This document shows, piece by piece, positions 1 to 64,000 of a stretch of 64,000 nucleotides of DNA (positions are counted from its first letter, which is position 1; the number at the start of each line of letters is the position of its first letter). The notes under the pieces were generated by a model. That model saw only the letters and a list, made by a program, of their open reading frames with translations. It did no database searches and was not told where the DNA came from. Source of the stretch: Sinorhizobium terangae (GTDB taxonomy: Bacteria; Pseudomonadota; Alphaproteobacteria; Rhizobiales; Rhizobiaceae); assembly GCF_029714365.1 (NCBI RefSeq), contig NZ_CP121660.1, positions 496,001-560,000 on the forward strand, in the 5' to 3' direction. Made by a program: the position numbers and the translations under genes.

Positions 1-182
1 CAGCAGTAGATAGTGTCGCCCTGCTCGACGCCATGCCCGATGACCCGCACGCCGCAATGCGGACATGTCGGAGCAAGTTTCTGGACAGCGCACTCGAAAC
101 TGTCGAAGGTGTAGGTTCCATCCCCCATCTTCACCTGGAAGGTCTTGTCATATTCATTGCCGCACTGGTCGCATCTGGCCAT
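1..182 (-). CDS. Small zinc-ribbon / metallothionein-like protein (partial)
   Basis: The gene starts at the ATG at 182 and runs off the left edge, so about 60 residues are visible. It begins MARCDQCGNEYDKTF and shows CxxC pairs at residues 4-7 and about 41-44 plus another Cys near residue 32, with a His-Gly-Val-Glu stretch later. This resembles small bacterial cysteine-rich proteins annotated as prokaryotic metallothionein or TRASH-like zinc ribbons. An AGGAGG ribosome site lies about 8 bases upstream of the start. Metal binding is inferred from the cysteines; the partner and role are unknown. Confidence 0.7.
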   Translation of the reverse strand, partial: MARCDQCGNEYDKTFQVKMGDGTYTFDSFECAVQKLAPTCPHCGVRVIGHGVEQGDTIYC

Positions 183-238
183 GGTTGGAGTCCTCCTGTT
201 CAGTCGGACCAACCTCGCAGGCAGCGTAAGGTTCCGGC

Positions 239-1183
239 TCAAGCGGCATGCTCGATCATTCGGATGACGTCCTCGATGCCGCGGGGCTGGATCTCGAGTT
301 CTTTGAGGCCCGGCAGGTCCCTTGTCGCGACGTTGTCAAAACGCATGAGATCGACCTGATTGCGCGTCACGGGCGCGGCGGGCAGAAATTCCGAGGCCGT
401 CGCCAATATGCTCCAGACGGCGAACGGCACAGGCACCGTCCTCACTCGCAGGTTGAGTTGCGCCGCGATCTCCCGGACGAGTTCCCGATACGAATAAATG
501 CGCGGGCCGGCGCACTCGAAAATCGAAGCCTCCGCGGGATTCCGCCCCAGGGCCAAGCGGCTCACGGCTTCCGCGACGTCCTCAACATGAACCGGTTGCA
601 CGCGAGTGCTGCCTTCGCCGAACAACGGATAGATCGGCAGGAGGCGTACCAACCTTGCGATCGTTGTGATGAACGCGTCATCGGGTCCGGTCATCACAGC
701 GGGACGGACGATCACCGCGCCTGGAAACGCCGCCTTTACCGCCTCCTCGCCGCGTCCCCGGGCGCGAATGTAGGGCGAACGGGATGTCGCGTTCGCTCCA
801 ATGCCCGAAATCTGGATGAACCTCTCGACGCCTGCATCCCGTGAAGCGGCCGCCAAATCGGCCGCGGCTTCTACATGGACACGCTCGAAGGTCTGCTCAC
901 CGCGCTCGACATAAAGGCTGACCGCATTCACGACCGCGCGAGATCCAGCCACGGCAGAGGCCATCGAGGATGGATCCAATATGTCCGCCTCGACCTGCAG
1001 AGATTGTCTCTCGCCGGATGCGTCATCCACTTTGTTCTTGCGCGGATGACGCGAGGCGGCGCGTACAACGACAGCCGTTTCCAGAAGCCTGCTCACGATC
1101 CGCCGTCCAAGGAAGCCCGTTCCGCCGAACACCGTGACAAGGCTCTCATCGACTGGATCGTTTGGACCTGGTTGGTTGATCAT
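239..1183 (-). CDS. NAD(P)-binding protein, complex I NDUFA9-like / NmrA-like
   Basis: A 314-residue protein with an N-terminal Rossmann motif (VFGGTGFLGRRIV, about residues 17-29), typical of atypical short-chain dehydrogenases of the NDUFA9/NmrA type. Members bind NAD(P)H; bacterial ones are often annotated as NAD-dependent epimerase/dehydratase or complex I NDUFA9-subunit family, usually without a tested reaction. The reading frame is open for a further 190 codons upstream, but that part has no family resemblance and overlaps the Vgb-like remnant, so I chose the ATG at 1183, just before the Rossmann fold. The ribosome site there is weak. It lies 56 bases downstream of the zinc-ribbon gene's start, both on the minus strand, so the two may be cotranscribed. 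Confidence 0.75.
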   Translation of the reverse strand: MINQPGPNDPVDESLVTVFGGTGFLGRRIVSRLLETAVVVRAASRHPRKNKVDDASGERQSLQVEADILDPSSMASAVAGSRAVVNAVSLYVERGEQTFERVHVEAAADLAAASRDAGVERFIQISGIGANATSRSPYIRARGRGEEAVKAAFPGAVIVRPAVMTGPDDAFITTIARLVRLLPIYPLFGEGSTRVQPVHVEDVAEAVSRLALGRNPAEASIFECAGPRIYSYRELVREIAAQLNLRVRTVPVPFAVWSILATASEFLPAAPVTRNQVDLMRFDNVATRDLPGLKELEIQPRGIEDVIRMIEHAA

Positions 1184-1411
1184 CTTCGCTGTCCAAGGCT
1201 TGGCAACACGTCGCCGGTCGCGTTTTGCGCGTTGGGGACATGCTTTTCCCAACTCAACACCGGTCAGGAGGCGATGTTCCGCGGGACGCTGCTCTTCGAA
1301 CGGTCTCCACAGCAGTCGCGCGATCGTGAATGATCGGCTCCCATTCCCGGCCTTGCCGGAAGTACTCGGTGGTAACGTAATATTGCGACCGCAGCTGCAG
1401 GGAGGTTGGTT

Positions 1412-1814
1412 ATGCGCAGCCTCATTCGTATCGCCTTTATTGCCGCCGGCCTTGCCGCCATCTCGGCTTTCGCGCAGGAGCGCCAGGTCTACGACCTGCC
1501 GCAGGGCGCGCACCCCCATGATGTCGCACCCGCGCCGGATGGAAGCGTCTGGTACACAGCTCAGCAGCAGGGGGCGCTTGGCATCCTTGATACTGAGACG
1601 GGTAAGGTCCGACAAGTGCCGCTCGGCGAAGGCTCCAGCCCACATGGTGTCATCCAGGGCCCCGGATGGCGCTGCGTGGATCACCGACAGCGGCCTCAAT
1701 GCCGTCGTGCGCTTCGACCCCAAGGCCGAGAAGACCACGGTCTGGGCGCTGCCGCAGGACACCGCTTACGCTAATCTCAATACGGGCGCCTTCGATCACG
1801 ACGGTATCTTCTGG
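1412..1814 (+). pseudogene. Vgb-like (virginiamycin B lyase / SMP-30-like propeller) remnant
   Basis: The reading frame starts at the ATG at 1412 after an AGGGAGG site. It opens with a signal peptide (MRSLIRIAFIAAGLAAISAF, cleavage after AQ) followed by propeller-like repeats with HPHDVAPAPDGSVWYTAQ and later a PDGAAWITDS repeat. An extra base around 1661-1666 shifts the frame: the first repeats read in one frame, the later ones (AVVRFDPKAEKTTVWALP) in the next. The homology then stops at about 1814, exactly where the convergent cupin gene ends, so the 3' part is missing. Vgb-like proteins are periplasmic beta-propeller lactone lyases. This copy is frameshifted and truncated and is very unlikely to work. 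Confidence 0.75.
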
Positions 1815-2168
1815 TCACATCACGGTCACGTAGATCTTGCGCACGGTCTCGATGGTCTTCCAGATGCCGACGAAGCCCGGCTTCATGACGAAGCTGTCGC
1901 CGCTCTTGTAGACGACCGGCTCCCCGTTTTCCGGCGTGAGTTCGACGACGCCGGAAAGGATATGGCAGAACTCGAAGGTCTCGCCCTTGATCGAGCGCGT
2001 CTCGCCCGGCGTCGCTTCCCAGACGCCTGTATGGATCATCTCGCCACGGGCGACGTCCTGGGCCCAGGTCTTGAAGCCAGGATTGCCGGAGATCAGACGT
2101 TCGGGGAGCGGGCTGGACTCGCGCGGCGCGAGGGAGGGGTTGGTGTCGATGGTTTTCAAGAGCGACAT
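1815..2168 (-). CDS. Cupin-domain protein (DUF861 / cupin_3)
   Basis: A 117-residue single-domain cupin. The core carries a TPGETRSIKGETFEFCHILSG-type stretch and a second strand set ending in GDSFVMKPGFVGIWKTIETV, which is the cupin_3 (DUF861) pattern shared with (S)-ureidoglycine aminohydrolase-like proteins. It is the last gene of a likely three-gene minus-strand operon: ArgE-like, GhrA-like, cupin. Such trios occur in rhizobial amino acid or polyamine catabolic loci, which suggests but does not prove a role in nitrogen-compound breakdown. The start at 2168 is preceded by an AGGAAA-type site. Substrate unknown. Confidence 0.75.
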   Translation of the reverse strand: MSLLKTIDTNPSLAPRESSPLPERLISGNPGFKTWAQDVARGEMIHTGVWEATPGETRSIKGETFEFCHILSGVVELTPENGEPVVYKSGDSFVMKPGFVGIWKTIETVRKIYVTVM

Positions 2169-2290
2169 GGTTTTCCTTTCCTGGGTTTAGAACTTGATGC
2201 CTTGTCGCCCGAAGGTGTGTTGCGGTCTCGGGATAACGACATGCATGAAAAAAGACGTGGAGCGTAACGCGTGGCTCCGATTGGTCCGCT

Positions 2291-3214
2291 TCAGTAGCCG
2301 CGACCGCGGTTGACCAGCCCGAACGGCTCGAGACCCGACCGATGCCGTTTGATGTTCTCAATCACGGCCTTCGCGGCACTTTCCGGCTGGGTGACGCTCG
2401 CGATGTGTGGCGTCAGCAGGATCTTCGGGTGGCCCCAGAAGGGATGACCCGCCGGCAGCGGTTCGGGGTCGGTGACATCGATCACGGCCCCGGAGAGGTG
2501 GCCGCTGTCGAGCGCCTGGAGGAGTGCCTGATCGTCGAGTTGCGGTCCGCGCCCGACATGGACGAGTGCCGCACCGGCCGGGAGCTTGGCGAAAAGTTGG
2601 GCATTTAGCAGGCCACGCGTCTCGTCGGTGAGTGGCAGCAGGCAGATGAGAATGTCGGTCGAGCCCAGAAGCGCATCAAGACCGTTCCGGCCGTTCAGGC
2701 ATCTCACGCCTTCGATTTCGTGTGGGCTGCGGCTCCAGCCGGAGAGCGGAAAGCCGAAAGGCATCAGCCGATCGAGTACCGCAGTTCCGAGCATGCCGAG
2801 GCCGAGCACGCCGACGCGGCGTTCGGCCGCCTGGACCGGCGCAATGGCCTGCCAATTCTCGCCTCGCTGCCGCTCGAGATAGGCTGGCAGGTTGCGGTGT
2901 AGCGCGAGCACGGCGAGCGCCACATATTCCTGCATCATCCGGATGATGCCATCCTCGACCATGCGCACCACCTGCACATGCGGCGGCACTGCATCGATGC
3001 GGAACTGGTCGACGCCGGCGCCGATCGAGAAGAGGATTTCAAGACTGCTGTAGCGCGAGAGATCTTCGGGAACTGTCCACGTGATCAGGTAGCGTACCGC
3101 TTCCGGATCGACCGCCGCCGGATCCGTGGCGAAAGGAATGTCCGGCAGTTCACGCGAAAACGCCTTGGCGAAGATTGCGCCACGTTTAGCGTCGGAATTG
3201 AAGAGGAAGGTCAT
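2291..3214 (-). CDS. D-2-hydroxyacid dehydrogenase, glyoxylate/hydroxypyruvate reductase A-like
   Basis: A 307-residue protein with the GhrA layout. It has a substrate-binding N-terminal region, then an NAD(P)-binding Rossmann motif GVLGLGMLG near residue 136, the [11 protein letters not shown] segment supplying the substrate-binding Arg, [13 protein letters not shown], and the catalytic His in LLTPHIAS. Members reduce glyoxylate or hydroxypyruvate with NADPH in the cytoplasm. It lies 22 bases downstream of the ArgE-like gene and 122 bases upstream of the cupin gene on the same strand. The true substrate in this operon is uncertain; a related 2-ketoacid is possible. Confidence 0.85.
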
Positions 3215-3236
3215 CGCGCGTCTCCTTCTCGAAGCC

Positions 3237-4361
3237 TCAGGCGCGGCAATTTTCGCCGATCCGCTCGATCATCGCCTGACAGGTCAGGAGCTCATCGACG
3301 TGAATGAATTCGTCGGGCTTGTGGGCGCGGCCGATCTCGCCGGGGCCGCAGATGATCGCGTCGATGCCGGCCCTTTGGAAAAGTCCGGCTTCGGTGCCGT
3401 AGCTGACGGCCGGGAGAGACTCGAGGCCCGTCAATGCTTCAAGCAGCCACGCGAGCGGTGCATCGGGACCGAGCGAAAGCGCCGGATAGGAGCTTAGCTC
3501 CTGCCATTCCACTTCGAAGCCTCGTTTCGACAGCGCCTCGGCGGCCTCTCGCACCGGCGCGAGCAGTTCCGCCGGATCGATGCCGGAAATCGCCCGTGCC
3601 TCGAACTCGGCCTCGGAAGTCTCCGGAATGATGTTGACCGCCTGGCCGCCCTTCACCGTGCCGATCTGCAGGGAAGAGTAGGGCGGCTCGAACACGTGGT
3701 CGAAGGGACCGCGAGCCAAGCGGTCGGCTTCTGCGACCGCGCAGGCAAGGACACCTGTGATAGCATGAACGGCATTCAGCCCCTGGTCGGGACGCGAAGA
3801 ATGGCCGGAACGACCTTTGACGGTCAGTCTGGCGGCAGCCTTGCCCTTGTGGGCGCGGATCGCGCGCAAGCCGCTCGGCTCGCCGACGATCGCACCGAGC
3901 GGCCTCGCGCAGAGTTCCGGCAAGCGCGCGATCATATGCGGCACGCCGCGGCAGCCCGCCTCCTCGTCGTAGGAGAAGGCGAGGTGCAGCGGCCGGCGAA
4001 GCGGCCTGGCCGCGAGCCTGGGAACGGCGGCGAGAACGGCGGCGAGGAAGCCCTTCATGTCGGTGGCGCCGCGCCCATGGAGCCGGCCCGCATCGGCGCG
4101 CAGGCAGAAGGGATCGCTCGTCCAGCCGGCTTCGGCCGCCGGAACGACGTCCATATGGCCGGAGAGAATATAGCCACGCGCCTCTTTTGGCCCGATAGTG
4201 GCGAAGATGTTGGACCGATCGCCCTCCGGACCGGGAAGGACATCCACTGCGATGCCGTGGTTTTCCAAATAGCCGCGGATCCAGGCCACGATGTCGTCGT
4301 TGGGTAGCCCCACGACGGAGCGAAAGCCGACGAGTTTCTCCAGGATTTCCGTTGCTTGCAT
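3237..4361 (-). CDS. argE: Acetylornithine deacetylase (ArgE/M20 family)
   Basis: A 374-residue M20-family metallohydrolase. The dinuclear zinc ligands are visible: SGHMDVVP (His, Asp), GRGATDMKG (Asp), YDEEAG (catalytic Glu plus Glu ligand), GEPSG, and a C-terminal [15 protein letters not shown] with the last His. ArgE hydrolyses N2-acetyl-L-ornithine to ornithine and acetate. In an operon with a hydroxyacid dehydrogenase and a cupin the copy may serve catabolism of a related N-acyl amino acid instead of arginine synthesis, so the exact substrate is an inference. I chose the ATG at 4361 ([10 protein letters not shown]), which has a GAGGG site, over the in-frame ATG 18 codons upstream. Confidence 0.85.
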
Positions 4362-4690
4362 CGGTGCCCTCACAACATGCCCGGCTTTCCGAGATCGATG
4401 CCATCGACCATGCATTCACAACGAAAGGTTTGATTTCGATGCGTCACCGCATGAGGTCACAGGCAAGCGAACGGCGGCACGCTTTCGATAGGTACCTTAG
4501 AAGCCTGTGAACGATTTACATGCTGAAAGCGCGTCGAATTCGGAGGATTGTTGCGCGCGCGATGCGCTCTCAAGCGAATCGTATCGAGCGTCAGGTCCTA
4601 ATGTGAACAAGAAAAGCTTTCGCCGCGGCCTGGCTGGAACTGCATCGGCCAAGACGAAACGAAAACGAAAACAATGGCGGGAGGCACGGA
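4362..4690. other. Intergenic region between divergent argE-like and GNAT genes
   Basis: No convincing gene. This stretch separates two divergent genes and should hold both promoters. It includes an A-rich tract just before the GNAT ribosome site (about 4655-4680). No clear operator repeat was recognised. Confidence 0.5.
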
Positions 4691-5584
4691 GTGAACGCAC
4701 CGGCAGCCGAATCTAAAGTGATCGACAGTTTCAAAATGCACGTGGCCGGAATCGAGAGCGCCGATCTCGAACAGTTGCACGCCTTGTCCGTTTCCGTGGG
4801 GTGGCCCCTCCGTTCCGAGGATTTGCAGTTCCTGCGCGAGTGCGGCCACGGCTATGTCGCGCGTGATGAAATTGGCAGGCTCACAGGTTCGGCCATGTGG
4901 TTCCCGCACGGTGACGATTTCGCGACCATAGGCATGGTTATTACTTCACCGCGGCTGCAGACAAACGGCGCCGGGCGATGGCTGATGGACCACGTGCTTT
5001 CGGATTGCCAGGGACGCGATCTCAGGCTCAATGCGACGAGGGCCGCCCGCCGTCTTTATCATTCGCTCGGTTTCCAACCCGTGCGGACCATATACCAATG
5101 CCAGGGCATCGCCCGCCACCCGATCGACGTGATCACGCCATCGGAGCAGCCGGTGGTTCGGCGACTGGAAGGGGAGGACCTTGTCGCCGTCGTCGAGCTG
5201 GATGCAGGGGCATTCGGCGTTTCGAGGGCGGCGCTGATCGGCAAGCTCTTCGCACAATCCATAGGTTACGGGTTGTTTCGGGGCGGTCGGCTGTACGCTT
5301 TCGCGCTTTGCCGTCCTTTTGGAAGGGGTCATGTCATTGGCCCGGTCGTGGCAGAAACTGATGCGGACGCCATCGCAGTTATCCGGCAGCATGTCGCCGC
5401 CCACGAAAATCAGTTTCTGAGGCTCGACACACCGGTCGAGACCGGCACTTTCGCCACGTTCCTCTCACAATCCGGCCTGACCGTCTTCGACACGGTGCTC
5501 GCAATGTCCCGTCGGGGCAAAGGCCGCGCGGACGTGGTGCCAGGGTCAAACCTCTACGGCCTGGCAAGCCACGCCCTTGGCTGA
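4691..5584 (+). CDS. GNAT-family acetyltransferase with C-terminal DUF1248-type domain
   Basis: A 297-residue protein starting at a GTG preceded by GGGAGG. The N-terminal half is a GNAT fold with an acetyl-CoA loop like LQTNGAGRWLMDHV (about residues 95-108) and the YHSLGF strand typical of GNATs (about residues 121-126). The C-terminal half (residues about 150-280) resembles the second GNAT-like domain found in two-domain acetyltransferases of rhizobia. It is transcribed away from the ArgE-like operon. The acceptor substrate is unknown. Confidence 0.75.
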   Translation: MNAPAAESKVIDSFKMHVAGIESADLEQLHALSVSVGWPLRSEDLQFLRECGHGYVARDEIGRLTGSAMWFPHGDDFATIGMVITSPRLQTNGAGRWLMDHVLSDCQGRDLRLNATRAARRLYHSLGFQPVRTIYQCQGIARHPIDVITPSEQPVVRRLEGEDLVAVVELDAGAFGVSRAALIGKLFAQSIGYGLFRGGRLYAFALCRPFGRGHVIGPVVAETDADAIAVIRQHVAAHENQFLRLDTPVETGTFATFLSQSGLTVFDTVLAMSRRGKGRADVVPGSNLYGLASHALG

Positions 5585-5786
5585 GCCTTTACGGCTTCTA
5601 CTACGGCAAGTTCATACCCGCGGGAGCCTCACCGCAACTTTGGTCCTCTATCGGATATCCCCGTTATGTCAGTCGAGCGCCCGCGCGGGCTCGAGCACGC
5701 GGTACAGGTTCGCTACAGCGCCGGGGCAGCGGTGGACCGTCCGGAAGCTGCCGAGATGTTCCAGGCGATCGATTGAGAAGCCAATA

Positions 5787-5808
5787 CGCGCCACTCTCGA
5801 GTGGCGCG
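5787..5808. repeat. Perfect inverted repeat, 10-bp arms
   Basis: Two perfectly complementary 10-base arms (CGCGCCACTC and GAGTGGCGCG) separated by two bases, about 200 bases after the GNAT gene and before the DUF932 remnant. It could be a hairpin terminator for the GNAT gene or an operator/recombination site; no T-run follows. The flanking 5585-5960 stretch has no convincing gene. Confidence 0.5.
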
Positions 5809-5961
5809 CCTGAGAGTCCCGCGTGCTTGCCGCGTCGGACAGAGGCTGCGGCGGCGAGCCATCTTCCACCCCACCAGCCCGGTTGTCGCGCAAGCGATCA
5901 GCCGGGCTTCTCAGGAGATTTGAGCATCAACACCATGATTTCCAGCCCGCGGCCGGTGTCG

Positions 5962-6570
5962 TCCGGCTTCAAGGTCGATATTTCCGCGGTGAACGCATCG
6001 GCCACATCTCGTCCGAATGGTTCTCGCGCCCCGACGATGAGCGCTACCTGTCGCTCACCGATCTTCATCGCGCGGTCAGCGCCAGAACCAATCGCGCCCG
6101 TGTTCGAACCGTTGAAAGTGCCGAGATCCGAGTGGAAGCCACCCGTGACAATGCCGAGCGCCTTACCTTGCTCGTTCCTTGCGGGCGTGAGCCGATGGCA
6201 CCGACGCATTGGAGCTATGGCCAGCTTTGCAGCCTCGTCGGTGCGCCCGCGAGCTATATGCGGTAACTGCAGGCACCGCTGGCCGCGATCAATCTTCAGC
6301 ACGGGCTCCTGAACCACAATGCCGAACTGGTCAAAACACTGGAGATGGATGACGGCCGCGTCGAGTTGCGGGCAGTGACCGGACCCGAATACGGGCACAT
6401 CTGGGATAAAGATCCGGTTGCGCCCTCATGCCCTTCCACGACGAATGCGTTGCGGCACTGAATCGGCCGGTTTGAAGGGATCGGGGAGCGGCCGTGATGA
6501 GCATCGCCGGCATCGGAACCGGCGACACGATCTGGAAGGTGCCGGGCGTGCTCGACTGGTCGGACGTAGC
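5962..6570 (+). pseudogene. DUF932 (phage/plasmid-like protein) remnant
   Basis: Family features are readable across several frames: HISSEWFSRPDDERYLSL, then RVEATRDNAERLTLLVP and APTHWSYGQLCSLVGAPASY, then an in-frame TAA at 6264-6266, after which the same frame continues with LQAPLAAINLQHGLLNHNAE and VELRAVTGPEYG. A further frame change brings GTGDTIWKVPGVLDWS near 6515-6565, where homology ends. DUF932 proteins are carried by plasmids and integrative elements in many alphaproteobacteria, function unknown. This copy has a stop, at least one frameshift and no 3' third, so it is a relic of a mobile element. Confidence 0.75.
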
Positions 6571-6730
6571 GTCCGCTAGGCCAGGCCAATAGCCCATCGC
6601 TATGACCTGAACTCATTCGACCGTTTAATCGCGAGTTTGCCGGGAAGTAATCGAATGGCGGAGGGCTTGCCGAGGTAGCAGCTTCGCCATATATTTTGTA
6701 CAATAAATGTGTTTATGGATATGGCGGAAC

Positions 6731-7120
6731 ATGGTTCAGGCTCAAAAGATCCACAACGATGGCGGACCGCTGATCCTGTCCTACATGGACAAGGGCGGAA
6801 AGATTGCTGTTCAGCAGGTCGCAGACGGCTTTGGCATGTCGAAAACGCAGCTGGCCGAAACGGCCGGTCTCGCCCGCGAAACGCTTTACCGCCTGGAGCG
6901 CAGCCGCGGAACAAGGACGCAGAACCGTCTTCGCGAGATGCTCGAAATCATCAGCCGGGTCACTGATTGGGCCGGGGGCAAGGAGCAGGCCATGGCATGG
7001 TATCGCGCCCAGCCACTCCCGGCTTTTGGCGGCCGCACGGCAGAGGCGCTGGTGAAGGATGGCAAGGCGGCAGCTGTCAGAGATTACCTCGATCATATGG
7101 CCCTTGGGGGCTTTGCTTGA
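6731..7120 (+). CDS. Xre/MbcA/ParS-type antitoxin (DUF2384) of a RES-domain system
   Basis: A 129-residue protein. The N-terminal part holds a helix-turn-helix (QLAETAGLARETLYRLERS, about residues 41-59) and the C-terminal part carries the DUF2384 toxin-binding region with the typical AMAWYRAQPLPAFGGRTAEALVKDG stretch broken over residues 92-116. Antitoxins of this family neutralise the RES toxin and repress their own operon. Its stop overlaps the start of the RES gene by three bases, as expected for translational coupling. The start at 6731 was chosen because the HTH domain is then complete; further in-frame starts upstream add only eight residues. Confidence 0.88.
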   Translation: MVQAQKIHNDGGPLILSYMDKGGKIAVQQVADGFGMSKTQLAETAGLARETLYRLERSRGTRTQNRLREMLEIISRVTDWAGGKEQAMAWYRAQPLPAFGGRTAEALVKDGKAAAVRDYLDHMALGGFA

Positions 7121-7635
7121 GGTTCGTTGAGACCTGCTACCGAGCACATGATCCACGCTGGGCATTCAAACCGACCTCGGGAGATGGCGCCGCCATCAGG
7201 GGCGCACGCTTCAATCCGAAAGGTGTGCCGGCGCTCTACCTCGCGCTCAGCATCATGACGGCGGTCAAGGAAGCCAATCAGGGCTTTGCGCATCGCATCG
7301 ATCCCTGCGTGCTCTGCTCCTACGATATCGATTGCGAGGATGTGGCCGACCTGACCACGGAGGAGGGAAGGAGTGCATTTTCCGTCTCGATGGAGGAGAT
7401 GGCTTGCAGCTGGGCCACAGCTCTTGCGGAAGGGAGGCGGCCCGCCTCCTGGGCGATTTATGATCGGCTGAGCTCGCGTGGCACCGTCGGCATTCTGGCG
7501 CCTAGCTTTGCGCCGGGCGCTAAGGAGGACGATCGAAACCTTGTCCTATGGATGTGGGGACCGGACCTCCCGCATCGGATAATCGTGAACGACCCTAGCG
7601 GCCGGCTGCCCAAAGATCAGCTGTCCTGGAGGTAA
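7117..7635 (+). CDS. RES-domain toxin (NAD+-degrading family)
   Basis: A 172-residue RES-domain protein. Family residues are visible: the Arg pair in RGARFNPKGVPALYLAL (residues about 27-43), a Tyr in the same strand, Glu after MTAVKEA, and the C-terminal segment RNLVLWMWGP. Known RES toxins (for example MbcT of Mycobacterium tuberculosis and the Sinorhizobium meliloti RES system) deplete NAD+ by phosphorolysis or hydrolysis. The best start is the TTG at 7117, inside the antitoxin stop codon (TTGA overlap); no ATG in this frame lies between the end of the antitoxin domain and the RES fold. Apparently intact, hence a functional toxin-antitoxin pair by inference. Confidence 0.88.
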   Translation: MRFVETCYRAHDPRWAFKPTSGDGAAIRGARFNPKGVPALYLALSIMTAVKEANQGFAHRIDPCVLCSYDIDCEDVADLTTEEGRSAFSVSMEEMACSWATALAEGRRPASWAIYDRLSSRGTVGILAPSFAPGAKEDDRNLVLWMWGPDLPHRIIVNDPSGRLPKDQLSWR

Positions 7636-7813
7636 CTGGCGCGGCGCAACCGGTTCTCATTCGGCTGAAGCGTTTGTGCGTCCTCACGGTCGCGCAAGGA
7701 GCGAGGTCGGTTGCGTGTATGCAGCCTCGGACCTGGAGTTTTTGTTCGAGGCGAAGGCAGGCTTCACCGCCGCCCACCATCATTTCCACCATAGCTGATA
7801 AGGAGCGGTTGCC

Positions 7814-8110
7814 ATGAAAACGGACAACGAAGAGCTGATCAGAAAAAGCGCCTATGAGCTGTGGGGAGAGCGCAGGATGACCGGAGCGAGACGGCCTGAA
7901 GCATTGGCTTGAGGCTACGCAAGATTTTCAGTCCACAAAGATGGATGAGGGCACAGCACCGGCCGTTTCTGTTGAAGCCGTTAAGCCCAAGGCGAAAATG
8001 ACGCCGAAACTGGTGGCAAGAGCACAATCGGACAGCACGAGCCGGTGAAAAAGACGGCCGCTTCCGAAACGCCGGGCGGCAACAAGCGCAAACGGCCTGA
8101 GGGCCAATAG
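7814..8110 (+). pseudogene. DUF2934 protein remnant
   Basis: The ATG at 7814 opens MKTDNEELIRKSAYELWGER, the start of DUF2934 proteins (small rhizobial proteins with an AYEIW-type helix). The expected DGLKHWLEA helix appears in a different frame at about 7890-7915, and a lysine-rich tail (KKTAASETPGGNKRKRPEG) in yet another, ending at the TAG at 8110. At least two frameshifts are needed to rebuild the protein. Function of the family is unknown. Confidence 0.55.
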
Positions 8111-8115
8111 GCTGG

Positions 8116-9284
8116 TTAAATGATCAGCCGCGCCGCCCGGCCTTTGCGTTCAGCATTGTTGTAGTGGCGCGCCGCCTGCGCCACCGACTTGTGCAGTGCT
8201 TGCTGCATCGCCTCCGGCAGCGGAATGTCGCGGTTTGCCGCCTCGGTCAAAATAGCCGGATCTCAACCCATGCGCCGAAAACAGCGCCGGGTCGAGCCCG
8301 ACCTGTTTGCAGCGGGCTTTTAGGATCAGGTTGACCGACTGCGGCGTCAGCGCCCGACGATCGAGGTTGCCCCACTGGTCGATGCGTCGGAACACCGGCC
8401 CCTCCTTAATCCCAGCTTCGGCCAGCCAGCGCTTCAATACGGTCACCGGCCGGCCGATCAAAAGCACATGTTCGTCGTCGTCGCTGGTCGTCGTTTTCGT
8501 GCGCCGAGGCGAATCGACAGGCAGGGCAGGGAAGGGGAGTTCTTGTCGGCCGGATCGGCCCGCACCGGTTCCTCGTCGACGAGATCCCCGACGCGCAATC
8601 CCGCCTCTTCGGAGCGGCGACGGCCGCCGGAGGCGAAGGCGGTCAGGAGAAGCGCGCGGTCACGCCGATCGACCAGCCGTTCGCTGGCACATGTGGCGAG
8701 CAATTGGACGAGAACATCACTGGTCACCGCTTGTCTGCTCTTCCTCTGGCGCGGACGATTGCTCGCCTTGACAGCCAGCCTCAGCGCGCTTTTCAGCGAT
8801 GGCGCGGCGAATGCGCCGGCAAGCCCCGCCAGCGGGTGAGGATCGACCAGGTGGTCAGTCGCCGCCGCACCGTGCCGAGCGCGTGCGGGCCGTCGACCCG
8901 GAGCAGGCGTTCGGCCCCCAATCCGGCCTCGACCTCCGCCGGCATACCGTGGGCCGGATCCTCGCGGCGTTTCACTGGATCCCAGAGGTGATGGGCGACA
9001 AATTTCAGCAGCAGCGATTCCGGCGCCGGCCAGGGGAGGGAGGCTCTCGTCGCCAGCCGGCGCCAAGCCTCGAGATATCCGAGATCCGAGGCGAGCGCTC
9101 GGAGCGTGGTTTCTCCCATGCCTTCGGCGGCGAGATGTTTCAAGGTTTCGACATCGTCATCTGTGAGACGGCCGGCCAGCTGGTCGCGCCGGTCGAATGG
9201 AAGGATCTCGTCAAGCGCGTCGAGTTCGTCGGCGCGGCGGAGGACGGCTTGGCTGTTGGCACCCGGTGACTTACGATTGCCCAC
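8116..9284 (-). pseudogene. Tyrosine recombinase / phage-type integrase, multiply frameshifted
   Basis: Four pieces in different frames reconstruct a site-specific integrase. The core-binding domain lies at about 9284-8850 (MGNRKSPGANSQAVLRRADE, then TLRALASDLGYLEAWRRLAT). The catalytic domain's first part lies at about 8860-8470 (LVDRRDRALLLTAFASGGRR, holding the first catalytic Arg). The following part lies at about 8467-8240 (ALFSAHGLRSGY, the catalytic HxLR box). The tail, read in another frame, ends with HYNNAERKGRAARLII at the stop at 8116-8118. Frame changes fall near 8840, 8462 and 8240. Tyrosine integrases insert mobile elements; this one is dead. It fits the idea that 5.8-10.3 kb is the remains of an integrated element. 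Confidence 0.8.
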
Positions 9285-9564
9285 GATTGACTCCGACGTT
9301 TTCCGGCGGATTTGAGAAAACTACGGATATCCCGTGTATTCCGCGAAAGGGAGTATTGCAATGACGTGGAACGACCGTCGCTGGCAGGCTAAGCGTGACC
9401 GTTGCGTAGAAGCAACCGTGACATTGAGCGACGATGAAATCGCTGCGATCGAGAAATCCGACATGGAGCCGGTCCTCGATCATTTCAACGTCGAACTGTT
9501 GAGTCCGGCTTCTCCCGACTGTGAGCCTACCGGCAACGTGCTCCCTTCGATCGGCGTCCCGAAA

Positions 9565-9993
9565 TCACGGGAGCTGGTGGTTCCAGGGATTGATGATGGC
9601 AATGCCGGTGCCTTCGAAATCCGCGACATTGCGCGTTGCCAACGCCGCGCCGCGAGAACGGGCGATCGCGGCAATCTGTGCGTCGAACTGGCTGATAGGG
9701 CGGCCGGCCGTGCGCCGCTCCACGGCCAGCGTGGCATAGGCGTCTGCAGCCTCGCTGTCGAATGGCAAAATGCGCCCGGCAAGATCCTCGCGAAAGATCG
9801 GAACGATCGCCCCCTCGAGGTTGCGCCGGCGGCGTCCATCCGATAGAAGCCGCAGTCCGCAAAGGATCTCGGCTTCGGTGACGGTCGTGGTGAACACCGA
9901 CGTCGGCGGCTGGTCGGCGAGCCACGCCTCGACAGCAGCGGACGGCGACGGCGTCAGCAATTCCGACAGCACGTTGGTGTCGAGGATGATCAC
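9565..9993 (-). CDS. PIN-domain ribonuclease toxin (FitB/VapC family)
   Basis: A 142-residue PIN domain. The acidic residues of the metal site are present: Asp5 in MIILDTNVLSELL, Glu in TEAEILCGL (about residue 42), Asp in ISQFDAQIAAIARSRG (about residue 103) and Asp in TRNVADFEGTG (about residue 122). The PISQFDAQIAAIA and LATRNVADF segments are typical of FitB-type toxins. VapC/FitB toxins cleave specific RNAs. It overlaps the upstream antitoxin gene by four bases (ATGA type), so both are translated as a coupled operon. Apparently intact. Confidence 0.88.
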   Translation of the reverse strand: MIILDTNVLSELLTPSPSAAVEAWLADQPPTSVFTTTVTEAEILCGLRLLSDGRRRRNLEGAIVPIFREDLAGRILPFDSEAADAYATLAVERRTAGRPISQFDAQIAAIARSRGAALATRNVADFEGTGIAIINPWNHQLP

Positions 9994-10238
9994 GCGGAGA
10001 AGTCCGGCGCTTCACGGATCGCCTCGCGTGGGGGTGTTTCGAGCGTGATGCCGCCGGTCGGCGCGATGCGGGCGCGAATGGCGGCGGCGAGATTACCCGG
10101 TTGCCGTTCACTCGTCGACAGCGCAACGCGCAGGATGTCGCGGGCCTCGTCCTCCATTGAGCGACCGTGCGCGGCGGCGCGCAGCCTGAGCCGCTGCTTG
10201 AGGCTATCGTCGAGATTGCGGATCGTCATGCTGGCCAT
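9990..10238 (-). CDS. FitA/VapB-type ribbon-helix-helix antitoxin
   Basis: An 82-residue protein beginning MASMTIRNLDDSLKQRLRLR, the N-terminal strand and helix of an RHH/Phd-like FitA antitoxin, with the AAAHGRSMEDEARDILR second helix that marks the FitA group. The C-terminal tail (PREAIREAPDFSA) would wrap the toxin. A GGAGGC ribosome site lies directly upstream. Two palindromes at 10250-10283 immediately upstream are probable binding sites for autoregulation. Confidence 0.87.
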   Translation of the reverse strand: MASMTIRNLDDSLKQRLRLRAAAHGRSMEDEARDILRVALSTSERQPGNLAAAIRARIAPTGGITLETPPREAIREAPDFSA

Positions 10239-10249
10239 GGGAGCCTCCG

Positions 10250-10283
10250 TTAATCATTGATTGCATTTTAATCATTGATTGCA
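10250..10283. promoter_or_regulatory. Tandem operator candidate upstream of the FitAB-type operon
   Basis: The 16-base sequence TTAATCATTGATTGCA occurs twice, at 10250-10265 and 10268-10283, period 18 bases. Each copy contains the palindrome AATCA-T-TGATT. Position just upstream of the antitoxin start and the near two-turn spacing suit a dimeric or tetrameric RHH repressor. Confidence 0.7.
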
Positions 10284-10289
10284 GCTGTT

Positions 10290-11042
10290 GCAATGCGTGC
10301 CTCCGGACGAGCGCCGTTGCAGATGCCCATGTCCTCACGCCAGTTTCCCGCCTTCAGCGACTCGAAAGCCATCACTATCGATGGCGCTCACCTTATTCAG
10401 GATCATTAGCCCCAACGGTGAAGGCGCCGCGTCGAATTCCTGACCACGAATCGCGGCAGGGACGAGTCCCTGGATAAGCCAGCAGACATGCCCGCCCTTG
10501 GTGGGGCAAGCGCACAGCCGCTGCGGTTCATGGATTTCCTGATCCGTGAGTCCGTCAGAACGGTATTTCTGTATGGAGCCGGTTGTCACGGTGCTGGTCC
10601 CCGTCCAGTGCGCTACGCTGTTCACAAGCTGATCGTGCGTCCCCTACGTACGCATAGGGTGGCTCAAGCGCGACAAGGACATTATGCAGGCCGGAAATCC
10701 TTGTCGAAGGCCTGCTGCAGACGAAACGATCTCCCGATCTGGCGATTTATCGAAGCGCGGGGCATCCGAGGAAGCCGATCAAGATCGGAGCCGCATGTCT
10801 ATCCGACGAGCGGAAGGTATCGAGGCCGGGAGCCGGGGAATAGGAGAGGAGGCAGTCCCGCCGTTCTGAGAATCCATCGCAGTAGCAATAACCCTCGGGC
10901 GAGGGTTGGATACGGAACTCCGGCGGAAAGTCAGTGCCTCAGCTGCGCAAACAGGGGCGGGGCTCGCCTGGTTCGAAGATTTGTGAGCTGACGAAGGCAC
11001 CATTTATGAGAACCCAACTGAGTGACCATCGCGGCAATCAGG
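10290..11042. other. About 750 bases without a recognisable gene
   Basis: Both strands were read. Several open stretches of 60-170 codons exist but none shows a family motif, a good ribosome site and a consistent codon pattern together. It is probably decayed sequence between the toxin-antitoxin pair and the stress block. Confidence 0.45.
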
Positions 11043-11681
11043 TTATGCCGGCGGTGGTGCCGCGTTGTCTTCACCTCTGTCCGGCCGAGGGAAATATGCA
11101 AATCTCAGCCACGCCACGCCATGCGCCAGGAAATCGGTCCCGAGCAAGAGCGCAAGGACCCAAAGAGCCATCTTTGGAAACCCGGCCAGGATGACCAACC
11201 CCGCGCCGGCGCCGAAGACTCCCGACAGCATCATGGTCCATCCTGCCTCACGCCAGTGGCTTATACTGAGCAGCATTCTGACGATGCCGGAGAAGATGAA
11301 CAGCAGGCCGATCGCGTAGGTTTGAAACAGCTCGTGTGTGCGTGCAGACCGGGTTACGAAGGATGCCAGAACCTGTATCACGCTCGATCCGGCGACGTCG
11401 GCAAGTGCCAAGCCAAGAGCGATATAAAGAAATCCGAGCAGTGTCTGCCACGACAGGGCACCCCATTGTCTCGTCACGAAGGCGTGGACGATTTCGAATA
11501 TACCGACCAGGATGGCAGCGGTTCCGATGAACGCCGGGGTAACGATCGGCGCAAATGCCACATCCGCCAGGACGACCAATCCCGCCAGCAGCATGACGCC
11601 GCCCAGCACCACGCGAACCGAAGTCGGGGGGCTTCCCGGGGCGCCGCCTGCATTGCTCGGCATGGTCTCGTAAGATGCCAT
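11043..11681 (-). CDS. HdeD-family membrane protein (DUF308), copy 1
   Basis: A 212-residue protein with about six hydrophobic helices in pairs, matching the HdeD/DUF308 pattern (for example VRVVLGGVMLLAGLVVLADV, then FLYIALGLALADV and GLLFIFSGIVRMLLSISHW). HdeD in Escherichia coli is an inner-membrane protein of the acid-fitness island, and related proteins are common in rhizobia. The ATG at 11681 has a GAGGAAG site; in-frame starts upstream lack one. Two paralogues lie at 13942-14496 and 18903-19505. Compared with the second copy, this one has a longer spacer with VIQVLASFVTRSARTHELFQ between helix pairs. Confidence 0.8.
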   Translation of the reverse strand: MASYETMPSNAGGAPGSPPTSVRVVLGGVMLLAGLVVLADVAFAPIVTPAFIGTAAILVGIFEIVHAFVTRQWGALSWQTLLGFLYIALGLALADVAGSSVIQVLASFVTRSARTHELFQTYAIGLLFIFSGIVRMLLSISHWREAGWTMMLSGVFGAGAGLVILAGFPKMALWVLALLLGTDFLAHGVAWLRFAYFPRPDRGEDNAAPPPA

Positions 11682-11955
11682 CGCTTCCTCGTGGCTCCCG
11701 CTGCTCGTTCCCACTGTGATGCTCCGATCAGCGGAGACGGCAAGAGTGTTCGAATACGCCACTGCATTATTGCTTAAATCGGAAGCGATTTAGGGACAAA
11801 GCCAAGCAGCAATTCAAAGTGCTACAGCGATCTTGGCGCGTCCGATTGGACGCGCGGTGATGCAGAGGGCGCCTCGTCGGTCCCTGGAGGCACTGAACGG
11901 CAATCCGCCCGTCATCCCGGATATGAGATTGCAGCGAGCGCGAGGCAGGACGGTC

Positions 11956-12246
11956 TTACCGGCACCGCGCGATGATGATCGTGCCGTCCGGTTGCCTGTA
12001 TCTGCAGTTGCCACGATTGTAGGACGGGGTCGTCGCAGTCCCGACCGCAGCCCCCACAAGAGCTCCGCCGGCCGCACCGGCGACCGTGCTCGTTGTGTTT
12101 CCACCAATCACTTGGCCCGCGACCGCGCCGGTTCCAGCGCCGATCAGAGCTCCACCCAAGCCGCGCTGGTTCTGTTCGGTGGCGCAGCCTGCGGCAAAGG
12201 CGGCCACAGTTGCAAGTGCGAGCGGGAGTACTATCCTTCGAGTCAT
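11956..12246 (-). CDS. Glycine-zipper lipoprotein (17-kDa surface antigen-like)
   Basis: A 96-residue protein starting at 12246 (MTRRIVLPLALATVAAFAAG) with a signal peptide and lipobox AAGC, so the mature protein would begin at Cys21. The mature part is a Gly/Ala-rich zipper (GGALIGAGTGAVAGQVIGG then GAAGGALVGAAVGTA), followed by a basic C-terminal CRYRQPDGTIIIARCR. Glycine-zipper lipoproteins sit in the outer membrane and affect envelope stability. An AAGGAG site precedes the ATG. Upstream lies a fragment of a duplicated transporter gene. Confidence 0.75.
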   Translation of the reverse strand: MTRRIVLPLALATVAAFAAGCATEQNQRGLGGALIGAGTGAVAGQVIGGNTTSTVAGAAGGALVGAAVGTATTPSYNRGNCRYRQPDGTIIIARCR

Positions 12247-12287
12247 GGCATGCTCCTTTGTGAGGGTGGCCAATCTCTGCAAGATCC

Positions 12288-12437
12288 GGCAATGCGTCGG
12301 GGGATGATGACACCAAACGGCGCTGTCGCGATGCTGAAGGTCCGCGGGAGCGTGGGGGCGCCTGCACTCTCCATGGAACGGAGCTTGGGCGCGGGCAGAG
12401 CGAACAGGAACAGCTTCTGCTCAGCTTTGGTCGCCAT
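12288..12437 (-). pseudogene. 5' fragment of an ArcD-type antiporter gene
   Basis: From the ATG at 12437 the frame reads MATKAEQKLFLFAL, then AGAPTLPRTFSIATAPFGVI, closely matching the first ~50 residues of the intact antiporter that starts at 22254 (MATKAEQKLSLFAL, AGIFSLPRTFGIATGPFGAI). The similarity then stops. Conserved membrane residues have been replaced (for example two Args where the intact copy has Trp-Cys), so it is a decayed duplicate. It is part of the larger duplicated segment at 12288-12665. Confidence 0.8.
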
Positions 12438-12665
12438 CACGCTACTCCCGGGTTGACCGATGCAGGGGGCGTCCGTGCCGGTTTTCGGACACCGATCAGA
12501 TCTGGTATCGCTCGTGATGCCGGATGGACTTGTGGAACTTGCCTATGACTTGAAGCGATTATCCGCTTCTGACACCACTTCTGTAACATGCCTAGGCTGT
12601 CTGGCCGCAATGTTAACGTGTATTCCTCTAAATTCCTAGTGGGAATCGATTATCTGACCGCCGCA
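12288..12665. repeat. Diverged duplicate of the arcD 5' end and upstream region, copy A
   Basis: This stretch aligns base for base, with scattered changes, to 22109-22480. Shared blocks include ACCGATCAGATCTGGTA / GCCGATCAGATCTGGTA, GTGGAACTTGCCTATGACT, and the ATTCCTAG-GGGAATCGATT motif near 12635-12655. The similarity covers the first codons of the antiporter and about 225 bases upstream of its start. gltS begins about 40 bases after the end of this copy. Confidence 0.85.
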
Positions 12666-12701
12666 GGCAACCTTGAAGTGCGACCACATGGGGGGAAGAA
12701 T

Positions 12702-13907
12702 ATGCCGGTAGTGCAGGTACCCGCATTCCTGACGTTCACCCTATCGATCCTGGTTTTCTTCATCGGCAGCCGGCTGAACAGGTCGGTTCCGGCCCTTTCC
12801 CATTGGAACATTCCGGAGGCCGTGACCGGAGGGCTGATTTCCGCGTTTGTGACGTTGATGGCATACGCATTCTTTGGCACGGAAATACGCTTTGCACTCG
12901 GCGCGCGTGATCTGCTGCTGTTGTACTTTTTCACCGGCGTCGGCTTGAACGCGCGGGTCTCCGACCTGATTGCCGGCGGGCGGCCGTTTCTCGTCCTTCT
13001 GGCGTTGACGCTCGTATTCCTTGTCATCCAGAGCGTGGTCGCTGTCGGCGGCACGGCGTTGCTCGGCCTGCCTGCCGGCTTCTCGATCCTGCTCGGCTCG
13101 GTTTCGCTTGTCGGCGGGCACGGCACCACCATTGCCTGGGCACCCACGATCTCCAGCCGCTTCGGGCTCGCCAATGCAATGGAAGTCGGCATTGCCAGTG
13201 CGACACTCGGGCTCGTGATCGCGAGCATTCTGGGCGGGCCGATTGCGCGTCACCTCATCTCCCGTAATGCGCTTCACGGGAAAATGGATGAGGAGTTGAT
13301 CGTCGGGGTTTCCAACGAACAGGCCGATCGGCACGCTGACGAGGTGAGCTACCAGTCGGTGCTGCAAACGCTGCTTGTGATGAACATCGCGGTTATCGGC
13401 GGCTTCCTGCTGCACGAACTTGTCGTCGAGCTTGGTATAAAGCTCCCGCTTTTTGTCATCTGCATGTTTTTTGCAATCCTGTTGACCAACACGGTCCCGC
13501 TAGTCGCGCCGCGGCTGCCCTGGCCAACGAGGACGCGGCCGCTTTCGCTGATATCCGATCTGTCGCTGAACATTTTTCTAGCGATGTCGCTCATGAGCCT
13601 GCAGCTCTGGACGCTCAGAGGCCTCGGATTGTCGATTCTGGTGGTGCTGGCACTGCAGACGGTCACGGCGGTCGCCTACATTCTGTTCGTGGTTTTCCCG
13701 GCCATGGGGCGCAGCTACAACGCCGCGGTGATTTCGGCGGGCTTCACCGGTATCTCGCTCGGTGCGACCCCAACCGCGATTGCCAACATGGCCGCGGTGA
13801 CGAAGACCCACGGCGCTGCGCCAATCGCCTTCATCATTCTGCCGCTGGTATCGGCATTCTTCATCGACATCGCCAACGCCGGCATCATCACGTTTATGGT
13901 GAGATAA
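12702..13907 (+). CDS. gltS: Sodium/glutamate symporter
   Basis: A 401-residue membrane protein, the same length as E. coli GltS. It has about ten hydrophobic helices and the family's glycine-rich reentrant segments: SVSLVGGHGTTIAWAPTISS in the first half (about residues 130-149) and AGFTGISLGATPTAIANMAA in the second (about residues 347-366), arranged as inverted repeats. GltS imports L- and D-glutamate with sodium. The ATG at 12702 (MPVVQVPAFLT) follows a GGGGGGAAG site; the frame stays open for 38 codons upstream but those overlap the duplicated arcD leader. Expression may depend on that transplanted leader (inference). Confidence 0.92.
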   Translation: MPVVQVPAFLTFTLSILVFFIGSRLNRSVPALSHWNIPEAVTGGLISAFVTLMAYAFFGTEIRFALGARDLLLLYFFTGVGLNARVSDLIAGGRPFLVLLALTLVFLVIQSVVAVGGTALLGLPAGFSILLGSVSLVGGHGTTIAWAPTISSRFGLANAMEVGIASATLGLVIASILGGPIARHLISRNALHGKMDEELIVGVSNEQADRHADEVSYQSVLQTLLVMNIAVIGGFLLHELVVELGIKLPLFVICMFFAILLTNTVPLVAPRLPWPTRTRPLSLISDLSLNIFLAMSLMSLQLWTLRGLGLSILVVLALQTVTAVAYILFVVFPAMGRSYNAAVISAGFTGISLGATPTAIANMAAVTKTHGAAPIAFIILPLVSAFFIDIANAGIITFMVR

Positions 13908-13941
13908 GCCGCGCTGTAGGCGACGGTCGCTGCCCTCTCTT

Positions 13942-14496
13942 TTATGCGGATTGCGTCGAAGGTGACGACGCGCGGGTCAACCATGCGAGCCCGTGGAAAA
14001 CAAGGTCGATCCCCAGCAGCAGCCCGAGCACCCAAATACTGCTCGCCGGCCAGCCCGCTATGATGGCTAGCCCTGCCAGGATGCCGAATATTCCTGAGAC
14101 GAGCATCAGCCAGCCACCACCGCTCCAATGCCTGACAGCGACAATGACCCGCACGATGCCCGAAGCCAGGAACACTAGCCCGAGGACCAAGGTAAGGACC
14201 AACGCCCCCGAGATGGGTTGGCTCACCACCATCCAGCCGAAGATGATGTAGAGAACGCCGAGCAGGATCTGCCATAAGAACCCGCCCCAACCCTTCGTCC
14301 AGAAGGCGTGAATAATCTCGAATGCGCCAACGGCGATCGCCGTAAAGCCGATGAGCAGCGTACTGACCAGCGTCGCCAATGCCACGTCGCCCAACACGAA
14401 TATGCCTCCGAGGACCAGGACGATCCCGAGCAGGACACGAACCCAGGTAGGCGGTGCGGACAGAGTCGTGGACGTTCCAGAATCGTAGGTGGTCAT
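13942..14496 (-). CDS. HdeD-family membrane protein (DUF308), copy 2
   Basis: A 184-residue protein with six predicted helices, clear paralogue of the 11043-11681 gene: both share a proline-valine start (PPTWVRVLLGIVLVLGGIFV versus PPTSVRVVLGGVMLLAGLVV), an FEIIHAFWTKGWGGFLWQ-like loop, and a C-terminal HGLAWL motif. It is convergent with gltS, 34 bases away, and transcribed towards it. A GAGGAGGAA site precedes the ATG. It lies 68 bases downstream of the RND pump gene on the same strand and may be cotranscribed with it. Confidence 0.85.
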   Translation of the reverse strand: MTTYDSGTSTTLSAPPTWVRVLLGIVLVLGGIFVLGDVALATLVSTLLIGFTAIAVGAFEIIHAFWTKGWGGFLWQILLGVLYIIFGWMVVSQPISGALVLTLVLGLVFLASGIVRVIVAVRHWSGGGWLMLVSGIFGILAGLAIIAGWPASSIWVLGLLLGIDLVFHGLAWLTRASSPSTQSA

Positions 14497-14564
14497 GTCT
14501 TCCTCCTCGGGTTCGGTTCAATTCTTTCCATCGGCGCGGGTCCCGCGCCAGTTCCAGGGCGCGG

Positions 14565-17500
14565 CTATGTCGCGGGCGGTTCCGACGTTCGCACGGTTCG
14601 CGTGGAAACCCGTTCCGCAACACGCTCGATCACGGCAAACAAAGTCGGGATGATGAAGAGACCGATCGTCGTTGCCCCCACCATGCCGCCCAGGATCGTG
14701 ACGCCCACTGACTGACCGGCGCCGGCTCCCGCGCCCGTCGCGACCGCGAGCGGCACGATGCCGAAGATGAAGGAGACCGCGGTCATCATCACCGCGCGGA
14801 AGCGCTGCTCGGCGCCGAGCCGTGCGGCTTCGGCGACAGATTGTCCTTCCTCGTGGCGTTCCTTAGCGAATTCGACGATCAGGATCGCGTTCTTCGATGC
14901 GAGACCGATCAAAAGCACGATGGCAATCTGCGCATAGAGGCTGTTCTGCTGCCCGAAAAGCATGAGCGCACCGGTCGCGCCGACCAGGGCGGCGCCGAGC
15001 GACAGGATGACGGCAATCGGCAGCGTCCAGCTTTCGTATTGCGCGACCAGCAGCAGGTAAGCAAACAGAAACGCCAACCCGAAGATGATCGGCTCCTGTC
15101 CACTACTGCGTCGTTCCTGAAACGACAGGCCGGACCACTCGAACCCGTAGCCCGCCGGTAACTCCTGTGCCGCTACACGTTCGATCGCGTCCATGGCTGC
15201 TCCCGAGCTGCCGCGGGGCGCGGCCTGCCCGTTTATCTGGGCTGCCACCGACAGGTTGTAACGGGAGATGACGAAGGGCGCGAGAACAGTCGTTGTCGAC
15301 ACCACCGTTCTGAGCGGCACCATCGCGCCCGTGCGGCTGCGCACATGGAGATTGAGGATGTCCTCCGCATCCGCGCGATGCTTCGCGTCGGCCTGGAGAT
15401 TGACCTGGAAGACGCGCCCCTCGAGTGTGAAATCGTTCACGTAGCGAGAACCGAAGCTCGCGCCGATCGTCGAATAGATGTCGGCGACACTCACCCCCAG
15501 GGCCTCGGCGCGGGTCCGGTCGACGTCAACATATATCTGCGGCACGTCGGCGCTGAAGGTCGTCGCCGCACCGCCGACTTCCGGCTGCTGGTTTATCTCG
15601 GAAACGAATGCGCGCACCACCTGGGCGATCTCCTCGGGCCTCTGCCCCTGCAGCGCCTTCAGGCGCAGGTCGAGACCGCCGACGGCGCCGATCCCGGAGA
15701 TCGCCGGTGGCGCAAAGACCGCGATGTTGGCTCCCGGCACGATCGAGAATTGCGCCCGCAACTTTTGAAGGATGGCGGAGAGCTGCAGTTCCGGCGTCTC
15801 GCGCTCATCCCACGGACCGAGTGCCGCGATCACCATCGCTCCACTGGGGGAGGCGGTGCCTTGCAAGATGCTGAAGCCGGCGACGGAGATGACGTTTTGA
15901 ACCCCGGCCGTGGTCGACAGTGCATGCTCGACCTCATTGACGATCGCCCGCGTTCGATCAAGCGAGGCGGCGTCCGGAAGCTGGATGTCCATGAACAGTG
16001 CGCCCTGATCCTCGTCGGGGATAAAGGTGGAGGGCAGGGCGGTGAACAGCAGGAAGGCGCCGAGGAAGCAGGCGGCAAGCGCGGCGAGGGGGATGATCCA
16101 AAGGCGCACAAGGAAAGCGACCGCACGGCCGTACCCGTCGCGCGCAGCGTTCACGCCGCGTGTAAACCAGCCGAGCGGTCCGCGCCGGTAACCGCCCTGT
16201 CCGCGTCTCAGCAGGATTGCGCTGAGTGCCGGACTGAGCGTCAAGGCCACTATGGAGGAGAGAACCAGCGCGGCCGACAATGTGACCGCAAACTGGCGAT
16301 AGAGCTGGCCGTTTATGCCCGATAGGAATCCGGTCGGCGTTACGACGGCAAGCAGCACCAGCGTCGTCGACATGATCGGGCCTGTGATCTGCCGCATCGC
16401 CTTGCGGGTCGCGCTCGCCGCATCGATATCGGGATCGTCGTCCATGACGTGTTTGACGTTCTCGACGACGAGGATCGCGTCGTCGACGACCAGTCCGATC
16501 GCCAATACCAGGGCGAGCAGCGAGATCGTATTTATCGAGTACCCGAAGACCAGCAGAACGGCCATGGCGCCGAGCATCGAAACAGGGATGGCCAGCGCCG
16601 AAACCAGGGTGGCGCGCCAGTCCTGCAGGAACAGGAATGTGACGAAGAGCACGATCAGAAAAGCCTCGATGAGGATCTCGACGATAAGCGACAGGCTTGC
16701 CCTGACGAACCGGGTGGCGTCATAGACGACTTCGTATTCGAGGCCTGCCGGGAATCTCGGCGAAAGGCGTTCGAGCTCGGCGAGCACTGCATTGGCCGTC
16801 TGGATCGCATTGGCGCCGGGTGCCTGGCTGATTTGCAGCATCGCCGCTTCGTGCCCGCCGAAATATGCCCTCGATGAATAGCTTCGTGCGCCGAGTTCGA
16901 TGCGCGCAATGTCTCTGAGCCGCAGCGCCGCGCCCGCCTCACCCGTGCGCACGACTATCTCGCCGAACTGCTCGGCGCTGATAAGACGCCCCTCAGCGAC
17001 CAGAGTATATTGCAGCTCCGTGCCCTTTTGCGCCGGGGGCGCGCCGGCCTGTCCGAGGGAAGCCTGGATATTCTGGCCCTGGATCGCAGTTGCCACGTCG
17101 CCGGCGGTGATGCCGAGCGCATCCATGTGTGTCGGGTCGAGCCACACGCGCATCGAGTATTCCGACGCGCCGACGACGGCGGCCTCGCCAACGCCTGAGA
17201 CGCGCGAGAGTGCATCGATGAGCGTTGTTGCGGCGAAATTGGTGATCTCGAGCGCGTCGAGCCTGTCGCCCGGCGAATAAAAGGCGATGCCGAGCACGAA
17301 ATCGGGCGAGCGTGACCGCACGGATACGCCTTGCTGGGTTACGGCGGACGGGAGCTGGGAAATCGCCAGTTGCGCCCGATTCTGCACGTTCACCTGCGCG
17401 ATGTCGGGGTCGGCGCCCACTTCGAAGGTCACGGAAAGCGAATACTGCCCGGCATTCGAGCTCGTCGACGACATGTACATCATGTCGGCCACGCCGTTTA

Positions 17501-17708
17501 TGGCCGTTTCCAACGGGCCGCCGACCACGTCGGCGATCACGTCGGCGCTGGCGCCTGGATAGGTGGTCGAGACGGTCACGGTCGGCGGCGTGACCTGGGG
17601 ATACTGCTGCACCGGCAACGCAAAGATGCTGATCGCACCGGCGATCGAAATGATGATGGAGATGACGATCGCCAGCCGGGTGCGGGTGATGAACAGATCG
17701 GAGATCAT
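14565..17708 (-). CDS. RND multidrug efflux permease (HAE1 / AcrB family)
   Basis: A 1047-residue protein, the usual length for HAE1-type RND pumps. It starts [20 protein letters not shown] (helix 1), followed by the large periplasmic porter domain. Helix 4 contains [20 protein letters not shown] with the paired Asp residues of the proton relay, and the C-terminal half repeats the plan ([19 protein letters not shown]). With an adaptor and an outer-membrane channel it expels hydrophobic compounds using proton influx. The start overlaps the adaptor stop by four bases (ATGA), so the two are coupled. No outer-membrane TolC-type gene or TetR regulator lies next to it. Confidence 0.93.
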
Positions 17709-18853
17709 GGGCCACCGCCCAAGGGCTGGCCTTCGCTCGGCTGTACCGTCATGCCATCGGCGAGGCGCTGGATTCCCTGCACGACGACCTGCTCGCCGCC
17801 GTTGAGGCCTGCGGTAACCGCCCAGCCGTTGCTGATACGCGCGCCCGTATCGATACGCCGCTGCGAGACGGTGTTGTTCTGGCCGAGCAGATAGACGAAG
17901 CGCCCCTCGCGATCCTGCAGCACCGCCGCCTGCGGCACCACCGGCAGCTTGGATACCTCCTTCTCCTCTATGGAGAGCGTGACGAACTGCCCCGGGATCA
18001 GCACGTGATGAGGATTGGGAAAGACCGCGCGAGCGGTGACTGTTCCGGTCTGCGGGTCGACCTCGTTCTCGACGAACTCGATTCGGCCGGCCGCGTCGTA
18101 TTCGGTGCCATTCGCGAGACTGAGCGAGAGTTTGAATGCATGCGGATCCCACCCGCCTCCGCTTGCCTCTTTTTGCCGCGCAGTCACAAGCAGGCCCTCG
18201 GTCATGGCGAAGGCCACGCGGATCGGATCGAGGCTGACGATGCGCGCCAGCGAACCGGAGTCCGGCCCGACCAGGTTGCCGACCGTGAACATAGCGCGGC
18301 CGATACTGCCGGGGATCGGCGCCGTGATGCGGGCATAGGAAAGGTTGAGTTCAGCAGTGTTCAAAGCCGCCTCGGCCACCATCGCGTCCGCGGCGGCGAC
18401 ATCAAATGCGGCCTGGGCATCATCCAGGACGGCCCGCGATACGGTGTTGCGCGCGAAGAGGTCGCGATTGCGCGCGAGGGTCGTCTCAGCGGATTTCCGC
18501 GTCGCTTCCGCGCGCGCTAGCTGCGCCCGCGCCGAAGCGACCGAGGCGTCGAGTTGATTCGGCTCGATCTCGAACAGAGTGTCTCCGGTCTTGACGGCCT
18601 GCCCATCCGTGAATGCCACGGCACGCAAGAAGCCGGTGACGCGCGCCCGGATATCCACCGCATCGATCGACTCGACACGGCCCGTAAACCGCGCGGGGTT
18701 ACTTACCTGCTGAACCTCGATCTTCTCGACGACGACGGCCGGGGGCGGCATTGCTCCCTGCTGCTGGGCGAATGAAGTCGAACTGACGCAGAGGGCCGCG
18801 GTCCCTGCCAGGCAGGCAAACATCAGGCGAATGCAAGAAACAGGTCCGATCAT
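17705..18853 (-). CDS. RND efflux periplasmic adaptor (membrane fusion protein, AcrA family)
   Basis: A 382-residue protein with an N-terminal export signal (hydrophobic [19 protein letters not shown], cleavage near AQQQ). The lipoyl-like domain contains [20 protein letters not shown] and [12 protein letters not shown], the hairpin carries alpha-helical repeats ([19 protein letters not shown]), and the barrel includes [18 protein letters not shown]. It links the inner-membrane pump to an outer-membrane duct. It lies upstream of the pump gene. The ribosome site is weak, which may mean coupling to genes upstream (HdeD copy 3, 49 bases away). Confidence 0.92.
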
Positions 18854-18902
18854 CGTGCCGTTCCGATTGCGCGATATTGCTGAGGGCTGTCATGCGACGT
18901 CC

Positions 18903-19505
18903 TCATGGCCGCGCTCTGCGTATCGTGAGAGCAATGGCAATGTACGCACCGCCGGCGACAAGCAGGGAAATGCCGGCAATGGTGCCTGACGGGAAGATGC
19001 TGGTATGCGGAAGCTTCAAGGCAAGTGCCGCGCCGGCTGCCAGCGCAACCAGGCCCGAAATCGCGAACCAGTGCCAGCCATCCTGCTTCCGCACGATTGC
19101 CGCGAGCGCGATTTGCAGAATACCCTGTACGAGAAGCACCAGGGCGATCAGGAGAGTGATCGCGAGGGCACCCTTCAGCGGGTTGAAATAGATGAGAACG
19201 CCGCCGACCACCTCGACCGCACCCGTCAATTCCTGCCAGATGAAGCCGTTCCAGTCCTTGACCTGCAAGGACTGGACCATTTTGGCCACGCCCGCGAGCA
19301 CAAGCACCGCTCCGAGAACGACGCTTGCCGCGAATTCGGAGACGGCAGGAAGCGCGACAGCCACTGCGCCGCCTAACGCCAGAGCAATACCCAGGGCGAG
19401 AAACCACCCCCATCTCGAATGCAGCGACTTTGCCCGGCGCTCGTAATCGACTCCTTCTCCGGAGGAGTCGCTCATCGGCGCTTGTCCAATTGGAGTTCCC
19501 GCCAT
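18903..19505 (-). CDS. HdeD-family membrane protein (DUF308), copy 3
   Basis: A 200-residue protein with about six helices and the HdeD plan: a WGWFLALGIALALGGAVAVA first helix, a KDWNGFIWQELTGAVEVVGG loop-helix like the KGWGGFLWQ segment of copy 2, and a C-terminal helix GISLLVAGGAYIAIALTIRR. It is shorter in its loops and more diverged than copies 1 and 2. It lies 40 bases downstream of arcA on the same strand and upstream of the RND adaptor, so it joins the arginine deiminase and efflux modules in one directional block. An alternative start is the ATG ten codons in, at 19475. Confidence 0.82.
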   Translation of the reverse strand: MAGTPIGQAPMSDSSGEGVDYERRAKSLHSRWGWFLALGIALALGGAVAVALPAVSEFAASVVLGAVLVLAGVAKMVQSLQVKDWNGFIWQELTGAVEVVGGVLIYFNPLKGALAITLLIALVLLVQGILQIALAAIVRKQDGWHWFAISGLVALAAGAALALKLPHTSIFPSGTIAGISLLVAGGAYIAIALTIRRARP

Positions 19506-19545
19506 GGCTGGCGCCTTTCACAGGTCGTCGCGGTGCACTCGGGCC

Positions 19546-20805
19546 TTAGTAGTCAACCGCATCGCGGATGATCGGGCAGGTCATGCAGTGGCCGCCACCG
19601 CGTCCACGGCCGAGCTCGGCCCCGGTGATGGTGATGACTTCGATACCCGCCTTGCGCAGCAGCGTATTTGTGTAGGTATTGCGGTCGTAGGCGAGCACCA
19701 CGCCGGGCGAGAGGCAGACGAGATTGGCGCCGCTGTCCCATTGCGTGCGTTCACGCACATACGCATTGCCGCCGGTCTCGACCACGCGCATCTCGTTGAG
19801 CCCCAGGGCATTCCGCACCGTTTCGACGAACGAGCCCCTGTCCTTGTGCAGCTCGACGGCGCCCGGCTTGTCGCCCGGCCTGTAGGAGAACGCCTCGATG
19901 CTGTTGACGATGTCCGGATAGATCAGCACACAGTCGCGGTCGGCGAAGGTGAACACCGTGTCGAGGTGCATGGCCGCACGCAGCTTGGGCATTGCGGCAA
20001 CGATCACGCGCTGCGCAGCGCCCTTTTCGAACAGAGTCGCCGCGAGCTGGCTGATTGCCTGCCGCGACGTACGCTCGCTCATGCCGATCAACACGTTGCC
20101 CTTGCCGATCGGCATGACGTCGCCGCCCTCGAGGGTGGCGAGACCCCAGTCTCCGGTCGGGTCGCCCCACCAGACATTGACCTTGCCGGCGAAGTCCGGG
20201 TGGAACTTGTAGATGGCTGTGGCGAGGATGGTCTCTTCATGGCGTGCCGGCCAATAGAGCGGGTTGAGCGTTACCCCGCCGTAAATCCAGCAGGTAGTAT
20301 CGCGCGTGTAGAGCGTGTTGGGCAATGGCGGCAGGAGATACTCCGCGACGCCAGCAGCGTCCCGGATCAGCTCGAGCATCTCGCCGCCAAGCGTCTCGGG
20401 AAATTCATAGGTCGACAACCCGCCTATCAGGGTCTCCGCGAGCTCGCGGTCGGGCAGTCCTTCGAGGTAGCTGCGGATTTCATCCACGAGCTCAGGCCCG
20501 ACCTGGTTCGGAACGACCTGGTTGTCGAGAATCCACTTTCTGGCTTCGGGGACCGCCACGGTCTGGGTCAGCAGGTTGTGCATCTCGACAACGTCGATGC
20601 CACGGTCGCGCATCTTGGTCATGAAGTCGAAATGGTCGCGCTTGGCGTTGTCGACCCACAGGACGTCGTCGAACAGGAGGGCGTCGCAATTGCTGGGCGT
20701 CAGCCGTTGATGGGCACGGCCCGGCGCGCAAACCATCACCTTGCGCAGCTGGCCAACCTCGGAGTGGACGCCGAAAGCGTGCTGGTTCGAGCTTTGAGAA
20801 GACAT
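19546..20805 (-). CDS. arcA: Arginine deiminase
   Basis: A 419-residue guanidino-modifying enzyme that hydrolyses L-arginine to citrulline and ammonia. Landmarks are [20 protein letters not shown] at the N-terminus, [13 protein letters not shown] with the substrate-binding Arg and Asp, EGGDVMPIG, the catalytic-pair region [17 protein letters not shown] with its His, and the active-site nucleophile Cys407 in [13 protein letters not shown]. The length and motifs match bacterial ArcA. It lies 15 bases downstream of the ArcD-type antiporter gene, a classic pairing. ornithine carbamoyltransferase (arcB) and carbamate kinase (arcC) genes are not in the window, so the pathway here may stop at citrulline or use copies elsewhere. 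Confidence 0.95.
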
Positions 20806-20820
20806 GGCACATCTCCTTCT

Positions 20821-22254
20821 TCAGATCGTCAGGTAGCCGGTGGACAATCCGATGACCGCAGCAATGCAGCCGATGACCGCAGCCGCGAAAATCAGCCAGT
20901 CAATGGATGTGGTGAAGATCTGCTTGCCCTGCTCGCGCCTGGCCCAGAAATAAAGGGCCGTGCCAGGGGCATAGAGAAGCGCCGACAGCAGCACGAACTT
21001 CATGCCGCCCGCGACAATCATGAAAAACGTGTAGACGGCGGCGACGCTGGCGATGACCAGGTCGCGGTTGCGTTCATGCGGCCTGACTTCGTAGGTCTCG
21101 GCGCGTCGCGCCAGCAGGAACCCGAAAGCGGCCACGAACATGTAGGGGATCAGCGACATTGCGCTTGTCAGATTCAGCATCAGCGCGAACGCGTCTTGCG
21201 ACCAGTAGGTGCTAATGACGAAAAGCTGGACGACGACGTTGGTGAGCCAGAGCGCCGCTGCCGGGACCTTGTTCTGGTTCTCGGTGCCGAAAAGCCGGGG
21301 CATGTCGTCCGTGCGCGCGGCGACGTAGAGCACTTCCGCGCACACCAGAGACCAGGCGAGATAGGCTCCAAGCACCGAGACGATCACGCCGGCGCTGATG
21401 AAAACCGCGCCCCAGGGGCCGACGGCGGCTGCAAGCACGCCGGCCATCGAAGGCTGGCTCATCGCGGCGATCTCGGCGCGCGGCAGGACTGCATAGGGCA
21501 TGAGCGTGACCAGCACCATCAAGGCGCTGACCCCGACGAAGCCCATGATCGTGGCCACACCGATATCGGAACGCGTCTCAGCATAGCGCGAATAGTTGCT
21601 CGCGCCTTCGATACCGATGAAGACGAAGACCGTCGCCAGCATGGTCGCCTGGATCTGCTGGAGGAGGTTTGCCTCCGGCATTCCTTCGCCGCCCCAGAAG
21701 TTGAGCCGGAAGAGGTCGAACTTGACGAAGAAGAAGAGGATGATGATGAAGGCGATGATCGGAACGACCTTTGCGACGGTCACGACCATGTTGATAAACG
21801 CCGCCTGCTGGATGCCTCTGAGGATCATGAAGTGGAAGAGCCAGATTCCGATCGAGGCGACGAGGATGGCGATCACAGTATTGCCATCGCCGAAGGCGGG
21901 AATGAAATTGCCGAGCGTGGACTTGATCAGCACCCAGTATGATACGTTGCCGATGCAGCTACCGATCCAGTAGCCGAAGGCGGAGAGGAAGCCTGGATAA
22001 TCGCCGAAGCCTTCCTTGGCATAGGCGAAAACGCCGGCGTCAAGATCAGGCTTGCGCTCGGCCAGCGACTGGAAGACGCGCGCCAGCATGTACATGCCGC
22101 CGCCCGCAATGCACCAGGCGATGATCGCGCCGAATGGCCCTGTCGCGATGCCGAATGTCCGCGGAAGCGAGAAGATGCCTGCGCCCACCATGGAGCCGAC
22201 AACCATCGCGGTCAGGGCGAACAGGGATAGCTTCTGCTCAGCTTTGGTCGCCAT
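20821..22254 (-). CDS. arcD: Arginine/ornithine antiporter, APC family (ArcD-type)
   Basis: A 477-residue membrane protein with about 13 hydrophobic helices. The N-terminal signature SMVGAGIFSLPRTFGIATGP (residues about 21-40) is the substrate-backbone-binding GAGIF motif of basic amino acid/polyamine antiporters. Further marks are FVFIGIEGASNYSRYAETRS and the C-terminal YFWARREQGKQIF. Together with the directly downstream arcA it would import arginine in exchange for ornithine or citrulline. Its upstream region (to about 22480) is duplicated at 12.3-12.7 kb. A frameshifted paralogue precedes it. Confidence 0.9.
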   Translation of the reverse strand: MATKAEQKLSLFALTAMVVGSMVGAGIFSLPRTFGIATGPFGAIIAWCIAGGGMYMLARVFQSLAERKPDLDAGVFAYAKEGFGDYPGFLSAFGYWIGSCIGNVSYWVLIKSTLGNFIPAFGDGNTVIAILVASIGIWLFHFMILRGIQQAAFINMVVTVAKVVPIIAFIIILFFFVKFDLFRLNFWGGEGMPEANLLQQIQATMLATVFVFIGIEGASNYSRYAETRSDIGVATIMGFVGVSALMVLVTLMPYAVLPRAEIAAMSQPSMAGVLAAAVGPWGAVFISAGVIVSVLGAYLAWSLVCAEVLYVAARTDDMPRLFGTENQNKVPAAALWLTNVVVQLFVISTYWSQDAFALMLNLTSAMSLIPYMFVAAFGFLLARRAETYEVRPHERNRDLVIASVAAVYTFFMIVAGGMKFVLLSALLYAPGTALYFWARREQGKQIFTTSIDWLIFAAAVIGCIAAVIGLSTGYLTI

Positions 22255-22480
22255 CGCGCCACTCCCGGATTGACCGATGTAGGAGGCCGTCCGCGCCGGT
22301 GCGGACGCCGATCAGATCTGGTACCGCTGGTGATGCCGGATGAACTAGTGGAACTTGCCTATGACTCGAAGCGGTTATCCCGCTCCTGGCACCACTTCTA
22401 TAACATGCCTGGATTGTCCGAGCGCAATGTTAGCGTGTAATCCTCAAAATTCCTAGAGGGAATCGATTGTCCGCTGACAT
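22109..22480. repeat. arcD 5' end and leader, copy B of the duplication
   Basis: Partner of 12288-12665. It comprises the first ~48 codons of arcD and about 225 bases upstream of its start. The conserved non-coding blocks GTGGAACTTGCCTATGACT (about 22350-22370) and ATTCCTAG-GGGAATCGATT (about 22450-22470) are probable promoter or regulatory elements because they have survived in both copies. Confidence 0.85.
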
Positions 22481-22547
22481 GCCGCCACAAGAGACGCGTG
22501 CGCACTACGGCACCGCGCGCCTGTTCACGCGCAAAGCACTGTGAAAT

Positions 22548-23970
22548 CTAGAGGGTGATGTAGCCCGTCGCGAGACCGTAGATGCGGAAGAAGCATCCGG
22601 CCATTGCAGCCAAGAAGACGAGCCATTCCCGAGAGTTGAACAGCGGCTTCTTCTGTTCGCGCCTTGTGTAGAAGAACAGGACCGTTCCAAGTGCGTAGAG
22701 GATGATGGAAAGCAACAGGAACTTCAGACCTCCGGCATAGATCATGAATGCTGTGTAGACCATGGCGGCACCTGTGAAGGTCAGATCCCGGCGCCGCTCT
22801 CCCGGCCTGTCATAGGTCACACCGCGCCGGGCGACGAGGAACCCGTAGGCCGCGACCAGCAGGTATGGAACCAGAACCATCGCGCTCGTCAGGTTTACCA
22901 TCAACCGGAACGCGTCCTCCGAGAACAGCGTGCTGACGAGGAAGAGCTGGATCACTCCGTTTGTCAGCCACAGAGCCGCAGCAGGAACGTGGTTACTGTT
23001 CTCTCTGGCGAGAACGCGCGGCATGTCTCCGTTCCTGGCGGCGTAGAAGATTACTTCGACGCAGATCAGCGACCATGCCAGGTACGCTCCGAGCACGGAA
23101 ACGATCAAACCGACACTGACAAAAACGGAGCCCCAAGGCCCAACGACGGATTCCAGCACGGAAGCCATCGAGGGTTGCCGCATGCCTGCGATTTCCGGTC
23201 GTTCCAGCGCGGCGTAGGGGAGAAGCGTTACCAACACCATCAGTCCCAGCACGCCTGCGAAGCCCAGTGAAGTGGCCACGCCCACATCGGAACGTTTGCG
23301 GGCGTAGCGCGAATAGACGCTCGCGCCCTTTACGCCTATGAACACAAAAACCGTGACCAGCATGGTCCCACGCACCTGCTCGAACAGGCTCGCCTCGGGC
23401 ATGCCCGCGCCGCCCCAGAACTTGGTTCGAAAGAGGTCGGCCTCGAACGCGCCGAGCAGAATGACGACGAAGATCACAATGGGGACGATCTTTGCCACGG
23501 TGACGACACTGTTGATGGCTGCTGCCTCTTTGATCCCCCGCAGGATCATGAAGTGAAAGCCCCACAGCGCCACGGAGGAGACGAGCACGGCGGCGACCGT
23601 GTTGCCGTCTCCGAAGACCGGAAAGAAGGCGCCGAGGATCGCCTTGATCAACACCCAGTACGACACATCCGCAATACAACCGACGAGCCCAGCCGAGGGC
23701 CGAAAGGAAGCCGGCATAGTCGCCAAAACCGGCCCGCGCATATGCGTAGACGCCCGCGTCGAGATCCGGCTTGCGTTCCGCAAGCACCCGGAACACGTGG
23801 GCCAGAGTGTACATTCCCGCCCCTGCGATGCACCAGGCCACGATCGCGCCGAACGGTCCGGTCGCATTGCCGAAGGTGCGCGGCAGGGAAAAAATTCCGG
23901 CGCCGACCATGGAGCCGACGACGAGCGCGGACAGGTATGCAAGCGAAAGTTTCTGAGCAGTGCTGGTCAT
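22548..23970 (-). pseudogene. Second ArcD-type APC antiporter, one frameshift
   Basis: Start at the ATG at 23970 (MTSTAQKLSLAYLSALVVGS, then MVGAGIFSLPRTFGNATGP). The frame is lost near 23686-23692: the expected LSALGYW-VGCIADVSYWVLIK reads as LSALGWARRLY in frame one, while VGCIADVSYWVLIKAILGAF and the whole remaining 400 residues continue in frame two to the stop at 22548. The comparison with the intact paralogue downstream fits loss of two bases. Apart from this the gene is complete (about 474 residues when restored). It could be a young pseudogene or an assembly error; base calls at this point decide. Confidence 0.85.
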
Positions 23971-24274
23971 GCGGCCTCCGATTGCGTCACGGTTGCCTGA
24001 CGGTCATCCTCAAACAGATGGCCGCGAGTACCGGTACGGCCCCAACGAAAGACGAGCGCCGAACCGCCGAAGAGATCCTTTCATAACCGTGCCATGCCGC
24101 AAGCTGATGGCGCGGATCAAGACGGAGGGAGAGTGCTCTGGATGCGCGGTGATCCGCATTGCAGGGACCGTACGCAACAGTCCTACGCGAGAAATGTCAA
24201 TTTCGATGACGCCTGCTGACGGTGAAGGCCTTGAGCCGTGGTGCGGCGGAGTTTCTGAACCAAAACGGAATGCT

Positions 24275-26227
24275 CTAAGCGGGCGCCTTTTCCTTTCTTT
24301 GCGTGCCCGCCCTGCGGGTGGTGGAACGATGAACAATCCTCATGCGCGCCGCTTTCAAAGGTCGCGCTTCTCCTTCGGAAAGGCTTTCGCGGGCCGCATC
24401 GACGATCGAAAAGGCGACGAAATCCGCCTGCAACTCTTCGATGAGCTGCGCCTTTGCGTGGGACGCTCCTTCTCGGTCCTCCCGCCAGAATACGATGCCG
24501 ATGCGCGCCGTCGGCGTCAAACGCTTCAGCCTGCGCACGATGAATTTCGCATGTTTCCCGGAATCCTGGTTGAGAAAGCCGATGATGACCGTGGTACGGC
24601 CCTCCAGCGCCAGAGCCCTTATATTGCCGACTTTCAGGTCCCGGTAGCTGGCCAATGCAGCCTCGGCGCCCTGGATCGTGACGACCTGCGACAACATCGA
24701 GGCAGCCACGTCGTCCAGATCGCCCCTTCCCCCGATGCATAGTACGGATTTCCCGTCCCCGTCCGGCAACTCAAAGCCGTCGGCTTCATCGTCTTCGTCT
24801 GGACCGTCGGCGTTATCGTCCTCCTCTTCCTCCTCTTCTTCGCTCGCGATTTCTTGAAGATTGGCGACGAGCACGTGCCCGCTCTCGGCAACCTGCTCCA
24901 GTTGCGCATCCGTCATCGCCTTTCGAGCGCGATCCCGTTCTGCAAGCAGCAGGGCCGGAATGGCGACGGAGTCGTAGAACTCGACGAGATACTTCTCCTC
25001 GAGCATCTCCTCGGCGTTGTCGGTCGCCTCGTCGGGATCGCCCGCGAGCAGGCGCTGGTACAGGCGTTCCTTGGGATCGAGGACCGGCTCGTTGCCGAAA
25101 AGGATTTCGAAGAACTCGAACTGGGGAACATGGCGGCCGAGAACGACGAGACAGACCGTCAGCGGCGTCGACAGCACCAGCCCGACGGGTCCCCAGAGCC
25201 AGGCCCAGAAGATTGCCGCAACGATGATCGCAAGCGGTGACAGGCCGGTGCGCGAACCGTAGAGCCAGGGCTCCACGACATTGTTGCTGAGCACTTCGAG
25301 GAGAACGAACAGAGCTGCTGTCCAGAGCAGCACGCTCCAGCCCGGCGCCACCGAAAAAGCCAGGAACAAGGGAACGAGCGCGGCGATGATGGGGCCGATA
25401 TAGGGCACGAACCTGAGGACGATTGCCAGCATGCCCCAGAGGACCGCATTGGGTATGCCCAGCACCCAGAGACCGGCTGCCAGCGGTATGCCATAGGTGA
25501 TGTTCACCACCAGCTGCATGAGCAGGTATCGGCCGACACGCGAGCCAGCATCCTGGAGGGCTTGCGTTGTGCGGTGGAGGTCTCCGTAGCCCACGAGGCG
25601 GATGAAACGGTCCCTCAGATCCTCCCGCTCCAGAAGCATGAAGATGACGACGATGATGATGAGTCCGGTCGTCGCCAATGGACCAACGAGAGGATTGACA
25701 ATGCTCCTCATCATTTCGATCGGGCGCTGAGGCGAGAAGATCTCCACCAGAAGCGGCTTGGGCGGCTGCGCCCCGGAAGATGGTTGGGCTTGAGGTTCCG
25801 ACCGGCTGAGTTCGGTCCCGATCCTCTCCACGAGACGGCCAAGCCGATCGATCACGCTGTTTTCCGACTCCGCCTCTTTCAGGGCCCTGATCTTTTCGAC
25901 GATGTTGGACTGGTATGTCGGGAGGTTCCGCGCAACCTCGCTGACCTGCATCGCCACGACGGCGCTGAAGATCGAGAGCGAGAGAAAGGCGGCAGCCACG
26001 CTTACGATGACGGCAGGCATGCGCGGCAAGCCGACTTTTCTGAGGTTCGCGACGACCGGTGCCAGCGCAAACGTAAGCAGGATGGCAACGGCCAGGGGCA
26101 GGAATACGGCTCGGGCGAAATAGAGGACAGCGACCGCGGCAGCCATCGCAGCGAGCGTTGGAAACTTGGACGGCTGTGCTGTGGCTATCGATCCCGAGCC
26201 GTAGTCCCTGCTGCTTTCCTCGCTCAT
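24275..26227 (-). CDS. AI-2E family transporter (PerM-like) with acidic linker and C-terminal domain
   Basis: A 650-residue protein. The N-terminal ~390 residues are a standard AI-2E/PerM permease: paired helices at about 25-75, a periplasmic coiled region, then VVIFMLLEREDLRDRF, FVPYIGPIIAALVPLFLAFS and the P-rich GPVGLVLSTPLTVCLVVLG. After about residue 455 comes an acidic run of about 25 residues (Glu/Asp-rich, 24770-24850), then a globular C-terminal domain of about 160 residues with KSVLCIGGRGDLDDVAASML and RTTVIIGFLNQDSGKHAKFI. Such a tail is not part of the core family. AI-2E transporters export small molecules or ions; the substrate is unknown. I chose the ATG at 26227 with a GGAAGG site; the frame stays open upstream into an unrelated remnant. 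Confidence 0.85.
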   Translation of the reverse strand: MSEESSRDYGSGSIATAQPSKFPTLAAMAAAVAVLYFARAVFLPLAVAILLTFALAPVVANLRKVGLPRMPAVIVSVAAAFLSLSIFSAVVAMQVSEVARNLPTYQSNIVEKIRALKEAESENSVIDRLGRLVERIGTELSRSEPQAQPSSGAQPPKPLLVEIFSPQRPIEMMRSIVNPLVGPLATTGLIIIVVIFMLLEREDLRDRFIRLVGYGDLHRTTQALQDAGSRVGRYLLMQLVVNITYGIPLAAGLWVLGIPNAVLWGMLAIVLRFVPYIGPIIAALVPLFLAFSVAPGWSVLLWTAALFVLLEVLSNNVVEPWLYGSRTGLSPLAIIVAAIFWAWLWGPVGLVLSTPLTVCLVVLGRHVPQFEFFEILFGNEPVLDPKERLYQRLLAGDPDEATDNAEEMLEEKYLVEFYDSVAIPALLLAERDRARKAMTDAQLEQVAESGHVLVANLQEIASEEEEEEEDDNADGPDEDDEADGFELPDGDGKSVLCIGGRGDLDDVAASMLSQVVTIQGAEAALASYRDLKVGNIRALALEGRTTVIIGFLNQDSGKHAKFIVRRLKRLTPTARIGIVFWREDREGASHAKAQLIEELQADFVAFSIVDAARESLSEGEARPLKAARMRIVHRSTTRRAGTQRKEKAPA

Positions 26228-26454
26228 GTCCTTCCGCTGACCTCCCGTGCAAGCTGGATGAAAATGGCGTCCGCGTTGTTTCATTAAGCAGGTAGAGCGA
26301 TTTGTCGATAAGCCCAGGGGAAGCCGAGGGGCCACGCAACCCGCGTGAGCGGGTGGATCACGCGTGTCGAACTGGAGTCGGGGCGGAGGGTGTGTGGCGC
26401 ACGAAAGTGCGCGCAGCACCCTCCGACAGCAACTTGGCTGTAAGCCGCGACGAA

Positions 26455-26613
26455 GCGTCCGCCGCGCCGTCTCGATCGCGGCGACGTCGATTCTCCCCAT
26501 GTCCATCATGGCATCGAACGCGCGCTTTGCCTCAGCGCCGCCGGCGGCCAGCGCATCAGTCAGCACACGCGGCGTGATCTGCCAGGAAATCCCCCACTTG
26601 TCCTTGCACCACC
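26455..26613 (-). pseudogene. PhnB-like / VOC-family protein, C-terminal fragment
   Basis: The stretch reads WCKDKWGISWQITPRVLTDA, then EAKRAFDAMMDMGRIDVAAI, the C-terminal third of PhnB-like proteins (often annotated 3-demethylubiquinone-9 3-methyltransferase-like, glyoxalase fold). The N-terminal two thirds are absent and the frame runs on into the AI-2E gene. It is a fragment with no start. Confidence 0.75.
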
Positions 26614-26947
26614 GATGTGCGTGCGTGAAATCAGATCCAGGATACCGGATGCCGGGAACATTTTGCACCTCTATGGCTGGTTTGAGCGCCTCCAGAGTGG
26701 CGTCTGTGGCTTGACCGACGTTGGTCGGAGAGCGCTGCAGCAATGGCCGCAGCCGGACCTGCCGGCAGCCCAACCCGCTTTTGAGCGTGGTTGCCTGTGA
26801 CTACACCCCGACAGAGCATCGGGTGCACCGTTTGATTCTGCCCAAGGTGTGTACTTGGATGTCGAGCGCCCAAAGGATACGCGCAAAACAGAACATTTTA
26901 GGAACTTCTCCCTGTCATAACTTCGACGGCCGGTTTATAAGGATCGG
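26614..26947. other. About 330 bases without a recognisable gene
   Basis: No recognised family in either direction. It lies between the PhnB-like fragment and the DUF763 gene and should contain the DUF763 promoter. An AAGGA site precedes the ATG at 26948. Confidence 0.4.
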
Positions 26948-28207
26948 ATGGTTCAAAGAGCAGGCAGTGCAGATCTCCCGCTTCATGGTGGCAAGGTTCC
27001 CCGGTGGCTGGGCGAACGCATGACGAAGCTTGGCGCGGTCATCACCGAAGCAATCGTGATTGAATATGGCCGCGACGAGTTTCTCCGGCGTTTGGCGCAC
27101 CCCTTCTGGTTCCAGTCCTTTGGCTGCGTCATGGGTATGGATTGGCACTCCTCCGGAATCACAACAAGTGTCATTGGCGCTTTGAAGCGCGGCCTCGCAC
27201 CCCTTTCGCGGGAACTAGGTGTTCATGTCTGCGGAGGACGTGGGCGAAATTCGAGGCAGACGCCAGCCGAATTGATCGACGTCGGGAATCGTGTCGGCAT
27301 CGACGGCGGTCGTCTCGCAGCCACCAGCCGGCTCGTCGCAAAGGTTGACAGCGCAGCGGTTCAAGATGGATTCGACCTTTACCTGCACGGCTTCATCGTG
27401 GCCGACGACGGCAAATGGGTGGTCGTGCAGCAGGGCATGAATGGTGACAAGCGACAGGCTAGGCGCTACCACTGGCTATCAGAAGGCGTTTCCAGTTTCG
27501 TCGATTCCCCCCATGCAGCGATAGAAGGAAAGCGCCAGGGCGAAATCGTCAATCTCGCCGATAGGCGTGCCGCAGCATCGCGAAAGGGTCAGCTTGACCT
27601 TCTAACCTCTCTCGGGCCGGACCGAATTGTGCGCGAGATAGTCCGGATTGATTCGAAGGTCCAAACGAAAGAACTCGTGCAACCCCTGCTGCCGCACCTT
27701 GTAATGCCGGCACATCACGAGGTGCGAGAAGAAAACATCAACATGAGGCGGTTGCACGCAACGCTTGCTGCGGCCGTCGATCGCGGGCCTGAAGATTTCG
27801 AACAACTCCTGCTCGTTCCAGGCGTCGGTGCGCGGACGGTCAACGCGCTGGCGATGGTGGCAGAAGTGGTGCATGGCGCGCCCTGCCGTTTTGCCGATCC
27901 CGCGCGGTTCTCGCTTGCGCACGGAGGCAAGGATCGCCATCCGTTTCCCGTGCCACTCCAAGTCTACGATCAGACGATCCGCGTAATGAAATCGGCTGTG
28001 ACCAAAGCGCGGCTCGGTCGTGATGAGGAGCTACAGGCGCTGAGACGTTTGGACGATCAGGCGAGGCAGCTGGAGAAATACGTTACCGGCCCGGATCTAA
28101 AAGAAATTGTCGCCGGGGAGTTCCGCCGGTCCCCCGAATGGGGCGGTCGCAGCATCTTTGGCTGGGAGGCTCACCCTGAGCAGTGCGACGAGAAAGCACG
28201 CTCCTAG
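26948..28207 (+). CDS. DUF763 protein with helix-hairpin-helix motif
   Basis: A 419-residue protein of the DUF763 family, found in archaea and scattered bacteria. It opens RAGSADLPLHGGKVPRWLGE and has the family stretch FQSFGCVMGMDWHSSGITTS. The middle contains YHWLSEGVSSFVDSPHAAIE. Around residues 295-312 the sequence LLLVPGVGARTVNALAMVAE fits a helix-hairpin-helix DNA-binding motif, followed by DPARFSLAHGGKDRHPFPVP. These features suggest a DNA- or nucleic-acid-acting protein but the function is not established. The gene is alone, with pseudogene debris upstream, so horizontal acquisition is likely. The ATG at 26948 has an AAGGA site. Confidence 0.85.
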   Translation: MVQRAGSADLPLHGGKVPRWLGERMTKLGAVITEAIVIEYGRDEFLRRLAHPFWFQSFGCVMGMDWHSSGITTSVIGALKRGLAPLSRELGVHVCGGRGRNSRQTPAELIDVGNRVGIDGGRLAATSRLVAKVDSAAVQDGFDLYLHGFIVADDGKWVVVQQGMNGDKRQARRYHWLSEGVSSFVDSPHAAIEGKRQGEIVNLADRRAAASRKGQLDLLTSLGPDRIVREIVRIDSKVQTKELVQPLLPHLVMPAHHEVREENINMRRLHATLAAAVDRGPEDFEQLLLVPGVGARTVNALAMVAEVVHGAPCRFADPARFSLAHGGKDRHPFPVPLQVYDQTIRVMKSAVTKARLGRDEELQALRRLDDQARQLEKYVTGPDLKEIVAGEFRRSPEWGGRSIFGWEAHPEQCDEKARS

Positions 28208-28565
28208 CGAGCGCGGGCGGAGTTGGGCAGACAAAGGACATCGTTCGCGCCTTTTCTCACGAAGGCGGCGGGTGCTGCGGTGCGTGAGATTTGCTCGCCC
28301 ACATGAGTACGCAGGCGTGAAGATGCGGCTGAATGGCAAAGTCCAATTGTCAAAATAAATCAGCTTTAAACATGAATTCCATGATCTGCATGTCTATGAC
28401 TCTTGCGTTCATCACGTCAAATGGCACGGCGTAGTACTTTGGCCGCAACATCGACATTGCGAAATGGCGGTACATCCGCGCTCGGCAAGGAGGCTGCGAG
28501 GAACAATGCTGAGGAATGCGAGAGGGACGGAGGCCGGGAGGGCTCTTGGTGTCAAGACGGCGGCG

Positions 28566-29477
28566 ATGGCCAACAACCCGCCGACCTTCGAGCACATCGT
28601 CACCGGCGTGAATGAGACCTTTCTGTGGCGCAAGGACAACTATCCCTGGGAGCGCAATGTCTGGAACTTCCATCCCGAGACTGAAATTCACCTGATCCGC
28701 AATGCCGCAGGCATGGCCTTCGTAGGCGACTACATCGGCGAATTCGGCCCCGGCTATCTCACCGTCGTGGGCCGAAACCTGCCGCATGATTGGGTAACGG
28801 CCACTGAGCCGGGCGAGATCATCGAAGGCCGCGATATCGTCATCCAGTTCGACCAGGAGCGGATCGGCGAACTCAGCAAATTGGCACCGGAATTTGCCCA
28901 GCTCGACGCCTTCTTCCGGCTCGCCGAACAAGGCCTCGTCTTTCACGGCGAAACGCGCCACCGCGGCGCGGAGCTCATGGAGAGCATGGGCGCCCGCTCC
29001 GGTTTCTCCCGCTTCGCCGCGTTCGCCGAGCTCCTGGATCTCCTGTCTGGCAGCCACGAGTATGAAATCCTGTCGTCGCCGGAATTTGCACCGAAGCTCG
29101 ACGCAGAGACCCTCGATGTGCTGCAGCGCGTGCTCATCTATATTTTCGAGCATGTCGCGACCGATATTCACCTCGCGGACGTGGCGGCACTAGCCGGCAT
29201 GAGCGAGAGCGCGTTTTCCCGCTTCTTCAAGAAGAACACCGGCAACAGCTTCACCGATCACGTCAACAAGCTGCGCATCTGGCAGGCCTGCAAGCTGCTC
29301 GCCGAAAGCGACATGCCGATCACCGACATCTGCTTCGAGGTAGGCTATCTCAACATTTCCAATTTCAACCGCACATTTCTGCGTCATCACAAGATGACAC
29401 CCTCCGCCTATCGGCGGTTGATAGGACAGAGGCGACCGGTCCGGACAATCGATGCGCAGCAGTTCAACGCGCATTAA
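28566..29477 (+). CDS. AraC-family transcriptional regulator
   Basis: A 303-residue protein with an N-terminal cupin-type sensor (NVWNFHPETEIHLIRNAAGM, then GEFGPGYLTVVGRNLPHDW) and a C-terminal AraC DNA-binding domain with two HTHs: HLADVAALAGMSESAFSRFF and MPITDICFEVGYLNISNFNR, followed by HHKMTPSAYRR. It sits 150 bases upstream of a polyol ABC transporter operon in the same direction and is the probable local regulator. The ATG at 28566 fits homologues (MANNPPTFEHI); an in-frame ATG at 28506 has a better ribosome site and would add 20 residues. The 28208-28505 stretch upstream shows no other gene. Confidence 0.87.
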   Translation: MANNPPTFEHIVTGVNETFLWRKDNYPWERNVWNFHPETEIHLIRNAAGMAFVGDYIGEFGPGYLTVVGRNLPHDWVTATEPGEIIEGRDIVIQFDQERIGELSKLAPEFAQLDAFFRLAEQGLVFHGETRHRGAELMESMGARSGFSRFAAFAELLDLLSGSHEYEILSSPEFAPKLDAETLDVLQRVLIYIFEHVATDIHLADVAALAGMSESAFSRFFKKNTGNSFTDHVNKLRIWQACKLLAESDMPITDICFEVGYLNISNFNRTFLRHHKMTPSAYRRLIGQRRPVRTIDAQQFNAH

Positions 29478-29539
29478 AGTATAGATTACGTGCATGAGGG
29501 GCGCTAGTTCATCGCGCCGTATTTCATAGGATCACATCA

Positions 29540-29553
29540 GCGAGCAAGCTCGC
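29540..29553. promoter_or_regulatory. Small palindrome in the promoter region of the polyol operon
   Basis: GCGAGC-AA-GCTCGC, six-base perfect arms with a two-base centre, lying about 75 bases before the binding-protein start. It could be an operator for the AraC regulator or a leader hairpin. Weak evidence. Confidence 0.3.
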
Positions 29554-29626
29554 ACGGGAGGAGCAGGCGAGCGGAATCGGGAGATTCTGAAGCCTGCTCG
29601 GCAGACCTTTAGGGGAGGTTCAAAAC

Positions 29627-30904
29627 ATGAAAGACCTGAAAGCGCTCGTTTCGAGCATCGCTATCGCTTGCGCTCTCGCAAGCTCGGCGTCTTCAATTGC
29701 TGAGGCTGCACAATGCACCGGGACCATCCGGGTTATCGCGCAGCCGCGCGACGGCCTGACGCTGCTTGAAAACTACAAGGATGAATTCGCCAAGCTCTCG
29801 GGCGGTGCGGATTTCCAGATCGACTATCTGAACGAGAACGATCGCCGCGCCAAGACCAAGGCCGATGCGTCGACGATCGGTAAGTACAATGTGTATTATA
29901 TTGACGAAGCCAACGTCGCACTTTTCGCAAAGTCCGGCTGGGTCGCTCCGCTGACCGACTACTATCCTGCTGATTACGATTATGCCGATTTCGATCCAGG
30001 GCGCCAGAAGGTCGCCACCTATGACGGCAAGGTTTGGTTTGCGCCTTTGACCGGCGGCGGCGACCTGATGGTCTACCGCAAGGATCTGCTTGAAGCCGCT
30101 GGCATCAAGCCGCCGACCACGCTCGACGAATACATCGCTGCCGTGAAGGCCCTGCATCAGCCCGACAAGGGCATCTACGGCACCGCCCTGCGCGGCCAGC
30201 GCGGCTCGGGCGCCAACGTCTGGCGCTGGATGCCTTACTTCAAGGGCTTTGGCGGTAACTGGTTCGAGGGGGACAAGCCGGTCTTCGATGGCGACGCGGC
30301 CTTGAAGGCGACCGAGACCTACCTCGAGATCTTCAAGTATTCCGCACCGGGCAGCCAGACCGGCGGCTGGGACGAGGCGGTCGGCGCCTTCACCTCCGGC
30401 CAGGTCGCCCTCCTCATCGAATCCACGCCGCTGGTCGGGATGGCGCTCGATCCGAAGTCGTCGCAGGTCGCCGACAAGATCGGCTACCTCCCGCCGCCGA
30501 CCCCGCTGACCGGCGGTGGCTACGGCCACGGCCTCGCCATCGGCACCAAGGCGAACAAGACGGAAGAGGCCAAGCAGTGCGCCGGTCTGTTCATCGCCTG
30601 GGCAACGTCGAAGGAAAACGAACAGCGCCGTCTCGAAGAAGGCCAATTTAGCGAACTCAACCGTACCAGCGTCATGACCAGTCCGAAGTTCGCCGAACTC
30701 TATGGTCCCGACCTCGGCCAAGCGCTCGCCGACACCGGCAAGGTCACGGCGGTCAACTTCTGGCAGAACGCATCGTGGCCGGACCTGGGCGACCGGTGGG
30801 GCATCATCCTGGAAGAACTGATCACCGGCACCCGCACGGATATCAAGGAAGGCCTGGATGAGCTCAACGGCTTTGCCACCGACCTCGTCGGCCGCAGCCA
30901 GTAA
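29627..30904 (+). CDS. ABC transporter periplasmic sugar/polyol-binding protein
   Basis: A 425-residue extracellular binding protein of family 1 (MalE-like). The signal peptide (about residues 1-28, cleavage near IAEAA) precedes a mature protein with FNENDRR-like NENDRRAKTKADASTIGKY, WVAPLTDYYPADYDYADFDP, and GGWDEAVGAFTSGQVALLIE. These match polyol (sorbitol/mannitol) binding proteins of rhizobia. It delivers substrate to the two permeases that follow. A GGGGAGG site lies ahead of the ATG. First gene of an operon of five. Confidence 0.92.
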   Translation: MKDLKALVSSIAIACALASSASSIAEAAQCTGTIRVIAQPRDGLTLLENYKDEFAKLSGGADFQIDYLNENDRRAKTKADASTIGKYNVYYIDEANVALFAKSGWVAPLTDYYPADYDYADFDPGRQKVATYDGKVWFAPLTGGGDLMVYRKDLLEAAGIKPPTTLDEYIAAVKALHQPDKGIYGTALRGQRGSGANVWRWMPYFKGFGGNWFEGDKPVFDGDAALKATETYLEIFKYSAPGSQTGGWDEAVGAFTSGQVALLIESTPLVGMALDPKSSQVADKIGYLPPPTPLTGGGYGHGLAIGTKANKTEEAKQCAGLFIAWATSKENEQRRLEEGQFSELNRTSVMTSPKFAELYGPDLGQALADTGKVTAVNFWQNASWPDLGDRWGIILEELITGTRTDIKEGLDELNGFATDLVGRSQ

Positions 30905-31001
30905 TCCAGACTGAACAGATATCCTCCCGTCCCGGCGCTGGCTTCGGCGGCGTCGGGGCTTTCCATCCAAGGCGACGCGCACGGCGTCGTCGGAGGGACT
31001 C

Positions 31002-31865
31002 ATGAAGAACAAGAATACATTGCCCTGGGTGTTCCTTGCGCCTGCCATGGTCGTGCTCGCCGTCTTGGCGCTGGTGCCGACCGTCTGCGCGATCGTCATA
31101 TCCTTCGAGGATCGCGAACTCAGCAGACCTGACGGAAATTTCGTCGGCTTTGACAACTATCTCGCGCTGTTTTCGGACCGGCGCTTCGTCAACGCCATTA
31201 CGGTTTCGCTGAGCTGGGAGGTCATCACAGTTGGCTTCACCATGCTGATCGCGGTCGGCCTCGGCATCCTGCTGTTCGAATGCGTCTCGCGGCGCACCCG
31301 CAATATTCTGGCGCTGCTGTTCATCGTGCCGGTTATCCTGCCGCGCGTCTCGGCCGCCTTCGTTTGGAAGTTCGCATTCCATCCGCTCTATGGCATCGCC
31401 ACCTATCCTTACAAGGCGATCACCGGCCAGCCGCTCGATCTCTTGTCCAATCCGCTGACCGCGCTCGGAACGGTCGCCCTCGTCGACGTCTGGCAATGGG
31501 GCCTGTTCTTCTCCGTCATCGTGCTGAAGCTTTTGGAGACCCTGCCGCCGCAGCCGTTCGAGGCGGCTCGGCTCGACCATGCGCGTACGTGGGAAGTCTA
31601 TGGCTATGTGGCGCTGCCGATGCTGAAGGCGCCGCTCATCTCGCTCGCCTTCGTCAAGATGATCGAATCGCTGCGCGCCTTCGACCTGATCTACGTGATG
31701 ACCCGGGGCGGCCCCGGCATCTCCACCGAGACGCTCGACATGTACGCCTTCTCGCAAGGATTCATCGAGTCAGGCCGCATTTCCTATGCATCCGGCATGG
31801 CGGTTCTGATGATGATCGCGACCTCGCTTGCCTTCACCGTCATCTGGAAGAGGGCGAAGATATGA
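31002..31865 (+). CDS. ABC sugar/polyol transporter permease 1 (MalF type)
   Basis: A 287-residue permease with six hydrophobic helices. The EAA loop that docks the ATPase is visible as [20 protein letters not shown] with the conserved Gly replaced by His/Arg (family usually EAAxxDGA), then [19 protein letters not shown]. It forms the channel with the next permease. Start at 31002 follows a GGAGG site. It overlaps the second permease by four bases (ATGA). Confidence 0.92.
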
Positions 31866-32683
31866 GCGGCCGTTCGATCGGCCGCCTCGCTGGCCGCGCC
31901 ATCCTCCTCCTCGCAGCGTTCTCCGCCGTGTTCCCGGCGTTCTGGACTGCACTCAACGCCTTCAAGAACCGCGTGGACATCGTCACGCCCACGCCGCTTT
32001 TCATCTTCACCCCGACGCTCGACAATTTCGCCTACGTGCTCGGTCGCGACAGCGTCTTCGACGGCCTGTTCAATTCGTTGGTGACCTCGGGCGCCGCCGT
32101 GCTAATCGGCGCGGTGCTTGGTCTGCCTGCGGCCTATGCCACCGCGCGCCATCCGAACCGCTGGTCGAAGGACATTCAGTTCTTCGTGCTGTCGCTGCGC
32201 TTCCTGCCGCCGGTCGCCGTCGCCATTCCGCTGATGGTAATCTGGCTGCAGCTGGAGCTCTACGACACGAGGCTGTCGCTCATCATCACCTATACGCTGC
32301 TGACGCTTGCAACCGTTGTCTGGCTTTCGGTCCCGGCCTTTGCCCGCGTGCCGAAGGAGGTAGAGGAAGCCGCCCGCGTCGATGGCTACGGCCCCTATGC
32401 GATCTTTTTCCTGATCGCACTGCCGATCGCCTCGCGCTCGCTGATCGGCGCCGTCGCCTTTGCCTTCGTGCTCGTCTGGAACGAATTCCTGATCGCATTG
32501 ATGCTGACGACCTCCGACGCCAAAACGCTGCCGATCGTCGCCTCCGAACTCACCCAGCTCGGCCGGGACGTGCCCTGGGGCATCCTCAACGCCTCGGTCG
32601 TGCTGCTCTCCATTCCTCCGCTGCTCTTCATCGGGGTGCTCAGCGGAATGCTCAACAGCGCCTTCAAGCGCAAGTCTTCATAA
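31862..32683 (+). CDS. ABC sugar/polyol transporter permease 2 (MalG type)
   Basis: A 273-residue permease with six hydrophobic helices and a canonical EAA loop: [20 protein letters not shown]. The [16 protein letters not shown] segment docks onto the ATPase. The start ATG overlaps the stop of permease 1, so translation is coupled. It precedes the dehydrogenase gene by 14 bases. Confidence 0.93.
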
Positions 32684-32697
32684 AAAGGAATTTCTCG

Positions 32698-33744
32698 ATG
32701 CAAGCTCTGGTTCTTGAGCAAAAGGGCGTCCTCTCGATGCGCGACATCGACTTGCCGGTCGAACTCGGCCCCGATGACGTGAAGATCAGGATCAACACCG
32801 TCGGTGTTTGCGGCAGCGACGTGCATTATTACACGCATGGCGCCATCGGTCCCTTCGTCCTGCGCGAACCCATGGTGCTCGGTCATGAGGCCGCAGGCAC
32901 GATCGTCGAGGTCGGCGGCAATGTGCGGGGTCTCGCCGTGGGCGACCGCGTCTGCATGGAGCCTGGCATTCCCGACCTCACTTCGCGGGCCTCCAGGCTC
33001 GGCATCTACAACGTCGATCCGAGCGTACGCTTCTGGGCAACACCGCCGATCCATGGTGTGCTGACCCCCTACGCGGTTCACCCCGCCGCCTTCACCTACA
33101 AGCTACCCGACAATGTCAGCTTCGCCGAAGGCGCCATGGTCGAACCCTTCGCCATCGGCATGCAGGCGGCCGCGCGCGCGCGTATCGCCCCGGGCGATGT
33201 CGCGGTCGTCATCGGCTGTGGACCGATCGGCATCATGGTGGCGCTGGCCGCGCTCGCCGGTGGCTGCAGCCGCGTGTTCATCTCTGATTTCAGCGCCGAG
33301 AAGCTGGCGATCGCTGGTGGCTATGCCGGCATCACGCCAATCAATATCGGCGAGCAATCGCTGAAGGACGTCGTCGCCCGAGAAACCGACATGTGGGGCG
33401 CCGACCTCGTGTTCGAGGCCAGCGGCAGCGCCAAGGCTTATAGCGGGATCTTCGACCTCGTGCGCCCGGGCGGCACCTTGGTGATGGTCGGCCTGCCGGT
33501 CGAGCAGGTGAATTTCGACGTATCCGGCGCCATCGCCAAGGAAGTGCGGCTCGAAACCGTGTTCCGCTACGCCAACATCTTCGAGCGCGCCCTGCAGCTT
33601 ATAGCCTCCGGCAAGGTAGACCTGAAGCCTCTGATCACGGACACCTATGACTTCAAAGACAGCATCCAGGCCTTTGAGCGCGCCGCCTCTGCCATCCCCA
33701 CCGATGTGAAGCTGCAGATCCTCATGGAAAGCGGAGGTAAATGA
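32698..33744 (+). CDS. Polyol dehydrogenase, zinc-dependent (xylitol/sorbitol type)
   Basis: A 348-residue medium-chain dehydrogenase. Catalytic zinc ligands are Cys38 ([14 protein letters not shown]), His63-Glu64 (VLGHEAAG) and the Glu in MVEPFAIG. The NAD-binding glycine motif is [15 protein letters not shown]. The lobe that carries four structural-zinc Cys in many relatives has none here ([20 protein letters not shown]), as seen in xylitol dehydrogenases. It oxidises a polyol to a ketose after uptake by the flanking transporter. Xylitol or D-sorbitol is the likely substrate; the sequence alone does not decide. Confidence 0.88.
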
Positions 33745-33745
33745 G

Positions 33746-34864
33746 ATGTCGAACATCGTCTGCGCGCACGTCGACAAGAACTATGGCGCCATAAACGTCA
33801 TCAAGGATTTTAACCTCGAAGTCGCCGACCGCGAGTTCATCGTCTTCCTCGGACCGTCCGGCTGCGGCAAGTCCACGCTTCTGCGCATGATTGCCGGCCT
33901 CGAGGAGATCTCGGGCGGCGACGTCATGATCGGCGGAACGCGCGTCAACGAGCTGGAACCGCGTGATCGCGGCGTTGCCATGGTTTTCCAGAATTACGCG
34001 CTCTACCCGCACATGACGATCTACGACAATATCGCCTTCGGCTTGAAGCGCATGAAGGTGCCGAAGGCCGAGATCGACCAGCGCATCCGCGCTGTTTCGG
34101 CGACGCTCGGCCTAGATCCGTACCTGGAACGCAAGCCGACAGAACTATCCGGCGGCCAGCAGCAGCGTGTGGCAATCGCCCGCGCCATGATCAAGACGCC
34201 CAAGGTGTTCCTGTTCGACGAACCGCTGTCGAACCTCGACGCCAAGCTGCGCAACCACATGCGCATCGAGATCGCCCGCCTGCACCAGAAACTGCAGACG
34301 ACGACGATCTACGTGACGCATGACCAACTTGAGGCGATGACGCTCGCCGACCGCATCGTCCTCATGAAGGGCGGCGCGATCGAACAGATCGGCACGCCCG
34401 CCGAAATCTACGAACGTCCACGTACGCTTTTCGTAGCGGGGTTTATAGGTACGCCGAACATGAACTTTCTCGATGTCACCGCGCACTCCGATAGAGAGTC
34501 GTGGAGGCTTGAAGGCGACGGTTTCCGTTTCCGCGCGTCTCGCCAAGTTTTTGAGCTGAGGGAGGGGCAAGAGCTGACGCTAGGTGTACGTCCATCGGCA
34601 CTTGTTTCCTGCCCCCACGTTGCCGGGGCCGAGAACTTGTTATCCGGCTCCATCGATCTCGTTGAGTTCCACGGGGACGATGCACTGGTCTCCTTTCAGG
34701 CCGCAGGAACAGAAATCGGCGCCTTGGTCCCTGCAGCAACAGCGCCAACTCCGGGTATGCAGGTAACTTTCTCTGTAAAAAGCGAGAGCCTGCACCTTTT
34801 TGACAGCACGGGCTTGTCTATGCGTCGGCCTACCCCGGTAACGATCGTCGCAGAGGCCTCCTGA
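33746..34864 (+). CDS. ABC transporter ATP-binding protein (UgpC/MalK type)
   Basis: A 372-residue ATPase. Walker [10 protein letters not shown] is at residues 36-44, the Q-loop is in [12 protein letters not shown], the signature [15 protein letters not shown] around 135-149, Walker [14 protein letters not shown], and the H-loop VTHDQ. A C-terminal MOI/TOBE-like regulatory domain (residues about 240-370) marks the MalK group. It begins one base after the dehydrogenase stop and powers the preceding permeases. Last gene of the operon. Confidence 0.94.
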
Positions 34865-34867
34865 CGC

Positions 34868-35106
34868 GTCGCGGGACCATCAGGCCTTGGCCGCGGACGC
34901 TCTCCTCGACTTGCCAGAGCCTCGCCATCCGCTCGACTGTTGCCGTTGCAACCGTCGAGCTTTCCGCGACATGCAGTCCAGGAACTTGCACCGGCTGTGT
35001 TGTAGGGCAGGGAGGTCGCCTCATGGGTGATCTCGAGCCGACCATCGGGGTAGTCGCAGACAATGACCTTCACGTCAGTAAGTCTCGCCTGCTTCCCTCT
35101 CGCCAT
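34868..35106 (-). pseudogene. Transposase C-terminal fragment (ISNCY-like)
   Basis: The minus strand reads LTDVKVIVCDYPDGRLEITH then EATSLPYNT, similar to the C-terminal part of ISNCY-type transposases, before the frame is lost. A further frame downstream contains RMARLWQVEESVRGQG, of uncertain origin. It is a short relic; identity is from memory of the family pattern only. Confidence 0.35.
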
Positions 35107-35249
35107 TCATCAGCCCCTCGTTCAAATCGATGTCCAGAATGGCAAACGGCGCGTGCGAAAGTCGATCTCTTTGTCGCCGAAAGACTGTCCGGGGATTAGC
35201 GGAAATGCTGTCCCGGATTTAGAATCTCCGTACGGCAATCGAGGAACAG

Positions 35250-36133
35250 ATGAACCTTTGCGACCGTGCCTCAGGAAGAGCCATCCTGTCCGAGGACGCC
35301 ATTGTCGAGGCTGCGGCACATCGCCGGCGAGCCCGTCTCGCGCACAGGCAGGCTCGCGAGGAGATATTCGAGATGCTCCACGCCTTACGCCAGCAGGTCT
35401 GTCTTACAGCGAAATTGCGCGACGGACCGGCTATGAGCGTCGCAGCGTAGCGAAGTGGCTCAAGTTCAAGGCTCCGCCAGATAGGCGGCGAGCAGCATTG
35501 AACCCGACATCACCATGGTACTTTGAAACGTTCCTTGCCCGATCTGGAAGGAAGGGAACCGTTGCGGGCGGTATCAGTATCATGACGTCAAGCAGCGCGG
35601 CTACACCGGCAGCTTCTCCAATCTGGAGCGCCTGCTGGGAGCTTGGCGGCGTGCCGAAAAAGAGCCCGTCGATGGTGTCCTTCCATCGCGCTCAGCTTGG
35701 GATCGGTTCGAGATCCGGATACCGGCCACGCGATGTCGCCAGTTGTTGCCGCGGCGCTGTGCATCCAGCCACGAGGCCTTTTGACGCCTCGACAGGCAAG
35801 AAAGGTCGATGCCCTGAAGCAGGGGTCTACCGCATTCGCCGAGATGCGGCCTGGCGACGCGCTTCACCGGAATCCTTCGCAGCAAAAGATCGGAAGCACT
35901 GGACGTGTGGATCGACGATGCGATCGACTCAGAACGCATTCCGATCATGCGTTTTCGCATGTGTTTTGCGCAGAGACATCGATGCCGTCGACAACGCCAT
36001 CGAGCTACCCTGGAGCAACGGACAGGCCGAAGGCCAGATCAATCGCCTCAAAACCCTCAAGCCCGCAATGTACGGCAGGGCAGGTCCCGAACTACTGCGG
36101 GCACGAATGCTGCGACTGCGCCACACAAATTGA
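35250..36133 (+). pseudogene. ISL3-family transposase, 3' part with several frameshifts
   Basis: Pieces in three frames rebuild the C-terminal two thirds of an ISL3-type transposase: RAILSEDAIVEAAAHRRRAR (frame one), LSYSEIARRTGYERRSVAKW with HTH features and NPTSPWYFETFLA (frame two), QRGYTGSFSNLERLLGAWRR (frame three), ALCIQPRGLLTPRQARKVDA, and the terminal RRDIDAVDNAIELPWSNGQA plus GQINRLKTLKPAMYGRAGPE with ARMLRLRHTN before the stop. The N-terminal part is missing. Inactive IS relic between the polyol operon and the HxlR gene. Confidence 0.8.
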
Positions 36134-36179
36134 GGAAGCGACACTAAGAATGTCGAGTAGCTGTTGGGACGACGATTGC

Positions 36180-36593
36180 CTAGCTGCCAGCGGGGGGCCC
36201 AGCGTCGCTACGGTCATCAGGGTGTCCAATTTGCATCCCGCTTGGCGGACAATTATCGGGATTCGGACTCTCCCCACGCTGGCCGGCCCATGTAAGCAGG
36301 GCATCGAGAGCCGGGCAAAGCGCTTGTCCCCAATCGGTCAGGCAATACTCAACCTTCGGCGGCACCTGATGATGAACAATGCGGCGGACAATCCCGTCAT
36401 TCTCCAACTGCCGGAGCTGTTGGATCAACATCTTCTGGGAAACTGCCGGTATGGCACGTTCCAGGTCCGAGAAGCGCAACACCCGTCCACCGAATAAGTG
36501 AAACAGGATCACCAGCTTCCAGCGGCCTTCGAGCAGCTTCAGAGCGGCCTCAACTCCTTCGGCCGCTGTTTCCCGCGTGTATTGATGGGGCAT
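36180..36593 (-). CDS. HxlR-family transcriptional regulator
   Basis: A 137-residue winged-helix protein with the HxlR pattern: ALKLLEGRWKLVILFHLFGG (residues about 17-36), RFSDLERAIPAVSQKMLIQQ, LRQLENDGIVRRIVHHQVPP, and KVEYCLTDWGQALCPALDAL. It is divergent from the NTF2-like and SDR genes, 97 bases away, and probably controls them, as HxlR regulators often govern a neighbouring oxidoreductase. No Cys near the N-terminus for redox sensing is seen. Confidence 0.9.
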   Translation of the reverse strand: MPHQYTRETAAEGVEAALKLLEGRWKLVILFHLFGGRVLRFSDLERAIPAVSQKMLIQQLRQLENDGIVRRIVHHQVPPKVEYCLTDWGQALCPALDALLTWAGQRGESPNPDNCPPSGMQIGHPDDRSDAGPPAGS

Positions 36594-36690
36594 ACGTTTT
36601 CGTAAGTACCTGACTTATTCGTGCGTTCTTGAACTTTGTGGAAGTTAAGGCAATTTCCATACGTACGCAAGTAAACACCGGAGAGTGATT

Positions 36691-37014
36691 ATGCCTCTTA
36701 AACTTCCCAAACCTGTTGCCGACTATTTCGCTGCCGACGCAAAGGACGGCTCGGCAGTTGCCAACCGCTTCACCCCTGATGCTGTGGTGATCGACGAAAG
36801 ACAGACGTACACAGGCCGCAAGGCCATTGCTCGATGGAAGGCGGAGTCGTCCACCAAGTACGAGTACTCTTGCGAGCCGATTGCCGCCGAGGAGGAGGGG
36901 GGAAAGATCATCGTCACCGCGCACCTGACTGGTAACTTCCCCGGCAGCCCGGTCGACCTTCGTTACGCCTTCGTACTTGCGGGCGATGCGATCGCGCACC
37001 TGGAGATCGCCTGA
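36691..37014 (+). CDS. NTF2-like / SnoaL-fold protein
   Basis: A 107-residue single-domain protein: VADYFAADAKDGSAVANRFT then DAVVIDERQTYTGRKAIARW, the usual pattern for polyketide cyclase-like NTF2 proteins. The start is the ATG at 36691 after a GGAGAG site. Its TGA overlaps the start of the SDR gene by one base, so the two were made as a coupled pair. Substrate unknown. Confidence 0.85.
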   Translation: MPLKLPKPVADYFAADAKDGSAVANRFTPDAVVIDERQTYTGRKAIARWKAESSTKYEYSCEPIAAEEEGGKIIVTAHLTGNFPGSPVDLRYAFVLAGDAIAHLEIA

Positions 37015-37795
37015 TGAACTTCGATCTAGGTCTTGAGGGCCAGCGTGCATTGGTGACGGGCGGCACAAAGGGTACGGGTGCGGCGGTGTTCAGGCTTTGC
37101 TGGCCGCGGGCGCGCGGGTCGCGACAACTGCCAGGACCGTGCCCGAACCCAAGGCGGAGGGTCCCCATTATATAGCTGCCGATCTCATGGCTGCCGAGGG
37201 CTGTGCGAAGGTCGCCGATGAGGTGCTGGCCCATTTTGGCGGCATCGACATCGTCGTCAACGTGCTTGGCGGGTCCAGCGCGCCGGCCGGTGGCTTTGCT
37301 GCGCTGAGCGACGAGGAATGGCTGAAGGAACTGAACCACAATCTGATGCCCGCGGTTCGGCTCGACCGGGCACTTCTGCCGGCAATGATAGCGCGGGGAT
37401 CTGGTGTTATCATTCACGTGACGTCGATACAGCACGAGTTGCCGCTGCCGGAATCGACGACCGCCTACGCCGCGGCCAAGGCCGCACTCTCGACCTACAG
37501 CAAAAGCCTCTCAAAGGAAGTGACCCCAAAGGGGATCAGGGTGGTCCGTGTGTCGCCGGGCTGGATCGAAACCGATGCGGCCGTGGCGCTTGCCGAACGG
37601 CTCGCGAAGGAAGCGGGTACCGACTACGAGGGTGGCAAAAAGATCATCATGGGTGCGCTTGGCGGTATACCGCTCGGGCGGCCGACGAAACCGAAAGAGG
37701 TTGCTGATCTTGTAACGTTCCTTGCATCATCGCGTGCGGGGGCGATCACCGGCACCGAATATGTCATCGACGGTGGCATGGTACCTACCGCTTAA
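37014..37795 (+). pseudogene. Short-chain dehydrogenase/reductase, one frameshift near the start
   Basis: The ATG at 37014 opens [20 protein letters not shown] with the cofactor motif TGGTKGTG. At about 37088-37095 one base is missing (GCGGTGTTCAGGC where GCGGTGGTTCAGGC keeps frame); the rest, from [20 protein letters not shown] onward, is in another frame up to 37795. The remainder is complete: NVLGGSS, the catalytic Ser in [25 protein letters not shown] (YxxxK), and the C-terminal [13 protein letters not shown]. Without the indel this is a classical SDR of about 260 residues. Either recent decay or a sequencing error. Confidence 0.85.
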
Positions 37796-38008
37796 AACCA
37801 CTCGTTCAGATAATAAGGAGTGCGGCAGGGGATTCCGCGTAGGTGTTCGTCGACACTTGGACGCGCCTTGCCCAAAGCTATTGTCGAGCCGATCAAGCTT
37901 CCAATGAGAGGCCATGTCGAATGTTTGCCGTCTAGGTTGAGAACCCCAGCAGGGAATATCCGCTGAGGGCGCTTTGTATTGGCGAGCAGCCCTGCCCCAT
38001 AGGTCCGG

Positions 38009-38462
38009 ATGACTTGCTACGAGGTCAAAGTCTCGCATGCGAGCTTGAACCGGCACGATCTCTTTACCCTCCAGGGGATCACGCACCACCCAGATCCTCT
38101 TTGGTTCCCGATCATTCTGGGCAATGACGGCGCCGGCACGCTGAATGACGGGACACCGGTTGCCATCTATCCGACGGTCGGCAGGGACGATTGGCGAGAC
38201 AACGAGACGCTGGACCCCCACTGGCACATCTTCAGCGAATTTCTGCCAGGAACCTTTGCCGATTACATCGCCATTCCACGACGCAATGCGCATGTCAATG
38301 GAGGTCGCTTCCATTCTTTGCACAGCCTGGCTTATGGCGTATCGAGCCCTTTTCGTGCGGGCGGGCAGCATGCCGGGCTAACGCCGGCTGGTACAGGACG
38401 CACGGGGAGGCATGGCCACGGCACTGATCCAACTCGCTGCGGCGGCCGTCTGTTTCGATAGG
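38009..38462 (+). pseudogene. Zinc-type alcohol dehydrogenase / quinone oxidoreductase fragment
   Basis: The frame reads VKVSHASLNRHDLFTLQGIT, then LGNDGAGTLNDGTPVAIYPT and GTFADYIAIPRRNA. After a frame change comes ILCTAWLMAYRALFVRAG, and then ARGGMATALIQLAAAA in a third frame before homology ends. Medium-chain reductase with its N-terminal GroES-like part and the start of the cofactor domain only. Decayed. Confidence 0.75.
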
Positions 38463-38609
38463 TGTCGGTGACGTGGTGCCACTGTGTTTGCGGGTGTCAT
38501 GCGGGAGCCGTGGTGGTCCTTTCTGCTGCTGGTAACAATCGCGAAGACGGGACGCTATCTTGTTCTCGCCGTCGCGACGTTCGGAACTCTATCGGCATTC
38601 GGCATTTGA
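38463..38609 (+). pseudogene. YqaA/DedA-like membrane protein, C-terminal fragment
   Basis: One frame reads VFAGVMREPWWSFLLLVTIA then KTGRYLVLAVATFG to a TGA, resembling the last helix of YqaA-family membrane proteins. The short GVGD piece just before it is in another frame. Only about 40 residues remain, adjacent to the ADH fragment. Confidence 0.5.
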
Positions 38610-39092
38610 TGAATTTTTCGCACCAGCCGGTCCGCAACCACGGAGCGAAGAAGATTTGAGGGTCGTAGCGCACCAGCCTTCATTCAGCAGGAGCCATCCA
38701 GTCTCGCCTTGATCGCGTTCATCTGCTCGATCTCCTTGCGCGCGGGATGTCTCTATTTGAACGGGCGCAGGTGGACGTGAGCTTCCATTCGGCGGATGGG
38801 GTTGGTGAAGAAGCCGAAATCTTCTTTGATCTCAAGGAAGCGAAATTGGCCGAGCGACCTGCGCCTTCGTCGGCGCCGGTGCTTCGATGGAACGTATGGG
38901 AAAATCGCGGCTTTCCTGAGAGCCGGCAGTAGTCCAGTTGTGTCCGTGCAGGCAATCAACCGGGCCTGAGCGATACAACACTAGGAGGGCAGCAGGTCGT
39001 ACATATGAAATCTTTATGCTGTTGCTTGGCGTCTCCTCTCGATTTCATATGGCAGTCGGGTTCATCATTCCTCTCCATCCGGAGTTTCGCCG
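38610..39092. other. About 480 bases without a supported gene
   Basis: A minus-strand open stretch (38753-38959) contains LEIKEDFGFFTNPIRRMEAH then VHLRPFK before its stop; I do not recognise a family. The rest shows no supported coding. Probably decayed mobile sequence. Confidence 0.4.
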
Positions 39093-39371
39093 ATGAATTT
39101 CAAATTTCGGGATCTGATTGGCCAACCGAACGACGGCTCCGAGTCTGGGGTCGTGTTGTGGGTGTTTCAGGACTACGACCGACACTGGCGCGTCCGGAAG
39201 GAAGGAGAGCGCTCCGACGTGGCACATCCGTCGCGACGAGAGGCCGTTGTTTTCGCTCGGGAACTCTGCGCGGGACACCGATCCTATAAGATATATCTCC
39301 AGCTAGCTGATGGTCGTTTCGCGCTGGAACTTCTGAACACCGGCGGCGGTGCATCCAAGACCTGCTGCTGA
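39093..39371 (+). CDS. Small conserved-looking protein, function unknown
   Basis: A 92-residue protein from the ATG at 39093, after a GGAG site. It reads MNFKFRDLIGQPNDGSESGV, then WVFQDYDRHWRVRKEGERSD and SRREAVVFARELCAGH, with a strand-helix pattern reminiscent of DUF2188-type domains (small proteins with a W-x-V-x-x-EG strand and an A-x-x-x-A-x-x-L helix). Not firmly identified. It is alone between debris and the kdp region. Confidence 0.5.
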   Translation: MNFKFRDLIGQPNDGSESGVVLWVFQDYDRHWRVRKEGERSDVAHPSRREAVVFARELCAGHRSYKIYLQLADGRFALELLNTGGGASKTCC

Positions 39372-39947
39372 TTAACGGTGTTGAATCCCACTTACTCATT
39401 CTTGGCGCGCAGACGGCACCCGCATGCGTTCTTGAGCCGGGCTGCGCGACCGGCAGCGACGCATCTTCCGCCTGTCGACTATCCGCCAGATTGGTCGCCG
39501 GAATCGAAGTTCTCCGCCGCGTGCTGCACGGGCTTTCCCGTAGCAACCCATCTGGCGAGTGGACGATATGAAACGCCCATGCGGTCGCCGGCTATCCAAA
39601 TGAAGTTCCTACTTCTTTTCCATGAGCCCGCAATCGAAAAGTTATGGGGGCGCCAATAACGTGTCGGCATGGATGGCCCGAGGTCGATCAGGTTTCGATT
39701 GTATCGGGTGGCATCCGGCAAAACAGATGGAGCACGATAAATGTATTCCCGTCTCGGCACGGATCACTTCACCCCGCATATGCGGCAGACCCGGCGCCCA
39801 GCCGTCACCGATGAGAGGCGTGCGGAGGCGCTCCCTTATCCGGAGGATTTGTGAATTTTCCTGCGGCTCGGGATCGTCATTGGTACTGTCTCGATAGCGA
39901 TAGCGCTTCTAAGCTGGGCCGCGCATTGATCGGGCGGGGCGGGCGAA
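39372..39947. other. Intergenic, one possible short hydrophobic peptide
   Basis: No firm gene. Near 39860-39928 one frame gives FLRLGIVIGTVSIAIALLSW then AAH and a stop, a single membrane helix without a clear start codon, just before the small membrane ORF at 39948. It may be a small ORF using a rare start or a coincidence. Confidence 0.35.
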
Positions 39948-40112
39948 ATGGAGAACAAAGACCCCCGACAGGCCTCGCATGCGCGGACCCGAAGGCCATC
40001 GACCACAACGGTCGAGATATTGACGACGGAAATGCAAGGCATCATTCCGGTCACGATCGCGATGTTCGCCGTTATCGTCATCCTTGGCGTCGTCATGGAC
40101 TTGGCGAGATAG
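39948..40112 (+). CDS. Small single-pass membrane protein upstream of kdp
   Basis: A 54-residue open frame from an ATG at 39948. The first half is polar (MENKDPRQASHARTRRPSTT) and the second half a membrane helix (GIIPVTIAMFAVIVILGVVM) ending DLAR. It is followed about 330 bases later by the kdp operon. No family recognised; coding status rests on the good helix and the ATG. Confidence 0.45.
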   Translation: MENKDPRQASHARTRRPSTTTVEILTTEMQGIIPVTIAMFAVIVILGVVMDLAR

Positions 40113-40443
40113 GTCGGACCAGGAAAGGCAGCTTGTCGCCGGCACGCGCCGGCGCCGGGCAAGCAGGGTTACCTTCGCACCGCGTATGCAGCTCTTCGGC
40201 GATACGGGAGCCAAGGCAGCCGATCACCAAATTCCTATACGTTTCCTATTTCTTTCCTTTCCCGCCTCTCTCGAATCTTTATGCGGTTCGGAGCCATATT
40301 CTCGCCAAAATTTGACATCGCGCGCCGCACCCCTCGATCGTGCGGTGAGTGGGATGTCCACGCCATTGCGTCTGCCCGCCGATCGGTTCTCACCGCCTCC
40401 AGGGGAGCGCAGTAAGTCGAAACAGCGCACAGGAATTATCGAC
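40113..40443. promoter_or_regulatory. Presumed kdp promoter region
   Basis: No gene seen. Contains a GC-rich inverted stretch near 40140-40165 and a TTGACA at 40312-40317 that could serve as a -35, without a convincing -10 at 17 bases. Promoter assignment is from position only; KdpE would be expected to bind here. Confidence 0.4.
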
Positions 40444-40524
40444 ATGGACGTTGTCGTTCTCGCCATGGGCATCGTGTTCTTCGCCCTATCGCTTGTCTAC
40501 GTCAGGGCGTGCAGCAACCTCTAA
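40444..40524 (+). CDS. 26-residue membrane peptide preceding kdpF
   Basis: Reads MDVVVLAMGIVFFALSLVYV followed by RACSNL. One membrane helix with a short C-terminal tail that contains Cys. It lies 15 bases ahead of kdpF, with an AGGA site. The length, position and Y-V-x-A-C-x-x-L ending match small unannotated ORFs that I recall upstream of kdpF in other alphaproteobacteria, so it is likely a genuine accessory peptide; role unknown. Confidence 0.6.
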   Translation: MDVVVLAMGIVFFALSLVYVRACSNL

Positions 40525-40539
40525 TAGCGGAGCGCAAAG

Positions 40540-40629
40540 ATGCTCATTGATTACACTCTCGGTGGTGTGGTGACGGTATTTCTTCTCGTCTACCTGACCC
40601 ACGCCGTCGTTCGCCCGGAGCGGCTCTGA
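40540..40629 (+). CDS. kdpF: K+-transporting ATPase small subunit KdpF
   Basis: A 29-residue peptide: [20 protein letters not shown] then HAVVRPERL. The YLxxAxxRPE(R/K)L/F ending is the KdpF signature. KdpF is a single-helix lipid-like stabiliser of the KdpABC complex. It lies 32 bases before kdpA, first recognised gene of the operon. Confidence 0.9.
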
Positions 40630-40661
40630 TCGCCAGGCCTAATGCTCGGAAAGCCATACCT

Positions 40662-42365
40662 ATGACTCTCAACGGATGGATACAGATCCTCGTCTTCTGC
40701 GGGATCATCATTTTGCTCGTGAAGCCGCTTGGCGGTTACATGACGCGCGTCTTCGACGGCGAGCGCACGGTTCTTTCGATCCTCTTCGGTCCAATCGAGC
40801 GCGGTCTTTACCGGATTGCCGGAACGAGCGAACGCGAGGAACAGCATTGGACCGCCTACGCTGCGGCGCTGTTGTTCTTCAATCTCGCCGGCTTCCTGCT
40901 TCTTTATTTCCTCCAACGCCTACAGGGCGCCTTGCCGTTCAATCCGGCCGGCATGAGCGCCGTCCCGCCAGAGCTTGCCTTCAACACGGCGGCGAGCTTC
41001 ATGACGAACACCAATTGGCAGAACTACGGCGGCGAAAGCACGATGTCCTATCTCGTGCAGATGGCCGGACTGACGGTGCAGAACTTCGTCTCGGCGGCAA
41101 CCGGCATTGCCATCGCGGTGGCCCTGATCCGCGGCTTTGCCAAGGCTTCGGTAAAGTCGATCGGCAATTTCTGGGTCGATATGACCCGAAGCACACTCTA
41201 CGTGCTGCTGCCGATCTGTGTCTTGCTGACGCTCGTCTATGTCTACCTCGGCGTGCCTCAGACCCTCGGCGCCTACGTCAACGCGACGACGCTTGAAGGC
41301 GCGCAACAGACGATCGCGGTCGGCCCTGTCGCCTCGCAGATCGCCATCAAGATGCTGGGCACCAATGGCGGCGGCTTCTTCAACGCCAATGCGGCGCATC
41401 CGTTCGAGAACCCGGACGCGATCTCGAACTTGATCCAGATGGTCTCGATCTTCGCGATCGGCGCGGCTCTCACCAATGTCTTCGGCCGCATGGTCGGCAA
41501 CCAGCGGCAGGGCTGGGCCATTCTTGCCACCATGGGCGTTCTCTTCCTCGCGGGCGTTGCCGTTTGCTATTGGGCGGAGGCTGCAGGCAATCCGCTCGTG
41601 CATGCGCTTGGCCTGGAGGGTGGCAACATGGAAGGCAAGGAAGTGCGTTTCGGCATTCCCTTGTCGGCACTCTTCGCCGCCATCACCACAGCGGCGTCGT
41701 GCGGGGCTGTCAACGCCATGCATGACAGCTTCACCGCGCTCGGTGGCCTGATCCCGTTGATCAACATGCAGCTTGGCGAAATCATCATCGGCGGCGTTGG
41801 CGCGGGCTTCTACGGCATCCTTCTGTTCGTCGTGCTGGCAATCTTCGTCGCCGGGCTGATGGTCGGCCGCACGCCGGAATACCTTGGCAAGAAAATCGAG
41901 GCGAAAGAGGTCAAGATGGCGGTTCTTGCCATCCTTTGCGTCCCGCTTTCGGTCCTCGGGTTCACGGCGATCGCAGCGGTTTTACCGAATGCGGTAGCGT
42001 CAATCGCCAATCCAGGCCCGCACGGCTTTTCGGAGATCCTCTATGCCTACACGTCGGGTACGGCCAACAATGGCTCTGCCTTCGGCGGCCTGACCGGGAA
42101 TACGCCCTGGTATAACATCACCATCGGTCTCTCGATGCTGATCGGACGTTTCCTGGTGATCATCCCGGCGCTCGCGATCGCTGGCTCGCTCGTGACCAAG
42201 AAGACCGTGCCTGCCTCGGCCGGCACCTTCCCGACCGATGGCGCGCTGTTCGTTGGCCTCCTGGGTGGCGTCATCCTGGTCGTCGGCGGGTTGACCTTCT
42301 TCCCGGCGCTCGCCGTCGGGCCGATCGTCGAGCATCTCGCCACGCTTCTCGGACAGACCTTCTGA
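40662..42365 (+). CDS. kdpA: K+-transporting ATPase subunit A
   Basis: A 567-residue potassium channel-like subunit. Its four selectivity-filter loops are visible: [52 protein letters not shown], and [20 protein letters not shown]. It takes K+ with micromolar affinity and passes it to KdpB through a tunnel. The length equals the family norm. It follows kdpF and is followed by a 55-residue small ORF before kdpB. Confidence 0.97.
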
Positions 42366-42374
42366 GGTGATGCC

Positions 42375-42542
42375 ATGGAACAGCGATTCCAGCAGTCACG
42401 CAAACACTTTGATCCCCGCGCCACGGCGCGGGGACCGGTCGAGCCGCCGCGCGTATCGAGCATCCTTCTCCTGATGACGGGCGTCGTGGTGCTGATCGCG
42501 CGCCTTGTCGAGGCGCTCATTCCATTGTTCACGGCGGTCTGA
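42375..42542 (+). CDS. Small membrane protein between kdpA and kdpB
   Basis: A 55-residue frame from the ATG at 42375: polar start MEQRFQQSRKHFDPRATARG, then a membrane helix ILLLMTGVVVLIARLVEALI and TAV stop. It starts 9 bases after kdpA and ends 40 bases before kdpB, in a gap that is too long for standard kdpAB. A GAGGTGAT site precedes the ATG. Not part of the E. coli Kdp complex. It could be a Kdp accessory subunit (inference). Confidence 0.6.
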   Translation: MEQRFQQSRKHFDPRATARGPVEPPRVSSILLLMTGVVVLIARLVEALIPLFTAV

Positions 42543-42582
42543 CGGATCGCGGTGATCTTAGACCTTCAAGCTGGAGTCTCCT

Positions 42583-44670
42583 ATGAGCCAGTCCAAATCC
42601 GCGAGCATCATGGACGCTCGCATTCTCATACCCGCCATCGGCGATGCTTTTCGAAAGCTCAATCCGAAGACACTTTCCAGGAATCCGGTGATGTTCGTCG
42701 TCGCCGTCGTCTCCGCATTGACCACTGTCTTGCTTGTCCGTGATCTGATCACGGGCGGAGATAACATCGGCTTTTCCTTCCAGATCGTGATCTGGCTCTG
42801 GTTCACCGTTCTGTTTGCCAATTTTGCCGAAGCGGTGGCTGAGGGTCGCGGCAAGGCGCAGGCGGAGTCGCTGCGGCGCACACGCACGGAAACGCAAGCG
42901 AAGCTGCTCAAGGGCGACGATATCAACAACTTCAAGCTCGTTCCCGGCACAAGCCTGAAGGTCGGCGACAACGTCCTCGTCGAAGCCGGCGACATCATCC
43001 CCTCCGACGGGGAGGTGATCGAAGGTGTGGCCTCAGTCAACGAGGCAGCGATCACCGGCGAATCCGCACCTGTCATCCGCGAGTCCGGCGGCGACCGGTC
43101 CGCCGTCACCGGCGGTACCCAGGTCCTGTCGGACTGGATCCGGGTGCGGACCACCGCCGCGGCTGGTTCGACGTTCATCGACCGCATGATCGCGCTCGTC
43201 GAAGGCGCCGAACGCCAGAAGACCCCCAACGAGATCGCGCTTAACATCCTGCTTGCCGGCATGACGCTGATCTTCGTTCTAGCGACGGCGACGATTCCGA
43301 GCTTCGCCACCTATGCTGGCGGCTATATCCCGGTTCTCATTCTCGTCGCACTCTTCGTCACCCTGATCCCGACGACGATCGGTGCCTTGCTCTCGGCGAT
43401 CGGCATCGCGGGCATGGATCGCCTGGTGCGTTTCAACGTCCTTGCCATGTCCGGCCGTGCGGTCGAGGCGGCCGGCGACGTCGACACGCTGCTGCTCGAC
43501 AAGACCGGCACGATCACGCTTGGCAACCGCCAGGCCACCGAATTCAGGCCCGTGCGCGGCGTCTCCGATCAGGAACTCGCAGATGCGGCGCAGCTTGCAT
43601 CGCTGGCCGACGAGACGCCGGAGGGCCGCTCCATCGTGGTGCTTGCCAAGGAAAAATACGGCATCCGTGCCCGCGACATGGGAAGTCTGCATGCGCACTT
43701 CGTTCCGTTCACTGCCCAGAGCCGGATGAGTGGTGTCGATTTCGACGGCTCTAGCATCCGAAAGGGGGCGGTCGATGCCGTTCTCCAGCACGCCGATCGT
43801 ACGACTGTGGCGAACATCAACGGCACGGCAAGCGTCGTCGTGCGTGATCCGCAGGCGGCGCGAGAGCTCCAGGCGATCGCCGACGAGATCGCCAAGTCCG
43901 GCGGCACGCCGCTCGCCGTCGTCAAGGACGGCCGGTTGCTCGGCGTCGTACACCTGAAAGACATCGTCAAGGGCGGCATCAAGGAGCGCTTTGCCGAACT
44001 GCGCCGCATGGGCATTCGCACCGTCATGATCACCGGCGACAACCCGATGACGGCCGCCGCGATCGCGGCGGAGGCCGGCGTCGACGATTTCCTTGCGCAA
44101 GCCACGCCCGAAAACAAGCTCAGCCTCATCCGCGAGGAGCAGGCCCAGGGCAAGCTGGTGGCGATGTGCGGCGACGGCACCAACGACGCTCCGGCTCTCG
44201 CCCAGGCCGACGTCGGCGTCGCGATGAACACCGGCACGGTGGCGGCGCGCGAAGCCGGCAACATGGTCGATCTCGATTCCGACCCGACCAAGCTCATCGA
44301 GATCGTCGAGATCGGCAAGCAGTTGCTGATGACGCGCGGCGCCTTGACGACCTTCTCCATCGCCAATGACGTCGCGAAATACTTCGCGATTATACCGGCG
44401 ATGTTCCTGGCGTTCTATCCGCAGCTCGGTGCACTCAACATCATGGGGCTCGCGACACCGCAAAGCGCCATCCTGTCAGCGATCATCTTCAACGCGCTGA
44501 TCATCGTCGCGTTGATCCCGCTCTCGCTGAAGGGCGTGAAATACCGGCCGATCGGCGCCGGTGCGCTGCTGTCGCGAAATCTCCTGATTTATGGCCTCGG
44601 CGGCATCATTGTGCCCTTCGTCGGCATCAAGGCAATCGACGTCGTCATAACCGCGTTTGGCCTCGTTTAA
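42583..44670 (+). CDS. kdpB: K+-transporting P-type ATPase subunit B
   Basis: A 695-residue P-type ATPase. The phosphorylated residue is Asp306 in [10 protein letters not shown]. Other marks are the TGES loop ([15 protein letters not shown]), the nucleotide-binding region with KGAVDAV, and the hinge [20 protein letters not shown] plus [20 protein letters not shown]. It hydrolyses ATP to drive K+ import through KdpA. RBS GGAG before ATG. Length normal. Confidence 0.97.
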
Positions 44671-44681
44671 GGATCATGACC

Positions 44682-45251
44682 ATGTTGAAACAACTCAGAC
44701 CCGCGATCGTCATGATCATCGCATTGACCGCCATAACCGGACTGGCCTACCCGCTCGGCATGACCGGGATCGCCCAGGCGCTCTTCCCGTATCAGGCCAA
44801 TGGTAGCCTGATCGAAAAGGACGGCAAGGTGATCGGCTCGGAGCTGATCGGTCAGTCCTTCATCGGTGAGGGCTATTTCCATGGCCGTCCCTCTGCTGCT
44901 GGCGACGGGTATAATGCCGCGAGTTCCAGCGGTTCAAACCTTGGTCCCACCAATGCCAAGCTGATCGATCGAATGAAGAATGAAGCGGAGGCATTGAAGG
45001 CGGAAAACCCCTTGGCGCCGGTACCGATGGACCTCGCGACGACGTCGGGCAGTGGCCTCGACCCGCATATTTCGCCGGAAGCCGCCTACTTCCAGGTTCC
45101 GCGCGTCGCCAAAGCCCGCAGGCTCGACGAAGCAGCAGTCAAGACGCTGGTCGATGACCATGTCGAACAGCGCGAACTTGGGTTCATGGGCGAACTGGCG
45201 GTGAATGTTCTCGCCTTGAACCTTGCACTTGATCGTGTTGGGGCCCAATGA
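44682..45251 (+). CDS. kdpC: K+-transporting ATPase subunit C
   Basis: A 189-residue protein with an N-terminal membrane helix ([20 protein letters not shown]) and a periplasmic domain containing [55 protein letters not shown] and the C-terminal [17 protein letters not shown]. These are the KdpC hallmarks. It stabilises the complex and raises K+/ATP affinity. The ATG at 44682 has a better-placed AAGGA site than the one two codons upstream at 44676. Confidence 0.96.
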
Positions 45252-45302
45252 CGAATGCGGCCGGGGTCATCCCCGACCTTGATCGCGAGGGAATGCGCCA
45301 CA

Positions 45303-48008
45303 ATGCCTGACGAAAGACGCGACATCGATACCAGGCCCTCGCCGGAAGCGCTCCTCGAGGCCGCTCAACGCGAGGCCCGCGGCCGCCTGAAGATCTTCCT
45401 CGGTGCCGCGCCCGGCGTCGGCAAGACCTACGAGATGCTGGTTTCGGGAAGGGCGCGCAAGGCCGAAGGCGGCGATGTCGTCATCGGTGTCGTTGAGACC
45501 CATGGTCGCAAGGAAACCCAGGCGCTTGTCGATGGCTTCGAAGTGGTCCCGCGCAAGAGTGTCAACTACAAGGGACACCTCCTCGACGACATGGACCTCG
45601 ACGCCATCCTCGCGCGCCACCCGGAACTGGTTCTCGTCGACGAGCTTGCCCACACCAATGTCGACGGCAGCCGCCATGCGAAACGCTACCTCGACGTCGA
45701 GGAGATCCTGGCCCGAGGCATCGACGTCTATACGACCCTCAACGTCCAGCACATCGAAAGCCTCAATGACGTCGTCGCGCAGATCACGCGCATCCGGGTC
45801 CGCGAGACCGTGCCGGACTCGATCATCGATCGCGCCGATGACATCGAGATCATTGATCTCACCCCGGACGACCTGATCAAGCGCTTGCACGAGGGCAAGG
45901 TCTATTTGCCGAAGACGGCAAAGCGGGCGATCCAGAACTACTTTTCGCCCGGCAACCTGACGGCCCTGCGCGAACTTGCTTTGCGCCGCACGGCGCAGCG
46001 CGTGGACGAGCAGCTTGTAAGCCATATGCAGGCGCACGCCATTCCCGGCCCCTGGGCGGCGGGAGACCGGGTGCTCGTCTGCGTCGACGAGCATCCGCGC
46101 GGCGCGTCGCTCGTGCGCTACGCCAAGCGCCAGGCGGACCGCTTGCGCGCTCCCTGGGCGGCGCTTCACGTCGAGACGTCGCGCTCGGTCAACCTCTCGG
46201 ATGCCGATAAGGACCGGCTTGCCGCGCATCTGCGCCTCGCTGAGCAACTGGGCGGAGAGGCAACGACGATTCCCGGGCAGAACGTGGCAAGCGAAATCCT
46301 TCGCCACGCGGCGGCGAACAATGTCACCCAAGTGATCATCGGCAAGCCCAGCAAGTCCCGCTGGCGCGAGCTCGTCGAAGGATCGGTCTCCCATGACCTG
46401 ATCCGGCAGGCGGGCGACATCAGTGTGCATGTGATTTCGGGAGCGGCGGCAGCGGCAGCCGAGCAGCGCGGCATCAAGACGGCGCCGCCTCCGGCGCAGG
46501 TCAAGCTCCGACCCTATTTGTTGAGTACGCTCTACATCTCCGCCGCACTCGCGCTCGGCGCGCTGCTGGACCAGGTTCTGGATGTCCAGAACATAGCGCT
46601 CGTCTTCCTGATGGCGGTGCTGACTTCGGCGCTGACCGCGGGACTGTGGCCAGCGCTCTATGCCTGCGTCGTCAGCGCATTGGCCTTCAACTTCTTCTTT
46701 CTCGATCCGCGTTACACGCTGACGATCGAGGATCCGGAAAGTGTTCTGGCACTGGTCTTCTTTCTCGTGGTTGCCGTGACGGCAAGCAATCTGACCGCGC
46801 GCGTCCAACGTCAGGCCGTCGCGGCTCGCCAGCGCGCCAGAACGACTGAAGACCTCTATCTCTTCTCCAAGAAGCTCGCCAGCACCGGCACGCTCGATGA
46901 CGTGCTGTGGGCCACGGCCTACCAGATCGCCTCCATGCTGAAGGTGCGGGTCGTCATTCTCCTTCCGGAGGAAAATTCGATCGAGGTCAAGGCAGGTTAT
47001 CCGCCGGACGACACACTGGTCGATGCCGATATCGCCGCCGCCCGCTGGGCATGGGAACATGACCGGCCCGCCGGGCGCGGGGCCGACACGCTGCCGGGTG
47101 CAAAGCGCCTCTATCTCCCCTTGAAGACTGGCCGCACGGCGATCGGCGTGGTTGGGCTCGACAATGACAAGCAGGGACCGCTGCTGACGCCCGAGCAGCA
47201 GCGGCTCTTCGATGCGCTGGCCGATCAGGCAGCGCTCGCCATCGAGCGGATCCAACTCGTGGCCGACGTCGATCGGGCGAGATTGGCAGCGGAGGCCGAC
47301 AGGCTGCGCTCCGCGCTGTTGACGTCGATCTCCCATGATCTCAAGACGCCGCTCGCCGCAATCATGGGAGCCGCCGGCACGTTGCGCGACTATTCCGGCT
47401 CTATGCCTGAAGGCGACCGTACCGACCTGCTCTCCACAGTCGTGGATGAGTCCGAGAGGCTCAACCGTTTCATCGCCAATCTGCTCGACATGACACGCAT
47501 CGAATCCGGCGCGACCGCACCGACTGCATCCTTCCATTATATCGATGATATCGTCGGCACGGCCTTGCGCCGAGCGGGCAAGATCCTGGCACGACATAAG
47601 ACGGCGATCGACATACCGCCCGATTTGCCAATGTTGAAGCTCGACCCCGTCCTGTTCGAGCAAGTGCTGTTCAATCTCATCGACAATGCAGCCAAATACG
47701 CTCCACAAGGCTCAACGGTGATGATCCGAGCATGGATCGACGGAGGAGCGGTTACTCTCCAGGTCATCGATGAGGGCCCGGGCATCCCAGGCGGTGATCT
47801 CGAGCGCATATTCGACAGCTTTTATCGTGTTCAAAAGACCGATCACGTGCGCGCGGGCACCGGACTCGGACTTTCAATTTGCAAGGGCTTTGTCGAAGCC
47901 ATGGGCGGAACAATCTGTGCCGGAAACAGAACCGATCGGTCGGGAGCGATCTTTACGATTTCCATGCCGATCCCGACCGAAGCGAGAAATGTGGAAGGTC
48001 TGACATGA
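45303..48008 (+). CDS. kdpD: Osmosensitive K+ sensor histidine kinase
   Basis: A 901-residue sensor kinase. The N-terminal KdpD domain has Walker A GAAPGVGKTYEML and Walker B LVLVDELAHTN, then a Usp-like domain (about 250-370). Four membrane helices (about 400-510, DUF4118, containing FNFFFLDPRYTLTIEDPESV) are followed by a GAF domain. The HisKA phosphoacceptor is His678 in SISHDLKTPLAAIMG. The ATPase carries NLIDNAAKYAP, DEGPGIP and GTGLGLSICKGFVEAMGG. It senses K+ limitation and phosphorylates KdpE. Start at 45303 follows GAGGGA, 51 bases after kdpC. Stop overlaps kdpE start (ATGA). Confidence 0.96.
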   Translation: MPDERRDIDTRPSPEALLEAAQREARGRLKIFLGAAPGVGKTYEMLVSGRARKAEGGDVVIGVVETHGRKETQALVDGFEVVPRKSVNYKGHLLDDMDLDAILARHPELVLVDELAHTNVDGSRHAKRYLDVEEILARGIDVYTTLNVQHIESLNDVVAQITRIRVRETVPDSIIDRADDIEIIDLTPDDLIKRLHEGKVYLPKTAKRAIQNYFSPGNLTALRELALRRTAQRVDEQLVSHMQAHAIPGPWAAGDRVLVCVDEHPRGASLVRYAKRQADRLRAPWAALHVETSRSVNLSDADKDRLAAHLRLAEQLGGEATTIPGQNVASEILRHAAANNVTQVIIGKPSKSRWRELVEGSVSHDLIRQAGDISVHVISGAAAAAAEQRGIKTAPPPAQVKLRPYLLSTLYISAALALGALLDQVLDVQNIALVFLMAVLTSALTAGLWPALYACVVSALAFNFFFLDPRYTLTIEDPESVLALVFFLVVAVTASNLTARVQRQAVAARQRARTTEDLYLFSKKLASTGTLDDVLWATAYQIASMLKVRVVILLPEENSIEVKAGYPPDDTLVDADIAAARWAWEHDRPAGRGADTLPGAKRLYLPLKTGRTAIGVVGLDNDKQGPLLTPEQQRLFDALADQAALAIERIQLVADVDRARLAAEADRLRSALLTSISHDLKTPLAAIMGAAGTLRDYSGSMPEGDRTDLLSTVVDESERLNRFIANLLDMTRIESGATAPTASFHYIDDIVGTALRRAGKILARHKTAIDIPPDLPMLKLDPVLFEQVLFNLIDNAAKYAPQGSTVMIRAWIDGGAVTLQVIDEGPGIPGGDLERIFDSFYRVQKTDHVRAGTGLGLSICKGFVEAMGGTICAGNRTDRSGAIFTISMPIPTEARNVEGLT

Positions 48009-48703
48009 CAGTCTTAACGGTGAAAATACTCGTCGTCGACGACGAGCCTGCGATTCGAAAGCTGCTGCGAGTCGGGCTGACAAGTGAGGGTTATACCGTA
48101 ATTGAAGCCATGAACGCCAAGGAGGCGATGAGCCTTGTTGCCAGAGAACAGCCGGACCTGATCCTTCTCGACCTCGGTCTGCCAGACATAGCTGGCCACG
48201 ATCTGCTCGCGAAATGGCGCGGCGATTTCCTGGAGCAGCCGATCGTCGTTCTCTCCAGCCGCACCGATGAGGTGGGCATCGTCAGGGCCCTCGAGGGCGG
48301 TGCCGACGACTACGTCACGAAGCCCTTCGGCATGAAGGAGCTTGCCGCCCGCATTCGCGTCGCTCTTCGGCACAGACTGCAGCAGCGGGGCGAGAAGCCG
48401 ATATTCAAGACGGGCGATCTTTCCGTCGACCTGGTGAAGCGGATCGTCAAGGTGGCCGACAAGGAGGTCAAACTGTCTCCCAAGGAATACGACATCCTGC
48501 GCATTCTCGTGCAGTACGCGGGCCGTGTCATCACGCACCAGCACCTGCTGAACCAGATCTGGGGCGGACCGACTGACGTTCAATATCTCAGGGTCTACGT
48601 GCGCCAGCTTCGCCAGAAGATCGAGTGCAGCCCGGATCAACCGCAATATATCACCACGGAAACAGGCGTCGGTTATCGCCTCCGCGAAGCAGAACAGAAT
48701 TGA
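48005..48703 (+). CDS. kdpE: Response regulator of kdp
   Basis: A 232-residue OmpR-type regulator. Receiver acid pair Asp12-Asp13, phosphorylated Asp56 (LILLDLGLPD), Lys in YVTKPFG; C-terminal winged helix with KLSPKEYDILRILVQYAGRV and VQYLRVYVRQLRQKIE. It activates kdpFABC transcription. The start overlaps the kdpD stop by four bases. Thirty-eight bases downstream begins the PtsN-like gene. Confidence 0.96.
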   Translation: MTVLTVKILVVDDEPAIRKLLRVGLTSEGYTVIEAMNAKEAMSLVAREQPDLILLDLGLPDIAGHDLLAKWRGDFLEQPIVVLSSRTDEVGIVRALEGGADDYVTKPFGMKELAARIRVALRHRLQQRGEKPIFKTGDLSVDLVKRIVKVADKEVKLSPKEYDILRILVQYAGRVITHQHLLNQIWGGPTDVQYLRVYVRQLRQKIECSPDQPQYITTETGVGYRLREAEQN

Positions 48704-48741
48704 GGCTCCCGTTCGAGATTGTTCGGGAAGCGGATTGTGAC

Positions 48742-49194
48742 ATGAATATATCTGAGATTCTCAAGCCGGAGCATGTTGTCATCAATGTCCATGCTCCTTC
48801 AAAGGTCATGCTCATCCATCTCCTTGCGGAGAAGGCGAGCCAGGCAGTCGGCATCGACGAGGATGAAATATTTCGCGCAATAAACAACCGCGAAAATCTT
48901 GGTTCCACGGGAATTGGCCAAGGGATTGCGATTCCGCATACTCCCATTGCTGGCCTTCAGGCGCCGTTTGCTCTCGTCGTACGGCTCAAGCAACCCATTG
49001 ATTTCGAGTCCATCGATGATGTCCCCGTGGACATAGTCTGTCTTCTGCTCACCCCTATGCAAGGCAGTGCCACCCATTTGAACGTCCTTGCCTTGCTCGC
49101 GCGAAAGCTTCGCTCATCGGAGACCCTGAGCGCGATACGAGAGGGCTCAGAACCGGAGGAGGTATACCTTTCGCTGTTGGACGAGAGTCTCTGA
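48742..49194 (+). CDS. PtsN-like EIIA (nitrogen PTS) protein
   Basis: A 150-residue PTS EIIA type-2 domain. The active-site His is His66 in GIGQGIAIPHTPI; LLTPMQGSATHLNVLALLAR is the family's second signature. Related EIIA(Ntr) proteins bind KdpD or otherwise control Kdp expression in E. coli and in Rhizobium leguminosarum (established for PtsN). Linkage to kdpE, 38 bases apart on the same strand, suggests a dedicated copy for this Kdp system, distinct from the chromosomal rpoN-linked ptsN (inference). Confidence 0.87.
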   Translation: MNISEILKPEHVVINVHAPSKVMLIHLLAEKASQAVGIDEDEIFRAINNRENLGSTGIGQGIAIPHTPIAGLQAPFALVVRLKQPIDFESIDDVPVDIVCLLLTPMQGSATHLNVLALLARKLRSSETLSAIREGSEPEEVYLSLLDESL

Positions 49195-49265
49195 CGCTTC
49201 AACGCTTTAGGTCTTTGTTTTGTGCATATCGTTGACGCAGACCGCTGCACCCTCTTGGGCAACAT

Positions 49266-49291
49266 GCACTCACTGTCTTCACAGTGAGTGC
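49266..49291 (+). terminator. Strong hairpin after the kdp-ptsN block
   Basis: Perfect 11-base arms GCACTCACTGT and ACAGTGAGTGC around the tetraloop CTTC, beginning 72 bases after the PtsN-like stop. No T-run follows, so it may be an RNA-stabilising structure or a weak terminator. The rest of 49195-49548 shows no recognised gene; an ATG at 49431 opens a 38-codon frame of unclear status. Confidence 0.5.
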
Positions 49292-49548
49292 CGGAAGCGA
49301 ACGGTGTGAACCGATACGAGGCAAAGTGCCTTGTAAGCCGCATCTCTGGCGGACCGCGAACACGCAATGGGAGTATAATTGGTACGTATATCGCGGCACA
49401 ACGAGTGCTTTTTAGAAGGAATCGCACCAATGGCCGGTGGTAAATCGAAGCTACAACAGGACATCACGCCACGCGTGGCAGCCGATCTGCGTTTGAGCTC
49501 GGCACCGTTGGAGGTTCCGGAGGTGGTCGGTTACTTGCATCCATAGCA

Positions 49549-50298
49549 ATGACCGCCATCGCCACGTTGATTGCCGTTGGAATCGACAGCGGCGTGGCGA
49601 TCCCGAACATTTCTCTCATATTCGTGGTGCCGGTGGTCGTCGCCGGCGTAGGCTTCGGCTTGGGCCCATCGCTCTGCTCAGCCGTGCTTGGCGCTCTCGC
49701 GTACAACTTCTTTCTGACCGAGCCGCGCTACACGCTGCTCGTCGATGATCCGGCAAACATCTGGGCAATAGGCCTGCTTTTTGTCATTGGGCTTATCGTC
49801 AGTAGCGTTGCCTATACCTCTCGGCGCAGAGCGACTGATGCGGCACTGTTGAGGTCCCAAGCGGCGGTGTTGCAAGACTACGGCCGTGCCGTCGTCGCGG
49901 CCGCCAGCATGGAGGCGATCGTCTCAACCACCGTCCAAACCCTTGCAGCGCTTTTCCAAGTTCCTGTCGCCGTGATGACCGTATCGGGGAGTGAAGTGGT
50001 CTCCGTCAACGCAGTGGGAGATATTGAGCTTCAGGAGGCCGAATTCGAAGCGGCGCGCTCCTCATTGGAGATGCGCACTGTCATTCGTGCCGAAACCTAC
50101 CCAGCTACGGCCTCACGATTTGAATTTTGGCCCGTAAAAACGTCGACGGGTCAGTGCGCTGCCATTGGACTGGCGTTCAACCGCGGCGATCGTCTTTCGG
50201 AACCGGAAACTTCCGTCGACATCGTTCGGAGTGTTCTGGCCTTGGCACTTGATCGTCAGCATACTCTGGATGGCCGTGATGCTCGGTCTGCATGTTGA
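49549..50298 (+). CDS. DUF4118-GAF protein related to the KdpD sensor middle
   Basis: A 249-residue protein with four hydrophobic helices (about residues 1-90) containing LGALAYNFFLTEPRYTLLVD, the same signature as in KdpD's DUF4118 (FNFFFLDPRYTLTIEDPESV). It is followed by a coiled segment and a GAF-like domain (about residues 115-235). It has no KdpD N-terminal ATP-binding domain, no HisKA and no ATPase. The ATG at 49549 has a poor ribosome site and the frame is open upstream to about 49443, so the N-terminus may be different or partly lost. Possibly an auxiliary sensor for the Kdp or Kup system (inference). Confidence 0.7.
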   Translation: MTAIATLIAVGIDSGVAIPNISLIFVVPVVVAGVGFGLGPSLCSAVLGALAYNFFLTEPRYTLLVDDPANIWAIGLLFVIGLIVSSVAYTSRRRATDAALLRSQAAVLQDYGRAVVAAASMEAIVSTTVQTLAALFQVPVAVMTVSGSEVVSVNAVGDIELQEAEFEAARSSLEMRTVIRAETYPATASRFEFWPVKTSTGQCAAIGLAFNRGDRLSEPETSVDIVRSVLALALDRQHTLDGRDARSAC

Positions 50299-50315
50299 GC
50301 CGCGAATGGTCACGG

Positions 50316-50341
50316 TAAAAATCGCAAGCTAAGGGCTTGCG
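50316..50341 (-). terminator. Rho-independent terminator of kup
   Basis: Read on the minus strand: stem CGCAAGC - loop CCTTA - GCTTGCG followed by ATTTTTA. Stem seven bases, then a T-run, about 90 bases beyond the kup stop codon. Suits termination of kup; its position between the convergent genes also shields the upstream DUF4118 gene. Confidence 0.75.
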
Positions 50342-50427
50342 CACGTGAACTGTTAGGCCGAGACGTCGGCGGCGAACACCAACGAACCGAGCGTGTCTGG
50401 CGTGCAGCGTGCCTATCGATCCCTCGG

Positions 50428-52323
50428 TCAGACAAGCACCTGCTCGCCGATCTCGACAACGCGGTTGGGCGGCAGGCTGAAGTAATCAGAAGGGTCGATC
50501 GCCGCATGCGACATCGCTATGAACAGCCGGTCCTGCCATCCGGGCAGGCCAGTATCGGGGTCTGACACGAGCTTGCGCCGTCCAACAAAGAAGGACGTCG
50601 ACATAATCTCGAATTTCAGCCCCGCTTTCCTGCACATTGCGAAGGCCTGTGAGACATTCTGCTCGTCCATGAAGCCAAAGTTGACGGTGAGCTTGCTGAA
50701 CCGATCCGAAAGTCTCGTTAGCTCGATCCGATCAGTCTCAGGCACGAACGGAACGCGACGGGTTCTAACGTGAAGGACGATATTCTGCGCGTGCAGCACA
50801 TGATTGTGCTTGAGATTATGAAGCAGCACCGCGGGAGCCTTGTCCGGCACGCTCGCCAAAAAGACCGCCGTCCCTGGGACGTCCGCGGGAGCGTGTTCAG
50901 ATTTTCGCTCGACCAATCGTATGAACGCTTCCAGCGACATGTCGTTGCGGCCAATCTTCTCCTTTACCAAGCGCGTGCCCTTCTGCCATGTCCACATCAT
51001 CAGCATAATCGTGCCGGCGATCATGATGGGCACGTAGCCACCGTCGTGGACCTTCAGCAGGTTGGCCGCGAGAAAGATGCACTCGAGAACGAACAGGGGC
51101 AGGAGTACGCTTAGAGCAAAGATCATCGACCACCCCCACACCCATGTCAGGAACGGGAATGCCAAGAGCGTGGTCACGACCATCGCCCCTGTGACCGAGA
51201 TTCCATAGGCGGTGGCAAGCGCCTCCGAACTTCCGAAGATGATGACGAGCGTCAGTACGCCCATGAAAAGCAGCGAGTTTACGGATGGCACATAGATCTG
51301 GCCGGTCGTCGTTTGGGACGTGAAGCGTATCTCGAGGCGGGGCAGAAAACCGAGATGGATCGCCTGGCGGGCCAAGGAGAAAGCGCCGGTTATGACCGCC
51401 TGGCTGGCGATAATGGTCGCAAGTGTCGCCAGGATCACGATCGGCAGCAGCGCCCATTCCGGAAACATCAGAAAGAAGGGATCCTCGATCGCCGTCGGGT
51501 GCGTGAGCACGAGTGCGCCCTGTCCGAGATAGTTGAGCGCCAGCGCCGGGAATACCACCAGAAACCATGCCGTCTGAATGGGTGTGCGCCCGAAGTGGCC
51601 GAGGTCGGCATAGAGAGCTTCCGCTCCGGTGACGGTCAGAAAGACCGCGCCGAGAACGACCAGGCCGACGAAACCCGCATGGGTAATGAAATCGAGCGCG
51701 TAGAGTGGATTGAATGCATTGAGAATCGAGAAATCGTCACTGATGTGGGCGATCCCGCCGAGCGCCATGGCGACGAACCAGACGAGGGTGATTGGGCCGA
51801 AGAACTTGGAGACAGCTTCCGTACCCCTTGATTGCACGAGAAAGAGCGCCGCCAGGATCGTCACCGAGATCGGCAGGACGTAGTCCGAAAGAGCGGGAGT
51901 GACCAGCTTCAATCCCTCCACGGCCGAAAGCACAGAAAGTGCCGGCGTGATCATCGCATCGCCAATGAAGAGGGCCGCGCCCGTCAAACCAGCCAGAAAC
52001 AGCAGCGCGATGCTGCCTTGTGCTTTCTTCATCAGGAGAGCGAGCAAAGAGAGCGTCCCGCCTTCGCCGTCATTGTCGGCGCGAAGAAGGAAGAGCACGT
52101 ATTTCAGCGTCACGATGACCGTCAACGTCCAGATCATCAACGAAATCAACCCGATGACTTCGTTTTCGTGCACGCCATCGTGCGCGAACGGCCGCAACGC
52201 CTCGCGAAAGGCGTAAAGCGGGCTGGTGCCGATATCGCCATAGACAACCCCGATCGAGCCCACCAGGAGTGCGGCGAAGCGGCCGTGAGCTTTGTCGGGA
52301 TGGCCGGCTTGTGTTGCTGTCAT
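50428..52323 (-). CDS. kup: Low-affinity potassium uptake protein, Kup family
   Basis: A 631-residue membrane protein with about 12 helices. The N-terminal signature [20 protein letters not shown] (about residues 24-43) and the motif [20 protein letters not shown] (about residues 115-134) are hallmarks of Kup/HAK/KT. The C-terminal cytoplasmic portion reads [20 protein letters not shown] then [20 protein letters not shown], family standard. It imports K+ with protons and complements Kdp at higher K+. It faces the kdp block convergently. Confidence 0.96.
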
Positions 52324-52930
52324 GAGGACCTCGGATTGGACTGCCAGGGATGTCGACCCCGTCGTGCATGGATGATATTCATGCCTCTACGGATACCGGT
52401 TCCCGGTCGGGAAGATATTGCGGAAAAATCCGCAGTCAATGTCGCTGCGGCTGCGGTAACTTCCACCTATTGTCTTCATCCGAAGCGGCATTCGGCGGCT
52501 TCCTCGCAGGTGCTGTAAGTGATCGGTCTCCGGCAAAATTCCCTGCACCGCTCCGGAGTCCACTTTCGCTCAGCACCGGAAATTCCCATCGTTGTCGGCG
52601 AGTGACCGCAACGGGTCGAAGGGAGCCGTTCCTCTCGAGCCCTTTGCACGGCTTGTTGCGAAGATGTTCACGTTCTGGGCCAAATAGATCGCATAATGTA
52701 TCGTCGGGGGCTCCCTCACTGCGCAGGCGAGGCAGCGGAAGCCGACTGCTTGCTCTTCGCTTCCTTTACATTCGCCTTGGCGATGCTCACGCGGCGGAGG
52801 AGCGGCAAGGCCCAATGATAACAGGCCCGCTCACGGTCTGCGCTTCTGCGGCAATGCTCTTTGGACGCAAAAGACGGCGCCAAACTGAAGGTGCCAAGTG
52901 CCAAGCCATGATTTAACGGGAGGATTGCTC
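52324..52930. other. About 600 bases without a supported gene
   Basis: Upstream region of kup and of the VOC remnant. A minus-strand frame ending near 52717 carries a Lys/Ala-rich tail (SIAKANVKEAKSKQSASAAS) that looks like a protein C-terminus, but it lacks a credible start and family. No other coding was recognised. Confidence 0.4.
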
Positions 52931-53357
52931 ATGAAGGCCCGGATTTCTGTACTGACGCTTGGTATCGCAGATCTTGAACGGTCGCTCGCTTTTTATCGTG
53001 ACGGACTGGGACTGCACACCCCAGGGATCGTGGGCCGCGAATTCGAGCATGGCGCCGTCGCGTTCTTTGATCTCTCGAACGGGGGTCAAACTTGCTATCT
53101 GGGATCAGGACGATTTGGCTCACGATAGCGGCCTGACGAAAGCGCCAGCCAGCAGCACATCGTTCTCGATCGGCCACAACGTCTCGCAGCGAAGCGAGGT
53201 GGATGAAGTCATGGAACAGGCACGCGAAGCGGGCGCAGCCATCGTGAAGCCCGCCCAAGAGACATTCTACGGGGGATATGCGGGCTACTTCACCGATCCC
53301 GATGGCCATTTGTGGGAGGTCGTGTGGAATCCGGCCAATTTGCCGGAGGGGGACTGA
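52931..53357 (+). pseudogene. VOC-family (glyoxalase-like) protein with one frameshift
   Basis: From ATG 52931 the frame reads MKARISVLTLGIADLERSLA then FYRDGLGLHTPGIVGREFEH and FFDLSNG. At the G-run near 53082-53086 one extra base shifts it: VKLAIWDQDDLAHDSGLTKA in the next frame, then VDEVMEQAREAGAAIVKPAQ, and the C-terminal YFTDPDGHLWEVVWNP. All metal-binding and fold landmarks are otherwise present (about 142 residues when restored). The homopolymer location makes a sequencing error a real alternative. Confidence 0.85.
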
Positions 53358-53420
53358 CTTGAGCCGACTCCCGTGAAGCTGAGGCTTCCGCAAAGAGCGA
53401 CGCTGCCAGTTGTTTGCCGG

Positions 53421-54011
53421 TTAACCCACGTGGTCGACGGTTAAAGTGCCTGCCGGTAGCGGTTTGATGAGCGCCTTGGCCGAAACGGTCGGATCCAGCC
53501 AATCAGCCCAGGCGTTTCGCTCCAGAATGACGATCTGCCGGTCGTGGTATGGGGCGATGTCCGGCCCCGGCTCCATCGTCAGCATGGTAAAGGCTTGCCC
53601 AACCTCGGGGGTTTCGCGCCAGATGCCGGCGATGCAGAAGATCGGCTCGTCTTTCTTGGTGAACAGCCACTTGTCCTTGCGCTTCTTTTTCGGATCCTTC
53701 GGGTCGGTGAATTCGTAGAAACCGTCCGCAATGATCAGGCAGCGATTGGAATTGAACTCCCGCCCTTCCGACCGGAAATTATACACCGGCCGCTTGTTCG
53801 GCCCCGGCCAGCTCCAGCGCCGCTGCACGAGCTCGGCCTCATCGCGCGCCCCATCGATCGTCCGGATGATCGGGCCGATATCGGTGATCTTGATGTCCTC
53901 ACGCGCTTCAAGGTTCGGCGCACCTTCGCCGAAACGGATCTTGATCTTGAGCTCGGCAAAGTCCTCGACAATCGAGGTGACATCCACCATCAGCCGATAA
54001 TCATTGCACAT
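53421..54011 (-). CDS. SOS response-associated peptidase (SRAP/YedK/HMCES family)
   Basis: A 196-residue SRAP protein. It begins MCNDYR, so Cys2 becomes the N-terminal nucleophile after removal of Met. The other active-site residues are in YNFRSEGREF (Asn), IIADGFYEF (Glu is in GFYEF/ADG region of the family) and APYHDRQIVIL (His). Family members form a covalent thiazolidine link to abasic sites in single-stranded DNA and shield them. It is divergent from a second SRAP-like gene; an SOS box lies between them. Apparently intact. Confidence 0.92.
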   Translation of the reverse strand: MCNDYRLMVDVTSIVEDFAELKIKIRFGEGAPNLEAREDIKITDIGPIIRTIDGARDEAELVQRRWSWPGPNKRPVYNFRSEGREFNSNRCLIIADGFYEFTDPKDPKKKRKDKWLFTKKDEPIFCIAGIWRETPEVGQAFTMLTMEPGPDIAPYHDRQIVILERNAWADWLDPTVSAKALIKPLPAGTLTVDHVG

Positions 54012-54048
54012 GCGTCCTCCGTCTCAGGTCTGATTGTCTCTCAATCGC

Positions 54049-54063
54049 GTTCCTGGTATGTTC
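54049..54063. promoter_or_regulatory. Alphaproteobacterial LexA (SOS) box
   Basis: GTTC-N7-GTTC, which is GAAC-N7-GAAC on the other strand, in the gap between the two divergent SRAP genes, 38 bases from one start and 6 from the other. The GAAC/GTTC-N7 direct repeat is the known LexA site of alphaproteobacteria. It would put both SRAP genes under DNA-damage control. Confidence 0.8.
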
Positions 54064-54068
54064 TGCCT

Positions 54069-54566
54069 ATGATGAGTGCGACCGTTTTCCAGTCCGACGC
54101 CCCGCTCGATGAGCGCCGTGTGATCATAAGGCGCCATCACGGCGATGTGGAGATGGTGGAGCTGCCGTGGGGACTGCGGCCGCGCGACGGCGATGCGCGC
54201 CCTGTGAACGTCGTCCGGTCGGAAGGAAGGACCTTTCCGACCCACCGCTGCCTGGTGCCGGCCTCGGAGTTTCGCCACAGGAGCTTCAGCTTCTCGCTCG
54301 CCAGCGGCGACTGGTTTTACTTCGCTGGGATTTGGCGGCCGGCGACCCAGGACTGGCCGGACGCTTACGCCATTCTGACGATCGAGGCGAATGCCGATCT
54401 CGCGCCGTTTCACGACCGGCAGATGGCGGTGCTGAACCGGGATCAACGCCTGGCCTGGCTCGACGGACTTGTGTCTGAGGACGAAATCCTCCGTCCGTTG
54501 CCAGCGGGGACCTTCCGGGTCAAGCGCCATTCGATCGATCCTGTCCAGGCGACGCTGGCGGTCTAA
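54069..54566 (+). CDS. SRAP-family paralogue lacking the catalytic cysteine
   Basis: A 165-residue SRAP-like protein beginning MMSATVFQSDAPLDERRV, with no Cys at position 2 and none in the N-terminal region. The other landmarks remain: VNVVRSEGRTF (Asn/Arg/Glu motif), CLVPASEF with Glu, FYFAGIW and APFHDRQMAVL with His. It is divergent from the Cys2-containing SRAP gene and shares its SOS box. The chemistry of abasic-site capture needs Cys2, so it may bind DNA without crosslinking or modulate its partner (inference). Its last four bases overlap dinB's 3' end, convergent. Confidence 0.82.
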   Translation: MMSATVFQSDAPLDERRVIIRRHHGDVEMVELPWGLRPRDGDARPVNVVRSEGRTFPTHRCLVPASEFRHRSFSFSLASGDWFYFAGIWRPATQDWPDAYAILTIEANADLAPFHDRQMAVLNRDQRLAWLDGLVSEDEILRPLPAGTFRVKRHSIDPVQATLAV

Positions 54567-55654
54567 AGCGCCAACCGCAACTGCGGCATCGCTCCGGAGG
54601 TCTGCCGTTCCAATGATGACAGCGAGACGCCGAGCAGGCGGATTCCCCTGCGCGGCGGAAAGATCGGCGCGAGAAGCAGGCCGACCACCTCCTCAAGCTC
54701 GCCGATCGTTTGCAGAGGTGCCGTAACCGTCTTGCTGCGGGTGATCTGGCTGAAGTCCGCATACTTGACCTTGAGCGTCACGGTCTTGGCGCCGATTTCA
54801 TTGGCCTCGCAATAACCCCAGACCTTCTCGATCAGCGGCTGAAGGCCTTCGCGTGCCGGCTCAAAGGAGTGGATGTCCTCAGAGAACGTGTCTTCCGCGC
54901 CGACGGATTTCCGCACGCGGTCCGGCTTGACCTCGCGATTGTCGATGCCGCGGGCAATTCCAAAGAAATATGGTCCCGACTTCCCGAAGTGTTCGACCAG
55001 GAACTCGAGTGTCTTGTCCTTGAGGTCTGCGCCCGTCTCGATCCCGAGCCTATGCATTTTTTCGGCCGTCGCGGGGCCTACTCCATGGAATTTCTTGACC
55101 GGGAGGGCCTCGACGAAGGCCGGTCCGTTCTTCGGCGTAATGACAGCCTGACCATTGGGCTTGTTCAGGTCGGATGCGATCTTGGCGAGGAATTTGTTGT
55201 AGGAAATCCCGGCCGACGCATTGAGGCCGGTGACCTGCTTGATCTTTGCTCGGATCTCCGCGGCAATCTCGGTGGCGATCTCCATGCCCTTCAGGTTTTC
55301 GGTGACGTCGAGATAGGCCTCGTCAAGCGAGAGCGGCTCGATCATCGGCGTGTATTCGGCGAAGATCGCGCGGATCTGCAACGAGACGGCCTTGTAGACG
55401 TCAAAGCGCGGTTTGACGAAGATGAGGTCGGGGCATTTGCGCTTCGCGGTCACCGAAGGCATCGCCGAATGAACGCCGAACTTGCGTGCCTCATAGCTGG
55501 CGGCAGCCACGACGCCGCGGGCTGCAGGATAGCCGACGGCAACGGGCAGGCCCCGCAGCTCGGGATTGTCGCGCTGTTCGACCGATGCGTAGAAGGCGTC
55601 CATATCCACATGCACGATCTTGCGCGCTCGTTTGCTGCCTTCGTCGCTCGTCAT
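54563..55654 (-). CDS. dinB: DNA polymerase IV
   Basis: A 363-residue Y-family polymerase. Catalytic residues Asp17 (HVDMDAFYASVE) and the SLDEAYLDV Asp-Glu pair; little-finger region at the C-terminus (ANEIGAKTVTLKVKYADFSQ). The C-terminal LERQTSGAMPQLRLAL may contact the sliding clamp (the usual QLxLF motif is QLRLAL). It does error-prone lesion bypass. The ATG at 55654 is preceded by GGAAG; in-frame ATGs up to 55678 are possible. No SOS box seen upstream within 300 bases. Confidence 0.94.
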   Translation of the reverse strand: MTSDEGSKRARKIVHVDMDAFYASVEQRDNPELRGLPVAVGYPAARGVVAAASYEARKFGVHSAMPSVTAKRKCPDLIFVKPRFDVYKAVSLQIRAIFAEYTPMIEPLSLDEAYLDVTENLKGMEIATEIAAEIRAKIKQVTGLNASAGISYNKFLAKIASDLNKPNGQAVITPKNGPAFVEALPVKKFHGVGPATAEKMHRLGIETGADLKDKTLEFLVEHFGKSGPYFFGIARGIDNREVKPDRVRKSVGAEDTFSEDIHSFEPAREGLQPLIEKVWGYCEANEIGAKTVTLKVKYADFSQITRSKTVTAPLQTIGELEEVVGLLLAPIFPPRRGIRLLGVSLSSLERQTSGAMPQLRLAL

Positions 55655-56038
55655 GGCACTAGCTTCCATCAGGACCATTTATATCGCCCAGGCATGGAAA
55701 GTGCGCGTGGCATTTGTCACCCTCCGGCGTTTGCATGCGCTGGCAGCCCATTGCCATGCGCCGGCGGATCACCGCGAAGCTCATGCTGGCGCCAAACGCT
55801 TTCACCAACAGTTCTCGCTCAAGCGCGCAATGGCGATCGCATGGCCGACGGATGAATTCAATGATCGGCTCACGGTGACCCCTCAGTCTCGGATCCAGAT
55901 CGTTCACAGGCTCCGGTCGCGCCATGCGAAAAAATTCCCATTCATGCCATCGAATTGAATCCGTTCAAGGATTTCTTCGATGGGCACTGTCGCTCAACTC
56001 ACGCGCGCCACGTGCGCATTGACTCATTTTCACTTTGA
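55655..56038. other. Intergenic between dinB and imuA
   Basis: A minus-strand frame of 88 codons (55659-55925) begins MARPEPVNDLDPRLRGHREP but lacks a recognised family and overlaps the possible longer dinB start, so it is unproven. Contains the promoter of dinB. The SOS box of imuA lies at its right end. Confidence 0.4.
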
Positions 56039-56053
56039 GAACAAATACAGAAC
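56039..56053. promoter_or_regulatory. LexA (SOS) box upstream of imuA
   Basis: GAAC-AAATACA-GAAC, the canonical GAAC-N7-GAAC, 34 bases before the imuA start. SOS control of imuA-imuB-dnaE2 is the rule in alphaproteobacteria. Confidence 0.85.
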
Positions 56054-56086
56054 GTATTTCACCATCTCAAGCCGAAAACGGAGATC

Positions 56087-56846
56087 ATGACCGCAGCCGT
56101 CGTCACTTCGAACACCGCCCTCGCTGAGTTGCGCGGGAAAATCGCCAGCCTGGAAGGGGCGGGCTCACGCCAACGAAGCGTCTTGCCGTTCGGGGTGCAG
56201 GAGATCGATGCGCAGCTACCGGGAGGTGGGCTCGCCTATGGTGCGCTGCACGAAGTGGCAGGCGGCGGAAACGGCGCGGTCGACGGCGCGGCTGCGGCAC
56301 TCTTCATCGGCGGCATTGCCGCGCGCACCACCGGCAAGGTGGTCTGGTGCCTGACGCGCTTTGATGTCTTCTTTCCGGCTCTTGCCCAGGTTGGGCTTCA
56401 TCCCGACCGCGTCACCTTCGTCGAGTGCGACAAGGAAGAGACCGTGCTCGCAAGCTTCGAGGAGGCGCTGCGATATGGCGGCCTTGGCGCGGTGATCGCC
56501 GAACTGGTGCCTGCCGATGACGGCATCCCGCCGTCTGCAGCTTGCGGCAGAGAAGTCTGGGACGTTGGGGCTGCTCATCCGTCGATGGCGGCGCCAGACG
56601 GAAGCCTCCGACTTCGGCATGCCGACGGCGGCGGCAAGCCGTTGGCGGATTTCGGTGCTGCCGTCCGAGCCGCTGCCGGTGCCGGGCGTCGGACGGGCGC
56701 GCTGGCTGGCGGAACTGATGCGGGTGAGGGCAGGGGAGGGAGGCGAGTTCATCATCGGAGCATGTGATGGTCAGGGTCGTATCTGTCTTTCTTCCGACAC
56801 TGTCGACCGACCGGATCAGGCGGGCCGAGCCTTCGCTGTCTCCTGA
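56087..56846 (+). pseudogene. imuA: imuA with a frameshift in its middle
   Basis: From ATG 56087 the frame is clean to about 56508 (VLPFGVQEIDAQLPGGGLAY; TGKVVWCLTRFDVFFPALAQ; LRYGGLGAVIAEL), a RecA-like fold without a good Walker A. Then the expected V-x-LPMTASRRLQLAAEKSG continues in another frame from near 56510 and is open to 56846 (RQTEASDFGMPTAAASRWRI; LPVPGVGRARWLAELM). The raw frame instead ends at 56767 with unrelated residues. A one-base gain or two-base loss at about 56505-56512 explains it. ImuA links RecA and ImuB in the mutasome; a truncated form would lose the C-terminal partner-binding part. Confidence 0.85.
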
Positions 56847-58281
56847 CACGCCCGTTGTGATGATCGCCAGGAGCGGCTCGAAGCGATGGGTTGCGGCGGC
56901 CGATCGGGCAGCTCTTAAACTTGGTCTTCGCGCCGGCATGCCGGCGGCCAACGCGCAGGCGCTGGTCCAGGGCCTGGTGATGATCGATGCCGATCCGGCG
57001 GCCGACCTCGCGACGCTTGAACGGCTGACGCTCTGGGCCTTGTCGCAATATTCTCCCGTTGTCGCCATGGATCCTCCTGATGGCATCGTCATGGACACGG
57101 AAGGTGCGGATCATCTTCAGGGTGGCGAGGAACTGATGCTGTCCGGTCTCGTCAATCGTTTCCGCGGCCGGGGTCTGGCCGCGCGAGCGGCGATCGCCGA
57201 CACCTGGGGTGCGGCGCATGCGCTCGCCCGGTCCACGCATCGCGAAACGATCATCGTCCCGCGCGGCGAGACCGCCAAGGCGGTGAACCGGTTGCCGCTC
57301 TCATCCCTGCGGCTGCCGGTCGAGATCGTCGGAAGCCTCCACACTCTCGGCTTTGCTACGGTCGGCGATCTTGCGGCAACGCCGCGCGCGCCGCTGACGT
57401 TGCGCTTCGGCCCGGAGGTCGGGCGATGTCTCGACCAGATGTTCGGCCGGCTCGGCGAGCCGATCGATCCGATCCGGCCGGCTGATCTGGTCGAGGAATG
57501 CAAGTCTTTCGCAGAACCGATCGGCGCGCCGGAAACGATCGAGAAATATGTGACCCGCCTCGTGCGGCAGCTCTGTCTGGAGCTCGAGAAGCGGGGGCTT
57601 GGCGTGCGGCGTGCCGATCTTATCGTCCAGCGCGTCGACAACACCATCCAGGCTGTGAGGGCAGGGACGGCGAAGCCGGTCCGAGACGTGGCCTGGCTGA
57701 CAAAACTGTTCAGGGACCGCATAGAGAAGATCGAGCCTGGCTTCGGCATCGAAAAACTCAGTCTGGCGGCCACTCTGGCCGAGCCACTCGTCGAAACGCA
57801 ATCGGCCTCATCCCTGATCGAAGAGCAGGTTACCGATGTGACGCCGCTCATCGATGTGCTCGGCAATCGCGGCGGCCAGCGGATTTTCCGCGTAGCGCCG
57901 GTTGCAAGCGACGTCCCGGAGCGCAGTGTCCAGCGGATCGCGCCGACGGCCGATGAGGACGGCGCCACCTGGCCGATGCACTGGCCGAGGCCGCCACGGC
58001 TTCTAACGCGTCCAGAACTGATCGAGGTGATTGCACTCTTGCCCGATCATCCGCCGGTCTCGTTTACCTGGCGCGGCAAGCGCCGCCGGGTGAAGCGCGC
58101 CGACGGACCGGAACGGATTTTCGGGGAGTGGTGGAAACGCAGCGCCGAGTGGATCGCCGTCCGCGACTACTTCGTCGTCGAGGATGACAGCGGCGAGCGC
58201 TTCTGGATCTTCCGGTCCGGCGACGGCGTCGATGCGGAAACCGGATCGAACAAATGGTTCCTGCACGGGGTGTTTGCGTGA
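56767..58281 (+). CDS. imuB: ImuB, Y-family-like mutasome hub
   Basis: A 504-residue Y-family relative that lacks the polymerase acidic residues: where DinB has DMDAFYASVE this has [15 protein letters not shown]. Other marks are [20 protein letters not shown], the little-finger region ([20 protein letters not shown]) and the C-terminal [20 protein letters not shown] then [15 protein letters not shown]. ImuB binds the sliding clamp, ImuA and DnaE2. The frame is complete. It overlaps the 3' part of the restored imuA and its TGA overlaps the dnaE2 start by one base. Confidence 0.93.
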
Positions 58282-60772
58282 TGCGCTATGCCGAACTCCA
58301 GGTCACCACCCATTTCTCGTTCTTGAGGGGCGCAAGCTCGGCTGAGGAACTGTTTGCGACGGCAAAGCTGATGGGGATCGAAGCGCTCGGCGTCGTCGAC
58401 CGCAATAGTCTTGCCGGCATCGTGCGGGCGCTGGAAGCTTCGCGCGCCACCGGCTTGCGGCTCGTCGTCGGCTGCCGGCTCGATCTGCAGGACGGCATGT
58501 CGATCCTCGCCTATCCCACCGATCGCGCCGCCTATTCGCGCCTGACGCGGCTACTGACGCTCGGCAAGGGCCGGGGCGGGAAGGCCAGCTGTATCCTGCA
58601 CCTCGATGACGTCAGGCTCTATTCTGAGGGGCTGATCGGCGTCCTGCTGCCGGACTTGGCCGATGAGACCTGTGCCGTACAGCTCAGGAAGATGGCCGAT
58701 GTATTTGGCGACCGCGCCTATGTCTCGCTCTGCCTGCGCCGTCGTCCGAACGATCAACTTCGCCTGCATGAGCTGTCGAACCTGGCCATAAAGCACCGGG
58801 TGAAGACCGTCGTCACCAATGACGTGCTGTTTCATGAGCCCGGCCGGCGGCAGCTGCAGGATGTCGTCACCTGCATCCGCACCGGCACCACAATCGACGA
58901 TGTCGGTTTCGAGCGCGAGCGGCACGCCGACGGCTATCTGAAGCCGCCGGAGGAGATGGCCCGTCTTTTCGCTCGCTACCCGGAAGCCCTCGCACGCACG
59001 ACGGAGATCGTCGAGCGGTGCAGGTTCTCTCTCGAGGAGCTCGTTTATCAATATCCCGAGGAAGCGCTGATCCCGGGCCTGACCGCGCAACAGTCGCTGG
59101 AGCACTACACCTGGGAAGGCGTCAAGATGCGTTACCCCGAGGGGCTGCCGGCGCATGTCGAAAAGACCATTCGCCACGAACTGGCGTTGATCGAGACGAT
59201 GAAATACGCGCCCTACTTCCTGACGGTGTTCTCCATCGTCCGTTATGCCCGGTCACAAGGCATTCTCTGTCAGGGCAGGGGATCAGCGGCCAATTCCGCC
59301 GTGTGCTATGTGCTCGGCATCACTTCGATCGATCCCGACACCAACGATCTGCTGTTCGAGCGCTTTGTCTCCCAGGAGCGCGACGAACCGCCCGATATCG
59401 ATGTCGATTTCGAACATGAGCGGCGCGAAGAGGTGATCCAGTGGATCTACAAGACCTATGGCCATGACAAGGCGGCCCTCTGCTCGACGGTCACCCGCTA
59501 TTGGGCCAAGGGCGCCATTCGCGACGTCGGCAAGGCGCTGGGGTTGCCGGAGGATCTGATCAAGGCGCTCTCCTCCGGCATCTGGTCCTGGTCGGAGACC
59601 GTCGGCGAGCGGCAGGTGCGTGAACTCGGCCTCAATCCGGACGACCGGCGTCTCGCTTTGACCCTAACGCTTGCCCAGCAGCTGATGGGTGCGCCGCGGC
59701 ATCTCGGTCAGCATCCCGGCGGCTTCGTTCTCACCCATGACAGGCTCGATGATCTTGTGCCGATCGAGCCGGCGACGATGGCCGACCGGCAGGTGATCGA
59801 ATGGGACAAGGACGACGTCGAGGCGCTGAAATTCATGAAGGTCGATGTGCTGGCGCTCGGCATGCTGACCTGCATGGCCAAGGCCTTCGCGCTGATCCGG
59901 GAGCACAAGCATGAGAATCTAGACCTTGCGACGATCCCGCAGGAGGATCCGGCGACCTATGCGATGATCCGCAAGGCCGACACGCTCGGCACCTTCCAGA
60001 TCGAATCCCGCGCGCAGATGTCGATGCTGCCGAGGATGAAACCGAGGACTTTTTATGACTTGGTCATTCAGGTGGCGATCGTCCGCCCCGGGCCGATCCA
60101 GGGCGACATGGTGCATCCCTACCTGCGCCGACGCGAAGGCAAGGAGAAGGTCGAATACCCGACACCCGAACTGGAGGCGGTCCTCCACAAGACACTCGGC
60201 GTGCCGCTGTTTCAGGAGTCGGCGATGAAGGTGGCGATGGTCTGCGCGGGATTCACCGGCGGCGAAGCCGACCAGCTGCGGAAATCCATGGCGACCTTCA
60301 AGTTCACAGGTGGCGTCTCGAAGTTTAAGGACAAGCTCGTCTCCGGCATGATCAGGAACGGCTACTCGCCGGAGTTCGCCGAGAAGACATTCTCGCAGCT
60401 CGAAGGCTTCGGTTCCTATGGGTTCCCGGAAAGCCATGCGGCCTCCTTTGCGCTGATCGCCTATGCCTCCAACTACGTGAAGTGCCATTTTCCGGACGTC
60501 TTCTGCGCGGCACTTCTGAACTCGCAGCCGATGGGCTTTTGGTTCATCTGGTCGCCCAGCAGCTCTTCGATCTCTCGGCCGATCTGTCGAGCCTTGCCGA
60601 GCGCGATGGCGAATTCCGGCCGGCGACCGGCCGTGGCGACGAATTCGCCCATGGCTCTCCCGGAAGCCTCGATTCCCGCGAGCGAGCGGTCCCGGGAGTT
60701 CGGGCGAGGGATATGTTCACGCCGGATCTTCATATCGATACGCTGAAGATCAAGAGCCGGAATTTTCAGTAA
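58281..60772 (+). pseudogene. dnaE2: dnaE2 with an internal deletion
   Basis: Error-prone C-family polymerase. PHP domain at the start ([20 protein letters not shown]), catalytic [18 protein letters not shown] and KVDVLALGM, then fingers up to residue 753 ([11 protein letters not shown]). There, at about 60540, the sequence jumps: the expected ~250 residues (HhH and most of the OB-fold region) are absent and the C-terminus appears in another frame as [20 protein letters not shown] to [18 protein letters not shown], stop 60772. The in-frame product ends with unrelated residues at 60746. Normal length is near 1,080 residues. The catalytic acids are present but the beta-binding/OB part is lost, so it is very likely non-functional. 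Confidence 0.92.
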
Positions 60773-61125
60773 TGCTCAAGGCTGATGACTGGGTCTTCGG
60801 TTCGAATCCTTTCACATCAGGATTTTTGTCAATGGTTCATTCAGGCATTCAGGTGGCATCGAGTTCTCCTTCGTAGCCGGATCCACGGTCTGAGCCCATA
60901 GCAATTACCGGCCCGTCCTCGGGCCTATACAACCTCACATCCGGTCGCCGCTTTCAGCGGCTGCACCATTATCCCGCTTTCGACGGGCACGGGCTCAGGA
61001 GAACGGGGCCAAACTCAAGATCGGCGGTTAAGGCCAAAAGGATTCCCGGTCCGTTCACCTGGATCCGTCAGGACTGATCAGGCCCTGAGGATGAGTACTC
61101 TGCGTTCGATGGCTGCTTCTGTGCT
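60773..61125. other. Non-coding stretch holding one end of the older IS110 element
   Basis: No gene found. It includes the right flank of the outer IS110-family transposase (61126 on) and a run from dnaE2. No clear terminal repeat was recognised. Confidence 0.4.
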
Positions 61126-62198
61126 TCAGGTGGTTTTCATGGCCGCACCCTCGATGACGACGCCAGAGGTCACGTACTTCCAGAGTGCAACCAGCAACTT
61201 GCGAGCCAAAGCGACAATCATCGGTTGTTTGAGACGACCGCTGTTGCGTGCGATGCGCTCCTTGAACCAGAACGTCAGCGCCGAGTTCGGTTGATGGCGC
61301 AGCCATAACCAGGCGAGCTCGACCATCGTCGCTCGCAAGCGCGGATTTCCCGCCTTCGAGACACCCTGCTCACGATTGACGTTGCCGCTTTGCCAGGGCG
61401 AAGGAGCGAGTCCTGCGTAGGCAGCGACTTGCCGCCGGTTGTCGAAGTGTCTGAACAAGCCTTCCGTGTGAAGGATCGTCGCGAACTCGGGACCAATTCC
61501 CCTGATCCTTAGAAGCGCGGCGGCTCTTGTCGGTGCGCTGGTGGACTCGCGGGACATCAACGCATCTCGGTCTGCTTCCACGGCTTTGATCTGTGTCAGC
61601 AGCAATTCGAGGCGATCGAGTTCTCGGCAGATCACGGCTCTCAGGTGCTTCGCTAGCATCCGGCCATCTCCGGTTCGAAGCTCATCCAGACGCTGACGGC
61701 GATCGCGCCGCAAAGGCTCGTAATCTCGTATTCCTTGGGAGAAGAGCAGCCCCTTTATGCGATTGACGTGAAAAACACGTTCCGCAATCAGGGTTTTCCG
61801 CTCTCGCCCTAGCCGGCGGTTGTCTTCCTCTTCGGGCGTGAGGAGTTTGACCATCGAGCAAGCACGCGGTTCACCGCGTTTCCAGGCCATCAAAGCGCGT
61901 ATTAATGTTTCGCCGTCGATGCGATCCGTCTTTGCGCGGCGATGACGGCGCGGCATGGCAATGGACGCGGCCTCCACAATATGGCTTCCTTGCTAAGCAC
62001 TCGCCCCAACCAGAAGCCATCCAGCCCGGCCTCCTGGATCACCACCAGTGGATAAAGCTTATCCACACGCCGCTGCGCTTTCTGGCGAAGGGTGGCAAAA
62101 CACGAGAGCAAGCCGGCGATGTCACCACCAGGTACAGTATGGCGAGACATCTTTTCGCTTCCCGGCGAGAGCGCGGTCACGAGCCATGTCGATTTGCT
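61126..62198 (-). pseudogene. Outer IS110-family transposase, 3' part
   Basis: Reads SKSTWLVTALSPGSEKMSRH from 62198, then LYPLVVIQEAGLDGFW and, after an indel of about ten bases near 61980-61990, EAASIAMPRRHRRAKTDRID and the C-terminal domain IRGIGPEFATILHTEG, AYAGLAPSPWQSG, and KAGNPRLRATMVELAWLW. It lacks its first ~27 codons, which sit at 63744-63824. It is both interrupted by the younger element and frameshifted. Confidence 0.88.
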
Positions 62199-62230
62199 CA
62201 GACCGTATGTTCTCGGAGTGAAGGTGGCTC

Positions 62231-62277
62231 ACCCCCGCGATAAGCTGAAATCGGGGGTTGCTTCGGAGTCGCCGAAG
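62231..62277 (+). ncRNA. Structured leader of the IS110 element (possible bridge-RNA segment)
   Basis: Two hairpins in tandem: ACCCCCG (62231-62237) pairs with CGGGGGT (62252-62258) around a 14-base loop; CTTCGG (62261-62266) pairs with CCGAAG (62272-62277) around AGTCG. They lie in the non-coding left end just before the transposase. IS110-family elements encode guide (bridge) RNAs in a non-coding end. Here the 3' end is longer, so the guide RNA may lie there instead; function is inferred. Confidence 0.4.
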
Positions 62278-62308
62278 CCGAGCCCCATAGCTTTGGCGAG
62301 GGTGAACC

Positions 62309-63427
62309 ATGAACCAGCATAACAGGCTTTTTGTCGGTTTGGACGTTTCGAAATTGAAGATTTCTGTGGCCGTCGCTGACGGTGAGCGGGGCGGGGAAGT
62401 TAGGTTTTATGGGGACGTAGCCTCGGATCCGACCTCGGTGGCGAACATCGTGGAAAAATTGGCGAAGCGAGGAGCTGTCCTCCACTTCTGCTATGAGGCC
62501 GGACCGACAGGGTACGAGCTTTACCGTCAGCTTACCAGCATGGGTCACGACTGCGTGATAGTCGCGCCGTCCCTGATACCAAAGCGCCCTGGGGATCGGG
62601 TGAAGACGAACCGGCGCGACGCGGTCAGTCTGGCACGCCTACATCGTGCTGGTGAACTGACAGCAATCTGGGTGCCTGACCGCGGGCATGAGGCTATGCG
62701 CGATCTCGTGCGGGCTCGAGAAGCAGCACAAGAGGCTCAGAAGCGGGCACGTCAGCAGCTTCAGTCGTTCCTGCTTCGACATGGCCGCATCTATTCGGGC
62801 CGCTCGTCCTGGTCGCTGGCGCATATGCGGTGGATATCGACCCTGAAGTTCGAGCATCCAGCCCACTTCGTTGTGCTGAAGGAATACTGTCAGGCGATCG
62901 AGGATGCCGAAGTGCGCTTGAAGCGTCTGACCGATCTGATCTCGGAGACTGTCAAATCCTGGACGATGGCTCCTGTTGTCGAAGCCTATCAGGCGTTGCG
63001 AGGCGTGTCGTTGATTGCCGCCGTCGTCTTCGTTGCCGAAATTGGCGACATCCGCCGCTTCGAAAACCCCCGCCAGCTGATGGCCTTTCTCGGCCTCGTT
63101 CCGTCAGAGAGTTCGACAGGTGAACATGTCAAACGTGGTGGGATCACCAAAGCCGGGAACTCTCGGGCCCGTCGCATGCTGGTCGAAGGCGCATGGGCTT
63201 ACCGCTTCCCCGCGCGTGTTAGTCGAACCAAGCAAGCGCAGTTGGAAGGCCTACCGAGAACCGTTCGCGAAATAGCGTGGAAAGGTCAGCTCCGCCTCTG
63301 CTCTCGCTATCGAAAAATGATCCTCGCGGGGAAGCACAAGGCCATAGCGATTACCGCGATCGCTAGAGAAATGGGAGCCTTCTTATGGGCTATCGGCCAG
63401 GAAGTGCAGCCAGTTCATCCAGCTTAA
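62309..63427 (+). CDS. IS110-family transposase (intact)
   Basis: A 372-residue transposase. The N-terminal RuvC-like DEDD part shows FVGLDVSKLKISVAVAD (first Asp), CYEAGPTGYELYRQL (Glu) and VKTNRRDAVSLARL (Asp pair). The C-terminal Tnp domain has LRGVSLIAAVVFVAEIGDIR and FLGLVPSESSTGEHVKRGGI, supplying the catalytic Ser at about residue 266-269, then KAGNSRARRMLVEGAWAY. It cuts and pastes or copies the element using a guide RNA. Complete start and stop, so the element may be active. Its protein is clearly different from that of the outer IS110. Confidence 0.93.
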   Translation: MNQHNRLFVGLDVSKLKISVAVADGERGGEVRFYGDVASDPTSVANIVEKLAKRGAVLHFCYEAGPTGYELYRQLTSMGHDCVIVAPSLIPKRPGDRVKTNRRDAVSLARLHRAGELTAIWVPDRGHEAMRDLVRAREAAQEAQKRARQQLQSFLLRHGRIYSGRSSWSLAHMRWISTLKFEHPAHFVVLKEYCQAIEDAEVRLKRLTDLISETVKSWTMAPVVEAYQALRGVSLIAAVVFVAEIGDIRRFENPRQLMAFLGLVPSESSTGEHVKRGGITKAGNSRARRMLVEGAWAYRFPARVSRTKQAQLEGLPRTVREIAWKGQLRLCSRYRKMILAGKHKAIAITAIAREMGAFLWAIGQEVQPVHPA

Positions 63428-63481
63428 CCTAGCGTCCGCATCTCGCGAGTAGTTGGAAGGAGGAGACAAGATCGATCATCT

Positions 63482-63672
63482 GCTGATGCCCAATGTTGGA
63501 GACAGGGCCCCGGTCGGGGAGTCTTCGATGGAATTGAGTGGCCGACTACGTCGACGCCCGTGCTTAGATAGAAGTAGCCCCAGGCGTACACACGGAAATG
63601 CGGTATCCAATCCGCGTATAAGAGTTTGCAAACCGTCGTCTTGAGGCCCTGTCTCCAACATTGCGCATTAGC
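63482..63672. repeat. 28-base imperfect inverted repeat in the 3' non-coding end of the IS
   Basis: Arms 63482-63509 and 63645-63672 are complementary at 26 of 28 positions, with a 19-base perfect core (63491-63509 and 63645-63663). They enclose 135 bases without a gene. Options: the folded guide RNA region of the element, or a small MITE-like insertion. No long T-run follows. Confidence 0.75.
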
Positions 63673-63743
63673 TACACCATGCAGGACCAGCCATTATTGG
63701 CTGGATGAACAATCGTGGCCACGCCACTTGCAAATGAACATAA

Positions 63744-63824
63744 GAGTTCCAACGATACGAAAATTGCGCCAAGATCGACGGGGGTAGCGGCATGTGCCTG
63801 CGGTTGATCGGCTTTCATCGGCAT
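63744..63824 (-). pseudogene. Outer IS110-family transposase, N-terminal part
   Basis: Starts at the ATG at 63824 after a GGAGG site and reads MPMKADQPQAHAATPVDLGA then IFVSLEL, where the younger element interrupts it. The remaining gene continues at 62198. The stretch 63825-64000 upstream holds the non-coding end of this older element and no recognised gene. Confidence 0.85.
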
Positions 63825-64000
63825 GATCGGCCTCCAGAGAGATTTCTAGCGACCTCACGCTGCCACCGTGCAGGCCGCTATCCACCCCTGATGGGATCTC
63901 AAGGCGAGACATTCAGAGCCGGCATTTCGAAGAGCGGTCGGTCCAACCGTCCGCCTTGATCCTGGAATGGGTGGGGAACAGCCATTCGGTGTGTTTCCGC

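Follow-up and report, generated by a model that had tools for sequence, protein, structure and literature searches.

The 64,000-nt stretch of DNA analysed here (the window) encodes an SOS-linked pseudo-SRAP, a short SRAP-fold protein without the crosslinking cysteine, together with a live partner; the evidence is good for the class it belongs to, for the loss of its catalytic residues and for the arrangement of its promoter. Such Cys-less, short SRAPs standing back to back with a Cys2 SRAP are found in many soil and plant-associated bacteria. The original prediction had described a divergent SRAP pair on one SOS box, one member of which had lost Cys2, and this arrangement was confirmed: the MCNDYR and MMSATVFQ open reading frames are both present, a single exact GTTC-N7-GTTC lies between them, and Cys2 is absent from the second protein both here and in its relatives (Table 1).

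Table 1. Positions, in window coordinates, of the SRAP pair, its control elements, informative codons and neighbouring repair genes.
Feature	Positions	Strand	Remarks
Partner, Cys2 SRAP	53421..54011	-	196 aa, MCNDYR type; Asn, Glu and His in register
Shine-Dalgarno motif of partner gene	54016..54020	-	GGAGG
Predicted -35 hexamer of Cys-less gene	54034..54039	+	TTGTCT
LexA (SOS) box	54049..54063	+	GTTCCTGGTATGTTC; exact GTTC-N7-GTTC between the divergent genes
Predicted -10 hexamer of Cys-less gene	54057..54062	+	TATGTT, inside the LexA box; 6 nt from ATG
Cys-less, N-terminally short SRAP-fold protein (pseudo-SRAP)	54069..54566	+	165 aa, begins MMSATVFQ
Codon of Val48	54210..54212	+	at the catalytic Asn75 position of YedK, by alignment
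Codon of Arg50	54216..54218	+	putative equivalent of R77 (YedK) / R86 (1zn6)
Codon of Glu67	54267..54269	+	family-specific Glu
Codon of His70	54276..54278	+	at the catalytic Glu105 position
Codon of His115	54411..54413	+	equivalent of His160
Codon of Arg117	54417..54419	+	putative equivalent of R162 (YedK) / R180 (1zn6)
dinB (DNA polymerase IV)	54563..55678	-	convergent; 4-nt overlap with the end of the Cys-less gene
LexA box 5' of imuA	56039-56053		exact
imuA and imuB, mutagenesis cassette	56087..58281	+	names by synteny with the NZ_CP104161 record

Our preferred reading, which we hold tentatively, is that the pseudo-SRAP is LexA-repressed and leaderless, binds single-stranded or abasic DNA without reacting with it, and works with its partner in a way that spares sites for polymerases or repair. 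The pseudo-SRAP is missing the N-terminal stretch that carries the crosslinking Cys2, as well as the catalytic Asn and Glu, and it retains arginines presumed to hold DNA; a LexA box over its own -10 hexamer would keep it repressed. Damage would induce both proteins, the pseudo-SRAP from a leaderless mRNA and the Cys2 SRAP from the other side. The former would compete for, or keep open, abasic sites otherwise destined for covalent trapping by the partner, leaving them for translesion polymerases (DinB and ImuA-ImuB-DnaE2, often encoded nearby) or repair enzymes to act on. The reading starts from computed features, namely the fold, the loss of Cys2, Asn and Glu, the arginines, a single clade, purifying selection, the adjacency of the pair and the layout of box and promoter; from these, the protein may bind DNA and presumably does not crosslink it, and the tempering of the partner and the hand-over to polymerases are our guess. 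The regulator, reader of abasic DNA and competing binder offered in the original prediction are each possible.

Profile and fold both place the Cys-less protein in the SRAP superfamily (PF02586). It scores 53.4 bits with the Pfam SRAP profile, for which the curated cut-off is 27.1, and the match spans positions 39-199 of 214, an N-terminal truncation that is absent from the original prediction; the partner scores 85.3 bits over profile positions 1-207, and the two proteins of the window are 40% identical. The structure prediction that had been called for, an AlphaFold2 model from 118 diverse rows, gave a SRAP fold with likeness to YedK over ~150 residues. Pfam and PHROGs yielded only SRAP-type matches and an NCBIfam search yielded none, and membership in an anti-phage defence system was dropped after a PADLOC search without a match. 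The genome, 6.63 Mb in three contigs, carries the locus on a 2.09-Mb replicon and contains five SRAP matches: three canonical MCGR types, the partner and the Cys-less protein. Among the matches listed, the closest relatives in named genomes are from Ensifer/Sinorhizobium.

The pair is more constant than any neighbouring gene. A single scan of genome contigs returned 119 relatives, and the analysis used the best 80 loci, fetched through two family peptide patterns (DWFYFAG and CLVPASEF) that favour copies keeping both stretches. Copies were called intact if their open frame, with its start after a LexA box, reached 480 nt; L103 and L104 were added by hand because they have no box, and the definition excludes L091 (154 aa, box spacer one base short) and L086. 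Partner sequence adjoins the Cys-less gene in 77 of the 80 loci, the other three (L058, L086 and L111) having all lost the 5' end of the Cys-less gene, and it stands alongside every intact copy (64/64). The partner itself is intact beside 57 of these 64 and is broken, without a start or cut by a contig end beside seven. A sample of Rhizobiaceae not picked for the pair had eight Cys-less loci in 7 of 151 genomes, all eight paired and two split by a frameshift; a genus sample had full-length matches in 8 of 33 genomes, all eight paired, and pieces only in several further genomes; and a class-level sample had five loci in 4 of 387 genomes, again all paired, although these three samples overlap and L007 and L012 (Rhizobiaceae) and G255 (class-level) were classed as Cys-less by score and position. 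Three further class-level matches, candidates for orphan Cys-less genes (G250, G335 and G497), proved to be MCN-type with Cys2. MCN-type Cys2 SRAPs are found solitary too, and the dependence of the Cys-less gene on its partner looks one-sided.

This adjacency could also be read as the mark of a heteromeric subunit, in which the pseudo-SRAP would bind the partner SRAP and alter its stability, turnover or adduct reversal, with no action on DNA alone. The divergence of the two genes is correlated, and dead paralogues that regulate a live sister are described in the available text of PMC5201418 and PMC3663545. Joint inheritance of one segment would give the same adjacency and correlated distances, the partner is damaged or cut off beside seven intact copies, and the arginines that are kept point to DNA as a continuing ligand of the Cys-less protein; we consider a pure subunit role rather unlikely. 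The pairing data also hold points against our preferred reading of a DNA-binding, non-reactive SRAP. The Cys-less gene is broken, shortened or 5'-truncated in 16 of 80 loci, nine of them with an intact partner, and is therefore dispensable in many strains; this, the damaged or cut-off partners, the presence of a full-length copy in only 8 of 33 genomes of the genus, and L086, where residues 9-165 are open with no partner, all weigh against it.

Some of the damage takes a particular form. In 10 of the 80 loci (L061, L085, L095, L096, L098, L099, L100, L102, L105 and L107) the Cys-less gene matches in two frames, as though an indel had divided it, and matches in two pieces are likewise seen in plasmid records of S. 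meliloti and R. phaseoli. S. meliloti 1021 has a homologue on pSymA, at 493171-493665. Programmed frameshifting was rejected as the cause, since by eye the breaks differ in place and fall mostly in short single-base runs, and they resemble ordinary indels or, perhaps in some cases, draft errors.

To judge by alignment, the Cys-less protein is a pseudoenzyme that has lost more than Cys2. The alignment comprised 79 Cys-less rows chosen for diversity, 22 MCN-type rows and 17 canonical SRAP rows, and runs without a gap from the conserved RCL motif to the Glu105 column; the Cys-less rows were the window protein, 30 loci and 48 of 350 different relatives listed from three database searches (the best 120 each of 657, 300 and 498 matches). 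Counted in the Cys-less, MCN-type and canonical rows, respectively, Cys2 is present in 0/79, 22/22 and 17/17, the Asn75 of YedK in 13/79, 22/22 and 15/17, Glu105 in 0/79, 22/22 and 17/17, and His160 in 37/79, 22/22 and 16/17. The presumed DNA contacts are kept in most rows of every group: R77 of YedK in 78/79, 22/22 and 17/17 rows, R162 in 79/79, 22/22 and 16/17, and the Trp of the WGL motif in 79/79, 19/22 and 17/17. The window protein thus has the DNA-contact arginines of the crosslinking HMCES/YedK SRAPs without their Cys2, Asn75 or Glu105. The original prediction had held that it keeps the Asn, Glu and His; this was right for His115, a residue that is His in fewer than half of the Cys-less rows, and wrong for the other two, which are Val48 and His70 in register, the visible Asn being residue 47 and the visible Glu residue 67. 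The preserved pocket was accordingly dropped, which takes away a feature on which the original prediction had staked itself.

Mutants of YedK suggest what such a protein could do. Cys2 of SRAP is described as absolutely conserved in the available text of PMC3765255 and as invariant in that of PMC9436759. The former predicts two arginines of 1zn6, R86 and R180, as DNA contacts, and from their spacing to the catalytic Glu and His these would correspond to R77 and R162 of YedK. In the available parts of PMC9436759, crosslinking needs Glu105, Asn75 is of minor importance at internal sites, and DNA binding is undisturbed by mutation of these two residues, which together with the residue pattern of the Cys-less protein implies that it may bind DNA and should not crosslink it. 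Cys-less SRAPs are presumably non-crosslinking.

Position 67 points to another possibility, and a difficulty for the preferred reading, as it could signal new chemistry rather than none. Glu67 is present in 77 of 79 Cys-less rows, a count that is partly by construction because one of the two locus-fetching patterns contains it, whereas the position is Gly or Ala in MCN-type rows and Gly or Ser in canonical ones (Gly in 16/17). Under this alternative the protein would be an AP-lyase-like or other enzyme with a different nucleophile, Glu67 and residues 70 and 115 forming a new site, and according to the available text of PMC9436759 YedK C2A still makes a Schiff base and cleaves AP DNA. The same source reports a 25-fold slower C2A lyase upon mutation of Glu105, a residue that the Cys-less protein lacks; nothing at the N-terminus of the Cys-less protein corresponds to the Cys2 strand; and both other positions of the supposed site vary across the 79 rows (residue 70 is His in 26, Val in 17, Phe in 14, Leu in 11 and Ile in 7; residue 115 is His in 37 and Gln in 27). 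A new activity of this kind is improbable.

The box that overlaps the predicted -10 hexamer is an exact copy of GTTC-N7-GTTC, the alphaproteobacterial LexA motif in the available text of PMC8565304 and PMC9578287. The window's box alone would be weak evidence, because the window contains four exact matches, and 60 with one mismatch against a shuffled mean of 51.7. Among 81 loci (window included), 77 had a readable 5' end, and in 73 of these an exact box adjoins the Cys-less start, a constancy of place that is not chance; the exceptions are L091, with its shortened spacer, and L101, L103 and L104, which have no exact box. Within the 73 exact-box loci TATGTT lies inside the box in 71, 70 have a TTG at a distance of exactly 17 nt from the -10, and the -10 is 6-10 nt from the start codon in 72 and 3 nt in one. 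LexA control of the Cys-less gene in vivo is probable from this layout. With just 6 nt between -10 and ATG in the window, the transcript is probably leaderless, and ATG serves as the start codon of 64 of 65 intact genes (window gene included), with no Shine-Dalgarno-like motif upstream of the start in any of the 77 loci; S. meliloti has 171 mapped leaderless starts, all AUG, according to the available text of PMC3616915. Of the 73 loci in which the partner start was mapped, 55 have an SD-like motif ahead of the partner.

Co-induction of the two genes, also part of the original prediction, fits the layout in most loci and less well in 9 of these 73, where the intergenic region is 171-313 nt, 150-290 nt separate the box from the partner, and no further box lies between them even with one mismatch allowed. 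The box stays by the Cys-less gene in these loci, so the operator belongs foremost to that gene, and its distance from the partner is a further mark against the preferred reading. Seven of the nine enlarged regions (L043, L045, L049, L053, L054, L056, L087, L096 and L098) have by eye a TATATT(G)NACC-like element 5' of the partner, perhaps part of its promoter. Elsewhere in the window, an exact LexA box at 26891-26905 lies ~43 nt 5' of a 419-aa open reading frame (26948-28207) without an NCBIfam match. Divergent genes around one operator resemble autoregulated pairs, and the pseudo-SRAP might regulate its own locus by binding DNA or RNA, or have some other non-repair role. Its control is already explained by LexA and its profile matches, absent from NCBIfam and PADLOC, are all SRAP-type; we consider such a role improbable.

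The phylogeny that had been proposed as a check resolved the Cys-less SRAPs as one clade. In an IQ-TREE analysis of 118 rows (79 Cys-less, 22 MCN-type and 17 canonical, root arbitrary), the 79 Cys-less rows form one side of a branch (100/98) and adjoin the MCN-type SRAPs, with the canonical SRAPs set apart (100/97). Because long branches meet near the base and the root is arbitrary, the clade is more certain than its sister group. The gene evolves faster than its partner yet is under clear constraint. For pairs with dS of 0.15-1.2, median dN/dS is 0.153 for the Cys-less gene (504 pairs; 65 intact genes, window gene included) and 0.109 for the partner (1291 pairs), and in the 375 pairs usable for both it is 0.147 versus 0.096, the Cys-less value being the higher in 92%. 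The first 30 alignment codons are looser (median 0.287, 358 pairs), which counts against our preferred reading. Broken or truncated copies in a fifth of the loci and a patchy presence across genomes might indicate a decaying duplicate without function, but purifying selection on intact copies, the conserved promoter and a single clade that spans several orders, with at least 350 database relatives, make decay very unlikely.

A start-site error, with the true protein beginning upstream and carrying Cys2, is ruled out by the sequence: although the window frame is open for 609 nt upstream and some database entries are annotated with longer N-termini, that frame has no start codon followed by Cys, and so no alternative start that would undo the original prediction, the predicted promoter is directly 5' of the ATG, 18 of the 65 intact genes have an in-frame stop within 24 nt upstream and just one (L075, at -60) a start-plus-Cys, and none of the 350 listed relatives, longer entries included, has Cys2 or M-C within its first 60 residues. 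An ASEF-type motif is present in 333 of these 350. A second kind of Cys-less SRAP was seen in another proteobacterial genome (L136, open frame 1369-2133), where an in-frame Met is followed by MAGRLY (Cys2 to Ala) and, by eye, Ile takes the place of Glu105 and Thr that of His160.

The window's order of Cys-less gene and dinB recurs in the NZ_CP104161 annotation. Of the 64 intact loci, 28 have dinB no more than 250 nt downstream of the Cys-less gene (20 convergent, 8 codirectional). At least one of dinB, imuA, imuB, dnaE2, ligD and xth was present in the fetched flanks (~5 kb on both sides in 55 of the 64) of 48 intact loci, and none in the other 16, which speaks against the preferred reading. 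One annotated plasmid order is ligD, partner, Cys-less gene (divergent from the partner) and dinB; in other annotated plasmids the Cys-less gene and dinB are codirectional, and in one of these an incomplete gene table lists no partner. In the Sphingomonas form, imuA, imuB and dnaE2 are on one side and xth and ligD on the other. The available text of PMC3765255 had already described SRAP genes beside dinB, imuA-imuB-dnaE2 and end-joining genes. The window's dnaE2 (58254-60746) matches the NCBIfam error-prone polymerase up to position 775 of 1047, followed by a non-matching tail, and so looks truncated or frameshifted. The Cys-less proteins of four annotated records (L144, L145, L146 and L147) carry the GO term protein-DNA covalent cross-linking, which is unsupported because the residues do not fit; automatic annotation can give covalent crosslinking to proteins without the residues needed for it.

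A broader proposal, to which we give slightly less credence than to the preferred reading itself, is that the two genes may form a two-protein SRAP system in which an SOS-inducible dead SRAP is an obligate regulator of the crosslinking SRAP, deciding whether an abasic site is covalently shielded or left to mutagenic bypass by nearby, often plasmid-borne polymerases. If true, it would be the first known pseudoenzyme in abasic-site crosslinking; we know of no earlier one. That a Cys-less clade is under selection, and linked both to an SOS operator and to a Cys2 SRAP, suggests a use of the SRAP fold beyond crosslinking, and Cys-less SRAPs are a natural tool for telling covalent capture from DNA binding as such. 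Searches of the open-licence literature, as far as its text is available, turned up no paper devoted to Cys-less SRAPs, in line with the original prediction, which knew of no described function for the class, and the available text of PMC1839093 and PMC9578287 makes no mention of YedK or SRAP.

Among known systems, the Cys-less protein resembles YedK/HMCES (SRAP, PF02586) in its fold, in the arginines and Trp of the presumed DNA channel, and in its SOS and translesion-polymerase context (available text of PMC3765255), but it is shorter (165 aa versus ~220) and lacks the N-terminal Cys2 strand, Asn75 and Glu105, with His160 optional. The MCN-type Cys2 SRAPs of Alphaproteobacteria, which include the partner and its solitary relatives, are the neighbouring clade and differ in keeping all four catalytic residues in every row, in a mostly SD-like start, and in occurring also without a Cys-less gene. 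ImuB, encoded nearby, is likewise described in the available text of PMC3765255 as SOS-linked and as a seemingly inactive paralogue of an active enzyme; it is a Y-family polymerase, and the likeness is one of analogy only.
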